IMG/VR virus record: IMGVR_UViG_3300030328_000719 | Location: 1 to 42,303 of that record | Reading direction: 5' to 3' (one strand) | DNA length: 42,303 bases | Origin: a virus | In this document: positions 1-42,303 of the stretch, in pieces | Numbering within the stretch: the stretch's first letter is position 1 | Layout of the letters: each line of letters opens with the position of its first letter | Translations under genes and position numbers: made by a program | The notes under the pieces: model-generated | Told to the model about the DNA's origin: nothing | The model's input: the letters and a program-made list of their open reading frames with translations, nothing else | Database searches by the model: none

Positions 1-87
1 TCGTTGGGGCCAACCGTAGCCACGGGGTGGGGGATTAGGTAGCCAACATATTGTGAGGTTGTTTTACAAGCCCCTCACGCAGCTTGT
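1..87. other. Left-edge non-coding tail with small inverted repeat
   Basis: No gene is visible between the window edge and the stop codon of the structural gene at 88. GTGAGG (53-58) pairs perfectly with CCTCAC (73-78), and TTG (59-61) can pair with CAA (67-69) inside the loop. The hairpin lies just downstream of that stop codon in the leftward direction, where a transcript terminator would sit, but no clear T-run follows, so it could equally be an RNA-stability element. Confidence 0.3.
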
Positions 88-2139
88 TTAACCTTCGTCA
101 CCTGTTCCCATGAAACCTTCAAAGGCTTTGGCTCCGGGGCTATCCTCGGTTGCAAAATCATCACTGGATTTGGGACCACTCATATAATCTTGCATGGCTT
201 GTCTGGCTTCAGCCATTCTGTCTATATCTTCTTGACCGCCACTAATAATATCACCTTCTTTATAAGTTCCCGCTGCTTTAGCTGCTGCTTTAGATTCTGC
301 AACCGCTTTTGCTATTTGGGCATCTATGCCAGCCTGTCTTGCCCTAGCTGCAGTCTGGGCTTTTATAGTTGATATATCATTTGCTATTGTCTCAAGACTT
401 CTAGTCCAGTTACCTCTACCATCTTTACCGCCTGTTGTTTTTACACCTAATTTAGCTGCTTCTGCTAAAAAATTTTCTTTAACTTCTTTTTGTGTTTTTG
501 GAGTACCATCTTCATTTTCAAAAAGACTTCTCATACCTGTTATGGTTACGGGTTCTATATTCGGACCAGTAAATGTACCACCTTCAATTACTGCTTTAGT
601 TACATCCGCGATTGCCGCTGTATTCACACCTGAAATGTCTTGTAATTGCTCTGTATTGAAAAAACCGCTAACATTAAGATTTGCGCCTGAACTTTTTACT
701 ACATCAAATTTATCTTCCCCTTCTTTAAAACCCCTATAGCCACTTAAAACACCCTGCCAACTTGCAGAAATTAATGAGTTAGTTTTTGCGGGAACTCCTT
801 CTGTTATACCTAACCCTGCTGCAATTCTTTCATACACTTGTGGATTAAAAGTATCTTTTAGTGTACCAAAACCTGAACCATATTTATCTACAAGGCCTTT
901 CATTGTAGGATTAAGTTCTGAATAATTGTATGGTATACCTGTTACATCTACTGTACTTGGCGGTTTGTCATCATCTCCTTCTTTGCCAGTGTTATCTACA
1001 TCTTTTTTAACTCGTACTTGACCAAGCGTAGGAGTTACGGTTGTCTGCTGTGCTTTTTCAGGTTCATCTGGTGCTTTACTATATCCTTCAGGTATAGGAT
1101 AGATAGGTTGACCATTCTTAAAAGGTATTTGTAATATTTGTCCTGCATCATTTTGATACTTTACCAATTCATCGTATTGTCCTGCTCTAGTTCCAACTGT
1201 TTCTGCAAATGTTGGCAAATTAGTAGTTTGTAAAGCTGTTGTATACTGTGGACCAGTAAACTGCATAGGTTGAAAAAATGGTGTAGCACCACCATAAGGT
1301 GTATAACCTGTAGGTTGTCCTTGATAACCTTGATACCCTGTAATTCCAGTTGTGCCTGTTTGATACACCCCTGTTACTGGATTAATCTGATTAGGTATTG
1401 ACGGTGGTACGTATCCACCTGCTTGAAAGTTTAACTCACCTTGTCCATCATCTTCTACTTCAAGGTCATATTCATCAAAAGGTAAATCATCTGGCATTGT
1501 AGCTTCTTCACTATTACCCATCTGACCCATAGCTTCCATCTGTGCCAGACCCATTTTAGCTTCTTGACGCATACGCATTAATGTTTCAAGACCAATGTAA
1601 CGCACTACATCTGCAGGGAATACAAACTCACCCTCGCTAAGTTGGGCTGGAATATCATCACGTACTTCTTTTTGTGTTGAACCCGGTGGCACATCATTGC
1701 CAGATACAGGGTCTGTTGTACCACCTTCATCTTTAAGGCCACCCTCATCAAAGAGTTCCATTTGTTTTGCTAAAGTCATACCACCCTCATTCATATTAAT
1801 TGTTTTCTTATCCGCTGCTCTTATAAGTTCTGCTGCTGCTTCTTTAGGTGTAGTTCTATCGTTCATACGCTCATGAATTTTTTCATCAAACTTACGTAAC
1901 TCTGGATGCGTTTTTGCTGTGGGCCATTTTTTACCACTTTTTACAGCCCTTTTTACTGCGTCTTCTTCACTTAAAATTTTTCCATCATAAACGCTAGGAA
2001 TTAAAGTAGGAACTCTTTTACCTGTTTCATCAGGTAAGTCTACCTGCCTAGTATATACAGTAGACAAAGAACCATCTTTATTTTTCTTTGCTTTTCCCGT
2101 TGCTATATTAGTAAAATGATGTTTAGTAATTTCATCCAT
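88..2139 (-). CDS. Large virion structural protein with LSEGEFVFPADVVRYIGLE-type motif
   Basis: 683 residues. The N-terminal ~100 residues form a compact domain with TLIPSVYDGKILSEEDAV and a KSGKKWPTAKTHPELRKF segment. A Gly/Asp-rich linker with NEGGMTLAKQMELFDEGG follows, then DDIPAQLSEGEFVFPADVV with EAKMGLAQMEAMGQMGNS (about residues 165-215). I recall this last block as recurring in structural proteins of marine podoviruses. Residues ~250-300 are Gly/Tyr/Gln-rich low complexity, and the C-terminus is Ala/Lys helical. It is the last complete gene of the late unit before the left edge, downstream of the portal, which supports a virion role. The specific position in the particle is unknown. 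The start overlaps the preceding gene by 8 bp. Confidence 0.6.
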   Translation of the reverse strand: MDEITKHHFTNIATGKAKKNKDGSLSTVYTRQVDLPDETGKRVPTLIPSVYDGKILSEEDAVKRAVKSGKKWPTAKTHPELRKFDEKIHERMNDRTTPKEAAAELIRAADKKTINMNEGGMTLAKQMELFDEGGLKDEGGTTDPVSGNDVPPGSTQKEVRDDIPAQLSEGEFVFPADVVRYIGLETLMRMRQEAKMGLAQMEAMGQMGNSEEATMPDDLPFDEYDLEVEDDGQGELNFQAGGYVPPSIPNQINPVTGVYQTGTTGITGYQGYQGQPTGYTPYGGATPFFQPMQFTGPQYTTALQTTNLPTFAETVGTRAGQYDELVKYQNDAGQILQIPFKNGQPIYPIPEGYSKAPDEPEKAQQTTVTPTLGQVRVKKDVDNTGKEGDDDKPPSTVDVTGIPYNYSELNPTMKGLVDKYGSGFGTLKDTFNPQVYERIAAGLGITEGVPAKTNSLISASWQGVLSGYRGFKEGEDKFDVVKSSGANLNVSGFFNTEQLQDISGVNTAAIADVTKAVIEGGTFTGPNIEPVTITGMRSLFENEDGTPKTQKEVKENFLAEAAKLGVKTTGGKDGRGNWTRSLETIANDISTIKAQTAARARQAGIDAQIAKAVAESKAAAKAAGTYKEGDIISGGQEDIDRMAEARQAMQDYMSGPKSSDDFATEDSPGAKAFEGFMGTGDEG

Positions 2140-2362
2140 TTATTGCATCTCTTAATGTTTTAATATTACGCAACACCGCAATCGCTCCTTGCGCACGGTG
2201 CATTAATACTGTGCTGTCGCCTTGCTCTAAAGTACGATGTTGTTGTTCAATAAGCATATCTAAATACTTATTGAAGTGGTCCCATTGGCGGCTGTTGCTG
2301 ACCAGCGGCTTGAGCTTGTTGAGGAGTTCCTTGTTGTCCACTTGCACTAAATCCTTGTTCAC
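2132..2362 (-). CDS. Small conserved protein following the portal gene
   Basis: 76 residues, predicted mostly helical and charged, with HFNKYLDMLIEQQHRTLEQ and a C-terminal HRAQGAIAVLRNIKTLRDA. Its first 95 bp overlap the end of the portal gene in another frame. An internal ATG at 2257 would remove the overlap but would discard the helical N-terminal half that looks like real protein. Small helical proteins at this place between portal and downstream structural genes are common in marine podoviruses. Function is unknown; a role in head assembly is a guess from position. Confidence 0.6.
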   Translation of the reverse strand: MNKDLVQVDNKELLNKLKPLVSNSRQWDHFNKYLDMLIEQQHRTLEQGDSTVLMHRAQGAIAVLRNIKTLRDAING

Positions 2363-4403
2363 CCGGCACAGGAACTTGTCCTGTACCTATATTGCCACCA
2401 CCTGCACCTGTTGGGTCCATAGGATTAGCACCCGGTGGTGCTTGTCCTTGCTCTGGCATTGGAGCTTGGAAGCCTTTCATAATTTCTGCTTGCAGTGCAG
2501 CTTCATCCATATTGTTGGTAACTTTGTCTGGGTCTAAGTCCATAGACTTTGCAATCTCTCGTATTACATATTGGAACTTAGCAAAAGGAGCGAGTGCAGG
2601 GTTACTCGCAATTTGTAGGAACTGCATTAGTCGTTGGCTACGTACTTCATTTGCCATAAGGCTTTCAGTACCACGAGCTTTAACTTCTAAGTCACCCTTT
2701 ATTTCAGGGTCAAAGTCAAACTGCATATTAAATCTAAATAGTCCTTCACCTAAAGGACGTAACAAATAATCGTCTACGTTTTTAATAACTGTTTTTGTAC
2801 CGCCTTGAGCAGCACCCATTAACATTGAGATGCCAGAAGCTGTGCGTCCTACACCCATGACACCTGTTTGTCCATGTGCAAAAGATGGAAAGCCCGTACT
2901 TTCATCTGCAAGAACACGAGCTTTATCAAATAACATCATATTTTCTTGCGCTACATTTGGAAACTTTGTACCAAACAATGCCTGTCCCGGTGCGCCACCT
3001 TGTCTACGAAATATTTTACCCGGATATATAGATAGGTCTTGACCCGGCACTAAATTTGTTTCATCTACTTCTACAATCAAATTACCCGACAAAACTGCAT
3101 TATCTACAGCCATACGCATAAAACCATTCATTAGCGTTTGCGTATCATCCATGTTTTCAGCAATACCAATACCAAAGAAAGAGTAGGGATTTAATTCATA
3201 TGGTGCTGCACAGTAAGGTATTTTAGATGGTTTAAATGGATTAAGAACCATACGAAGTAGTTTACCACCACAAACCCAAACATTAGCTTGCAGTTCATCA
3301 AACTCTTTTAATTCTTTTGGAATTTTTACATCGTGTTCTTCTAATAACTCTACATCAACCATTCCCCAGTATTCCAATACTTCAAAACGGTCAATGCCAT
3401 GTTCAGGTGCATAATCAGTTAAATCTTCTTCCCAATATTTCTTAGTATAATTTTCACCCATCTCAATGACTTCATCAATAACACCACTTCTAAAATAAGG
3501 ACGTTTTTTAAGATTACGTAGTTGTGTACGTGACATTTTGTGTCGTTCAATTACATACTGTGCCTCGTCCATATTATTAGCATCAGGGTCAGGATAAAAG
3601 TTCCAAACAGACACATGATTTACTTGAGGTATTGTTTTAAACAATGGGTCGTATTCACCATCATCATTCCAATTAGGATATTCTTTATCAATAGCAAATG
3701 GGCCTTTCATAATACCCGTGCCAAACAAAGCCATTTCAAAAGCAGCACTACGTAGATGTTTAGTTGCACCAGATTCTTCTAGCTGGTCATGTACTTTCTT
3801 TTGCATTTTCTTTGCAGCAATCATAGCTGGGCTAAATGCTATAGCAGTAGGTGTTGCACCCGGCCCTTCTTTTAATTTGTCTTGCACAGGCTCCAGTTTA
3901 TTTTCCAGTACCCCAAGTTTTTCTTGAAGACTCGTGGAAGTCGCACCTGCTGGGAAATCCATTCCGTCTCCTTCAAAACCATAGGGACTGGAAAGCATAG
4001 TTTCACCACGCAATTGTTCTGGTTCTTTAGGGTCAAAATGTACATCTGCTACAACCCCTTCTGGTAATTCTGTTGGTTCTATAGATAAAGGAAAACGCTG
4101 ACCTGCAAACAAGACATCTACAATTTGTCCGTATGCTGCCAGCGTTTTTGTTTTTGTTACTTTAATAAATACACGAGACTTTTCAGATTCGGTAAACTGT
4201 ACATCAGGCCCATACAAACCACGATAGTTACGATAAGCACGAAGCCAACGCTCTTCATCGTGGTATCTATAGTCTTCAGATTTTTTATATCTTTCGGTAA
4301 TAAACGGAATAATATTACTTACATCAACATCTGTTTTAGCTGTATCATCTGTATCTTCCAGAGCGATAGCATCATCTTCAATCATAATTTCATCTTCAGC
4401 CAT
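2268..4403 (-). CDS. Portal protein
   Basis: About 711 residues, typical of podovirus head-tail connector (portal) proteins. The dodecameric portal sits at one capsid vertex and docks the terminase during DNA packaging. Support comes from length, the position directly after terminase, an acidic N-terminus, the segment RYKKSEDYRYHDEERWLRA, a long helical middle, and a Pro/Gln/Gly-rich C-terminus (last ~60 residues). I start it at 4403 (MAEDEIMIEDD) rather than at 4433, because this ATG overlaps the upstream stop as TAATG, the junction style used throughout this cluster. No single signature motif proves it; the call rests on context plus overall sequence character. Confidence 0.75.
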   Translation of the reverse strand: MAEDEIMIEDDAIALEDTDDTAKTDVDVSNIIPFITERYKKSEDYRYHDEERWLRAYRNYRGLYGPDVQFTESEKSRVFIKVTKTKTLAAYGQIVDVLFAGQRFPLSIEPTELPEGVVADVHFDPKEPEQLRGETMLSSPYGFEGDGMDFPAGATSTSLQEKLGVLENKLEPVQDKLKEGPGATPTAIAFSPAMIAAKKMQKKVHDQLEESGATKHLRSAAFEMALFGTGIMKGPFAIDKEYPNWNDDGEYDPLFKTIPQVNHVSVWNFYPDPDANNMDEAQYVIERHKMSRTQLRNLKKRPYFRSGVIDEVIEMGENYTKKYWEEDLTDYAPEHGIDRFEVLEYWGMVDVELLEEHDVKIPKELKEFDELQANVWVCGGKLLRMVLNPFKPSKIPYCAAPYELNPYSFFGIGIAENMDDTQTLMNGFMRMAVDNAVLSGNLIVEVDETNLVPGQDLSIYPGKIFRRQGGAPGQALFGTKFPNVAQENMMLFDKARVLADESTGFPSFAHGQTGVMGVGRTASGISMLMGAAQGGTKTVIKNVDDYLLRPLGEGLFRFNMQFDFDPEIKGDLEVKARGTESLMANEVRSQRLMQFLQIASNPALAPFAKFQYVIREIAKSMDLDPDKVTNNMDEAALQAEIMKGFQAPMPEQGQAPPGANPMDPTGAGGGNIGTGQVPVPGEQGFSASGQQGTPQQAQAAGQQQPPMGPLQ

Positions 4404-4591
4404 TATACTTCCTTTGCTCCTACGATAGTGCATTTATAATCTACGGACTTCCAATGTCCATCTTTAGGAATTTCTTCGTGTATTAGTTTCATTTCTATAC
4501 ACTGAGGTCGTTGTTCAAACCACTGTATTGTTTGTGTCCCGCAAGAACTTGTATCACAAACAGTTACTAATAAACTCCAAATAACTTCCAT
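4403..4591 (-). CDS. Small cysteine-containing exported-type protein
   Basis: 62 residues from MEVIWSLLVTV. It has a hydrophobic N-terminal strand or weak signal-like segment, a Cys followed by a short helix (QCIEMKLIHEE), and a C-terminal Cys in a beta-type segment (DYKCTIVG). It shares this layout with the proteins at 9850, 11151, 14625 and 20487. It sits between terminase and portal, coupled to the portal by TAATG. An upstream in-frame ATG at 4603 would overlap the terminase gene. Function is unknown; the Cys pair could form a disulfide if exported. Confidence 0.55.
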   Translation of the reverse strand: MEVIWSLLVTVCDTSSCGTQTIQWFEQRPQCIEMKLIHEEIPKDGHWKSVDYKCTIVGAKEV

Positions 4592-4592
4592 T

Positions 4593-6152
4593 TTAATATC
4601 CAAACGTAGCGTCTGCTACTCTCATACCGCTACTGGGCCTACCCATTGGGTCATAATCAAATATACTAAATCTTGGTCTTGACATTATACCATATCTTAA
4701 CGCATCATACAAGTGGTCTTCACTTTTTGTATCCACGTCCTCTGGATTTTTTTTGTCCAACGGTATGGCGGGAAGTTGGGATATGACATTTGTGCAAGTA
4801 TCAAAGAAAACAAGTCTAGGCTCCTCTGTAAATTCATCTATCTGTAATCTACGATGTACTTCATTTTTACCAGATACACGACTACCTTTACTTCTATCGG
4901 ATGGTCTCCACCTACATCCTTTTTGTATCATTTGTTCTGCCAGAGAAGGACCAGTATCGCCACGTTTATGCCACAAAGAGCTATCCAGAACACCGTACTT
5001 AATATTACCATCTTCCGCTTCCAAATCCAGAATCATATCTGCCAAATCTGTGGCAAGGATTTTAGAAACGTATAATTCTCTATAAACCACAAGTTGTTCA
5101 TCAGGCGCAACAGCAAACCATAACACACCGCTAAAACTGCCGTAACCATAATCGCAAGACCTAAACTTAACCCAGTTATTAGGAATACGAAAAGGCTCAA
5201 CAACGTGAACATTCCTATTAAACTCAGTAAAGGCTGCGCCTTCTTTAATGTCCCAATCACCTTCCAAAAGTTGCTTCCGTTGTTGCTCTGGAAGAGAAAG
5301 GAGCATGGCTTCGTAATCACCTGCTTGCGCAAGGTATGGGTTATCAGAAAGTCTTGCTGGAATAAATCGTCTTTTAAATAGAGGCTTTCCAGCCTTGCTA
5401 TGTCCTGCTGGATACCGTAGGACTTCGGTTGTTTCAATATCGGTTGCATCGAAGGCTCTGTCGTATGGCGAAGGGTCAATGAACATTTTCTTAACCCACT
5501 GATGACCTCTACCGCCGGGGTTAGTCGTAGCCCTCATAAAAATTGGCAAATCTTGTGCAGTGGACCGTAGACGTGACCGCATGTAATTCCATGCGTATGG
5601 TGTGGCCCACTGCGTCAATTCGTCAAAGCCTATCCAGCTAAACGCCAGACCCTGATAACGCAAGACATCCTCATCTCTATCCAGATAAGACATCCACAAC
5701 CTTGCACCAGATGGCGCAGTCCACTGCATCTTTCTTTCTGACCACTTTATACCGGGCCAGATTTTCGGGTACAACTCCTGCGACTTAAATATAAGTTCGC
5801 GCAACTCCTCTGTGGTGTGTCGCAGCAGAAGCCCACTAAACTGTGGATGCCCCATGTATCGTAATGGGTCTGCAAGCATGGCATAACTTTTGCCACCACC
5901 TGCTGAACCACCATACAAAACTTCTCTTTCACTTGCAGCCAAGAACTCCGTCTGTGGTCCGGGGTTTGGCTTAAACAACACATTAGCATGTTCTTCTATG
6001 CTTTGTGTTTCATATGAAACTTCTTTAATTTTAGCTGCTGGCTCTGGAGCCTGTTCTTTGGTTACTGATTTCTTCCGCTTTGGCGATTGCCGTTTTCGCA
6101 TACTCTGCCCACTTGCGGAGGCTTGCAGCTTGATTCTTACGTCTTCGCTCAT
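4593..6152 (-). CDS. terL: Terminase large subunit (packaging ATPase/nuclease)
   Basis: 519 residues. The ATPase domain shows Walker A GGSAGGGKS (residues 81-89), Walker B FSWIGFDE (171-178) and the coupling segment RATTNPGG (207-214). The RNase H-like nuclease domain shows acidic residues at D334 (CDYGYG), D390 (YGVLDSS) and near 479-483 (EDHLYDALRY). The enzyme pumps DNA into the prohead through the portal and cuts the concatemer. It precedes the portal in the late unit. Its 5' 122 bp overlap the recombinase-like gene at 6031-6432 in another frame. All key residues appear intact. Confidence 0.95.
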   Translation of the reverse strand: MSEDVRIKLQASASGQSMRKRQSPKRKKSVTKEQAPEPAAKIKEVSYETQSIEEHANVLFKPNPGPQTEFLAASEREVLYGGSAGGGKSYAMLADPLRYMGHPQFSGLLLRHTTEELRELIFKSQELYPKIWPGIKWSERKMQWTAPSGARLWMSYLDRDEDVLRYQGLAFSWIGFDELTQWATPYAWNYMRSRLRSTAQDLPIFMRATTNPGGRGHQWVKKMFIDPSPYDRAFDATDIETTEVLRYPAGHSKAGKPLFKRRFIPARLSDNPYLAQAGDYEAMLLSLPEQQRKQLLEGDWDIKEGAAFTEFNRNVHVVEPFRIPNNWVKFRSCDYGYGSFSGVLWFAVAPDEQLVVYRELYVSKILATDLADMILDLEAEDGNIKYGVLDSSLWHKRGDTGPSLAEQMIQKGCRWRPSDRSKGSRVSGKNEVHRRLQIDEFTEEPRLVFFDTCTNVISQLPAIPLDKKNPEDVDTKSEDHLYDALRYGIMSRPRFSIFDYDPMGRPSSGMRVADATFGY

Positions 6153-6432
6153 TATTTAACCGTTTCCTCAAACCTACATGCGAGATATATCTGCCAGTCT
6201 GTGTACTCAACCAGTTTGCTACTTCACGGTAGCTGTATTGATTTACGTGTGACCTAGCCTTCTCTAGCAAATCCAATTCTATTGGTATAGGTTGAAGAAT
6301 GTCAGGGTCTTCATCATCCTGTTTATATCCGAATGGTACTGTACGTGCAATACGTGGAATGGGTATCCATTCGTTTTCTTCTTTAATGTCTGTTGGCTGT
6401 GGTAGCTTCCACTTGCCTATGCTGCGTGTCAT
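6031..6432 (-). CDS. HTH protein resembling a serine-recombinase 'Recombinase' domain
   Basis: 133 residues. The core RTVPFGYKQDDEDP...IPIELDLLEKAR...YSYREVANWLS...ISHVGLRKRLNNERR matches the layout of the DNA-binding 'Recombinase' domain of large serine recombinases (VPFGY..., repeated helices, REIAxxLN, terminal xxVxxxLxN). No serine catalytic domain is present. It lies directly upstream of terL and overlaps it by 122 bp, so a packaging-associated DNA-recognition role (small terminase or accessory) is a reasonable inference. I regard the gene at 7253 as the better TerS candidate. The C-terminus is basic and helical. Confidence 0.65.
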   Translation of the reverse strand: MTRSIGKWKLPQPTDIKEENEWIPIPRIARTVPFGYKQDDEDPDILQPIPIELDLLEKARSHVNQYSYREVANWLSTQTGRYISHVGLRKRLNNERRRKNQAASLRKWAEYAKTAIAKAEEISNQRTGSRASS

Positions 6433-6707
6433 GTTTTTGATTGTCGTCTTTTTTTAGAGTCTAAAACATCCCCATAAACAAATTTACCTACTGCTTTATC
6501 TTTAGATTCAATTATTATTTTATCACGCTGTGCTGACTGTACACGAGAATCTCTATTCTTTCTTCGTTCTAATAAAGCGTCTGGAGTTTCCATAAAACCC
6601 TCATTATGTTCAGTATCAGACTCTTGTGTTTTTGTAGAAGAGCGTTTTGTAGAATCTTTAAAAAGTCCTTTTTTACGATAATCTACGTGTCCAAACCGCG
6701 ATGTCAT
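6429..6707 (-). CDS. Small basic protein with DYRKKG motif
   Basis: 92 residues, very rich in Lys, Arg, Ser, Asp and Glu, probably disordered. The N-terminus MTSRFGHVDYRKKGLFK resembles the C-terminal tails of the proteins at 6722 (IDYRKGGMV) and 7633 (TDFRKGGMV). The stop overlaps the next gene as ATGA, implying translational coupling. I do not recognise a family. Its place in the packaging cluster and the shared tail motif suggest a virion or packaging accessory role. Confidence 0.55.
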   Translation of the reverse strand: MTSRFGHVDYRKKGLFKDSTKRSSTKTQESDTEHNEGFMETPDALLERRKNRDSRVQSAQRDKIIIESKDKAVGKFVYGDVLDSKKRRQSKT

Positions 6708-6721
6708 TACTCATTATCCTC

Positions 6722-7249
6722 TCATTTGTTTTTACGATTGTCTACTGTAGATATAACCATGCCGCCTTTGCGATAGTCAATAGACCCACCTCTATTTCTA
6801 CTTAAAGTTCCACTCGTATCAAATATAACTTTGCTGTCGTCTTTAGGTTTAGGTTTTGGTTTAGGTAATGTTTTAGGGGTGGGGAGTTTTTTACGTTTAG
6901 AAGGTCCCTCCATAGGAGCAAAAGCTGTATCCGGTGCTGGTTTATCAGATTCTGTTTTACTACGCTTTGGCTTTCTTTCTTCTGCTTTTGCTTTGGGCAT
7001 AGTTGCATCACCAACGGAAGAAATACCAAGTAATTCATGTAAAATAGCAGCCGCACTAATACCTTTCGCACCACCTTTAAATTGGTCTATTTTTTTCTCA
7101 ATGCGAACACGGTCACGACCAACAACAATACCGTCTCCTTTTCTTCCCGGCTTTCCTTTTGTTGAAAGCCCTAATTTTTGTAATGCTTTTTCTTGAAGTG
7201 GCTTTGAAAGTTTATAAATAGCCGACATTAATTTATCAACAGTAACCAT
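6722..7249 (-). CDS. Lys/Pro-rich protein with C-terminal DYRKGGMV tail
   Basis: 175 residues. The N-terminal ~75 residues look folded (MVTVDKLMSAIYKLSKPLQ, then a basic loop and AAAILHELLGI). Residues ~85-145 are a Lys/Pro-rich linker with PKPKPKPK. The tail carries SIDYRKGGMVISTVDNRK. The tail motif recurs in neighbours at 6429 and 7633. Four bases separate it from the TerS candidate upstream. Function unknown; a small virion-associated protein is the likeliest class. Confidence 0.55.
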   Translation of the reverse strand: MVTVDKLMSAIYKLSKPLQEKALQKLGLSTKGKPGRKGDGIVVGRDRVRIEKKIDQFKGGAKGISAAAILHELLGISSVGDATMPKAKAEERKPKRSKTESDKPAPDTAFAPMEGPSKRKKLPTPKTLPKPKPKPKDDSKVIFDTSGTLSRNRGGSIDYRKGGMVISTVDNRKNK

Positions 7250-7252
7250 TAA

Positions 7253-7627
7253 TTATTCTCCATTTTCTACTGGTGCTTTAGGTGGCATAAGCATAACGCC
7301 GCCACTTGCTTCTACCTGCATCTTTTCTGTCTTTACCAGACCCACACGGTCAAGCAGTTCTTTAGCTGCAGACATCTTATCACGAATACCCAACTCTGTC
7401 GGGTCATACAAAGCACCTGTCATCGCCATCGCAGCCTTCGGCGCATTACGAGCCATGTACATTTGTGTTGCCTCAAGGATTTCTTCTTTAAGACCTTTAA
7501 TAATTTCTGCAGTGCTAGAAGTGTCAGCATATCCCGCCATCTTTTTTGCCATTACCATATCGCCACCTGCTTCTTCAAACAGGACGTTTAAGAACGCTTG
7601 TTGCTTTTCTGTAAGTTCTCTAGCCAT
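7253..7627 (-). CDS. terS: Probable terminase small subunit
   Basis: 124 residues. LTEKQQAFLNVLFEEAGGD...AKKMAGYADTSSTAEII resembles the N-terminal HTH of small terminase subunits, where a 'T.KQ..F...' helix is followed by an A-GY-class recognition helix. The segment SAAKELLDRVGLVKTEKM matches the A...LLDR.GL.K block common near the end of such proteins. TerS recognises phage DNA and hands it to TerL. It lies upstream of terL in the same unit, separated by three small genes. The assignment is by pattern and competes with the HTH protein at 6031. Confidence 0.65.
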   Translation of the reverse strand: MARELTEKQQAFLNVLFEEAGGDMVMAKKMAGYADTSSTAEIIKGLKEEILEATQMYMARNAPKAAMAMTGALYDPTELGIRDKMSAAKELLDRVGLVKTEKMQVEASGGVMLMPPKAPVENGE

Positions 7628-7632
7628 TATCT

Positions 7633-8013
7633 CTATATCTTATTAGTTGTGTTCATCACCATACCACCTTTACGGAAATCTGTATGGCCTGTTCGCTTAC
7701 GTGGCATACCACCTTGACTACCACCAAAAGTTTTAGTTCGTTTGTCTTTTTGCTCAGAAAAAAATTCACCTATCGCACTAATAATGCTCTGTTCTTTTTT
7801 ATTGCTTTTAGTTTGACGTACTGGTGTCTTTCTTTTCTTTTCTTCTGGTTTACCACTTACCATTTCAGCTACATCTGTTATTGTGTCAGCAACAATACCA
7901 CCATACTTTTTTTTATCTCTTGCTGTAGCTTCCCTAATTTTTTTATCTTTACCATCTTGTGACTTATACAAGTCGCCCATAAAAATATAGTATCTACGTT
8001 TAGTATTAGACAT
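7633..8013 (-). CDS. Small basic protein with C-terminal DFRKGGMV tail
   Basis: 126 residues, strongly basic. A short N-terminal fold begins MSNTKRRYYIFMGDLYK, a Lys-rich linker follows, then a helix (SIISAIGEFFSEQKDK) and a tail GHTDFRKGGMVMNTT. The start at 8013 overlaps the lysozyme stop as TAATG, which supports MSNTK over the internal Met at residue 12. No known family is recognised. The tail is shared with neighbouring proteins and may be an assembly tag. Confidence 0.55.
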   Translation of the reverse strand: MSNTKRRYYIFMGDLYKSQDGKDKKIREATARDKKKYGGIVADTITDVAEMVSGKPEEKKRKTPVRQTKSNKKEQSIISAIGEFFSEQKDKRTKTFGGSQGGMPRKRTGHTDFRKGGMVMNTTNKI

Positions 8014-8498
8014 TAAAACTCTCCGTTGTGCATTGCGTTAGCCAACTTAGTAGCCCGTCCTTTTACTTGCCTACTCCACCTACTGTCAAGCATCTCTTTT
8101 GCTGCAGTTGGGTAGTCACCACATTCTACAGCCGCCCACATCTTTTTAAATTTACACAGGCGAGGCACACCCATGTTAAATGCCATATCTATTAATATAA
8201 GCTGACGTACAGAGTCCAACCTGTCTACGCAAGGATGCGCACGTAACAGTTCTTCCTCGACAATCTGTACGTCATTCTCTGCTAGATAGACCGCATCAGC
8301 TTCGGTGATTCCGTATTCATACACATGGTCAATGGAAGGAATATCTAAATCATCTAGTTCTTCCTTTGTAATGCCACGGTCTTCTAGGTTTCGTCCGATA
8401 CCAATAGTATCAATTCCTAATGTGTCCTTATATACCTGTAGCCTTAGACCTTCGCTCACCACCAGCTTGTCTATTAGGTCTTGCTTGTTGTACTTCAT
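8013..8498 (-). CDS. T4-type lysozyme (endolysin, GH24)
   Basis: 161 residues, the usual size of T4-like lysozymes. The catalytic triad is visible as E16 (VSEGLRLQVYKD), D25 and T31 (DTIGIGRNL), the E-8-D-5-T spacing of T4 lysozyme. A C-terminal helical segment IDMAFNMG...FKKMWAAVECGDY matches the second lobe. It cleaves the glycan strands of peptidoglycan at lysis. There is no signal peptide, so release depends on a holin. Two holin-like genes lie just upstream, and its start overlaps the first by 71 bp. Confidence 0.92.
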   Translation of the reverse strand: MKYNKQDLIDKLVVSEGLRLQVYKDTLGIDTIGIGRNLEDRGITKEELDDLDIPSIDHVYEYGITEADAVYLAENDVQIVEEELLRAHPCVDRLDSVRQLILIDMAFNMGVPRLCKFKKMWAAVECGDYPTAAKEMLDSRWSRQVKGRATKLANAMHNGEF

Positions 8499-8697
8499 TA
8501 CCTTTACCCTCGTGATTCATCCATACCGCAAATGCACCTGTCATGGCCCCCGTGACTACACTCACTAGTGCCGCTTGTTGACTTGTTGGGTCTTGCAGTG
8601 TCATAAACCACTCCACTACTCTCCATGCCGATACGGACATCATTAACATCATCAGTCTTGGAATCAGTTTCCACTCTAATATCTTTTGTGCTGCCAT
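8428..8697 (-). CDS. Holin-like small membrane protein
   Basis: 89 residues with two predicted membrane segments (about 10-30 and 42-62: LIPRLMMLMMSVSAWRVVEW and AALVSVVTGAMTGAFAVWM) and a short polar C-terminal tail. Size, topology and position immediately upstream of lysozyme fit a class II holin or pinholin that permeabilises the inner membrane. It is coupled to the upstream gene by TAATG and its 3' end overlaps lysozyme in another frame. The polar tail after residue 65 is encoded mostly within that overlap. Confidence 0.65.
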   Translation of the reverse strand: MAAQKILEWKLIPRLMMLMMSVSAWRVVEWFMTLQDPTSQQAALVSVVTGAMTGAFAVWMNHEGKGNEVQQARPNRQAGGERRSKATGI

Positions 8698-9080
8698 TAT
8701 TTTTTACCAAAGAATTTTGTTGCACTACGAACTCCAAAACTAGCGGCTACAATTACGCCTAAAGAATATTGATACCACTCAGGCATCTTGTTAAGTTGTT
8801 CAAATCCATTTCGTACTACATCTTCCATACCGGGAATGAAGGCTAATATTAATGGTATACTAAACAAAATTACTAGCCACTCGTCTTTCCAACTTGAAGA
8901 CGAAGCACGAGCCATTTCAATGTCCCAATCAATTTCGCCAGTGGCTTTCTTTTCCATGATAGTCGCTTCAGCTTTAGCTCTTGCGACATTAGCACTTGCT
9001 TTTGCCTTTGTTTGCTCAACTTTGCCATCCATCCAACTCCCTGCAATATTTGCAATTGGACCTATTAGTGCTGTCCACAT
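8697..9080 (-). CDS. GTA_holin_3TM-like membrane protein
   Basis: 127 residues. A membrane-proximal N-terminus (ALIGPIANIAGSW) and an Ala/Lys amphipathic helix (~20-50) precede WKDEWLVILFSIPLILAFIP, a loop, and the segment MPEWYQYSLGVIVAASFGVR ending in FFGKK. This order (helix, W-K-D-E-rich turn, TM, loop, PxWYxYxLGVxVAASFG) is what I recall of the three-TM holin family found in gene transfer agents and alphaproteobacterial phages. Being next to lysozyme and a second holin-like gene supports a lysis role. Which of the two forms the lethal hole is not decidable from sequence. Confidence 0.7.
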   Translation of the reverse strand: MWTALIGPIANIAGSWMDGKVEQTKAKASANVARAKAEATIMEKKATGEIDWDIEMARASSSSWKDEWLVILFSIPLILAFIPGMEDVVRNGFEQLNKMPEWYQYSLGVIVAASFGVRSATKFFGKK

Positions 9081-9331
9081 TATCCTACTCCCCGTCTGAA
9101 CTGCGCGGTTTTCTTTGATATCGCTTTAGGCTGTCTGACGAACTGCTTACCAGCACGAGTTCCTTTTCTTTTAGCAGCGGTGGTGGCTGCATATTCCTGC
9201 GAAGAAAGCGATTTAATAGCCGCCTCTGGTAAGTAACGCTCACCCGTTTTGGCTGACGGTTTACCACTCTTAGTTCTCCACTTTTGCTTTGTCCAGTTTT
9301 TTAAACTTTGTTGTGGTGATTTTAATGTCAT
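9080..9331 (-). CDS. Small basic phage protein (KWRTKSGKPS...GERYLPE type)
   Basis: 83 residues, highly basic. It contains LKNWTKQKWRTKSGKPSA, TGERYLPEAAIKSLSS and a C-terminal KQFVRQPKAISKKTAQFR. I recall near-identical small proteins in marine podo- and myoviruses, annotated only as conserved hypothetical. The C-terminal QP+xIxKKTAxxR block resembles a DUF5872-type tail, a weak recollection. Charge and size suggest DNA binding or packaging inside the head. It is coupled by TAATG to the holin-like gene downstream. Confidence 0.65.
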   Translation of the reverse strand: MTLKSPQQSLKNWTKQKWRTKSGKPSAKTGERYLPEAAIKSLSSQEYAATTAAKRKGTRAGKQFVRQPKAISKKTAQFRRGVG

Positions 9332-9351
9332 GTTTAAGTTATACCACTATA

Positions 9352-9825
9352 TTACATAATTGTCAAGAGAAAAATTAATAAAGCTATCGCTGTGGCTGCT
9401 ATAAAGCCAACCCCTATAGCTAATTTAATATTTTCCATTATCTCTTGTTGACGTTTAATTGCTTCTCGTCTAGCTTTAGCTGCAGCTTCTTTTGCTTCTT
9501 TAATACGCTTTGCTCTTAAATCTACTATGGACTGCCACGTACCCGGACCAAAACGAAGGTCAACCAATGTGCGCATTTCCTGTACTTTTTCTTGCGCTAT
9601 ACGTGCGTCTATTACTTCTTGGGCTACTGACTCTATACCAAACTGGTCTCCTATGCTGGCTCCAGATTTTTTAGCCCTTTGTTGTTGTACTTGCTTTTCA
9701 CCCTCAAGTAGACTATCTACATGTTTTGCAATATCGCCAATATCTTTAGCGGTGTTAATTGTAGACTTAATACCATCTACGGCACTCTTCACCAGTGCAA
9801 TACCCGCAAGGGTTTCTGCAATCAT
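9352..9825 (-). CDS. Conserved phage membrane/coiled-coil protein
   Basis: 157 residues. It has an N-terminal amphipathic helix (MIAETLAGIALVKSAVDGIK), a middle domain with DQFGIESVAQEVIDARIAQE and RFGPGTWQSIVDLRAKRI, a long charged helix (~105-135), and a C-terminal TM segment (IGVGFIAATAIALLIFLLTI). I recall this architecture and the FGPGTWQ.IVDLRAKRI block in many marine cyanophage and pelagiphage genomes without assigned function. Its C-terminal anchor and long helix beside lysis genes make a spanin-like or membrane-associated role possible, as inference only. Confidence 0.65.
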   Translation of the reverse strand: MIAETLAGIALVKSAVDGIKSTINTAKDIGDIAKHVDSLLEGEKQVQQQRAKKSGASIGDQFGIESVAQEVIDARIAQEKVQEMRTLVDLRFGPGTWQSIVDLRAKRIKEAKEAAAKARREAIKRQQEIMENIKLAIGVGFIAATAIALLIFLLTIM

Positions 9826-9849
9826 CTCTGTTCCTCATTGGTTGGTTAA

Positions 9850-10065
9850 TTAGTCGCACTTATCTTTTCCTGCACAGTCTTTGGGATAACAATGCACTTG
9901 CATAGAGTAGTAGTCATTTTTGTAACTAGCTGCCCATTTATTATCTTGTAACATATATTCACATTGTTTTTCGGTCATAGGTTCTTGTAATGCGAGTTGT
10001 CCAATATAATGGTCTGTAACACCATCACTACCCCACATACTTATAACCATTATCCACTCTTTCAT
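9850..10065 (-). CDS. Small cysteine-pair protein
   Basis: 71 residues. It has a hydrophobic N-terminal strand (MKEWIMVISMW), a conserved-style Cys at the start of a helix (MTEKQCEYMLQDNKWAASY), then a beta segment with Cys (YYSMQVHCYPKDC) and a Cys-rich end. Same layout as the proteins at 4403, 11151, 14625 and 20487. Coupled by TAATG to the oxygenase gene upstream in the transcript. No function known; the Cys pattern suggests a small disulfide-stabilised or metal-binding fold. Confidence 0.55.
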   Translation of the reverse strand: MKEWIMVISMWGSDGVTDHYIGQLALQEPMTEKQCEYMLQDNKWAASYKNDYYSMQVHCYPKDCAGKDKCD

Positions 10066-11147
10066 TACGCTGCCAGTGCGGGATTACTGGCATCTACCTG
10101 CATCCATTTAGACCACTCGTTGTAATAGTGGCGCATACCTACTTCATCGTGGATTGTACTATTCTCATGCCTACCATGCAAGATGTTACGGGGTTCTGTG
10201 CCTTCTCGCATTGTAGTGCCTTGACCTGCGACACCAATCAGGTCTTCATGCAAGTTCCTGCCAAACGGTCCCCATATGGAGTTATGATGTTTGATACGAG
10301 TGGTACGTTCTTCAGGTGTGTCTTTTTTAAGACCATATCCACGGAACTCAATAAGAACTTTGTTTGGCCCAAGAGGTGTAACGCTATCGCTTCTATAAGC
10401 ACTACCCCGCAGATTAAAATTAAATCCGGGGAATAAGTCCACCATGTACCATTGATTGGGTGGGAGATTAGGGAAACTAAGCTCTCCTCTATCCTCAAAG
10501 CCATCGTACTCTTCGTAGTTGACTGTGAAGCTGCTGACATTAACATGTCCATTATCAAATGGTATGTTCTTTCTAGCAAAATATTCATCATTAAATCCTG
10601 ACACACGATTAAAGTAATGCATAAAGTCGTGGTAGAACTCACTGTTGGTATCATGCCACAATTTGTAGTTTGTATCTATTACGGCTTTGTGATAGTGGAA
10701 TACTTCCATTTCTTCTGCATCTATTGCATCTGCTATGCAATCAAATGCACCCGCTGTCCACTGGTCTACACTTTGAGTTGGGTTAGGGTCTAATGTAACC
10801 CAGACCATACCGCCGTGCTTTACCTCACAATGTAAAGGTTTTTCTACAGTAGCAAAATCATAGGTAATATTTCCAGCAGGTTTACGATGGTCAATATCGT
10901 TAGTATTATAATAAGCCTGAACATTTTCACCGTCTATATTAATTGTAATAACTCTTTTGTCTGCAATTCGTGTAGTCCTGTAGTCACCCTTGTTTCGCAT
11001 CTCACTAATGTGGCACATAGGCACCCATACTTTAGAAAATATGTTTTCTTGTTCTTGTTCATATAAACTGTAATCCGAGTATATAAGAGAGTTTATGTAC
11101 TCTACTTTAGGTTTCTTTGTCCAGTCTTTATGGTTACGTGGGGGCAT
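10065..11147 (-). CDS. Rieske-type ring-hydroxylating oxygenase alpha-subunit homologue lacking Rieske ligands
   Basis: 360 residues. The N-terminal part follows the alpha-subunit pattern (EQENIFSKVWVPMCHISEM, KGDYRTTRIADKRVITI). Where NxCxHRG is expected there is NTNDIDHRKPAG (residues 81-92): the His (H87) stays but the Cys is gone. The second CxxH is missing, with the sequence passing straight to KHGGMVWVTLDP. The catalytic domain is preserved: NYKLWHDTNSEFYHDFMH gives H173 and H177, and LHEDLIGVAGQG gives D302, the 2-His-1-carboxylate iron site. The family uses O2 and electrons from the Rieske cluster to hydroxylate substrates. From memory, HMO-2011 carries a related gene called methanesulfonate monooxygenase. 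Substrate is unknown here. It is embedded in the late unit. Confidence 0.82.
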   Translation of the reverse strand: MPPRNHKDWTKKPKVEYINSLIYSDYSLYEQEQENIFSKVWVPMCHISEMRNKGDYRTTRIADKRVITINIDGENVQAYYNTNDIDHRKPAGNITYDFATVEKPLHCEVKHGGMVWVTLDPNPTQSVDQWTAGAFDCIADAIDAEEMEVFHYHKAVIDTNYKLWHDTNSEFYHDFMHYFNRVSGFNDEYFARKNIPFDNGHVNVSSFTVNYEEYDGFEDRGELSFPNLPPNQWYMVDLFPGFNFNLRGSAYRSDSVTPLGPNKVLIEFRGYGLKKDTPEERTTRIKHHNSIWGPFGRNLHEDLIGVAGQGTTMREGTEPRNILHGRHENSTIHDEVGMRHYYNEWSKWMQVDASNPALAA

Positions 11148-11150
11148 AGG

Positions 11151-11357
11151 CTACTCTATAATTTCCAATATCTGACCATCTTTTAATTTGACTTTTAATT
11201 CTTTACACGACCACTTTTGTTCAAAGTTATTAGTCGGGCCTATATTACGTTTTATTTTACGGCGTACAGACAAACACTCAGATAAAGATACATAGGGTGT
11301 ATACTCTACCCTCTCTCCACCCATAACTAACAGCAGCACAAAAGTAGCTTCAATCAT
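11151..11357 (-). CDS. Small cysteine-pair protein
   Basis: 68 residues. Hydrophobic N-terminus (MIEATFVLLLVM), beta segment ERVEYTPYVSLSECLS with a Cys opening a basic helix, then WSCKELKVKLKDGQ at the C-terminus. It is one of five similarly built small proteins (also 4403, 9850, 14625, 20487). It lies three bases upstream of the oxygenase gene and overlaps the spanin-like gene by 8 bp. Function unknown; the N-terminus may be an export signal or buried strand. Confidence 0.55.
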   Translation of the reverse strand: MIEATFVLLLVMGGERVEYTPYVSLSECLSVRRKIKRNIGPTNNFEQKWSCKELKVKLKDGQILEIIE

Positions 11358-11748
11358 TACCGTTTCTCAACTTCTCTATGTTCTCTTCTAGGTTTGTAAT
11401 ACGCTTCTCATAAAACTCTAGCGTTAGTTTTTGTTGTTGGTCGTAGGGAGCTTTGCCACTTTCTATATCGGTTTGCAGTTTTTCTAATTCACCCGCAAGA
11501 TGCTCTATTAGCATATATTGCTCACTGTCGGCTGGCAAGCTACCCATGTCGCCACGAGGCCACTTTATACGGAACTCTGTATTCTGTGCTAAATCAGACT
11601 CCATCATGGTGATGTTAGTTTCTATCTGATTCAGTCTTTCTATAATACCAAAGTATGCCCATGTTGCCACAGATGCAGCAGCAACCATACTTATAATGTT
11701 ACGTAGGGGTAGTGCAACTTCTGTGTTCTCGTTTAGCTTTGTAGCCAT
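11350..11748 (-). CDS. Single-TM coiled-coil protein (possible inner-membrane spanin-like)
   Basis: 132 residues. One N-terminal TM segment (IISMVAAASVATWAYFGII, about 18-36), then a coiled-coil start (ERLNQIETNITMMESDL), the block TEFRIKWPRGDMGSLPADSE (~56-75), and a second coiled coil to the end. I recall the N-terminus and the KWPRG.MGSLPADSEQ block as strongly conserved in marine phages. An N-in membrane anchor with periplasmic coiled coil is the topology of Rz-like i-spanins, but no lipoprotein partner is seen. TAATG junction with the upstream gene. Confidence 0.65.
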   Translation of the reverse strand: MATKLNENTEVALPLRNIISMVAAASVATWAYFGIIERLNQIETNITMMESDLAQNTEFRIKWPRGDMGSLPADSEQYMLIEHLAGELEKLQTDIESGKAPYDQQQKLTLEFYEKRITNLEENIEKLRNGND

Positions 11749-11966
11749 TATTCAATACCTAGTACCCTAGATAGTCCAAATACTTCTAATAACATAAATG
11801 TAAAAAATAATAATAGAATACTACCTGCAATCAATTTACCACTAAAATTTGTAGAACCTATTCTGATTGCTATAAACTCATTACCTAGTATTCTTAATAT
11901 AAGTTCAAAACTATTTTCATTGATACCTACAGATATAGGTTTCTTTTGCTTTTCTTTTTCTTCCAT
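11748..11966 (-). CDS. Small membrane protein
   Basis: 72 residues. A charged N-terminus and an amphipathic segment NSFELILRILGNEFIAIRIG precede one C-terminal TM helix (LIAGSILLLFFTFMLLEVFG). Coupled on both sides by TAATG. I recall similar small membrane proteins in pelagiphage-type genomes, without function. Its position between coiled-coil and lysis genes suggests a membrane role late in infection. Confidence 0.6.
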   Translation of the reverse strand: MEEKEKQKKPISVGINENSFELILRILGNEFIAIRIGSTNFSGKLIAGSILLLFFTFMLLEVFGLSRVLGIE

Positions 11967-12190
11967 TAGTTTTTATAACCGCCACCAGCAGCTTTATACG
12001 CTTTAGCTAGCATCTGTGCCTTACGTGCAGACCACTGACCCGGATTGCCACCTTTACCACCAGCTTTAATACGATTAAACTGTTGCTTTCTCATTCCGGG
12101 TTTTGTATAGTTACCTGCTTTATTTACTGTAGAACCACCAGTTGACATCCGCACTCGTTTTTTTGCAGGTGCTTTTTTTCTTGGAGCCAT
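11966..12190 (-). CDS. Small basic protein, DUF6321-like
   Basis: 74 residues, strongly basic. The segment NYTKPGMRKQQFNRIKAGGK followed by GGNPGQWSARKAQMLAKAYK and GGGY matches a small basic domain widespread in phages, which I recall as DUF6321 (not verified). A Lys/Arg/Ala N-terminal arm precedes it. Likely a DNA- or capsid-associated protein; the exact role is unknown. TAATG junction with the next gene. Confidence 0.65.
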   Translation of the reverse strand: MAPRKKAPAKKRVRMSTGGSTVNKAGNYTKPGMRKQQFNRIKAGGKGGNPGQWSARKAQMLAKAYKAAGGGYKN

Positions 12191-12198
12191 TTTATATC

Positions 12199-12552
12199 CT
12201 ATCTATTAGGGTCGTAGTATTCTTCAACAGATATTAATGCAGATATAGTGCCTGCTGTTTCTGCTGTCAGTACAATTTTATCATTACCATTTAAATGAAT
12301 AAAATTGCCATCTACTATATTCACAAAAGCATTTTCAGCTATGGACAAATCCTGCACTATAAAGTAATATGTAGATTCTTTTGAATCGTAATACTGCACA
12401 GTTATTTTTTTTGCAGCAGCATTATTATTACTAAGACTTAGATGGCGTACTACGGCTGCATGTACATTAGGCACTGTATATAAAGTTGCAGCACCTGTAC
12501 CGGGAGCTAATCCCTTTGTAGTAAACTTGGAACCATCTATAACTCTAGGCAT
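12199..12552 (-). CDS. Small beta-rich virion-type protein
   Basis: 117 residues with little charge clustering and many beta-strand-like stretches (GAATLYTVPNVHAAVVRHLS, KKITVQYYDSKESTYYFI, FIHLNGNDKIVLTAETAG). Such proteins in marine phages are usually head decoration or tail-associated structural proteins; this is a general resemblance. No transmembrane or signal segment. Its start overlaps the stop of the preceding small ORF as TAATG. Confidence 0.6.
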   Translation of the reverse strand: MPRVIDGSKFTTKGLAPGTGAATLYTVPNVHAAVVRHLSLSNNNAAAKKITVQYYDSKESTYYFIVQDLSIAENAFVNIVDGNFIHLNGNDKIVLTAETAGTISALISVEEYYDPNR

Positions 12553-12770
12553 TAGTCATTCCAATCCAGAACTTGTCTATGTTTTTTCCAAAACCAATTA
12601 CCTATCTTGGTAAAAGGTCTACCCATATAAAGTAAACCCCAACCAAAATACTTAACCAAAGAAGGTTTTAGGTTTGTTACGCTTGTTCGTATTCTTTTTG
12701 TGAACGCCTCGCCTGCGCTTCGGACGCTTTTTATCCAGCTTGACACTGGCAAACATTCTAGCCATTTCAT
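12552..12770 (-). CDS. Small aromatic/basic protein overlapping a second frame
   Basis: 72 residues from ATG 12770. The C-terminal half (KYFGWGLLYMGRPFTKIGN and WFWKKHRQVLDWND) is Trp-rich and looks like genuine protein. Its stop is coupled to the next start by TAATG. The N-terminal half is read in the frame alternative to a 37-residue basic ORF (12652-12765). A TTG at 12659 could instead start only the C-terminal 34 residues, overlapping the stop of the basic ORF. I cannot decide which frame or start is used over 12660-12765. Confidence 0.4.
   Translation of the reverse strand: MKWLECLPVSSWIKSVRSAGEAFTKRIRTSVTNLKPSLVKYFGWGLLYMGRPFTKIGNWFWKKHRQVLDWND
12652..12765 (-). CDS. 37-residue basic ORF (MARMFASVKLDKKRPKRRRG...)
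   Basis: This short ORF starts at an ATG five bases after the ATG of the 72-residue ORF. It encodes SVKLDKKRPKRRRGVHKKNT and a Lys/Asn-rich end. I recall very similar tiny basic proteins (KKRP...VH.K...SKN) in marine phage structural clusters, so this may be the true product of the segment, with the downstream Trp-rich part translated from its own start. Evidence is composition and recollection only. Confidence 0.4.
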   Translation of the reverse strand: MARMFASVKLDKKRPKRRRGVHKKNTNKRNKPKTFFG

Positions 12771-12771
12771 A

Positions 12772-13164
12772 TTACTTCTTCTTCTTCTTTGCCATTCCAC
12801 CGCGCATCATTTTCTTCTTAGATGCCATCTTAGCCATTCCACCACCACGCATACGCTTTGGCATTACAGAACCACCGCCACGCATTTTTTTCTTTTTAGC
12901 CATTTTAGCCATACCGCCGCCGCGCATTTTCTTCTTAGCTACAGCACCACCACGCATCATTTTTTTCTTTTTAGCCATACCGCCACGACTATAGAAATAA
13001 TCTCTTATGTAATCTCTTATTACATCTACCCCGCCCGGACCAGTAGATTCTTCCTTCATAAATTTTAATTCATCAGTACCAAATCTGTCAAGTATTTTAG
13101 GCCCAAACTCTTTAAATATTTCAGCCTTAGACATATTCGCTACTGGGTCACCCTTTTCAGTCAT
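12772..13164 (-). CDS. Repeat protein with tandem KKKMRGGGMAKM units
   Basis: 130 residues. The N-terminal ~60 residues form a small domain (MSKAEIFKEFGPKILDRFG, GGVDVIRDYIRDYF). The C-terminal ~65 residues are about seven imperfect repeats of a KKKMRGGGMAKM type, extremely basic and Met/Gly-rich. Related GGM-containing tails occur in several neighbouring proteins. I recall similar repeat tails in uncultured marine phage genomes without known function. Nucleic-acid condensation or capsid binding is plausible from charge. Confidence 0.6.
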   Translation of the reverse strand: MTEKGDPVANMSKAEIFKEFGPKILDRFGTDELKFMKEESTGPGGVDVIRDYIRDYFYSRGGMAKKKKMMRGGAVAKKKMRGGGMAKMAKKKKMRGGGSVMPKRMRGGGMAKMASKKKMMRGGMAKKKKK

Positions 13165-13681
13165 TTCGTAATCTCCTTCTGTCTATTACAAGGGAATGAA
13201 ACACATCCACTGGGAAGTGTTTATAATAACCAGACTTCTCCAGACTCAATGCTGCATCATCTAGCGTAGATAGTCTTTGTACAAACACCATGCAGTACAC
13301 AAGACCCTCATCTGTTGCGTCCTCATCAACTAGGAAATCCAGACCCGCCTGTTCAGCATCATAGTCTGGATGAAATACCATGAGGTGCATATCTATGCCA
13401 GCGATTGACATGGCTTCATTTACACCATCACAATACCCATCTAGGTATTCCATATCAGGTAGGTATTGATTTGCCCACACAACTATATCGTAGTCATGCT
13501 GCTCAAATTTTTTAACTTCAGCTATCAGACCTTCTAGCCCTGTGTTGATACTAAAGGATACCTTATCATCAAGCCACGCCTGTTTTGCATAGGGACAAGG
13601 TGGCAGGCCGTTGAGTTTTGCATTTGGAACTTCAAGAAACTCATGTGACCACTTTCGTATATCACGCTCTATTTCATGCAT
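13157..13681 (-). CDS. Conserved hypothetical protein (LPPCPYAKQAW / MVFVQRLSTLDDA type)
   Basis: About 174 residues. Segments include NGLPPCPYAKQAWLDDKV, DYDIVVWANQYLPDMEYLDG, HLMVFHPDYDAEQAGLDFL and YCMVFVQRLSTLDDA. These look like a well-folded globular enzyme-like domain that I recall as conserved in marine phages and some bacteria, with no assigned activity. The CPYA Cys and the FHPD His/Asp are candidate functional residues. I start it at 13681; an upstream ATG (13717) would extend it 12 residues. It sits in a cluster of basic virion-type genes, so it stands out as non-structural. Confidence 0.6.
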   Translation of the reverse strand: MHEIERDIRKWSHEFLEVPNAKLNGLPPCPYAKQAWLDDKVSFSINTGLEGLIAEVKKFEQHDYDIVVWANQYLPDMEYLDGYCDGVNEAMSIAGIDMHLMVFHPDYDAEQAGLDFLVDEDATDEGLVYCMVFVQRLSTLDDAALSLEKSGYYKHFPVDVFHSLVIDRRRLRND

Positions 13682-13934
13682 ACGGGTTACGTTTACGTGC
13701 GTTTCTTGTACGTGCATACGACCTGTTCTGCGAAGCAGGTTTTAGTGAAAGATTTTTACGTCTGTTATCACGAGGATTACCATTACGATGAGAGACATCT
13801 AAACCTGCTACACTAGTGCCTGTTTTTTTAACTGTCCTACGTGCAGTATTGCGCGAAGCCCGGTTAGCTTTTTGAGCAGGCTTGCTGTGGTAGTTAGCAT
13901 ACTCTTTTTTATAATTTCGTCTGGAAGCAACCAT
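13674..13934 (-). CDS. Small basic HNH-like/DNA-binding protein
   Basis: 86 residues. YHSKPAQKANRASRNTARR is followed by LDVSHRNGNPRDNRRKNL and SQNRSYARTRNARKR. The 'D-x-x-H-x-N-G-N-p-x-D-N-r-x-x-N-L' block resembles the HNH His-Asn core, but no second metal His or Cys pair is obvious, so nuclease activity is uncertain. I recall this small protein as common near packaging genes in phages. TAATG junction upstream. Confidence 0.6.
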   Translation of the reverse strand: MVASRRNYKKEYANYHSKPAQKANRASRNTARRTVKKTGTSVAGLDVSHRNGNPRDNRRKNLSLKPASQNRSYARTRNARKRNPYA

Positions 13935-14323
13935 TATGACTTCGTAATTTTATTAAAAGTTTCTGGACTAGCAGTTTTAAGTGCTTTTAGTCCGGGGTTC
14001 ATTTTAACTGAACCACCCGCTGCGTACATATGGGCTTTACCATTAGCCATACCGCCATTCATCATCTTAGCTTTCTTGCTTGGGTCTTTTTTCATTTCAA
14101 CCATGCCTACAGATATACTTATTACTGGAACCTTTTTATTTTTGTTTTTCACATCACCCCCCGTGTTATATGGGTTGCCTCCAGCTTTTAATTCTTTAAT
14201 TTTACCTTTTATCATTTTACTCTCGCTAGAGGTAAGACCCGGTTCATCTAGCAGTCCCTCCAAATTTATAATCATTTCTTTTCGTAATTCCTCACGACTA
14301 GTTGTGTCTCCTCGCTTACTCAT
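13934..14323 (-). CDS. Protein with GGMA and GGSV...NPGLKALK tail motifs
   Basis: 129 residues. A helical N-terminus (SREELRKEMIINLEGLLDE, then a lysine-rich helix) is followed by a short beta segment and a tail with MMNGGMANGKAHMYAAGGSV and NPGLKALKTASPETFNKI. The tail ending 'GG-V-x-x-NPGLxALKxxSPxxxNxI' is one I recall in uncultured marine phages. Function unknown; shared GGM motif with neighbours. TAATG at both ends. Confidence 0.55.
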   Translation of the reverse strand: MSKRGDTTSREELRKEMIINLEGLLDEPGLTSSESKMIKGKIKELKAGGNPYNTGGDVKNKNKKVPVISISVGMVEMKKDPSKKAKMMNGGMANGKAHMYAAGGSVKMNPGLKALKTASPETFNKITKS

Positions 14324-14625
14324 TAGTATTTTCCCTTCCTAGACTTTGGTGATGATTTTGTACTGCCGCCTGCTCCACCCCAGAGTGTACGGCAAGCCCA
14401 GTATCGGGCTGTCAAAATGTCGCTGGCAGTATCACACTTGTGTCTAGCACGAAACGACTTACGGGCTGCAGCACTATAGTTGTGACCATAGCCTGTAGCT
14501 CCAAAATGAATTAATCTTATTGTCTCACCCTTCTTGGCAAGAACCATTTTCTTTTTACCTTCACGATTACTCTTGATAGGTTTGTTGTAGCCGGGGAATG
14601 TTATGCCACGATATTTTACAGACAT
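14323..14625 (-). CDS. Small basic capsid-type protein (SFRARHKCDTASDILTARYWA)
   Basis: 100 residues, basic. Contains YRGITFPGYNKPIKSNREGK, ETIRLIHFGATGYGHNYS, RKSFRARHKCDTASD and ARYWACRTLWGG. This FG...G...ARKSFRARH...K.DK.....YWA layout matches a small protein found in many phage structural clusters; I recall it as conserved but not functionally defined. Two Cys flank the conserved core. TAATG coupling on both sides. Confidence 0.65.
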   Translation of the reverse strand: MSVKYRGITFPGYNKPIKSNREGKKKMVLAKKGETIRLIHFGATGYGHNYSAAARKSFRARHKCDTASDILTARYWACRTLWGGAGGSTKSSPKSRKGKY

Positions 14626-14867
14626 TATGTAGACAACTCCTCTGCAGGTGGTTCAGGCATCTTAGGTGGCTCATTAAACATTAAAGTCATTGGACCACAA
14701 GAAGCTGCCCAATCTTTTATTTCACCAGAGTCTAGTCTAGGCTGATGCATACGTAAGACAGTTTCTTCTGTAGGACATTCAACTACATTTTCTGTGTAGC
14801 TTTTAACTGTACCATCTGGCATGACTATTACGGATAGGAATACGTAGAAAGTAATAGGTATCATCAC
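14625..14867 (-). CDS. Small cysteine-pair protein with Pro-rich tail
   Basis: 80 residues. Hydrophobic N-terminus (MMIPITFYVFLSVIVM), a beta segment, ENVVECPTEETVLRMH with Cys opening a helix, WAASCGPMTLMF with the second Cys, and a Pro/Glu tail (EPPKMPEPPAEELST). One of five similarly organised small proteins in the window. Overlaps the upstream gene by 4 bp. Possibly exported or membrane-attached. Confidence 0.55.
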   Translation of the reverse strand: MMIPITFYVFLSVIVMPDGTVKSYTENVVECPTEETVLRMHQPRLDSGEIKDWAASCGPMTLMFNEPPKMPEPPAEELST

Positions 14868-15082
14868 TCATCTTTCTCTTTCCACCCTTCAGCCCTCATT
14901 GCATCTTCTACATGCTTCAAAGTAAATGAACGACCATAGTGAGCTTCCACGGCACTACGCACATAGAATACATCACTATGGGGTATATGAAGTTTATCTA
15001 AAGAATTAGTACGAATAGCATTGTAAAATGCTTCAAGAACATTATCTGTATATAGTTTTACAGATTTCTTAGCCAAAGTCAA
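14864..15082 (-). CDS. First gene of the leftward late unit, hypothetical
   Basis: 72 residues, TTG start (no ATG near the beginning). Segments VKLYTDNVLEAFYNAIRTNS and SAVEAHYGRSFTLKHVEDAM suggest a small helical, possibly DNA-binding, domain; the family is not recognised. It is the promoter-proximal gene of the leftward unit, about 165 bases downstream of a consensus sigma70 promoter (15253-15281) and behind a palindromic leader. This position would suit a regulator, but sequence alone does not prove it. Confidence 0.5.
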   Translation of the reverse strand: MTLAKKSVKLYTDNVLEAFYNAIRTNSLDKLHIPHSDVFYVRSAVEAHYGRSFTLKHVEDAMRAEGWKEKDE

Positions 15083-15114
15083 GAACTTTCTTTTTTAAAA
15101 ACACGAATACTAGT

Positions 15115-15236
15115 CACTTAAAGTGTATTAACAAAGAAAATTTTATAAATACTCTTAACTATACACTTAAATGTCTATAGTTAAAGAGTCTTTTAAAGAG
15201 TTACTAAGTAAACATTTAAGTGAATCACTTTAAGTG
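15115..15236. repeat. Nested 11-bp inverted repeats (operator or leader hairpins)
   Basis: CACTTAAAGTG (15115-15125) is the reverse complement of CACTTTAAGTG (15226-15236), and each is itself almost palindromic. Between them CACTTAAATGT (15164-15174) is the reverse complement of ACATTTAAGTG (15212-15222). ACTCTTAACTATA (15151-15163) nearly mirrors TATAGTTAAAGAGT (15176-15189). The block lies right after the leftward promoter, so it could be an array of repressor operators or a structured 5' leader of the late transcript. Confidence 0.6.
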
Positions 15237-15252
15237 TGTCTAGTTATACATA

Positions 15253-15281
15253 ATTATATCATATTTTTTTTACCGTGTCAA
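15253..15281 (-). promoter_or_regulatory. Consensus sigma70 promoter for the late unit
   Basis: On the minus strand, TTGACA (15281-15276), a 17-base spacer (15275-15259) and TATAAT (15258-15253) match the bacterial sigma70 consensus at every hexamer position. Transcription would start near 15246 and enter the leftward gene cluster at 15082. The first 11-bp palindrome (15226-15236) lies about 10 bases past the expected start. Confidence 0.8.
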
Positions 15282-15686
15282 GTCCTAATTAGTAATTAAT
15301 TTAATTGTGCCTAAATTTTAAGCAAATGCACATTACTTATGCATAGCGATTTGTCAGTTGTTTGTGTGGTTAACACTTAATTTTCCTAATCTGTGTATTT
15401 CTGTGTATACGTATACGTACACCCCTACCCCGTCCCCTGCCGTACCCATTAAAAAAAATCAAAATGTCATGCAAACTACTATCAGAGAAGCGTTTTTGCC
15501 GCAGAAAAAAATGTTTTTCTTTTAATATCAGATATTTACAGTGTTTTGGCACCTGTTATGTTATCAGTTGCCGCAAAATATATTATGAATAAAAACGCAA
15601 TATAAAAAAATGATATGAAATATTGAAAGGCGATGCATAAAAAAACATAACGCCACAAACAAATTGCAAAACCACTACCCATAAAA

Positions 15687-15702
15687 AATACGACTACTTA
15701 TA
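15687..15702 (+). promoter_or_regulatory. T7-promoter-like element AATACGACTACTTATA
   Basis: AATACGACTACTTATA resembles the T7 RNA polymerase promoter core TAATACGACTCACTATA, with an identical AATACGACT. An opposite-strand copy lies at 15781-15793. No phage RNA polymerase gene is in the window, so this may be a binding site for another factor or coincidence. Confidence 0.25.
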
Positions 15703-15747
15703 TAATACAAAAAAACTTTTTTCATTCTCTCAAATTTAATTTCATAT

Positions 15748-15868
15748 CTAAGTTATTGAAATCATTAGATAACCAAAAAAAGTGAGTCGTATTTGTAACT
15801 TTTTTTTCAACACTCAATACCAATTTATTCAATAAAAACAATGACCATGCTTTGCTAAGTTATTGAAA
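15748..15868. repeat. 14-bp direct repeat CTAAGTTATTGAAA
   Basis: CTAAGTTATTGAAA occurs at 15748-15761 and again at 15855-15868, both in AT-rich sequence. The second copy ends 11 bases before a rightward promoter candidate. Direct repeats in AT-rich DNA between divergent units fit an iteron-like origin or a regulator site; neither is proven. Confidence 0.45.
15781..15793 (-). promoter_or_regulatory. T7-promoter-like 13-mer AATACGACTCACT
   Basis: The minus strand reads AATACGACTCACT followed by a T-run. The 13 bases equal positions of the classical T7 promoter upstream of its TATAGGG, but the initiation part is absent. A related element lies in opposite orientation at 15687-15702. Confidence 0.25.
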
Positions 15869-15879
15869 AGATTATATGT

Positions 15880-15908
15880 TTGACTTTTGTTTTGTTATGG
15901 TATCTAAT
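15880..15908 (+). promoter_or_regulatory. Rightward sigma70-type promoter upstream of the ORF-free segment
   Basis: TTGACT (15880-15885), a 17-base spacer, and TCTAAT (15903-15908) give five of six matches in each hexamer. The start would fall near 15916 and the transcript would run through about 700 bases without an ORF before the first rightward gene at 16691. Confidence 0.55.
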
Positions 15909-15915
15909 CTAATCA

Positions 15916-16615
15916 TCGAAGCGACAACCAGACCAAACGCAAGTTTCAACATGGCCGCCAAGATAAACGCTAGATAACTGATAACCGCTACGGCAATGTT
16001 CAGCTAGGCATAACAGAATAAAAAAATAGAATACCGAATAAAAAAAGAGTTGACTAACGAATACGAATAGAATAACCTAATGAGACTAAAAGTTGCGAAG
16101 CCGAATTGATGCAACTATAAAGTGGGCAAGATTAAAGTGTCACGAACACATAGACTGGCACTATAAAGAAACGAACTCTCACTAACACGTGGATAGGGCG
16201 TAGGCGACCGAAGTCTATCAAGGCTAGGCAACTAGCTTGAGGCGGCACTTGCTACCAAGGCAACAAGTGTGCGACAAGTCAAGACTTAGCGTAAATCTTC
16301 GGGGTCGTCAATGTGAGTAGGGCGTAAGAAAACAGGCTAGTTTTGTGTATTGTCTAGCCATACGTCACAGTGCTGACGGGTTTGTTTGGGGTGTACTATG
16401 TCTTAGTAGCATATGAGCATTGCAAACAAAAATCTATATTACAGGCTCAATAAGTAACTACACATAGAGCAGATGCCCTAGCAATCCTTGGGTTTGCCGC
16501 TGACGCAATAGGTGTGAAAAACTGACGATAGCAAGTCGGGTGAAAATTGAGAGTGAAACAAACAATGGGGTGACGATATGCTAGGCAATGCCAGATATTT
16601 ATTGTCGCCCCATAA
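15916..16615 (+). ncRNA. Candidate large structured non-coding RNA
   Basis: This ORF-free segment is less AT-rich than the DNA before it and dense in hairpins. Examples: AGTTGC 16091-16096 with GCAACT 16111-16116; a stem with GCAA tetraloop and one bulged G at 16219-16239; CACTTG 16246-16251 with CAAGTG 16264-16269; GGCTAG 16335-16340 with CTAGCC 16354-16359; CGTCA 16363-16367 with TGACG 16374-16378; and an 8-bp stem TTTGTTTG 16381-16388 with CAAACAAA 16423-16430. It ends with a 12-pair stem at 16567-16611. Large phage RNAs such as GOLLD or ROOL come to mind by size only; no specific match is claimed. It could also be a long regulatory leader. Confidence 0.4.
16567..16611 (+). promoter_or_regulatory. 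12-pair hairpin with two G-U wobbles
   Basis: GGGGTGACGATA (16567-16578) pairs with TATTGTCGCCCC (16600-16611) over 12 consecutive positions if T71-G607 and G75-T603 are read as G-U pairs. That pattern suggests a functional RNA stem rather than a DNA palindrome. A short inner stem with a 5-base loop is possible at 16581-16594. It is followed by a partly T-rich stretch (ATTGTTTT), so it may terminate the preceding transcript just before the next promoter. Confidence 0.5.
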
Positions 16616-16621
16616 ATTGTT

Positions 16622-16651
16622 TTGACAAAGTGTAATCATGGGGTGTAATGT
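16622..16651 (+). promoter_or_regulatory. Candidate promoter for the early unit
   Basis: TTGACA (16622-16627) is a perfect -35 element; 18 bases later TAATGT (16646-16651) is a weak -10. It lies about 40 bases ahead of the first rightward gene. ATGGGGTG, also seen at 16565-16572 and inverted at 16886-16893, lies in the spacer (16638-16645) and could be an operator. Confidence 0.4.
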
Positions 16652-16690
16652 ATACCCATAACGTAACCAACAATCAAAAGAGGTGATATT

Positions 16691-16852
16691 ATGATTGTAA
16701 AAGTAACTGTAAATCATGGCTTTGTTTCTGTCTCACGTGACCCAAAAACTGGACAGTTTGTAAAAATTGGTACATTTAACTCTGTACCCGTGGTAAAAGA
16801 GTTGATTGGAAATAAACAGTCTGTCATGTTTGAAATAAAACAAAGTGCTTAA
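16691..16852 (+). CDS. First rightward gene, small hypothetical protein
   Basis: 53 residues, with an AGAGGTGAT ribosome-binding site 5 bases or so before the ATG. Begins MIVKVTVNHGFVSVSRDPKT and ends MFEIKQSA; alternating hydrophobic residues suggest a small beta-rich fold. Family not recognised. It is promoter-proximal, followed by a 9-bp-stem hairpin before the next gene, so it may be expressed more strongly than downstream genes. Confidence 0.55.
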   Translation: MIVKVTVNHGFVSVSRDPKTGQFVKIGTFNSVPVVKELIGNKQSVMFEIKQSA

Positions 16853-16858
16853 CGCTAT

Positions 16859-16889
16859 GGTGCAATGTACTATCGTGGTGCATTGCACC
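16859..16889 (+). terminator. 9-bp stem hairpin between first and second early genes
   Basis: GGTGCAATG (16859-16867) and CATTGCACC (16881-16889) form a perfect 9-bp stem with a 13-base loop, just after the first early gene. No T-run follows, so it is more likely an attenuator or mRNA 3'-end stabiliser than a strong intrinsic terminator. Its 3' arm overlaps the inverted ATGGGGTG element. Confidence 0.45.
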
Positions 16890-16925
16890 CCATGAATACA
16901 CTTAAACCGACAATAGAGGTGAATT

Positions 16926-17525
16926 ATGTCAGTTGAAAACATACTAACCATTTACAAAATGGCAACGCCAGAAGAAAAGCGTGATGGCATCATATGGTAT
17001 GCCAACGCACTATCAGAGTGCAACCGCATTGCCATTGATATTGACGTGCCATTGCATATCGTGACAGGTGTATGTGCGGCACTATCGCCTAACAATAAAT
17101 GGGATAGAAACATAATCAACGCACGTGATTTATGCCAAGCGTTTATCAATGGCGATGATATAGACAGTGTGAAAGTGTCCACATATCATGCCATGAAACG
17201 CAAGGCATGGGCTATATTAGAGGCAATGCCTAATCATGGTGGGGTTATTGATATCTTGAACGGGCAAAAGATAGTGTCATTCTATCGTAACATCATGGGT
17301 GACGACACTTGCACGATAGATGGACACGCACGTAATATTGCTTATGGTGAGCGTGTAGGTTTGACTGATGATAAAACCAACATAGGTATAAAAGAATATC
17401 GTGAGTTACAAGCGGAATATGTGCAAGCGTGTAAACGTACCCGTGTCAATGGACGGGCATTGAAAGCATTTGAATTGCAAGCTATCACATGGGTAACATG
17501 GCGCAGAATACATAACATTACATAG
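16926..17525 (+). CDS. Conserved phage protein with VCAALSPNNKWDRNI and TIDGHARNI motifs
   Basis: 199 residues, mainly helical. It has MATPEEKRDGIIWYANAL, then VCAALSPNNKWDRNIINARD, KAWAILEAMP, DTCTIDGHARNIAYG and a C-terminal LKAFELQAITWVTWRRIH. I recall this arrangement as a conserved phage family of unknown function in marine genomes (possibly a DUF7178-like family, unverified). The helix-turn content with an ordered Asp-Gly-His resembles helix-hairpin-helix DNA-repair folds, but no catalytic Lys/Asp pair can be assigned. Strong ribosome-binding site (AGAGGTG). Confidence 0.65.
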   Translation: MSVENILTIYKMATPEEKRDGIIWYANALSECNRIAIDIDVPLHIVTGVCAALSPNNKWDRNIINARDLCQAFINGDDIDSVKVSTYHAMKRKAWAILEAMPNHGGVIDILNGQKIVSFYRNIMGDDTCTIDGHARNIAYGERVGLTDDKTNIGIKEYRELQAEYVQACKRTRVNGRALKAFELQAITWVTWRRIHNIT

Positions 17526-17535
17526 AGGTGATAAA

Positions 17536-17814
17536 ATGAATATAGAAAACTTATCTATCAATAGACTTGTGCCTTACTATCTAATGAGTAGCTATCTATA
17601 CTACAAAGAGGATAGGCAGGTATTGACAGACGATGAATTTGATGCACTATGCAAGCGGTTATTGGATAACTGGGATAGCATAGAGCATATACACAAACAC
17701 CTAATCACTAAAGGTGACTTGACTGCTGGCACTGGGTATGCTATCAAATATACCAATATGATAATCGGAGCCGCCAATAGGTGGTATGAATTGACACAAG
17801 CTGAAAGGGCATAA
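17536..17814 (+). CDS. Small protein resembling the N-terminal subdomain of NAD-dependent DNA ligase
   Basis: 92 residues. The segment YYLMSSYLYYKEDRQVLTDD with EFDALCKRLLDNWDSI recalls the LigA Ia subdomain pattern (YY..D.P.lsDaEYD.L...L.) that binds the NMN part of NAD+. The rest (HKHLITKGDLTAGTG) differs and no adenylation domain follows. I recall such stand-alone proteins in marine phages; function unknown. Preceded by a GAGGTG ribosome-binding site. Confidence 0.6.
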   Translation: MNIENLSINRLVPYYLMSSYLYYKEDRQVLTDDEFDALCKRLLDNWDSIEHIHKHLITKGDLTAGTGYAIKYTNMIIGAANRWYELTQAERA

Positions 17815-17817
17815 GAT

Positions 17818-17907
17818 ATGTATGAAAAAATACATTTAGGGCATATAGTTATATTATTGCTTGCGTTGGTGCAAGTAGTGGACATTATCCAATTTTTCAT
17901 AGTGTAA
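17818..17907 (+). CDS. 29-residue single-TM micropeptide
   Basis: A short ORF after the previous stop with AAAGGG upstream. The peptide MYEKIHLGHIVILLLALVQV continues VDIIQFFIV and would span the membrane once. It fills the gap between two confident small genes in the same direction. Not recognised; existence rests on spacing, ribosome-binding site and hydrophobic pattern. Confidence 0.4.
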   Translation: MYEKIHLGHIVILLLALVQVVDIIQFFIV

Positions 17908-17919
17908 TGAGGTGAGACA

Positions 17920-18111
17920 ATGGAAAATCTATTAAACTTTAGCGTAAAGGATGTATATGGTACATCCAGATACTATCCACAAGACAGGCAAAGCAGGTGC
18001 ATTGTGAATGAATTGATGCGACAAAAATGCCTGAACGCAACCCAAATTGCAAAATTGCAAGTAGTAGGGGGTTTCAACATTAACATTCTGAGAGATTGGG
18101 AGATAGACTAA
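17920..18111 (+). CDS. Small hypothetical protein
   Basis: 63 residues preceded by GAGGTGAG. NFSVKDVYGTSRYYPQDRQS and a helical middle (CIVNELMRQKCLNATQIAKLQ) suggest a compact alpha/beta fold. The 'KDVYG...YYP' opening is one I recall in small phage proteins of unknown role. Its stop overlaps the next start as TAATG. Confidence 0.55.
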   Translation: MENLLNFSVKDVYGTSRYYPQDRQSRCIVNELMRQKCLNATQIAKLQVVGGFNINILRDWEID

Positions 18112-18263
18112 TGACTAGAAAAGAGTTTTGGGAATGGATGAAAACTTGCCCAGCAAAAGAAAACACTGACCCATCGGGTTGGTTTATTGCAGATGACATG
18201 GGCGATGAGTGCCGTGTATTCTTTTACTTTGATACGGAGGAACAGACTGATGAAAAAATTTGA
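18111..18263 (+). CDS. Small acidic hypothetical protein
   Basis: 50 residues, coupled to the previous gene by TAATG. Contains FWEWMKTCPAKENTDPSGWF and DDMGDECRVFFYFDTEE, which look like a small globular domain. It overlaps the next gene by 14 bp. Unrecognised family. Confidence 0.5.
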   Translation: MTRKEFWEWMKTCPAKENTDPSGWFIADDMGDECRVFFYFDTEEQTDEKI

Positions 18264-18441
18264 AATGTTAGACTTGTTTCTGATTGGTATGCTGATGGCT
18301 TGCGTATTTTTTGGGCTTGCCATGTTATCAATACATGGTGTAGGCTCTATGTCATGGCTATCATGGACATTTTTTGGTTGCAGTGCGTGGTGTCTAGTCG
18401 TAGGCTGGGGCATTGTAGCATACAACCTAGAGAAGAGGTAA
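18250..18441 (+). CDS. Small two-TM membrane protein
   Basis: 63 residues with two hydrophobic helices (LDLFLIGMLMACVFFGLAML and FFGCSAWCLVVGWGIVAYNL) separated by a short loop. The ATG at 18250 follows CGGAGGAACAGACTG, a good ribosome-binding site, which favours it over upstream in-frame alternatives. An early-expressed inner-membrane protein; superinfection exclusion or host-envelope modification are possible but unproven roles. Confidence 0.55.
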   Translation: MKKFEMLDLFLIGMLMACVFFGLAMLSIHGVGSMSWLSWTFFGCSAWCLVVGWGIVAYNLEKR

Positions 18442-18444
18442 CGC

Positions 18445-18609
18445 ATGACTATCAGGATAACAAAAGTACATAACCCTGTGGCGGCATACAATAGGCGTAG
18501 ACCTATAGTAGAGAGACCAAACAAGGGTAAGGGTTCATATAATAACAGACAAAAGGATGAAAAAAATGCGATTGAATACGAAAAAGATGCGTATAAAAAA
18601 GGTGAGTAG
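18445..18609 (+). CDS. Small basic hypothetical protein
   Basis: 54 residues, starting MTIRITKVHNPVAAYNRRRP and ending in a charged helix (EKNAIEYEKDAYKKGE). AGAAGAGG precedes the ATG. Basic N-terminus and helical tail suggest a nucleic-acid or protein-binding peptide; family unknown. Overlaps the next gene in another frame. Confidence 0.5.
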   Translation: MTIRITKVHNPVAAYNRRRPIVERPNKGKGSYNNRQKDEKNAIEYEKDAYKKGE

Positions 18610-18742
18610 AAAAGCACCTGAATGGAAACGCAATAGAATGATTGAGCAATCTATGCGAGTTACTATCATCAACAAATCATTTGATTTGGCAGAGTCAGAA
18701 AGTGAAGCTGTAGCCACACACATGGGCAAGAGGTATCCATGA
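18557..18742 (+). CDS. Small basic hypothetical protein
   Basis: 61 residues, with a very basic N-terminus (MKKMRLNTKKMRIKKVSRKA) and a C-terminal helix (DLAESESEAVATHMGKRYP). It overlaps the previous gene by 53 bp; an internal start (MRIKKVSRK) would reduce this. Ribosome-binding signal AAAAGG lies just upstream of 18557. Existence moderately supported by continuity of the gene array. Confidence 0.4.
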   Translation: MKKMRLNTKKMRIKKVSRKAPEWKRNRMIEQSMRVTIINKSFDLAESESEAVATHMGKRYP

Positions 18743-18870
18743 CTGAGTGCATAACAGCACTGTGCATATACAATCAGATGCCGTGGGATAGTGTATTTGT
18801 TGGTGGTTATCTGCTTGTATGTGTAGTTGGAATATGTTATATAATGTATAAACTTTATAAGGATGAATGA
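18739..18870 (+). CDS. 43-residue single-TM protein
   Basis: Starts with the ATG that overlaps the previous stop (ATGA). MTECITALCIYNQMPWDSVF is followed by a TM helix (GYLLVCVVGICYIMYKLY). One of several tiny membrane proteins in the early region. Family unknown. Confidence 0.45.
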   Translation: MTECITALCIYNQMPWDSVFVGGYLLVCVVGICYIMYKLYKDE

Positions 18871-18871
18871 G

Positions 18872-19126
18872 ATGACAACCGAAAACCAAGCAAACAACTA
18901 CTTTAATTGTGTTGACCTAATCAAAACGCTGAGTGCTAACAATGCACTAGGTTTGCAGCGTGTGCATGGTGGCACAGATAACGAGGATACTGTAGCCGAT
19001 TTATTGCAGGATATAATACACAATCTATACACGCATCGTGGCTTGTCCAAGCCAGATTGGGAACAGTTATTGTATGATATAGAGGTTTTGTTAAAAAAAG
19101 AATTGCGTAATGCTACTGACACCTAG
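18872..19126 (+). CDS. Small helical hypothetical protein
   Basis: 84 residues from MTTENQANNYF; an ATG at 18863 would add three residues. LQRVHGGTDNEDTVADLLQD and the terminal helix (WEQLLYDIEVLLKKELRN) suggest an all-helical fold. Overlaps the next gene by 17 bp. Unrecognised. Confidence 0.5.
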   Translation: MTTENQANNYFNCVDLIKTLSANNALGLQRVHGGTDNEDTVADLLQDIIHNLYTHRGLSKPDWEQLLYDIEVLLKKELRNATDT

Positions 19127-19343
19127 ACCACCAGAGAAAACATGGGTTGATGCCAAGCTGTATCGTTGTGACCTATACGACACACGCTATCCTGTATGTG
19201 GCACACGCCTTGTTTGGGTAGTGGTGGGCAGAAAGTGGGTACGCTTTTGCACACCTATCCAACACGACAAGTGGCGTATCAGACGTGCTGAGTGGGACAA
19301 GATACCACACGAACTATTTGTAAAGGAGAATGATGATGCCTAA
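19110..19343 (+). CDS. Small hypothetical protein with beta-rich core
   Basis: 77 residues. TPRPPEKTWVDAKLYRCDLY, then CGTRLVWVVVGRKWVRFCTP and a basic stretch (KWRIRRAEWDK). Paired Cys and alternating hydrophobics point to a small beta fold. Overlaps both neighbours by a few bases, in keeping with this compact array. Family unknown. Confidence 0.5.
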   Translation: MLLTPRPPEKTWVDAKLYRCDLYDTRYPVCGTRLVWVVVGRKWVRFCTPIQHDKWRIRRAEWDKIPHELFVKENDDA

Positions 19344-19512
19344 ATACGAAGTAACCCGAAGCTATACTGTTATCTGCGTTGCTACAGTTGAAGCTGATAC
19401 GCATGACCATGCAGAGGAAATAGCTTGTGATTCTGGTGACATACACTGGAAGGAATATGATGGTGACTATGACACAGAAGTATATGTAGAGGAGATTGAT
19501 GATGAACTATAG
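19336..19512 (+). CDS. Small protein of a tandem paralogous pair (copy 1)
   Basis: 58 residues beginning MPKYEVTRSYTVICVATVEA and ending in an acidic YVEEIDDEL. AAGGAG at 19323-19328 best serves the third of three consecutive ATGs (19336). The protein at 19859 has the same plan: MPKYxx, TxEVxT/xVEADT, a helix with AEE/EEAE, and an acidic EEIDD end. The pattern resembles small phage 'MPKYxVxxxxTxExxVEAxxxEEA' proteins of unknown role. Confidence 0.55.
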   Translation: MPKYEVTRSYTVICVATVEADTHDHAEEIACDSGDIHWKEYDGDYDTEVYVEEIDDEL

Positions 19513-19741
19513 ACAGATGATAAATATATTGAGTGGTGATATAGATGCACAAGCAGACACTATCACTATATATGTAGACGGAGAATATTTCCCTGCCAGA
19601 ATTGAGTGGCATAAGAATTGTACAGTAGACCAGTTTGTATTGGAGATTGATGCTGAAGAAAATGAGGACGATTGGGACGATGGAACTGAAACATATCAGA
19701 GGCAGCTTCAAGCAGCACAGAGGAGTTTTGATTATGACTAG
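19502..19741 (+). CDS. Small acidic hypothetical protein
   Basis: 79 residues from MNYRQMINILSG, with GAGGAG 7 bases upstream; overlaps the previous gene by 11 bp. DTITIYVDGEYFPARIEW and an acidic tail (EENEDDWDDGTETY) are visible. Unrecognised. Confidence 0.5.
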   Translation: MNYRQMINILSGDIDAQADTITIYVDGEYFPARIEWHKNCTVDQFVLEIDAEENEDDWDDGTETYQRQLQAAQRSFDYD

Positions 19742-19877
19742 CTATGATGAATTAGAAATGCTCAAAAGAAACGTAGACAATCCTGCTCAAAGTGATGGCG
19801 GTAAAGCGATTATTCTTGCTCGTATTAAAGAACTATCCTCAATTATAGGAGATTATAGATGCCTAAGTATAAAATAA
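19734..19877 (+). CDS. 47-residue helical protein
   Basis: Starts MTSYDELEMLKRNVDNPAQS, overlapping the previous stop by 8 bp, with AGAGGAG upstream. GGKAIILARIKELSSIIGD follows. It overlaps the second paralog (19859) by 19 bp. Probably one or two helices; unknown function. Confidence 0.45.
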   Translation: MTSYDELEMLKRNVDNPAQSDGGKAIILARIKELSSIIGDYRCLSIK

Positions 19878-20035
19878 TTTTCACCATAGAGGTAAATACT
19901 GAAGCCGCAGACTATGAAGAGGCAGAGATGATTGCTAGGGACTGCGTTGATTGGGCTAATGCTGATATTGAAGTGTTATTAGAAGAGGAGATTGATGATG
20001 ACAAAAGAAAAATACACGGAAGAACAAATTGCTGA
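19859..20035 (+). CDS. Small protein of a tandem paralogous pair (copy 2)
   Basis: 58 residues, MPKYKIIFTIEVNTEAADYE with EEAEMIARDCVDWANADIEV and an acidic EEEIDDDKRK end. Parallels the protein at 19336. The DNA AGAGGAGATTGATGATGA occurs at the 3' part of both genes, where it also serves as the ribosome-binding site and start of the following gene. The stop lies 38 bases inside the next gene. Confidence 0.5.
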   Translation: MPKYKIIFTIEVNTEAADYEEAEMIARDCVDWANADIEVLLEEEIDDDKRKIHGRTNC

Positions 20036-20177
20036 TGCAGTAACCAACTGTGTAGATAGTTGGGATATGGACACACTTGTTATGTATGCAACAGAGATGT
20101 TATACAAAGAATACATGGACGGGTCATGCCCAATAGAACAAATAGACGAACTGATAGAGGAGTTTGGCAATGAATGA
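19998..20177 (+). CDS. Small acidic helical protein
   Basis: 59 residues from MTKEKYTEEQIADAVTNCVD. Helices with YATEMLYKEYMDG and IEQIDELIEEFGNE. Ribosome-binding site AGAGGAG 7 bases before the ATG. Overlaps copy 2 of the paralogous pair. Unrecognised. Confidence 0.5.
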   Translation: MTKEKYTEEQIADAVTNCVDSWDMDTLVMYATEMLYKEYMDGSCPIEQIDELIEEFGNE

Positions 20178-20322
20178 AGTTGTAGAAATAACAGACAATG
20201 AAAATCAGGTTCATGTATTCAATACATTCACTGACCTAATTGACTATGCAAACTCATGTGGCTCAATGGGATGGCTACCTGATGGATTTAGTTGGAAAAT
20301 CAGAGAAGAAAACGATGGCTAA
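20170..20322 (+). CDS. Small hypothetical protein (GWLPDGFSWKIREE)
   Basis: 50 residues. MNEVVEITDNENQVHVFNTF, a helix with LIDYANSC, and GWLPDGFSWKIREENDG at the end. It is bounded by 8-bp overlaps with both neighbours. I recall the GF-W-K-I-R-E ending in other small phage proteins; function unknown. Confidence 0.45.
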   Translation: MNEVVEITDNENQVHVFNTFTDLIDYANSCGSMGWLPDGFSWKIREENDG

Positions 20323-20494
20323 CCTTGTGAAACATATTTGCGTGTACTGCAAAAGTGTACAGTACATACCAATCAAGCTACGTGACATGGCATACAAGAT
20401 GTTGTGTCGTGTATGTGGCAGGGATATATTAAAAGATGACGCACCTAAATATCTAGGTGGCTTGGGCAGAGGCAATGGAGGTGAGCATGATTAA
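20315..20494 (+). CDS. Small zinc-ribbon protein
   Basis: 59 residues from MANLVKHICVYCKS. Two Cys pairs (CVYC and CRVC) 21 residues apart form a likely zinc ribbon. The C-terminus is Gly-rich. Small zinc ribbons in early phage regions often bind nucleic acids or host transcription factors; no specific partner can be named. Confidence 0.5.
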   Translation: MANLVKHICVYCKSVQYIPIKLRDMAYKMLCRVCGRDILKDDAPKYLGGLGRGNGGEHD

Positions 20495-20675
20495 CACTGT
20501 ATTGACAGACATATGGATACTTGCCTGTCTAGGCACAATCCATACAAACACAGTAGAACTAGAGGTATGGTCAGGACACAAATGGATTTCTCAATGTCAC
20601 GTGGAGTCCACTGTGCGTGGCTTTGACTATCCAGACCAACAATGTTTTTGCATAGAGAGGAAGTATGATGATTGA
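20487..20675 (+). CDS. Small cysteine protein with hydrophobic N-terminus
   Basis: 62 residues from MINTVLTDIWILACLG, preceded by GGAGG 4-5 bases away. A beta segment (TVELEVWSGHKWISQC), then CFCIERK near the end. Layout similar to the late-unit Cys-pair proteins (4403, 9850, 11151, 14625). Possibly exported. Confidence 0.45.
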   Translation: MINTVLTDIWILACLGTIHTNTVELEVWSGHKWISQCHVESTVRGFDYPDQQCFCIERKYDD

Positions 20676-20724
20676 AATAATAGGGGCATTGATAATAGCT
20701 AACATAATACTTTCAATATTTTAG
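20665..20724 (+). CDS. 19-residue hydrophobic micropeptide
   Basis: MMIEIIGALIIANIILSIF, a single membrane helix with almost no soluble part, preceded by GAGAGGAAGT and placed between two confident genes. Too short to judge by sequence alone; included because spacing and ribosome-binding site fit the array. Confidence 0.3.
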   Translation: MMIEIIGALIIANIILSIF

Positions 20725-20736
20725 AGGAGATATAAC

Positions 20737-21018
20737 ATGGCTAAGAAACTACATAACATGACTACAGATGAACGCACAGCGTATTGGGAACAGGAGCGTG
20801 AAAAAGAACGCATCAAGCGTAGAAATCGCATAGGCAAGTTGTCCATTGACCAACGGGCTGCTGTCATCGAAGTACACAAATTGGTAGATAGCATCCTTGA
20901 CATTGCCCTGTACCCCGACATGGGTGGCATACGGGCTGTATCTGCCTATGAACTGCAAGAACTGTCCGATGCAAAAGACACATTACAATTTCAATTTAAC
21001 CTTACGAAAGGAGAATAG
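20737..21018 (+). CDS. Hypothetical helical protein
   Basis: 93 residues with a strong GAGGAG ribosome-binding site. A long charged helix (DERTAYWEQEREKERIKRRN) is followed by LSIDQRAAVIEVHKLVDSIL and YELQELSDAKDTLQFQF. Mostly alpha-helical; no family recognised. Sits just ahead of the DUF932-like gene and may be co-translated (2-base gap). Confidence 0.55.
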   Translation: MAKKLHNMTTDERTAYWEQEREKERIKRRNRIGKLSIDQRAAVIEVHKLVDSILDIALYPDMGGIRAVSAYELQELSDAKDTLQFQFNLTKGE

Positions 21019-21020
21019 AT

Positions 21021-21854
21021 ATGCCATTAGATTTTTTACCAGAGAACCTTAACTTTGACCCCGTGTTTGAGCCTACCAAGGTGAAGGACAAGAAGTATGT
21101 CATCAATGGTAGTACGGGTGACTACATTGGTGTGGTGGGTGACACCTTCAACTGTGCAAGTCACAGTGGCTTCTTCAACGGAGTGCATGACACTATCACT
21201 GAGAACCTTGGTGATGCTGAGTGTGAGGGCATGAAGATGAAGTGGAATGTAGCACGGCAGAACGCATGGGCTATGCTTGACATGACCCTGCCTAATGTGA
21301 CTGCTCGTATTGAGACAGACAGGCACAGCAGCACCATTGCACAGCGCATCATCGCTTTGCATGGTATTGATGGTAGTTGTTCAAACCAAACATACTTCGG
21401 TGCGATAGATTTCTTTTGCACCAATGGTATGATTCGTGGTGAGCATGACAAAGTGAGGCGTAAGAACACAGCTAACTTTAGCATGGCTAGGTTCATCCAT
21501 GACCTGCGTGAATCTACACAGTCATTCTACGCACAGTCTGAACGCTTGCAAAGCTGGGCTAACAAACCTTTGTTTGTTGGTGACGTTAAGTCTATGCTTG
21601 AGACTTTGCTAAAGTCTGACAGGACATCTGAGAAAATGCTTAACTTGTACAACCAAGAAGCAGCAGTGCGTGGTCAGAATGTATGGGCTTTGTACTCTGC
21701 ATTTACTAACTATGCAAGCTATGCTGATGAGCGTAATGGTTTTTCCCTACGTAACACTGGCAAGGATACCAACGCTGTGTCCATGTTCCAACGTGAGAGC
21801 AAGGTATCACAGTGGATTGAGAGCAAGCCATTCAAGCAGTTGATTGCAGCATGA
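21021..21854 (+). CDS. DUF932-like phage/plasmid protein
   Basis: 277 residues. YVINGSTGDYIGVVGDTFNC near the N-terminus is the 'GYGVVGDxY' start typical of DUF932 proteins. The middle (RIETDRHSSTIAQRIIALHG, GAIDFFCTNGMI, HDKVRRKNTANF) and the C-terminal LYSAFTNYASYADERNG with RESKVSQWI also fit. Members occur in phages and plasmids near recombination or replication genes; the biochemical activity is not established. Its last bases overlap the next start (ATGA). Confidence 0.75.
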   Translation: MPLDFLPENLNFDPVFEPTKVKDKKYVINGSTGDYIGVVGDTFNCASHSGFFNGVHDTITENLGDAECEGMKMKWNVARQNAWAMLDMTLPNVTARIETDRHSSTIAQRIIALHGIDGSCSNQTYFGAIDFFCTNGMIRGEHDKVRRKNTANFSMARFIHDLRESTQSFYAQSERLQSWANKPLFVGDVKSMLETLLKSDRTSEKMLNLYNQEAAVRGQNVWALYSAFTNYASYADERNGFSLRNTGKDTNAVSMFQRESKVSQWIESKPFKQLIAA

Positions 21855-22054
21855 AAACTTTTCGCATAACATTTAGGATGCGAAACATGGAAGGGTACTT
21901 GCGCTGCAAAGTGCAAGCACCTGACATAAACTTAGCCATCAATGCCTTGCTGGATAAAGTACAACGCAACGTACATCCAGTGGGTTTGGGCGTTGGCTGG
22001 GACGCATTGTTTGAAGAGTATGACGAGAGAACTAAAACATATAGGAGAACGTAG
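21851..22054 (+). CDS. Small hypothetical protein before the integrase
   Basis: 67 residues. MKTFRITFRMRNMEGYLRCK, a helix (NLAINALLDKVQRNV), and VGWDALFEEYDERTKTY. Overlaps the DUF932-like stop and ends directly before the integrase ATG, so the three are probably co-translated. Family unknown. Confidence 0.5.
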   Translation: MKTFRITFRMRNMEGYLRCKVQAPDINLAINALLDKVQRNVHPVGLGVGWDALFEEYDERTKTYRRT

Positions 22055-22933
22055 ATGAACACTGTAAAACATCTTGTGGATAAGTATTATAATTCCAATG
22101 ATTTCAAGATGTTACGAAGCAGAACTAAGAAAGACTATCAATACTTTCTTAGTATAATGGTGGACGATTTTGGCTCTGTGAAATTTTGTGAACTCACAAG
22201 TAAGCAGGCCAAACACGCATACGAAAGGTGGGTTGAGCGAGGTATCAGTCTCGCCAACCATGTATGCACTGTGTCATCCATCCTGTTTCGTTATGCTATT
22301 GAGATGGAATATACACATATCAATCCGTTTGCTAACGTCAAACGCAAGACACCACCACAACGTAAGGTTGTATGGACAGAGGACGATGTGCGTCAGTTTC
22401 TTGACATTGCATACAGTGAGTTTCAGTATCGTAGTATCGGATTGATAGTTCACATGGCGTATGAGTGGTGTCAGCGGCTGGGTGATATGCGTCTGTTGAC
22501 GTGGGATAACATCGACTTGGAAGCTAAGAAGCTGTATCTTGAGCAGTCAAAGCGTAGGGCAGAGGTAACTTTACCTATACAAGATGACCTGCTTGAGATG
22601 CTGACACAGCAAGAGCAGGACTTTGGCTTTCAACAGTACGTTGTTCCCCGTACAACGCCCGTACACGGGCAGTACGAGCCGTATAGTATGGAGAGACTGT
22701 CCAAAGCTGGACGGGCTGTCATGCGGGAAGCTGGGCTGTCTGATGAACTACGCCTGATGGACTTACGCAGGACAGGTACAACACAAATGGTTGAAGCTGG
22801 TGTCCCTATGGGACAAATCATGTCGGTTACAGGACACAGTAATCCACAATCAGTAAAACCATATATGAAAAATACGTATGAGAGTGCAAATAATGCCTTG
22901 ACAGCACGTAAATCTTATGGTAAAAGCACTTAA
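22055..22933 (+). CDS. int: Tyrosine recombinase/integrase
   Basis: 292 residues, short for a phage integrase but with both domains: an N-terminal core-binding SAM-like helical domain (~1-95) and the catalytic domain. Catalytic residues: R141 (CQRLGDMRLLTW), K167 (SKRRAEVTLP), R238 in MDLRRT, H261 (GHSNPQS) and nucleophile Y270 (KPYMK). The usual His of the HxxR box is Met here (M235-D-L-R). Catalyses site-specific DNA exchange, implying a temperate lifestyle or genome-resolution role. No attP core or tRNA fragment was recognised nearby. It lies between the small early genes and the replication genes. Confidence 0.85.
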   Translation: MNTVKHLVDKYYNSNDFKMLRSRTKKDYQYFLSIMVDDFGSVKFCELTSKQAKHAYERWVERGISLANHVCTVSSILFRYAIEMEYTHINPFANVKRKTPPQRKVVWTEDDVRQFLDIAYSEFQYRSIGLIVHMAYEWCQRLGDMRLLTWDNIDLEAKKLYLEQSKRRAEVTLPIQDDLLEMLTQQEQDFGFQQYVVPRTTPVHGQYEPYSMERLSKAGRAVMREAGLSDELRLMDLRRTGTTQMVEAGVPMGQIMSVTGHSNPQSVKPYMKNTYESANNALTARKSYGKST

Positions 22934-22958
22934 CTGCCACAACGAAAGTGAGTATATA

Positions 22959-23726
22959 ATGAATAGTATATATAACATTATAAGTGATATGGATATACCA
23001 AACGGACATACTAAACGTATGGATTGTCCTAACTGTGGTGGTAAAAAGACATTTACTGTAACTAATAACCTTGGTTCTCTAATTTGGAATTGTTACAAGG
23101 TATCCTGTAATGTTCGTGGTGGTAATCGTGTCCACTTAACTGTGGAAGATATACGTACCAGCATGGGTAATGCACAGTATTTTGCTGAAGAGCAGTTTGA
23201 GTTACCCGAATACGTTGTTCCATACCTAAGTGATAAAGCAGAAAATTGGCTAGACTCTTGGGGTATTCGTACAGAGAAAATAGGTATGTTGCAGGATGTT
23301 AAAGAGAATCGTGTAGTATTTCCTGTGATGCACAAGAATAAAATCGTAGATGCTGTGGGGCGTTCTCTCAGCATGAGATTACCTAAGTGGAAAAGATATG
23401 GAAAAAGTGGCTTGCCTTTTACTTTCGGTTGTGGTAAAGTCGCAGTAGTTGTTGAGGACTGTGTGAGTGCAGCCGTGGTTGGTGGCGAATCCTTTGTCGG
23501 GGTTGCGATACTTGGCACATCTCTCCAAGAATCGCATAAAGGGTATCTTGCGCAGTTCTCAACAGCAGTCATAGCATTAGACCCCGATGCGCTACCTAAG
23601 ACGCTACAGATGGCTAAAGAATTACGTGGTCATGTAAACGATGTTCGTGTGCTACGTTTGAATGATGATATTAAATATCGTAACCCGACAGATATGGAGA
23701 AGCTAAATGGAATTATCAATAATTAG
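22959..23726 (+). CDS. DNA primase, T7 gp4-like N-terminal half
   Basis: 255 residues. The zinc-binding domain has C23, C26, C45 and C50 (DCPNCGGKK...NCYKVSC), as in T7 gp4. The RNA-polymerase core includes VFPVMHKNKIVDAVGRSL, and the TOPRIM fold shows VVVEDCVSA (acidic Glu) and VIALDPDAL (DxD). It synthesises RNA primers on the lagging strand. The helicase is a separate gene (23707) overlapping by 20 bp, whereas T7 fuses both. I start at ATG 22959, preceded by GAGTATATA, rather than the upstream in-frame alternative inside the integrase gene. Confidence 0.85.
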   Translation: MNSIYNIISDMDIPNGHTKRMDCPNCGGKKTFTVTNNLGSLIWNCYKVSCNVRGGNRVHLTVEDIRTSMGNAQYFAEEQFELPEYVVPYLSDKAENWLDSWGIRTEKIGMLQDVKENRVVFPVMHKNKIVDAVGRSLSMRLPKWKRYGKSGLPFTFGCGKVAVVVEDCVSAAVVGGESFVGVAILGTSLQESHKGYLAQFSTAVIALDPDALPKTLQMAKELRGHVNDVRVLRLNDDIKYRNPTDMEKLNGIINN

Positions 23727-24939
23727 AAGTTTAATGGACAAGTCATTTTATGACGACCATCGTGGTAGCAAATGCCCACCACGTTTGTTCAGTAAGGATG
23801 CCCGTAAAGTTAAGGAAGCTATTGACACAGCTATGGATAGGTATGAGCGTACTGTTACACCAGACGAGGTAGAAGCATTATTTGTATCAAATAACCCTAC
23901 CTTGACCACAGCACAGAAACAAGCCTATGCTTCTATGTTTTCTTCTATCAAACGTGAACAGCCAATGGGTAGCGATATAGCACAAGAGGTATTATCAAAA
24001 CTGTTTCAACAGGTAGTGGGTGAGGATGTAGCAAACATTGGATTCGATATGGTCAATGGTGATGCAGCTACGCTAGAAAAGTTACGTAACTTACTTGAGC
24101 AGTATGGAGATGATTTCATTCCTAATTTAAATATTGAGTGGGATGACATCACTATCGAAACACTTATGGCTAAAGCTGAACTAGAGGCACGTTGGACATT
24201 CAACATACCATGTGTGACTATGAAGGTAGAGGGTGTATCTGGTGGACAGCTTATTGAAGTGGGTGCTAGACCCAACACAGGTAAGACATCCTTTCATGCT
24301 AGCTTAATTGCTGCACCGAATGGATTTGCACATCAGGGTGCTAAGTGTATTATCCTATGTAACGAAGAGCCTACCCACAGAGTTGGCGCACGTTATCTGA
24401 CTGCTGCATCTGGTATGTCTGCAAGAGAAGTTAAAAGTAACATGGCTAAAGCTAAATCGCTATACGAACCAGTGATGAATAATATTAAAATAAAAGAGGC
24501 TGGTGGTCGTGATATGGCTTGGGTTGAATCTGTATGCAAATCATACAAGCCAGACGTGTTGGTATTAGACATGGGTGATAAGTTTAGTGCAGGTGGTAAT
24601 TTTGCTAGACAGGACGAGGCACTCAAGGCTTGTGCCATATATGCTAGGCAGATTGCTAAGACATACGACTGTGCAGTGTTTTATATGTCACAGTTATCTG
24701 CTGAAGCAGAGGGTAGGTCACAGCTTAATCAGTCTATGATGGAAGGCTCACGCACAGGTAAAGCTGCTGAAGCTGACCTGATGATACTGATTGGTAAGAG
24801 TCCAGCCAAAGATAAAATAGAGGGCGAAGAAGAAGATAGCCCAATGCGTCACATTAATATAGTAAAAAACAAGTTGACAGGTTGGCATGGTATGATAAAC
24901 TGCAACTTAGATTACTTAACAGCGAGGTACACAGACTAA
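23707..24939 (+). CDS. Replicative DNA helicase, DnaB/RecA-like
   Basis: 410 residues. An N-terminal helical domain (~1-140) is followed by a RecA-like core with Walker A GARPNTGKTS (186-195), Walker B VLVLDMGD (D288), a catalytic Glu candidate at NEEP (~220-221), and later VFYMSQLSAEAEGRS and SRTGKAAEADLMILIG segments. Unwinds DNA 5'-3' in concert with the separate primase upstream. Its stop overlaps the polymerase start as TAATG, so primase, helicase and polymerase are probably co-translated. Confidence 0.85.
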   Translation: MELSIIRSLMDKSFYDDHRGSKCPPRLFSKDARKVKEAIDTAMDRYERTVTPDEVEALFVSNNPTLTTAQKQAYASMFSSIKREQPMGSDIAQEVLSKLFQQVVGEDVANIGFDMVNGDAATLEKLRNLLEQYGDDFIPNLNIEWDDITIETLMAKAELEARWTFNIPCVTMKVEGVSGGQLIEVGARPNTGKTSFHASLIAAPNGFAHQGAKCIILCNEEPTHRVGARYLTAASGMSAREVKSNMAKAKSLYEPVMNNIKIKEAGGRDMAWVESVCKSYKPDVLVLDMGDKFSAGGNFARQDEALKACAIYARQIAKTYDCAVFYMSQLSAEAEGRSQLNQSMMEGSRTGKAAEADLMILIGKSPAKDKIEGEEEDSPMRHINIVKNKLTGWHGMINCNLDYLTARYTD

Positions 24940-26981
24940 TGAAATTAACTCTTGACGTAGAGAACACAGTAACTAAACGTGATGGCAAGATGCACCTTGA
25001 CCCATTTGAGCCAGAGAACTCACTAACTATGATTGGTGTGTTGACTGACCAAGGGGTAGAACAGCATTTCCCATTTGACCATGCAGATGTACCTAATCAA
25101 AAAGATTATTATGAGCGTGTGCAGTGGTACTTAAACGAAGCTACTATCATCATTTGTCATAACGCTGCTCACGATTTATTGTGGTTGTGGGAGTCTGGTT
25201 TTAAATATAATGGGCCTGTCTTTGATACTATGCTTGCTGAGTATATATTGCAGCGTGGTAACAAAGAACCTTTATCACTTGAGGCTTGTGCAGAGCGTTA
25301 TGAATTAGATACGAAGAAACAAGATACATTGAAGGAATACTTCAAGCAGGGTTATAGTACTCGTGATATACCATACAATGAGTTATGTGAGTATCTGTCT
25401 GCTGACCTTCATGCTACACAGCAGTTGTCTGACAAGCTGATGTATCGTTTGAATACCCCAACAGACAGTGGCTTACGCAGCACTGTAGACCTCACTAATC
25501 AGGTGGCTGTTTGCCTATCACGTATCTATCAGAGGGGCTTTGCTGTTGACTTGTCAAAGTTAAGTGAGGTTCGTGATGAGTTTGTTGCAGAAAAAGAACA
25601 AATAGAAAAAAGGTTAAAAGAACAGGTGATTGAGTTGATGGGTGATACACCTATAAATCTTAACAGTCCAGAACAAATGTCTTGGGTTATATATAGCAGG
25701 AAGCCTGATGATAAAGCCTTGTGGGGTAATATGTTTACACCTTATATGTCAAAGACAGAATTTACTAGTGCTGTAAATAGTTACTCGTCTGTACTTTATA
25801 AGACAAAGGCAGGACAATGTTTTTCCTGTTATGGTACAGGCAGAGAAAAGAAACTAAAAAAGGATGGTACACCATACTTAAAACTACCAACCTGTAAGTC
25901 TTGTGATGGGCTTGGTTATCGTTTTACCCCTACAAAATCTGTAGCTGGTCTTAGATTTAAAGCACCTAATCCTAAATGGATAAGTGCCAACGGTTTTAGT
26001 ACAAATAAAAAGATGCTAGAGATTTTAGCCAACTCTGCAAAGAAAAGCAGCTTTGATAAAGCGGAAAACTTTTTGAATGATGTACAAAGATTGTCTGCAC
26101 TGGATACATACTTATCTTCTTTTGTAGAGGGTATAGAGACACACACGAAACAAGATGGTAAGTTGCATGTGCGTTTGCTTCAGCATCGCACAGCTACTGG
26201 AAGGTTCAGTGGTGCTGACCCTAACATGCAGAACATGCCACGTGGCGGCACGTTTCCTGTTAAGAAAGTATTTGTGTCACGATGGGAAGGTGGCAAGGTA
26301 ATGGAAGCTGACTTTGCACAGCTTGAGTTTAGGACTGCTGCCTATTTATCACAGGATGAGGTTGCTATAAATGAAGTATCTACTGGGTTTGATGTACACT
26401 CATATACCGCTAAAGTTATTAGTGCTGCTGGTCAACATACGGATAGGCAGTCTGCGAAAGCTCACACGTTTGCACCGCTTTATGGCGCAACGGGCTTTGG
26501 GAGAACGGCAGCGGAAGCAGAGTATTACACACACTTCAACGAAAAGTACAAAGGAGTCAAGGCTTGGCATACCAGACTGGCTGAAGAAGCTATAAAAACA
26601 CACATCATAACCACACCTAGTGGGAGAGAGTTTTATTTTCCAAATGTGCATCGTAAAGCTACGGGTAGTGTATCTCATTTTACACAAATTAAAAACTATC
26701 CAGTACAATCTTTTGCTACAGCAGATATCGTGCCTATTGCTCTACTGCACATAGATATGTTACTATCTTGTATTGAATCTTGTGTAGTAAACACAGTACA
26801 CGATAGTATTGTTATTGATGTACACCCTGATGAAACGTCACAGGTAATAGACATTATAGACCAGACAAACGAAGCATTACCAAATCTAATTAATCTTAGG
26901 TGGGGTATTGATTTTAATGTGCCTCTACTATTAGAAGCAAAAATTGGTGATAATTGGCTTGACACTGCCGATATAATCTGA
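24939..26981 (+). CDS. polA: DNA polymerase A with DnaJ-type zinc-finger insertion
   Basis: 680 residues. The 3'-5' exonuclease shows D6/E8 (LDVEN), D79 (CHNAAHD) and Y152...D156 (EYLSAD). The polymerase has motif A D458 (EADFAQLEFR), motif B R503-K507-F511-Y515 and motif C H621-D622 (TVHDSI). The residue equivalent to E. coli Pol I 762 is Phe. Between exo and pol domains, residues 294-327 carry CFSCYGTG and CKSCDGLGY, two CxxCxGxG units like the DnaJ central zinc domain; a partial DnaJ-like insert is a hallmark I recall from HMO-2011. Start chosen at TAATG (24939). Confidence 0.92.
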   Translation: MKLTLDVENTVTKRDGKMHLDPFEPENSLTMIGVLTDQGVEQHFPFDHADVPNQKDYYERVQWYLNEATIIICHNAAHDLLWLWESGFKYNGPVFDTMLAEYILQRGNKEPLSLEACAERYELDTKKQDTLKEYFKQGYSTRDIPYNELCEYLSADLHATQQLSDKLMYRLNTPTDSGLRSTVDLTNQVAVCLSRIYQRGFAVDLSKLSEVRDEFVAEKEQIEKRLKEQVIELMGDTPINLNSPEQMSWVIYSRKPDDKALWGNMFTPYMSKTEFTSAVNSYSSVLYKTKAGQCFSCYGTGREKKLKKDGTPYLKLPTCKSCDGLGYRFTPTKSVAGLRFKAPNPKWISANGFSTNKKMLEILANSAKKSSFDKAENFLNDVQRLSALDTYLSSFVEGIETHTKQDGKLHVRLLQHRTATGRFSGADPNMQNMPRGGTFPVKKVFVSRWEGGKVMEADFAQLEFRTAAYLSQDEVAINEVSTGFDVHSYTAKVISAAGQHTDRQSAKAHTFAPLYGATGFGRTAAEAEYYTHFNEKYKGVKAWHTRLAEEAIKTHIITTPSGREFYFPNVHRKATGSVSHFTQIKNYPVQSFATADIVPIALLHIDMLLSCIESCVVNTVHDSIVIDVHPDETSQVIDIIDQTNEALPNLINLRWGIDFNVPLLLEAKIGDNWLDTADII

Positions 26982-27017
26982 TATAACTATGCGTCTCAGA
27001 ACAAAAAGGAGTTAAAT

Positions 27018-27896
27018 ATGAACGAGATTACAACTATTGATACTAATAACTATGCTGAAATGGCTAAAGCAATGGGTATTGCTAATGAGGTTGCAGCTAA
27101 GAAAAAGCAGGGTATGTTCCTTGCTCGTCTACGAATACAGCACTCACCAATATTGGGTGCAGATACTATTAAAGTAAAAGCTGGAACATATAAGGTAGAA
27201 GTACCAGATGGCCCAACTTATTTTGCTGAAGCAGCTACCATGCGTCCCTTTATGCAACGATTTATGTATAAAAAGTTTGTCATGGGTAGTGCAGGCTCAC
27301 CAAATCGTTACGTGAAAACTGTCATGGCTGATACGCTGAATATGGATTTAAAAGACAATGACGGTGGCTTTAATTGTGGTAAACCTTCAGGTTGGATAGA
27401 GGATTTTAAATCTCTTCCTGATGCTACTAAGGAATTAATACGCTCAATAAAGAGAGTTCGTGTTGTGCTTGGTGTAATAGAATTAACCAATCCTAAAGAT
27501 ATAGATGGTAATGCTGTCGAGGTTAGTTCTATTCCATTCATTTGGGAAGTTGAAAATAGGGATGCTTTTAAAACTGTTGGTAATGTTTTTAATCAACTGG
27601 CTAAGATGAAGCGTTTACCTGTACAACATAGTGTAACTTTGAATACAGAGGAGCGAAAACTTCCTAATGGGAATAGTTTCTACCTACCTGTAACATCGTT
27701 AGACCTTTCTAGTGTAATTGAACTCAGTCAGGATGACCAAGAAAAATTCAGTGAGTTTTTATCTTGGGTGACTAACTATAATCAGTATATCATAAATGCT
27801 TACGCAGAAAAGACATCACAAAAATCAGATAAAGAACTAGATGATTTAGATATTGATGATGTTGTTGATATTGAGTTTGAAGAAGAGGTGGCCTAA
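27018..27896 (+). CDS. Probable single-stranded DNA-binding protein
   Basis: 292 residues. The middle is beta-rich (GTYKVEVPDGPTYFAEAATM, RVRVVLGVIELTNPKDIDGN, IPFIWEVENRDAF) and the C-terminus is a strongly acidic tail (DDLDIDDVVDIEFEEEVA), the arrangement used by T7 gp2.5-type SSBs to contact polymerase and helicase. It directly follows DNA polymerase and overlaps the nuclease gene by 1 bp (taATGa junction). No OB-fold motif is diagnostic by eye, so the call rests on architecture and position. A GGAG ribosome-binding site precedes the ATG. Confidence 0.5.
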   Translation: MNEITTIDTNNYAEMAKAMGIANEVAAKKKQGMFLARLRIQHSPILGADTIKVKAGTYKVEVPDGPTYFAEAATMRPFMQRFMYKKFVMGSAGSPNRYVKTVMADTLNMDLKDNDGGFNCGKPSGWIEDFKSLPDATKELIRSIKRVRVVLGVIELTNPKDIDGNAVEVSSIPFIWEVENRDAFKTVGNVFNQLAKMKRLPVQHSVTLNTEERKLPNGNSFYLPVTSLDLSSVIELSQDDQEKFSEFLSWVTNYNQYIINAYAEKTSQKSDKELDDLDIDDVVDIEFEEEVA

Positions 27897-28759
27897 TGAA
27901 ACACCCTGCTGAACTGGCACTGCATCAGTATCTTGATAACGCTACAAAAGGTAAATCAAGCATGACAGAAGAAACAATCAAACAGATTGGTGACGATGTT
28001 ATGGCTGCTGCAAAACGCCAGTTTGGTGGGGGTAACAAGCGTGACAAGTTTAGTCTACGTATGTCTAATGTGGGTAGACCAGCTTGTCAACTTTGGTATG
28101 ACAAGAACAAGCCAGAGGTAGCGTTACCCTTCCCTACAACATTCGTTATGAACATGATGCTTGGTGATATAGTTGAAGCAGTGTTTAAAGCTATCTTAAA
28201 AGAAGCAGGAGTTAAATATGAAGACACGGACAAAGTTTCTCTTAGCCTTGGTGATGATACTGTTTCTGGTTCTTATGACCTTATCATTGATGGTGCAGTT
28301 GATGATATTAAATCAGCTTCAGACTGGTCCTACAGAAACAAGTTCGATTCCTATGAGTCCCTTGCCAGTGGAGATGGCTTTGGATACATAGCGCAGCTTG
28401 CTGGCTATGCAAAAGCAGCAGGTAAAAAAGCTGGTGGCTGGTGGGTTGTAAACAAAGCTAATGGTCAATTCAAATATGTACCAGCTACAGGTCTTGACAT
28501 TAATACTGAAGTGTCTTATATCAAGGACACGGTTCAGACGGTAAAGGAGAATAAATTTGAAAGATGTTTTGAACCAGTGCCTGAGACTTTTCGTGGCAAG
28601 CCCACAGGTAATAAAGTGCTTAATAACGGATGTAAATTTTGTAGCTACCGTTTTAATTGTTGGGATAATCTTACTGAGTTACCTGCTGTAAAATCACAGG
28701 CAAAAAACCCGCCCACTGTGGCATACGTAGAGTTAGCAGAGGAGTATATAAATGGATGA
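27896..28759 (+). CDS. Cas4/RecB-like PD-(D/E)XK exonuclease with iron-sulfur cysteines
   Basis: 287 residues. Nuclease residues: E94 (LGDIVEAVF), D128 (GSYDLIIDG), D137-x-K139 (VDDIKSAS) and Q167. One Cys at 64 (RPACQLWY) and three near the C-terminus (C246, C249, C255: GCKFCSYRFNC) match the 1+3 arrangement that holds a [4Fe-4S] cluster in Cas4 and AddB-type nucleases. Probably processes DNA ends for recombination or degrades host DNA. Located between SSB-like and resolvase genes; no CRISPR array is present. Confidence 0.8.
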   Translation: MKHPAELALHQYLDNATKGKSSMTEETIKQIGDDVMAAAKRQFGGGNKRDKFSLRMSNVGRPACQLWYDKNKPEVALPFPTTFVMNMMLGDIVEAVFKAILKEAGVKYEDTDKVSLSLGDDTVSGSYDLIIDGAVDDIKSASDWSYRNKFDSYESLASGDGFGYIAQLAGYAKAAGKKAGGWWVVNKANGQFKYVPATGLDINTEVSYIKDTVQTVKENKFERCFEPVPETFRGKPTGNKVLNNGCKFCSYRFNCWDNLTELPAVKSQAKNPPTVAYVELAEEYING

Positions 28760-28961
28760 AGAACTCAATGAACTTTCAGAGCAGATTAAAGATGCAGAGC
28801 GACATCTTAATGAACTTCGCAAAGAATACCGTGAGCGTAAGACCGCAGGACTTCGTGCAGCTATTGACGCACGTAACGAAGCTGATAAAGTCTTGCGTGA
28901 AGAATTACGTGCGTTAGGTTATCGTAACAGCCCATTTATTTCGTGGCGTGATATAACCTAG
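28752..28961 (+). CDS. Small coiled-coil protein
   Basis: 69 residues. A long charged helix (ELNELSEQIKDAERHLNELR through IDARNEADKVLREELRALG) precedes a short end (YRNSPFISWRDIT). The heptad-like spacing supports a coiled coil. Overlaps the nuclease by 8 bp and abuts the resolvase start. Could act as an accessory to either; function unknown. Confidence 0.55.
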   Translation: MDEELNELSEQIKDAERHLNELRKEYRERKTAGLRAAIDARNEADKVLREELRALGYRNSPFISWRDIT

Positions 28962-29416
28962 TGTCACCTTACAAACAATTTAGGGCAGCCCGAAAGTATG
29001 GTTATCGTAGTGGTCTTGAGCTAAAAATATCTGAATATTTGCAAGAATTAAAGATAAAGTTTTTGTATGAGGGTATTAAGATTGAATGGGAAGACTTAGC
29101 TTATAGAACATATACACCAGATTTTGTGCTGCCTAATGGTATCATAATAGAAACTAAAGGTAGGTTTACTGTAGCAGACAGAAGAAAACATAGGTGTATT
29201 AAAAAACAGCATCCCTCGTTAGACATTCGTTTTGTGTTTACCAACAGTAGAGCTAAGTTGCAAAAAGGTGCAAAGACTAGTTATGCTGAATGGTGTATAA
29301 AATATGGATTTGAATATTATGACAGAATTATTCCAGAAGATTGGCTAAAAGAAAAAGGTAAAAACAAACATCAAAAATTTATTAAATTTAAGGGCGGCAA
29401 GGTAAAAAGGAGATAA
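28961..29416 (+). CDS. T7 endonuclease I-like Holliday-junction resolvase
   Basis: 151 residues, close to the 149 of T7 gp3. Catalytic residues align with T7: E20 (RSGLELK), D54 (YTPDFVLPNG) and E64-x-K66 (IETKGRF). It cleaves branched DNA and supports recombination and debranching before packaging. The start is GTG at 28961, directly after the coiled-coil gene; no better ATG retains the conserved RSGLE block. The C-terminus is Lys-rich. Confidence 0.88.
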   Translation: MSPYKQFRAARKYGYRSGLELKISEYLQELKIKFLYEGIKIEWEDLAYRTYTPDFVLPNGIIIETKGRFTVADRRKHRCIKKQHPSLDIRFVFTNSRAKLQKGAKTSYAEWCIKYGFEYYDRIIPEDWLKEKGKNKHQKFIKFKGGKVKRR

Positions 29417-29418
29417 AC

Positions 29419-29793
29419 GTGGATGCAATGATGACTAAATTATCTAAGGAAATAAATGAAGAGGATTTCATTATACGTATAAGGCCGTTTTCAGATAACG
29501 ATGGTAAATGGTCTGGCGAAGTAGACATATCAATTATGGCTATGCCCGACAATCCTTTAGACGATGAAGATTATGGACAGCTAATGCACTTTACAAAAAT
29601 GATATGCGCATCTGTTCCTGTTATGGAAGAAGTTGAAGAATTAAGAAATCTTATTCATGAATATGTTATAACAGTTATTGACAATGAGTCTGATATTACG
29701 TTAGAATTAGAAGAAGAATGTGGTGTAGAAAAAACATATGATGGTAATGTAATACATTTAAATTTTAACAGTAAAACAAAGGGGTCAGCATGA
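29419..29793 (+). CDS. Acidic hypothetical protein
   Basis: 124 residues. GTG start at 29419 has AAGGAG six bases upstream; in-frame ATGs follow at 29428 and 29431. Segments EDFIIRIRPFSDNDGKWSGE and VDISIMAMPDNP form a beta-rich opening, followed by acidic helices (DDEDYGQLMHFTKMI, EVEELRNLIHEYVI). Unrecognised; occupies the slot between resolvase and DUF3310 genes. Confidence 0.5.
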   Translation: MDAMMTKLSKEINEEDFIIRIRPFSDNDGKWSGEVDISIMAMPDNPLDDEDYGQLMHFTKMICASVPVMEEVEELRNLIHEYVITVIDNESDITLELEEECGVEKTYDGNVIHLNFNSKTKGSA

Positions 29794-30089
29794 GTAGGTA
29801 CGAAGCATATATGAAAGCCCGACTAGAACAAGAGGAGATACGTATGAAACAAGCAAATAAACAAACAGACAATGTTGTTGATATGGTTAATAGCCCACCA
29901 CATTATAATCAACATGGCATAGAATGTATAGATGCTATACAGGCAGCTACAGATGAAGGCTTTCAACACTATCTGCAGGGTAATATAGTAAAATATATTT
30001 GGCGATATAAATATAAGAATGGTAAGCAGGATTTGCAAAAAGCTGCATGGTATTTAAATAAACTCATAGAGACGTATGATGAGAGTTAA
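29790..30089 (+). CDS. DUF3310 protein
   Basis: 99 residues. The DUF3310 core is clear: SPPHYNQHGIECIDAIQAAT, FQHYLQGNIVKYIWRYKYKN and GKQDLQKAAWYLNKLI. Such proteins occur in many phages near nucleotide metabolism genes and are sometimes labelled nucleotide kinases, without firm evidence. Starts by ATGA overlap with the previous gene. Confidence 0.85.
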   Translation: MSRYEAYMKARLEQEEIRMKQANKQTDNVVDMVNSPPHYNQHGIECIDAIQAATDEGFQHYLQGNIVKYIWRYKYKNGKQDLQKAAWYLNKLIETYDES

Positions 30090-30090
30090 G

Positions 30091-30237
30091 ATGTTTCTTA
30101 CTATAGACATAGACGATGAGGAATACCCTGTGCCAGCCGATGGTCGTGTCGGCGATGAATTAGAAGAGAGTATCCAAGAATATTTTTATGATATAGAGGG
30201 TGCAGATATTAAACACATTAGAACAATTACGGAGTGA
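30091..30237 (+). CDS. Small acidic protein upstream of ribonucleotide reductase
   Basis: 48 residues, MFLTIDIDDEEYPVPADGRV followed by a helix (GDELEESIQEYFYDIEG) and a basic strand (DIKHIRTITE). I recall similar small proteins in marine phages, with no function. It ends six bases before the reductase ATG, suggesting co-translation. Confidence 0.5.
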   Translation: MFLTIDIDDEEYPVPADGRVGDELEESIQEYFYDIEGADIKHIRTITE

Positions 30238-30242
30238 CAGAG

Positions 30243-32195
30243 ATGTTAAGAAATACACTACCAACGGACTACCAGAACTTTATAGCTCTATCTCGCTATG
30301 CAAGATGGAAAGATGATGAGCAACGCCGTGAGACGTGGGGTGAAACTGTGTGTAGATACTTTGACTATATGGATAAGCATTTAGCAGACAACCACAACTA
30401 CAAGTTATCTGATGGATTGCGTTCAGAGTTAGAAGAAGCAGTACTCAATCAGAGTATCATGCCTAGCATGAGGGCTTTGATGACCAGTGGTCCTGCATTA
30501 GATAGATGTCACGTGGGTGGATACAACTGCTCATACTTACCTGTAGACAGCCCTCGTGCATTTGATGAGACTATGTACATACTAATGTGTGGAACAGGCG
30601 TAGGCTTTAGTGTAGAGCGTCATAACATTGAGAAGCTACCTATAGTAGCAGAAGATTTTTACAAGACAGATACTGTGATTAAAGTCGGTGATAGTAGACC
30701 GGGCTGGGCTAAGTCACTCAAGGAACTTATAGCTATGCTGTACGCAGGACAAGTGCCTGAGTGGGATGTATCAGAGGTACGTCCTGCAGGTGCTAGACTC
30801 AAGACGTTTGGCGGTAGAGCATCAGGACCACAGCCATTAGTTGAGTTGTTTGAGTTTTGTATTCGTAAATTTAAAAACGCAGCAGGTCGTAGATTATTTC
30901 CTATTGAGTGCCACGACATCATGTGTAAAATAGGAGAAGTTGTAGTCGTAGGTGGTGTGCGTAGGTCAGCACTGATTAGTTTATCTAATCTTAATGATGA
31001 CCAAATGCGTCACGCAAAGTCTGGCGTTTGGTGGGACGAGCCAGAAAAAAATATTATACGTGAAGGGCAAAGGTCTTTAGCCAATAATTCTGTAGCTTAT
31101 AAAGGAAAGCCAGAAATAGGTACATTCATGCGTGAGTGGTTAGCCTTATACGAATCACACTCTGGTGAACGTGGTATATTTAATAGGAAGTCTGCGCAGG
31201 TGCAGGCTGCTAAGAATGGTAGGCGAGATGCCGAACAAGACTTTGGGTGCAATCCTTGCTCTGAAATTATACTGCGTCCTTATCAGTTCTGTAATTTGTC
31301 AGAGGTAGTCATACGTGAAAGTGATACTCTTGATACTTTAAAAGAAAAGGTTAGACTCGCTACTCTGCTTGGTACATTCCAAGCTACATTAACTAACTTT
31401 AAATACTTGCGTAAAGTGTGGAAGGATAACACAGAAGAAGAGCGTTTGCTTGGCGTATCCTTAACGGGTATCATGGACAATGCTATGACTTCCTCTATGG
31501 GAGATAAGCTATCCATACTGTTGGGTATACTAAAAGATGAGGCTGTTCGTACCAACAAAGAAATGTCAGAGTCCCTTAACATACCACAAGCAACGGCTGT
31601 TACCTGCGTAAAGCCTAGTGGCACTGTGTCACAACTTACTGACGCAGCATCAGGTATACATGCTAGACACCATCCATATTATATACGTACAGTGCGGGGT
31701 GACAATAAAGACCCTATTACGCAGTTTCTTATATCAGAGGGTATACCATCTGAGCCTTGTGTATCAAAGCCTGATTCAACAACAATATTTAGTTTTCCTA
31801 TGCGTTCTCCTTTAGGTGCTATCACACGTACACAGATGAACGCAATAGAACAACTAGAGTTATGGCTTACCTATCAGCGTTACTGGTGTGAGCATAAGCC
31901 TAGCGTAACAATCTCAGTTAAAGAACATGAGTGGATGCAGGTAGGTGCTTGGGTATATGAACACTTTGATGAGGTATCAGGTATTAGCTTCCTGCCGTTT
32001 AGTGAACATACATATAAACAACAACCTTATCAGGATATAAATAAAGATGAGTATGAAAAGTTCTTGACAAAGATGCCAAAAAGTGTAGACTGGTCTAAGT
32101 TAAGTGACTTTGAAAAAGAAGACACTACATCAGGTGGACGTGAGTTAGCGTGTACTGCAGGTGTATGTGAAATTGTAGACATAGAGGCAGCGTAA
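30243..32195 (+). CDS. nrdJ: Adenosylcobalamin-dependent (class II) ribonucleotide reductase
   Basis: About 650 residues, the monomeric RTPR-like type. NPCSE (337-341) carries the radical Cys C339 with N337 and E341. The active-site redox pair is C96 (YNCSYLP) and C350 (FCNLSEV). The C-terminal tail CTAGVCEIVD has the shuttle Cys pair. GRASGPQPLVELFEF and TGVGFSVERHN fit the substrate barrel. It reduces ribonucleotides for phage DNA synthesis, needs B12 and works with or without oxygen. ATG 30243 is preferred over GTG 30234 for its GGAG spacing. It is coupled to the next gene by TAATG. Confidence 0.9.
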   Translation: MLRNTLPTDYQNFIALSRYARWKDDEQRRETWGETVCRYFDYMDKHLADNHNYKLSDGLRSELEEAVLNQSIMPSMRALMTSGPALDRCHVGGYNCSYLPVDSPRAFDETMYILMCGTGVGFSVERHNIEKLPIVAEDFYKTDTVIKVGDSRPGWAKSLKELIAMLYAGQVPEWDVSEVRPAGARLKTFGGRASGPQPLVELFEFCIRKFKNAAGRRLFPIECHDIMCKIGEVVVVGGVRRSALISLSNLNDDQMRHAKSGVWWDEPEKNIIREGQRSLANNSVAYKGKPEIGTFMREWLALYESHSGERGIFNRKSAQVQAAKNGRRDAEQDFGCNPCSEIILRPYQFCNLSEVVIRESDTLDTLKEKVRLATLLGTFQATLTNFKYLRKVWKDNTEEERLLGVSLTGIMDNAMTSSMGDKLSILLGILKDEAVRTNKEMSESLNIPQATAVTCVKPSGTVSQLTDAASGIHARHHPYYIRTVRGDNKDPITQFLISEGIPSEPCVSKPDSTTIFSFPMRSPLGAITRTQMNAIEQLELWLTYQRYWCEHKPSVTISVKEHEWMQVGAWVYEHFDEVSGISFLPFSEHTYKQQPYQDINKDEYEKFLTKMPKSVDWSKLSDFEKEDTTSGGRELACTAGVCEIVDIEAA

Positions 32196-32365
32196 TGAAT
32201 TGTTGGCATTGTAATACAGAATTAAGGTGGAGTGGAGACCACGATGTAGACGAACTTACAGATAACCGCTATATAATACTTAGTTGTTTAGAGTGTCCCG
32301 AATGTAAGTCATGGGTTGAGGTTTACTATCCTAATCTTGAACATGAAGACCACAGAGAGGAGTAA
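32195..32365 (+). CDS. Small zinc-ribbon protein
   Basis: 56 residues with MNCWHCNTELRWSG and a second pair CPECKSWVEVYY 34 residues later, a treble-clef/zinc-ribbon pattern. Directly coupled to the reductase by TAATG. Acidic C-terminus. Could be a nucleic-acid-binding or electron-transfer accessory; not recognised beyond the zinc ribbon. Confidence 0.55.
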   Translation: MNCWHCNTELRWSGDHDVDELTDNRYIILSCLECPECKSWVEVYYPNLEHEDHREE

Positions 32366-32367
32366 GT

Positions 32368-32547
32368 ATGGAGACATTATTAGTGTTGGGTGCATTAGCG
32401 TATGGTATGCATTACGCAAACAAACAATATGAACCAGAAGAAACTGTGCAAAAGTTAGAAGACATTGACTGGTCTAAAGCAGGTAATTTTAGGACAGCCA
32501 GTACAGAGAATAATGTACAATGGATAATAATAACAGAGGAGAAATAA
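32368..32547 (+). CDS. Small hypothetical protein
   Basis: 59 residues. METLLVLGALAYGMHYANKQ is hydrophobic enough for a membrane-anchored N-terminus; the rest is acidic then beta-like (NVQWIIITEEK). Preceded by GAGAGGAGTA. Fills the gap between two genes exactly (next ATG follows the stop). Confidence 0.45.
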   Translation: METLLVLGALAYGMHYANKQYEPEETVQKLEDIDWSKAGNFRTASTENNVQWIIITEEK

Positions 32548-32799
32548 ATGACAATAAGAGACATGTTAATAGACGCACAGGTGTCGTACTTAATTGGCGG
32601 TATGAATAAACACAAAGCTAATATAGCGGTGTATATGAATAATACAGTTGGTATTGGTGAACACTCTGACATAATGGAAACAATAGACTTAGAATTAGAA
32701 AAACTATCAGCTTATCACGACAAGCTAGAGATGCTTGTTAAATACTTCCCTAAAACAAAAGAAGGAGATAGTGATGACCAATCTGGAACCAGCGACTAA
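32548..32799 (+). CDS. Small hypothetical helical protein
   Basis: 83 residues. MTIRDMLIDAQVSYLIGGMN, KHKANIAVYMNNTVGIGEHS and a C-terminal helix (TIDLELEKLSAYHDKLEML). An AGAGGAGA ribosome-binding site overlaps the previous stop. Overlaps the following gene by 26 bp. Unrecognised. Confidence 0.5.
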   Translation: MTIRDMLIDAQVSYLIGGMNKHKANIAVYMNNTVGIGEHSDIMETIDLELEKLSAYHDKLEMLVKYFPKTKEGDSDDQSGTSD

Positions 32800-33199
32800 A
32801 GACCGCAAGAAGTTTGATATAGACCTTGAATATGGCAAGGTACGTGAGAAACAGGTAGCTGACATGCTACAAGATAAAAAGATTGAGGTGAAAAGTGAAA
32901 GAGATGTCTGGCAGAAAACGGGAAACATTGCAATCGAATACGAATGTTATGGAAAGCCAAGTGGCATCAATGCTACGGAATCAGATTACTGGTTTCATAA
33001 TCTCTGTATTGGTGAAGAAACCTTTGCAACTATTGTGTTTGATACGCAGTCGTTGAAACGTATTATCTCCAACTTAGATAGCAAGCGCAGTGTATCTGGT
33101 GGAGACCATAATGCATCACGTATGTATTTACTGAATCTACAGAAGCTGTTTTCTTCTGACGTAATCAAAGCCTTTAAGGAGAATAAAGATGCGGCGTAA
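32774..33199 (+). CDS. PD-(D/E)XK-like phage protein
   Basis: 141 residues from MTNLEPATKDRKKFD. KKIEVKSERDVWQKTGNIAI is the 'E-x-K' strand of a PD-(D/E)XK-type nuclease, with an upstream helix containing KVREKQVADML. YGKPSGINATESDYWFHNL follows. I recall this core (IEVKSE...TGNIAIEYE...GKPSGI.AT.SDYW) as conserved in marine phages. Likely a small nuclease or a nuclease-fold DNA-binding protein; activity is not proven. Confidence 0.65.
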   Translation: MTNLEPATKDRKKFDIDLEYGKVREKQVADMLQDKKIEVKSERDVWQKTGNIAIEYECYGKPSGINATESDYWFHNLCIGEETFATIVFDTQSLKRIISNLDSKRSVSGGDHNASRMYLLNLQKLFSSDVIKAFKENKDAA

Positions 33200-33434
33200 T
33201 GGTTTAAATAAATATGATGCTCCACTGCGTATACAATACCAGTGGGGCTACGATGCTTTTAAACGTGGTGGTAGATTAATTAAGGTAGGTAATAATAAAA
33301 CCATGTTTCAAGAGAACCGTCCAAACCTTGACCCCAACACCATGCAGTATCGTGAGTGGGAACGTGGGTGGAATGATGCCTACCGTGAGAGTTTAGAAAA
33401 GGGTAAGTATAATGGGAATAAAGGAAGAGGCTGA
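33189..33434 (+). CDS. Small protein with RMF-like NPxxxxxREWxRGWNDAY segment
   Basis: 81 residues. IQYQWGYDAFKRGGRLIK, then NLDPNTMQYREWERGWNDAY and a basic end. The pattern 'G...G..... (N/P)...W..GW..A' faintly resembles bacterial ribosome modulation factor, where a similar W-x-x-GW-x-x-A motif lies near the C-terminus. Basic character would fit rRNA binding. The similarity is weak, so the function is left open. Confidence 0.5.
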   Translation: MRRNGLNKYDAPLRIQYQWGYDAFKRGGRLIKVGNNKTMFQENRPNLDPNTMQYREWERGWNDAYRESLEKGKYNGNKGRG

Positions 33435-33456
33435 ACAATGGATGAGGAGAAAACAT

Positions 33457-33795
33457 ATGAGTAGTATAACAGCTACTGAATATCAAATACGTGCAGCAGA
33501 GACTGCTATCTTTCCAAAAGAAAAAGCCCTTGAGTATTTAACTCTTGGGCTTACTGGTGAGTCAGGGGAGATTGCAAATAAGGTTAAGAAGCTAATACGT
33601 GATGGTGCTGACGTTGAAGGGTATAATGATAAGCTAAATCAGATAGGTGCAGAGTTAGGAGATGTCTTATGGTATTGTGCTATGATAGCAAAAGAAGTGG
33701 ACATCAACCTTGGAAGTATTATGGAAAACAATCTTGAAAAGTTGGCAGATAGGAAAGCTAGGAATCGCCTACAGGGTGACGGTGACAATCGTTAG
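33457..33795 (+). CDS. mazG: MazG-like NTP pyrophosphohydrolase
   Basis: 112 residues from MSSITATEYQIRAAETAIFP. Metal-binding motif LGLTGESGEIANKVKK followed by AELGDVLWYCAMIAKE gives the ExxE...ExxD signature of MazG/all-alpha NTP pyrophosphatases. Phage MazG enzymes are thought to adjust nucleotide or alarmone pools during infection. GAGGAG at 33443-33448 supports the ATG at 33457 over one at 33412. Last sizeable gene of the early unit. Confidence 0.85.
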   Translation: MSSITATEYQIRAAETAIFPKEKALEYLTLGLTGESGEIANKVKKLIRDGADVEGYNDKLNQIGAELGDVLWYCAMIAKEVDINLGSIMENNLEKLADRKARNRLQGDGDNR

Positions 33796-33856
33796 GTACG
33801 CACCGTTTGCAGCCATTGGCATGGGGCTGGCTAATGATATATGTGACTACATATGA
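33782..33856 (+). CDS. Possible 24-residue ORF at the end of the early unit
   Basis: A GTG-started ORF overlapping the MazG stop reads VTIVRYAPFAAIGMGLANDI then CDYI. It has a protein-like amphipathic pattern and its TGA lies in the terminator stem. There is no clear independent ribosome-binding site; it could be co-translated with MazG. Listed as tentative. Confidence 0.25.
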   Translation: MTIVRYAPFAAIGMGLANDICDYI

Positions 33857-33883
33857 AGAGGGGGCTTAATTGCCCCCTTCTTC
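33855..33883. terminator. Convergent hairpin terminator
   Basis: AGGGGGC (33859-33865) pairs with GCCCCCT (33872-33878) around a 6-base loop TTAATT. T-rich sequence follows on the plus strand (TTCTTCTCTT). The stop codon of the leftward 1171-residue gene (33866-33868) lies in the loop. It separates the rightward early unit from the leftward late genes and may act in both directions. Confidence 0.75.
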
Positions 33884-36800
33884 TCTTGGTTGTAAAAACG
33901 TATTATTTTTATAATACTTTGCCGCTTTTATTATTAAGTCTAAGTCTCCTAAATTATTGACATCAACTTTTCTTCCTATAGCTTTTTCATATCTTTCTAT
34001 AGCCATGTCTCTGTAATATGAATCTAATGCTCTAAAATCTGCTCTGGTCATTGGGTCATAGCCATAGCGGTCAGGACCAAACTGGCGAGAATATTCACGT
34101 ACACTTTCTAAAATGTCTGACCTGTATTCTGCGATTTGTTGCATTAATAATTTTCGTTTACCTACAGTATCTAGGCTCTTATATAAATCTGACTCTATTA
34201 CTTTAGGAACAAGATAATCTGTAGCAAATTCACCCATAAACATAGATATTAACTGATTTGCTTCTGGTACTGCAGTCTTTTTAAACATATCACTACGGCG
34301 TATGTTTAATCTATCCATCTCTGATTCTAATACATTCTTGCGTTGCTTTACAAGCATACCAGTTGTTTGTCTCCTAATAGGAGTTTCTCTTCTTATAGGT
34401 TCTGCTCTTGTTGGTGATTCATAAACTTCTGATGGCTTTGTCCCTAAATAATCAGACAGCATTTCTTCTATTCTATAATTTCGTGGAACACGAGCGAGTG
34501 TTTTATTTACCATTAAACTAAGTAGGTCATCACTTTTTGTTTGCCTAGCTAAACGAGCATCATCATCAGCAATAAATGTATTATCATAGTCTTGTATCAT
34601 AGTTAAAGGCATAGTATACGTACTAGCTATATTTGCAGCAAAATTAACCGCAATTTTATATAACTTATCTGGGTCTTCTTTAGCATTAGCAAAATCAAGC
34701 ATTGCATTATCCATTGCATACAAGCCAAATCCTGCCCTCATTTGTGTGCCTGTCAATGCCTGTACACTAGACAGTATTACATTTTTATTTAAAGTATCTA
34801 ATTTATTGTCCCTGTTTTTAATATACATATCTGCAAAGAATAAAAACGGCGCAGCAGGGAAGAAGGGTCGCAAATCATATGTTTTACCGTCTATTGTTTT
34901 GCCCTCATACCATTGTTCACCTGCATATTCACTATCTCTAAAAGCGACAGCCCCAGTGTACATACCTAATCCAATTAGACCTTTAGCTAAATCTTCATAG
35001 TTTCCTGTTTCTTTGGACAGTGCTTTCCGCGCACCAGTAAATAAATATGCTGGAGAATATTCATAAGTAAACCTTAAAGCGTTTGCTACAAATCGTGGAA
35101 AAGGAACAAGTGATGTAGTTAAAAACGGAGCCTTGTTCATTGCATTTACTAGTAGTTTTCCCGCTGCACCTTGTGGACTACGTTGATAAGTAAAATATAA
35201 AGTTTTGTCTATTACGTCTGTAAGTAATTTTTTTCCGTCTTTACCTGCAAATAGTTTATTTAAGTTGCCTTTTTTTACAATCTCTGTTAAATTATACTCA
35301 TCTGGATTTACCTTTCTGCCCGACTTAATAGCCGCAGAATACATTTCGTTTAATGCCCGTTCTAGTTCACCAACAAATGCACCACCCTTAAAGAAATTAT
35401 CTGATATAGTATTTAAAGTATTAAATTCTCTACCTACTTTATTAAGACCCATAGACAGTGGCCCCATTTTTTTATTAGTTTCTAAGTCAGCCAATTCTCT
35501 AAACAATCTACCCGCCTGTCTTGGATAGTTTGTTGTAAGCATTTGCATTACAGCATTGGTTCTTTTTCTATTACCTAATCCTGCTAAAATAGCAAATGCA
35601 TCATTGTTCGGTCCAAACTCAAACCCTTTCGCAACAGTAGGTTTTCCTGCAGCTTTAGCAATAGCATTTACACCAGTAGCTATACCTCTATCGAGTATTT
35701 TTGTAGGTAAATCAAATAAAGATGCACGTACAACACCCGATACTGTGTTTCTTACAGTAGTCGCTGTTTGAGATGTCATTAAAGATAAACGAAGTCTGTC
35801 AAGTGCAACTATACCATCAGCTAAAGATGTTTTTTCTAATGCATTTCTCGGATTTGTTTTTGCAGCTTTATCAGCCAACTTTCCAAGTTCTTCTTTTATT
35901 TCTCTATCTATTGCAAATACTGAATTATCAGAAGCCCTTAAAATATCTTGTAAATCAGCGGCACGTCTTAGCGTTCTACCCGCTTCAGAAAAATCAGCCA
36001 ATAACATATTTGCAAAATCATCTTGGGTAAGATTATATTTATCCATAACTTTACCAGCAAGTTTTTCTGCTTTTTCTGTCGGTAAACTTGCAAATGCCCT
36101 AGACACATAAGAAGATATACGCTCTGTAGGTTCACGTTTAAGTCCAGAGGCATTAGCTATATCAATTGTTGCTGCAGTAATCACATCTGCTTTTTCTGCT
36201 GTAAATGTAACAGTAAAAGAATCATCAATATTTGCTGGCCCTGTGACTTTTGCTTTTTTAGCGGCTTGTCCCGCAGCTACTTTTTCTGGGTTAAGTGCAA
36301 CAAGACTTGACTTTACTTCTGTAGCAAGTTTTTTGTTTTTCTTAATTGTTTCTTGTGCTTTTATGCCTGCTTCTTTTCTAGCTCTTTTCTGTGCCGCTAA
36401 ACCTGCTTTAAGTATATCATCTTGCCCTGAATATAGTGCTTTACCCGCACCTTTTTTTGCGGCATTTAAGGTTAAAGCTGCTGGCAATGCCGCACTAATA
36501 CCTGCAACCATACCTGTTTGTAGCACGCTATAGTTATCTCTTCTATCAATTTCCATTTCAGTTTGTTGTGCTGCTATATCTTGTGAAGCACCCGCAAATG
36601 CTTCTACACCTGCCATTGTTCTTATTGGACGTTGTGCCAAATAACCTAAAGCACGTGCTGTTGCAGTCTTTGCAGCTACAGTAGATGCTATACCCGCACC
36701 CTTACCAAAACCCGGTAATAACAAACCTACGTAAGTTGATGGGGCAGTTAAAATACCTTCAGCATAATCTCCAAACGCAGATGGCGCACCATCATCTTCA

Positions 36801-37381
36801 TAAAAATCTGGCATTGCATTAAAAGAGTCAAACAATAATTTATAATCTTCCAGTTTTCTTTTTGCTTTAGGTGCGTATGATGCACCACTTTCTGCATCAG
36901 CCACTAACCCTGATACATAATTATAGTCACCTGCCGCTGTCATTTCGTTTACATTAAAAGAGCGAAAGTGAGATATCATCTCCTCAATCGCTTCATTACT
37001 ATCTATATTTTTTTTCTCACCCAAATGTTCGATAGCAAACCTCTGGGCTGCTTTTTGTATTACAGGATTACGGCGCAGTTCTTCATATGAACTAATAACT
37101 GTGGTATCACCATATAGTCCGAGTTCATCATCGTCTATACTAGATTTATCTATAGATACAGTAGAAACTATGGGTTTATCTGCTCCTACTTTTGGTTCAC
37201 CCAATGATAATAAAAATTCAGCAGTGTCCATATCACTTATATTTTTTTGTGTTTGTTGTTGTTTCTGTTCCTGCTGCTGCTGTTGTTGTTTTTCTTCTTT
37301 CTCATCTAATGACATGAGAAAATCTGCCACATTAAAACCCAGCTTTTCATTAACATTACCTATGGATACGCTTTCAGCCAT
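33866..37381 (-). CDS. Very large putative internal virion/DNA-ejection protein
   Basis: About 1171 residues from MAESVSIGNVNEKLG. A Gln-rich stretch (KQQQQQQEQKQQQTQK) near residues 33-48 marks a disordered N-terminus. Later segments include Gly/Ala hydrophobic stretches (STYVGLLLPGFGKGAGIAST, GMVAGISAALPAALTL) that could insert in membranes, and TATTVRNTVSGVVRASLFDL. The C-terminal third is charged and Arg/Tyr-rich. Length, alternating helical and membrane-prone parts, and position after other virion genes fit T7 gp16-type ejection proteins. No lytic transglycosylase motif was recognised. It is the terminal gene of the late unit. Confidence 0.55.
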   Translation of the reverse strand: MAESVSIGNVNEKLGFNVADFLMSLDEKEEKQQQQQQEQKQQQTQKNISDMDTAEFLLSLGEPKVGADKPIVSTVSIDKSSIDDDELGLYGDTTVISSYEELRRNPVIQKAAQRFAIEHLGEKKNIDSNEAIEEMISHFRSFNVNEMTAAGDYNYVSGLVADAESGASYAPKAKRKLEDYKLLFDSFNAMPDFYEDDGAPSAFGDYAEGILTAPSTYVGLLLPGFGKGAGIASTVAAKTATARALGYLAQRPIRTMAGVEAFAGASQDIAAQQTEMEIDRRDNYSVLQTGMVAGISAALPAALTLNAAKKGAGKALYSGQDDILKAGLAAQKRARKEAGIKAQETIKKNKKLATEVKSSLVALNPEKVAAGQAAKKAKVTGPANIDDSFTVTFTAEKADVITAATIDIANASGLKREPTERISSYVSRAFASLPTEKAEKLAGKVMDKYNLTQDDFANMLLADFSEAGRTLRRAADLQDILRASDNSVFAIDREIKEELGKLADKAAKTNPRNALEKTSLADGIVALDRLRLSLMTSQTATTVRNTVSGVVRASLFDLPTKILDRGIATGVNAIAKAAGKPTVAKGFEFGPNNDAFAILAGLGNRKRTNAVMQMLTTNYPRQAGRLFRELADLETNKKMGPLSMGLNKVGREFNTLNTISDNFFKGGAFVGELERALNEMYSAAIKSGRKVNPDEYNLTEIVKKGNLNKLFAGKDGKKLLTDVIDKTLYFTYQRSPQGAAGKLLVNAMNKAPFLTTSLVPFPRFVANALRFTYEYSPAYLFTGARKALSKETGNYEDLAKGLIGLGMYTGAVAFRDSEYAGEQWYEGKTIDGKTYDLRPFFPAAPFLFFADMYIKNRDNKLDTLNKNVILSSVQALTGTQMRAGFGLYAMDNAMLDFANAKEDPDKLYKIAVNFAANIASTYTMPLTMIQDYDNTFIADDDARLARQTKSDDLLSLMVNKTLARVPRNYRIEEMLSDYLGTKPSEVYESPTRAEPIRRETPIRRQTTGMLVKQRKNVLESEMDRLNIRRSDMFKKTAVPEANQLISMFMGEFATDYLVPKVIESDLYKSLDTVGKRKLLMQQIAEYRSDILESVREYSRQFGPDRYGYDPMTRADFRALDSYYRDMAIERYEKAIGRKVDVNNLGDLDLIIKAAKYYKNNTFLQPREEGGN

Positions 37382-37435
37382 TTTTATTATCAACCTTTTA
37401 TTTAGTTTTGCCGTAAATGTCAGTTAAAGAACCAA

Positions 37436-39682
37436 TCATATCCGACCCAGCCTCTGTCTTTGTTCCTGATACACTTGTTGCTCTAGCTTTATCTCATCTT
37501 CTTGCTGCTGTTTTGCTTTCTTTAGTGTCGGTATCGCATCTTCTTCTCGTCTTTTTTGTTTTTCTATTTCTAGTCTTGCTTCTTTTATATCGTCAATAAT
37601 TCGCAGAGCTTTAGTTTGTACATCGTTACCTGCTCCATATATATCAATTATTTTTTGAAAAATTTGTTCGTTTGACATACGTGTTGTATCTGTTTGAATT
37701 GTTTTTAAAAGAACTTCTCTTGCAAAATCATCTGGTGTTGGATAGTTTGTTTTGTAATAATTATTAAATTGTTCTTTAACCTTATCTTTTAAATTACCAC
37801 CATTATTTGCATCAAGAAGTTCGGCGCGGTTCAATATAGTTTTTTCTCGATTAACAACATTTCCAAGTTCTTTTTCATTAAATGTTTGAATAAAGGCAAA
37901 AGCACTGTCATCTGTAGCTTTACCGTCATTTGGGAAAAATAACTTCATAACATCGGCTACACGTACCTCTCCTTCTTCTTTCTTTTCAGGCACTTGTGGT
38001 GCTACTACTGGTTGTGCTGCATTTATATCAGATACAGGTGTTTCTTCATTTGTAGTTGTTGTAGCTGTTGTAGCTGTTGCTGCATCTTTTGTAACTGTTG
38101 CATCTGTTGTATCTTTTGTAACTGTTGTAGTTGTTGCATCTGTTGTAGCTGTTGTAGCTGTTGTATCTGTACTCACTCTTAATTCTGCACCAATTAGATA
38201 TGCAACTTCTCGTATAACTTGTTCCTCTCTTTCGTCTTTTGCAAGTTTTAAAGAATCATTAACTACCTCATTTAATAATGTTTCAAACTTTTTCAAAGCC
38301 GCTTCTTTCATTTCAGGCTTTCCATTATACGTAACTGATTGACCATCTGCAGACGTTATAAATGTACCTGCACCATAAACTTCATCTAAATCCATTTTAG
38401 CTAGAGCAATAGAATTTAAAGCCTTAGTCATGGCAGCACGTTCTGCTGACCTTATTCGTTTAGTATCGTTGTTAGCTGAATCTATCGTTTGAGCTAATTC
38501 AATTCCTTGTCGATATATTTCTTTATTCTTTGCTCTAATACCCTCATCAATCAGAAACGCTGCTCTATCTGCCTGAGTTCCTGTAAAAGATGCTAATTTT
38601 CTTTTTTCTACTTCTAGTCTTTGTATTTCCTTTTTAATCGCGTCTTTATCTTCTGCAGGAGTAACGGTACTATTATATCTTTTATACAAAGCAGAAAGTT
38701 GACCCTCAACATCACCTACCATACCAGCAATTTCTGCTTTACCATCTCGATATCTACTTAATTCTGTAAGAGTAGTTTTTACTTCCTCTCTATGTTTCTT
38801 TTGCTCATCTACTGGTAAACTTAGGTCCATCGAATTTGTTTGTGATATTTTTAACCTTTCAATAAGAATTTCAATTCTTTCTTGGTGAGTGGCATTATCA
38901 AATTTTTCTTTCTCTATAATGTCTAAATTTTTTTCAAGTTCCGTTTGAGCATCCATTTTTTGTATTTTATCATAAGCTCCAGAAATATCATCCCTTATAG
39001 ATTTATAATAGTCTACACGTTGTTGTGGTGTCATAGTAAATAAAATATATTTTTTACGATTAAAATAATCTTTTGGCATATTTAAATTTGTAGCTTCATC
39101 TTTTACTAAACCCCGTCCTTCTAATTCGCTTGTAATACGAGTTTGTAACCGCTTTTGTATTGCCTCATCAGCACCACTACCAAATAATTTTCCTACTAAA
39201 CCTGTATCCATTTTATATCCTTTAGGTATAGTAGTATCAACACCTTTTGCTGGACCAAGAAAATCATCAGCAATAGTGCTTGCTGTTAATACAGTATCAT
39301 TAGGAGCTTTAGGTTTATTAACCCAAGTTTTAATAACATCTCCAAAGTTTGGGTCAATATCTTTTTTCTGTTGTAGTGTATTCATAAAGCTATTGTAACT
39401 TTCTATACTACCTCGTTCTTTTAAAATACTAGCGGCAAACATCAGAGCTTCTTGAGAATCTTCTCCATAAATAGAAGTTCCTCTTTTTATAGCATCTTCT
39501 ATTAATTCTTTTTCTTCTCTTCTTTCATCTTGTTCGGATATAGCACGTTTTAATTTAAACGCAGCAATGTCATCAATGCGTGTGTTAATACGTTTAATAT
39601 TTTCTTTTAATGCTTCGTTTGCAGATTCAGCAAATCCTGTTACAAAGCCTTCTCCAAAATTACCTAATCCTAAAAAAGACAT
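37436..39682 (-). CDS. Large coiled-coil virion protein with Thr/Ala repeats
   Basis: 748 residues, mostly charged coiled coil (for example LEKNLDIIEKEKFDNATHQE, KKEIQRLEVEKRKLAS). About residues 503-550 are a low-complexity Thr/Ala/Asp/Lys linker (TTATTATTDATTTTVTKD and variants) encoded by short DNA repeats at 38052-38175. The N-terminus MSFLGLGNFGEGFVTGFAES resembles openings of internal virion proteins. The C-terminus is again helical and basic. Probably part of the internal core or ejection apparatus with its neighbours. TAATG junction with the upstream gene. Confidence 0.55.
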   Translation of the reverse strand: MSFLGLGNFGEGFVTGFAESANEALKENIKRINTRIDDIAAFKLKRAISEQDERREEKELIEDAIKRGTSIYGEDSQEALMFAASILKERGSIESYNSFMNTLQQKKDIDPNFGDVIKTWVNKPKAPNDTVLTASTIADDFLGPAKGVDTTIPKGYKMDTGLVGKLFGSGADEAIQKRLQTRITSELEGRGLVKDEATNLNMPKDYFNRKKYILFTMTPQQRVDYYKSIRDDISGAYDKIQKMDAQTELEKNLDIIEKEKFDNATHQERIEILIERLKISQTNSMDLSLPVDEQKKHREEVKTTLTELSRYRDGKAEIAGMVGDVEGQLSALYKRYNSTVTPAEDKDAIKKEIQRLEVEKRKLASFTGTQADRAAFLIDEGIRAKNKEIYRQGIELAQTIDSANNDTKRIRSAERAAMTKALNSIALAKMDLDEVYGAGTFITSADGQSVTYNGKPEMKEAALKKFETLLNEVVNDSLKLAKDEREEQVIREVAYLIGAELRVSTDTTATTATTDATTTTVTKDTTDATVTKDAATATTATTTTNEETPVSDINAAQPVVAPQVPEKKEEGEVRVADVMKLFFPNDGKATDDSAFAFIQTFNEKELGNVVNREKTILNRAELLDANNGGNLKDKVKEQFNNYYKTNYPTPDDFAREVLLKTIQTDTTRMSNEQIFQKIIDIYGAGNDVQTKALRIIDDIKEARLEIEKQKRREEDAIPTLKKAKQQQEDEIKLEQQVYQEQRQRLGRI
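38052..38175. repeat. Short imperfect DNA repeats (GTTGTAGCTGTT type)
   Basis: Repeated units such as TTGTAGCTG, TTTTGTAACTGTTG and GTTGCATCTGTTGTA, read on the plus strand, encode the Thr/Ala-rich linker of the coiled-coil protein on the minus strand. Units are multiples of three bases, so copy-number change would keep the reading frame. Confidence 0.7.
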
Positions 39683-40191
39683 TAAACACTCCGTGACATA
39701 AGACCGCCAGCACGTTCTTCTGGCATTTCTTCTACAATTTCTTCTTCTTCTTCTACTACATCTTTTACCTCTGCAGTTTTTTCTTTTTCTTTAAGTCTTT
39801 CAACTGCATTATCTACCAAGGTGCTTCTTATTCGTTTTCCTTTTTCTAAACCTGAAGTGTATTCTATATCTGCGGCATCTCCTATTAGCATAATTAACTC
39901 AACTAATACGGGTAGAACTAACATGCCTACGTCAATACTATGTTTACCTTGCATCACACCTGCTGTTTGCATTGCATTAGCAATATTGGTTACAGGAACA
40001 CCCATTTCAAGAACATCTAATAGTTGCTCTTTAACTTCTTCAGTTTGTAGCCGTGGAATATAATAGTCTAACGCTTCTTCTACAGTAGAATATTGAGAGG
40101 GAGACTGCCAAGGTCGCGCTCCTAACTCGTGAGTTAGTGACATCCCTGCTATCGGTGCATCAAATGGGACAACATCATCAGCTTGTTCCAT
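39682..40191 (-). CDS. Conserved virion-associated protein (SLTHELGARPWQSPSQYSTVEEAL)
   Basis: 169 residues. N-terminal PIAGMSLTHELGARPWQSPS, then VEEALDYYIPRLQTEE, LLDVLEMGVPVTNIANAMQT, GKHSIDVGMLVLPVLVELI and an acidic tail ending in AGGLMSRSV. I recall this protein as widely conserved in marine podo- and myoviruses next to internal virion genes, without a defined role. The hydrophobic helix around 85-105 is amphipathic rather than clearly transmembrane. Both junctions are tight (TAATG; 14-bp overlap). Confidence 0.65.
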   Translation of the reverse strand: MEQADDVVPFDAPIAGMSLTHELGARPWQSPSQYSTVEEALDYYIPRLQTEEVKEQLLDVLEMGVPVTNIANAMQTAGVMQGKHSIDVGMLVLPVLVELIMLIGDAADIEYTSGLEKGKRIRSTLVDNAVERLKEKEKTAEVKDVVEEEEEIVEEMPEERAGGLMSRSV

Positions 40192-40405
40192 TATTAAGTT
40201 CCTCTCTCTTTTGACTAATTAACTCTACATACTGTGCTATACGCCTAGATGGACTAAGGATATCTTTTTGGTTAGACTCTTCGGCTTTCTTTGATGAACT
40301 CAATAAACCTTTGTTCTGTTTTTTAGGCTCTACATATTCTTTTCTTTTATTAATAGCCATACTTAAATTTTGATGTAGAATAGGTGTGGGATTTGTCAAT
40401 GTCAT
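40178..40405 (-). CDS. Small hypothetical virion-region protein
   Basis: 75 residues, basic and polar (SMAINKRKEYVEPKKQNKGL, SPSRRIAQYVELISQKREEL). GGAGAA 8 bases upstream supports the start at 40405; an internal Met at residue 16 is the alternative. Overlaps the next gene by 14 bp. Probably a small virion or assembly protein; not recognised. Confidence 0.5.
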   Translation of the reverse strand: MTLTNPTPILHQNLSMAINKRKEYVEPKKQNKGLLSSSKKAEESNQKDILSPSRRIAQYVELISQKREELNNGTS

Positions 40406-40419
40406 TTATAATTCTCCTA

Positions 40420-42303
40420 TTATCCAAACTGTAACCACGCAGCACCAAGTGTACCTAATAGACTACCCACTGCAGTACCTGCAGCAGAACTGCTTGCGGA
40501 TTTTTGAGCAGCTATAGTTGCATCTGCGCCAAGTTGCGCAACGGCTAAATTATTTAGTCTGTCTAATTCACTGTTTGCAGACTTCCATGCCCACTCCATA
40601 GTATCTGCATAATATAACCACAAATTATCATAAGCATTTTTACCTATATCAAGTATAGCATTAGCGTTAAGTTCATTTGCCCTGTTTATAGCTGCAGTAT
40701 CAGCAGTAGCTATTTGCCTGCGCCACTGAGCATTACTTTGTGCAATTACTAATTGATTCTGCGCATTAAATTGGTCACGTTGATTATTTAATTCTGCATT
40801 AAATCTTCCAATTGTATTCGTTTGCCCTGCGTTAAACTGAGCTTGAGCGTTTTGTTGAGTAGCATTAAACTGAGAAACTTGAGATGCTAAATTTTCAAAA
40901 AATTGGTCAGTTTGATTTTGGCTAGTAGCATTAAATTGTCGTGCAGCATTTTGTGCTGCAGAGTCAGTTAACAAGGATTGTGCAATTTGTTGTGCTGTAA
41001 ATAATTCTGTTTGTTGTTTATTAGACAAATTTGCCATATCAATTTGTAAAAAGCTATTTGCATTTTGCACAGCAGCCTGTTGACGATTACTTAAATTAGC
41101 AACATCTAATTGTGCTAGAGCAGAAGCATTAGCCATCACGAGTGCTTGTGCGTTAGACAAGTTATTTAAGTTCATAGTATTAACAGCGCGACTATTTTCT
41201 AGTTGAACTTGTTGTTCTGCTGTAAAGTTTTGATTAGCAATATCACTAATCTTACTAGCGTTCATTACTTTTATTTGAAAAGTTTGGTCAAACTCTTGAC
41301 CCATAAATTTAGCACGTTGTTCTGAAGCAAGCATTGCAGATTGTTGTCTATTAGATAAATTTTGCGCTTCAAATCCAGCTATTGTTTTAGCATCTGCCAT
41401 TGCAATAGGTAAAGCACTTTCCATAGCTGCCTGTACAACTGCTTGTCCAGCCAACGAAGATGCACCCAAACCTCTAGCAGCCATCTGTGCATTGGCTGTG
41501 CGTATAGCACCAGCAGCCCAAGCAGGTGGGTTAGCTCCTTGAAACTGTGTCATTAATTGACCTAGTTGGTCTTGAACCATAGCTTGTTGACTAGGGTTTG
41601 CAGTAGCTGCCGCTGCTTGTGTTTGTGCAGTAACTTGTGCAACTTTTACTGCATCAACACCTGTACCTGTTATAAGTTCACCAGCCTGTATTTGTCTTTG
41701 CACGGGATTATTTATAAGAGTAGCATTTCCCTGTGCTGCTTGTAAATTACCTACAGAGGATGCAGTTTGTTGTGCGGCAGTTACTTGTGTTCGTGGGTCA
41801 GCGGGATTAGCCTGTGCCGCCTGTGTAGCTTGCATTGCGCTAGATATAGCAGGTGCAGATTGTGCAGCAGTCATTACATTTGCCTGCATTGCACTAGGCA
41901 TTTGCGATTGTCCAGTTGTAGCCATAGCTGTTGGCGTAGCTATTTGACCAGTCAAAGTACCTACTCCGCTTGACACATCTTGTGAGGGGTCTGTAAGAGT
42001 TTGTTGTGTTACAGTTTCACCGCCAACAGGTACACCCGGACTATACATTTGCTGTACCGCAAATTCCTGTATGCCTACTTTTCCAGTTGTAGATGGTGCG
42101 GGGGGAGTTGCAATAGGAGTACCTTGTTGTCCTAGCGCACCTGTGGTTGCTACAGAAGGTGTTTGCGCTGTACCTACTGAACCACTAACAGGTATGCCAG
42201 CTACTGTACCGCTACCTGCAACACCTGTGGGTGAACCAGTTACTGTTCCACTTACAGGTACGCCACCTACAGTGCCTGTACCAGTAACAGTGCCACCTAT
42301 TGT
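40420..42303 (-). CDS. Ala/Gln/Asn-rich repeat virion protein (5' end beyond window)
   Basis: At least 627 residues; the frame stays open to the window edge, so the start is missing and the Met at 42048 is internal. The first visible ~60 residues are a Gly/Thr/Val repeat (GTVTGSPTGVAGSGTVAGIP). The bulk is helical Ala/Gln/Asn repeat, with the unit ANLSNRQQ recurring about every 18-20 residues (AQNLSNRQQSA, VANLSNRQQAA, MANLSNKQQTE) and FNA units later. The end is helical and small-residue-rich (AAGTAVGSLLGTLGAAW). Likely an internal or tail structural protein; no homologue named. Confidence 0.6.
   Translation of the reverse strand, partial: TIGGTVTGTGTVGGVPVSGTVTGSPTGVAGSGTVAGIPVSGSVGTAQTPSVATTGALGQQGTPIATPPAPSTTGKVGIQEFAVQQMYSPGVPVGGETVTQQTLTDPSQDVSSGVGTLTGQIATPTAMATTGQSQMPSAMQANVMTAAQSAPAISSAMQATQAAQANPADPRTQVTAAQQTASSVGNLQAAQGNATLINNPVQRQIQAGELITGTGVDAVKVAQVTAQTQAAAATANPSQQAMVQDQLGQLMTQFQGANPPAWAAGAIRTANAQMAARGLGASSLAGQAVVQAAMESALPIAMADAKTIAGFEAQNLSNRQQSAMLASEQRAKFMGQEFDQTFQIKVMNASKISDIANQNFTAEQQVQLENSRAVNTMNLNNLSNAQALVMANASALAQLDVANLSNRQQAAVQNANSFLQIDMANLSNKQQTELFTAQQIAQSLLTDSAAQNAARQFNATSQNQTDQFFENLASQVSQFNATQQNAQAQFNAGQTNTIGRFNAELNNQRDQFNAQNQLVIAQSNAQWRRQIATADTAAINRANELNANAILDIGKNAYDNLWLYYADTMEWAWKSANSELDRLNNLAVAQLGADATIAAQKSASSSAAGTAVGSLLGTLGAAWLQFG

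Follow-up and report, generated by a model that had tools for sequence, protein, structure and literature searches.

Electron flow in Rieske oxygenases runs between subunits: the Rieske cluster of one passes electrons to the iron of the next via an acidic bridging residue, so that a subunit without a cluster can work beside a cluster-bearing one. There is experimental precedent for this in the N7-demethylase NdmCDE of Pseudomonas putida CBB5, where the Rieske-less oxygenase NdmC is served by a Rieske domain carried on the reductase NdmD (PMC4408171). In methanesulfonate monooxygenase (MsmABCD), a CXH-X26-CXXH segment is defining for the alpha subunit, MsmA; absence of this motif from the MsmA of phage HMO-2011 and of viromes was noted in 2015, with no mechanism offered (PMC4433239).

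Genome context of the phage gene

The window (the whole stretch of viral DNA analysed; 42.3 kb) is a fragment of a marine, HMO-2011-type phage, encoding an integrase, a DnaB-like helicase, DNA polymerase A, ribonucleotide reductase and endonuclease I. Phage type is marked by the terminase large subunit (4593–6152, minus strand), 86% identical to that of HMO-2011 by sequence comparison. The oxygenase gene (10065–11147, minus strand) lies in the late block, in an order matching that of HMO-2011 gp61, with a lysozyme/endolysin gene (8013–8498, minus strand) downstream in the same block, again ordered as in HMO-2011. The phage integrase is encoded at 22055–22933, so that this HMO-2011-type phage may be temperate.

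HMO-2011-type phage isolates from roseobacters and pelagibacters (terminases up to 83% identical) lack a homologue of the oxygenase gene. Among the HMO-2011-type isolates compared only the SAR116 phage has it, a distribution that, with one SAR116 isolate, is no more than suggestive of a tie between gene presence and a SAR116 host. No ferredoxin or Rieske donor was found in the window, the complete HMO-2011 genome or the flanks of 80 contigs, and the msmABCD/EFGH-type neighbourhood present around SAR116 chromosomal copies is absent in the phages.

An oxygenase subunit with an iron site and no Rieske ligands

The gene, with an ATG start and no internal stop, encodes a 360-aa Rieske-less, MsmA-type oxygenase alpha subunit. 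Pfam returned PF00848 (Ring_hydroxyl_A) alone (residues 145–350; E = 3.4e-08, above the cut-off) and no Rieske domain in this protein, and inspection of its sequence revealed neither CxH nor CxxH. In PDB sequence searches residues ~8–88 match Rieske oxygenase alpha subunits over their N-terminal region, the alignment stopping where the cluster loops start. A 2-His-1-carboxylate metal site is predicted within the PF00848 domain from homologue alignment, the putative iron ligands being H173 (10629–10631), H177 (10617–10619; H-x3-H, as in MsmA) and, in LHED, D302 (10242–10244; all minus strand), each invariant. E170 (10638–10640, minus strand; motif alignment) is also invariant among phage homologues, and occupies what we take, from motif position, to be the place of D205 in naphthalene dioxygenase (NDO), the Asp bridging Rieske cluster and iron site. 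The phage protein is predicted to be unable to hold a Rieske cluster of its own and to have kept its iron site.

The earlier note had made this same claim from the letters of the window, and homologues bear it out. Scanning IMG/VR with the phage protein matched at least 598 stretches, the best 80 of which were read. The Rieske motif is absent from HMO-2011 and from all 82 first-round sequences, with H173, H177, D302 and E170 invariant; in a wider set, LWHDTN[S/C]EFYHD[F/Y]xH is kept in 143 of 143 phage proteins and LHED in all 138 that reach the Asp motif, and CxH..CxxH occurs in none of the 143. The suspicion that HMO-2011 shares the losses was also correct: gp61 of this isolate genome (GU557055/ADW08429), annotated ‘methanesulfonate monooxygenase hydroxylase alpha subunit’, is a 75.6% identical orthologue at the same position and with the same losses, already published for that phage (PMC4433239).

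The catalytic half evolves under strong purifying selection (dN/dS ~0.02 among homologues, with synonymous sites near saturation), and residues 51–107 (10827–10997, minus strand), defined by alignment and dN/dS as the remainder at the site of the deleted Rieske loops and spacer, are fast-evolving by comparison (median dN/dS 0.32 vs 0.02). Among phages (homologues L002–L081) these residues are highly variable, including in length, between nearly invariant flanks, a pattern pointing to recombination, or to diversifying pressure, where the cluster once lay.

Two ways in which a cluster might be restored, both foreseen in the earlier note, were rejected. Cys45, Cys107 and Cys137 form no CxH or CxxH pairs that could rebuild it from shifted positions, and the first two vary across phages. 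An assembly error or pseudogene is ruled out by the isolate genome, by more than 100 contigs agreeing on the same loss and by the purifying selection.

An AF2 model built from 52 aligned sequences (pLDDT 84, pTM 0.86) replaced an earlier one made with close homologues only (pLDDT 53). Its best Foldseek matches in the PDB were terephthalate dioxygenase, NagGH and CntA (E = 2e-19 to 1e-15; TM (TMq) ~0.7), and the predicted structure is consistent with an alpha-subunit fold, residues 81–100 and parts of the pocket being less certain. With the alpha subunits of CntA (carnitine monooxygenase) and of terephthalate and naphthalene dioxygenase the modelled protein would have the catalytic fold and the base of the Rieske domain in common; those enzymes keep the Rieske cluster, whereas the phage protein lacks it.

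Ancestry within MsmA

Bacterial relatives form two groups: intact MsmA with CXH-X26-CXXH, about 50–58% identical to the phage protein, and Rieske-less proteins of ~360 aa, 72–81% identical and nearly all from SAR116 genomes. Compared with MsmA of MsmABCD (about 50–65% identity), the phage protein has the same H-x3-H iron site, LHED and a nearly intact catalytic half, but lacks the CXH-X26-CXXH segment: both ligand pairs and the 26-residue spacer separating them are deleted between RAFLN and RRLRCEV, and the remainder aligns almost gap-free. Two details of the earlier note fail in this alignment. NDIDHR, proposed as a remnant of CxHR, has its HR aligned with IERRPSG in the MsmA spacer (SAR116 copies keep a first Cys, as CPS or CPQ), and the H-x3-H spacing, taken for an oddity, is found in all bona fide MsmA and is a family trait.

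In the tree, the split between clade I and MsmA is supported at 100/100, and clades II and III are nested inside gammaproteobacterial MsmA. Sequence-based phylogeny places the phage protein as a derivative of the alpha subunit of methanesulfonate monooxygenase, and this origin within MsmA argues for splitting independent of NdmC.

A complementary partner in SAR116 genomes

SAR116 locus L083 encodes, in order, a 796-aa Rieske and reductase fusion, a beta subunit, a Rieske ferredoxin, a 279-aa protein, the Rieske-less alpha, a TauE sulfite exporter, PanB and formate-THF ligase. The fusion has Pfam Rieske, Pyr_redox_2 and Reductase_C domains and no PF00848; its N-terminus is MsmA with an intact CPHRG..CMFH and its C-terminus an FAD/NAD reductase. 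Ligand losses in the two proteins are complementary: CPHR..CMFH is kept in all partner copies and the iron ligands are lost, by substitution in the single-contig genome G029 (K, Q and K at the E170, H173 and H177 positions, with the LHED stretch deleted) and elsewhere by complete absence of the NYKLWHD..HDFMH and GRNLHED stretches. Between species, partner identity is 88% in the Rieske part, 39% in the relic catalytic part and 73% in the reductase.

Rieske-less alpha is present in 12 of 61 SAR116-family genomes. All 12 also have the partner, as fragments in G004 and with a frameshift in G007, and it is missing from the remaining 49. Were the genomes independent, which SAR116-family genomes are not, such an overlap would arise by chance with a probability of 6e-13; shared loci and common descent partly explain the co-occurrence. 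A search with the Rieske-less alpha found no intact MsmA in the 12 genomes. The frameshift or stop in G007 (locus L193, ~14680) falls between relic and reductase and reflects either an assembly error or a true two-protein split. The G005 MAG has two copies of the Rieske-less alpha and two of the partner, on contigs C16 and C45 (L192, L191), with alpha and partner linked ~11–13 kb apart. Two apparently bacterial loci without a partner (L096 and L098) were rejected as counterexamples: these viral-looking sequences with a Rieske-less alpha (L195/L096 and L194/L098, labelled Hellea and Rickettsiales MAGs, respectively) are probably phage contigs in bins.

Like MsmA of MsmABCD, the chromosomal Rieske-less copies adjoin MsmB- and MsmC-like genes and genes for sulfonate transport and sulfite handling, an MsmC-like Rieske ferredoxin being encoded in every complete split locus as well as in intact msm operons. 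G029 carries the same split genes together with a sulfonate-type ABC transporter, a SoeABC-like Mo/4Fe-4S/anchor complex and TauE. The earlier note’s doubt about the MsmA label was thus half justified: ancestry and chromosomal neighbourhood fit methanesulfonate monooxygenase, and the gene specifies no more than half of the catalytic unit. Strain IMCC1322 is the host of HMO-2011. Its two annotated MsmA proteins, only one of which bears the motif (PMC4433239), fit a split alpha/partner pair in SAR116.

Compared with NdmC/NdmD (PMC4408171), the arrangement is the same in pairing a Rieske-less oxygenase with a second protein that joins a Rieske domain to a reductase. The SAR116 Rieske carrier differs from NdmD in that an MsmA alpha, now decayed, is joined in it to an FAD reductase of the glutathione-reductase type, and it is present in host genomes and not in phages: it is encoded neither in the window nor in the HMO-2011 genome, and among the 64 loci matched in a viral scan with the partner no partner was found, nor a Rieske motif in any alpha ORF. 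The split locus also differs from NdmCDE in having a beta subunit and a Rieske ferredoxin, and in that its catalytic half is carried by phages as well. No GST-like protein comparable to NdmE was recognised in the split locus. Split-msm loci encode a 276–279-aa protein without a Pfam match (L083, 4953–5792; L190, 12555–13385), a candidate accessory protein; a 34% identical relative (L111, 9574–10341) lies beside an intact msm operon.

Repeated loss in phage lineages

Rieske-less proteins of clade II phages (L196–L203), which have T4-like neighbours, and of clade III phages (L207, L208, L211, L213, L223 and L257), another phage type, are each nested in gammaproteobacterial MsmA, and clade III and its MsmA relatives have a common DADGD insertion. 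A single origin of all Rieske-less phage proteins was rejected (delta lnL 65, p-AU 0.00037, 0% of 200 bootstrap trees). By these trees the same segment was lost at least three times in phage lineages. A viral scan with intact MsmA found no intact MsmA; the ORFs with intact Rieske motifs that it did match were unrelated. These ORFs (~635 aa, CPHR..CGYH; viral contigs L260–L268) indicate that phages are able in principle to carry Rieske motifs. Relatives of the clade II and III donors encode a single, intact MsmA and lack the fusion partner, so electrons there would need to come from MsmC or intact MsmA of the host.

SAR116 proteins are nested among those of phages in 96% of bootstrap trees, a single phage clade being still compatible with the data (p-AU 0.149). 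It is conceivable, if rather doubtful, that the split arose in phages by repeated msmA capture and Rieske deletion, that SAR116 took up the viral subunit and that the host MsmA then became a reductase-fused relay. Were this so, SAR116 would owe the catalytic subunit of a core sulfur-cycle enzyme to a virus.

A proposed split methanesulfonate monooxygenase and its alternatives

The phage gene likely encodes the iron-bearing, catalytic alpha subunit of a methanesulfonate monooxygenase divided between two proteins, and this subunit would receive electrons in trans from the host. An ancestral MsmA lost its Rieske-binding segment and kept its iron active site; in SAR116 the lost function would be held by a second MsmA copy, which kept the Rieske part, lost the iron ligands and became fused to an FAD/NADH reductase, with beta subunit and Rieske ferredoxin supplied from the same host locus. 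We infer that the parts assemble in one complex, in which electrons would pass from NADH through the FAD reductase domain (possibly via the MsmC-like ferredoxin) to the partner Rieske cluster and on to the iron of the Rieske-less alpha. There O2 would be activated and methanesulfonate, the presumed substrate from homology and gene neighbours, cleaved to formaldehyde and sulfite. The phage would make the iron subunit only, slotting it into host complexes during infection, and the infected cell might gain C1 units from formaldehyde for making nucleotides, or energy from sulfite or the electrons it yields. The earlier note, in proposing that electrons may come from elsewhere, was right as to the possibility, for which a Rieske-bearing host partner has now been found; its interpretation is supported in part. 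The partner and the repeated loss were invisible to its author. Counting against the split reading are the frameshifted partner in G007 and the lack of a partner in relatives of the clade II and III donors.

The latter would be accommodated if host MsmC reduced the Rieske-less alpha directly, docking at the former Rieske lobe, with the fused partner only feeding the ferredoxin. Such a route would serve clades II and III also, and MsmC-like ferredoxins accompany complete split loci and intact operons alike. It is nevertheless unlikely, since the Rieske segment is the most conserved part of the partner (88%) despite decay of the catalytic part, implying that its cluster is needed for more than a plain reductase role. 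Loss of electron input with retention of oligomer surfaces would also suit a dominant-negative decoy that joins host MsmA complexes and stops methanesulfonate oxidation in infection, and the three separate phage losses are what selection for inactivity might produce. A decoy, however, has no need of the invariant iron triad and E170 or of the constraint on the catalytic half (dN/dS ~0.02), and in SAR116 hosts the Rieske-less form is the only iron-bearing MsmA-type alpha; we consider this explanation very unlikely. Similarly improbable is an iron protein repurposed away from oxygenase function (a binding protein, a virion component or an enzyme of other chemistry with an external reductant). 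Location in a late block near lysozyme and structural genes and fast variation of residues 51–107 would fit such a protein, but the entire MsmA catalytic pocket is retained, and chromosomal copies are embedded in msm-like loci, next to genes for a beta subunit, a ferredoxin, a transporter and sulfite handling.

In the open literature searched, neither the fusion partner nor the complementary loss nor the repeated phage losses were found described, and SAR116 papers list msmA without remark on a split. The split methanesulfonate monooxygenase would add to NdmC/NdmD another, apparently independent example of a Rieske oxygenase divided into iron and Rieske proteins, the first with a virus carrying one half, and one that includes convergent loss in three phage lineages. 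The SAR116 enzyme escapes searches keyed to intact MsmA motifs.
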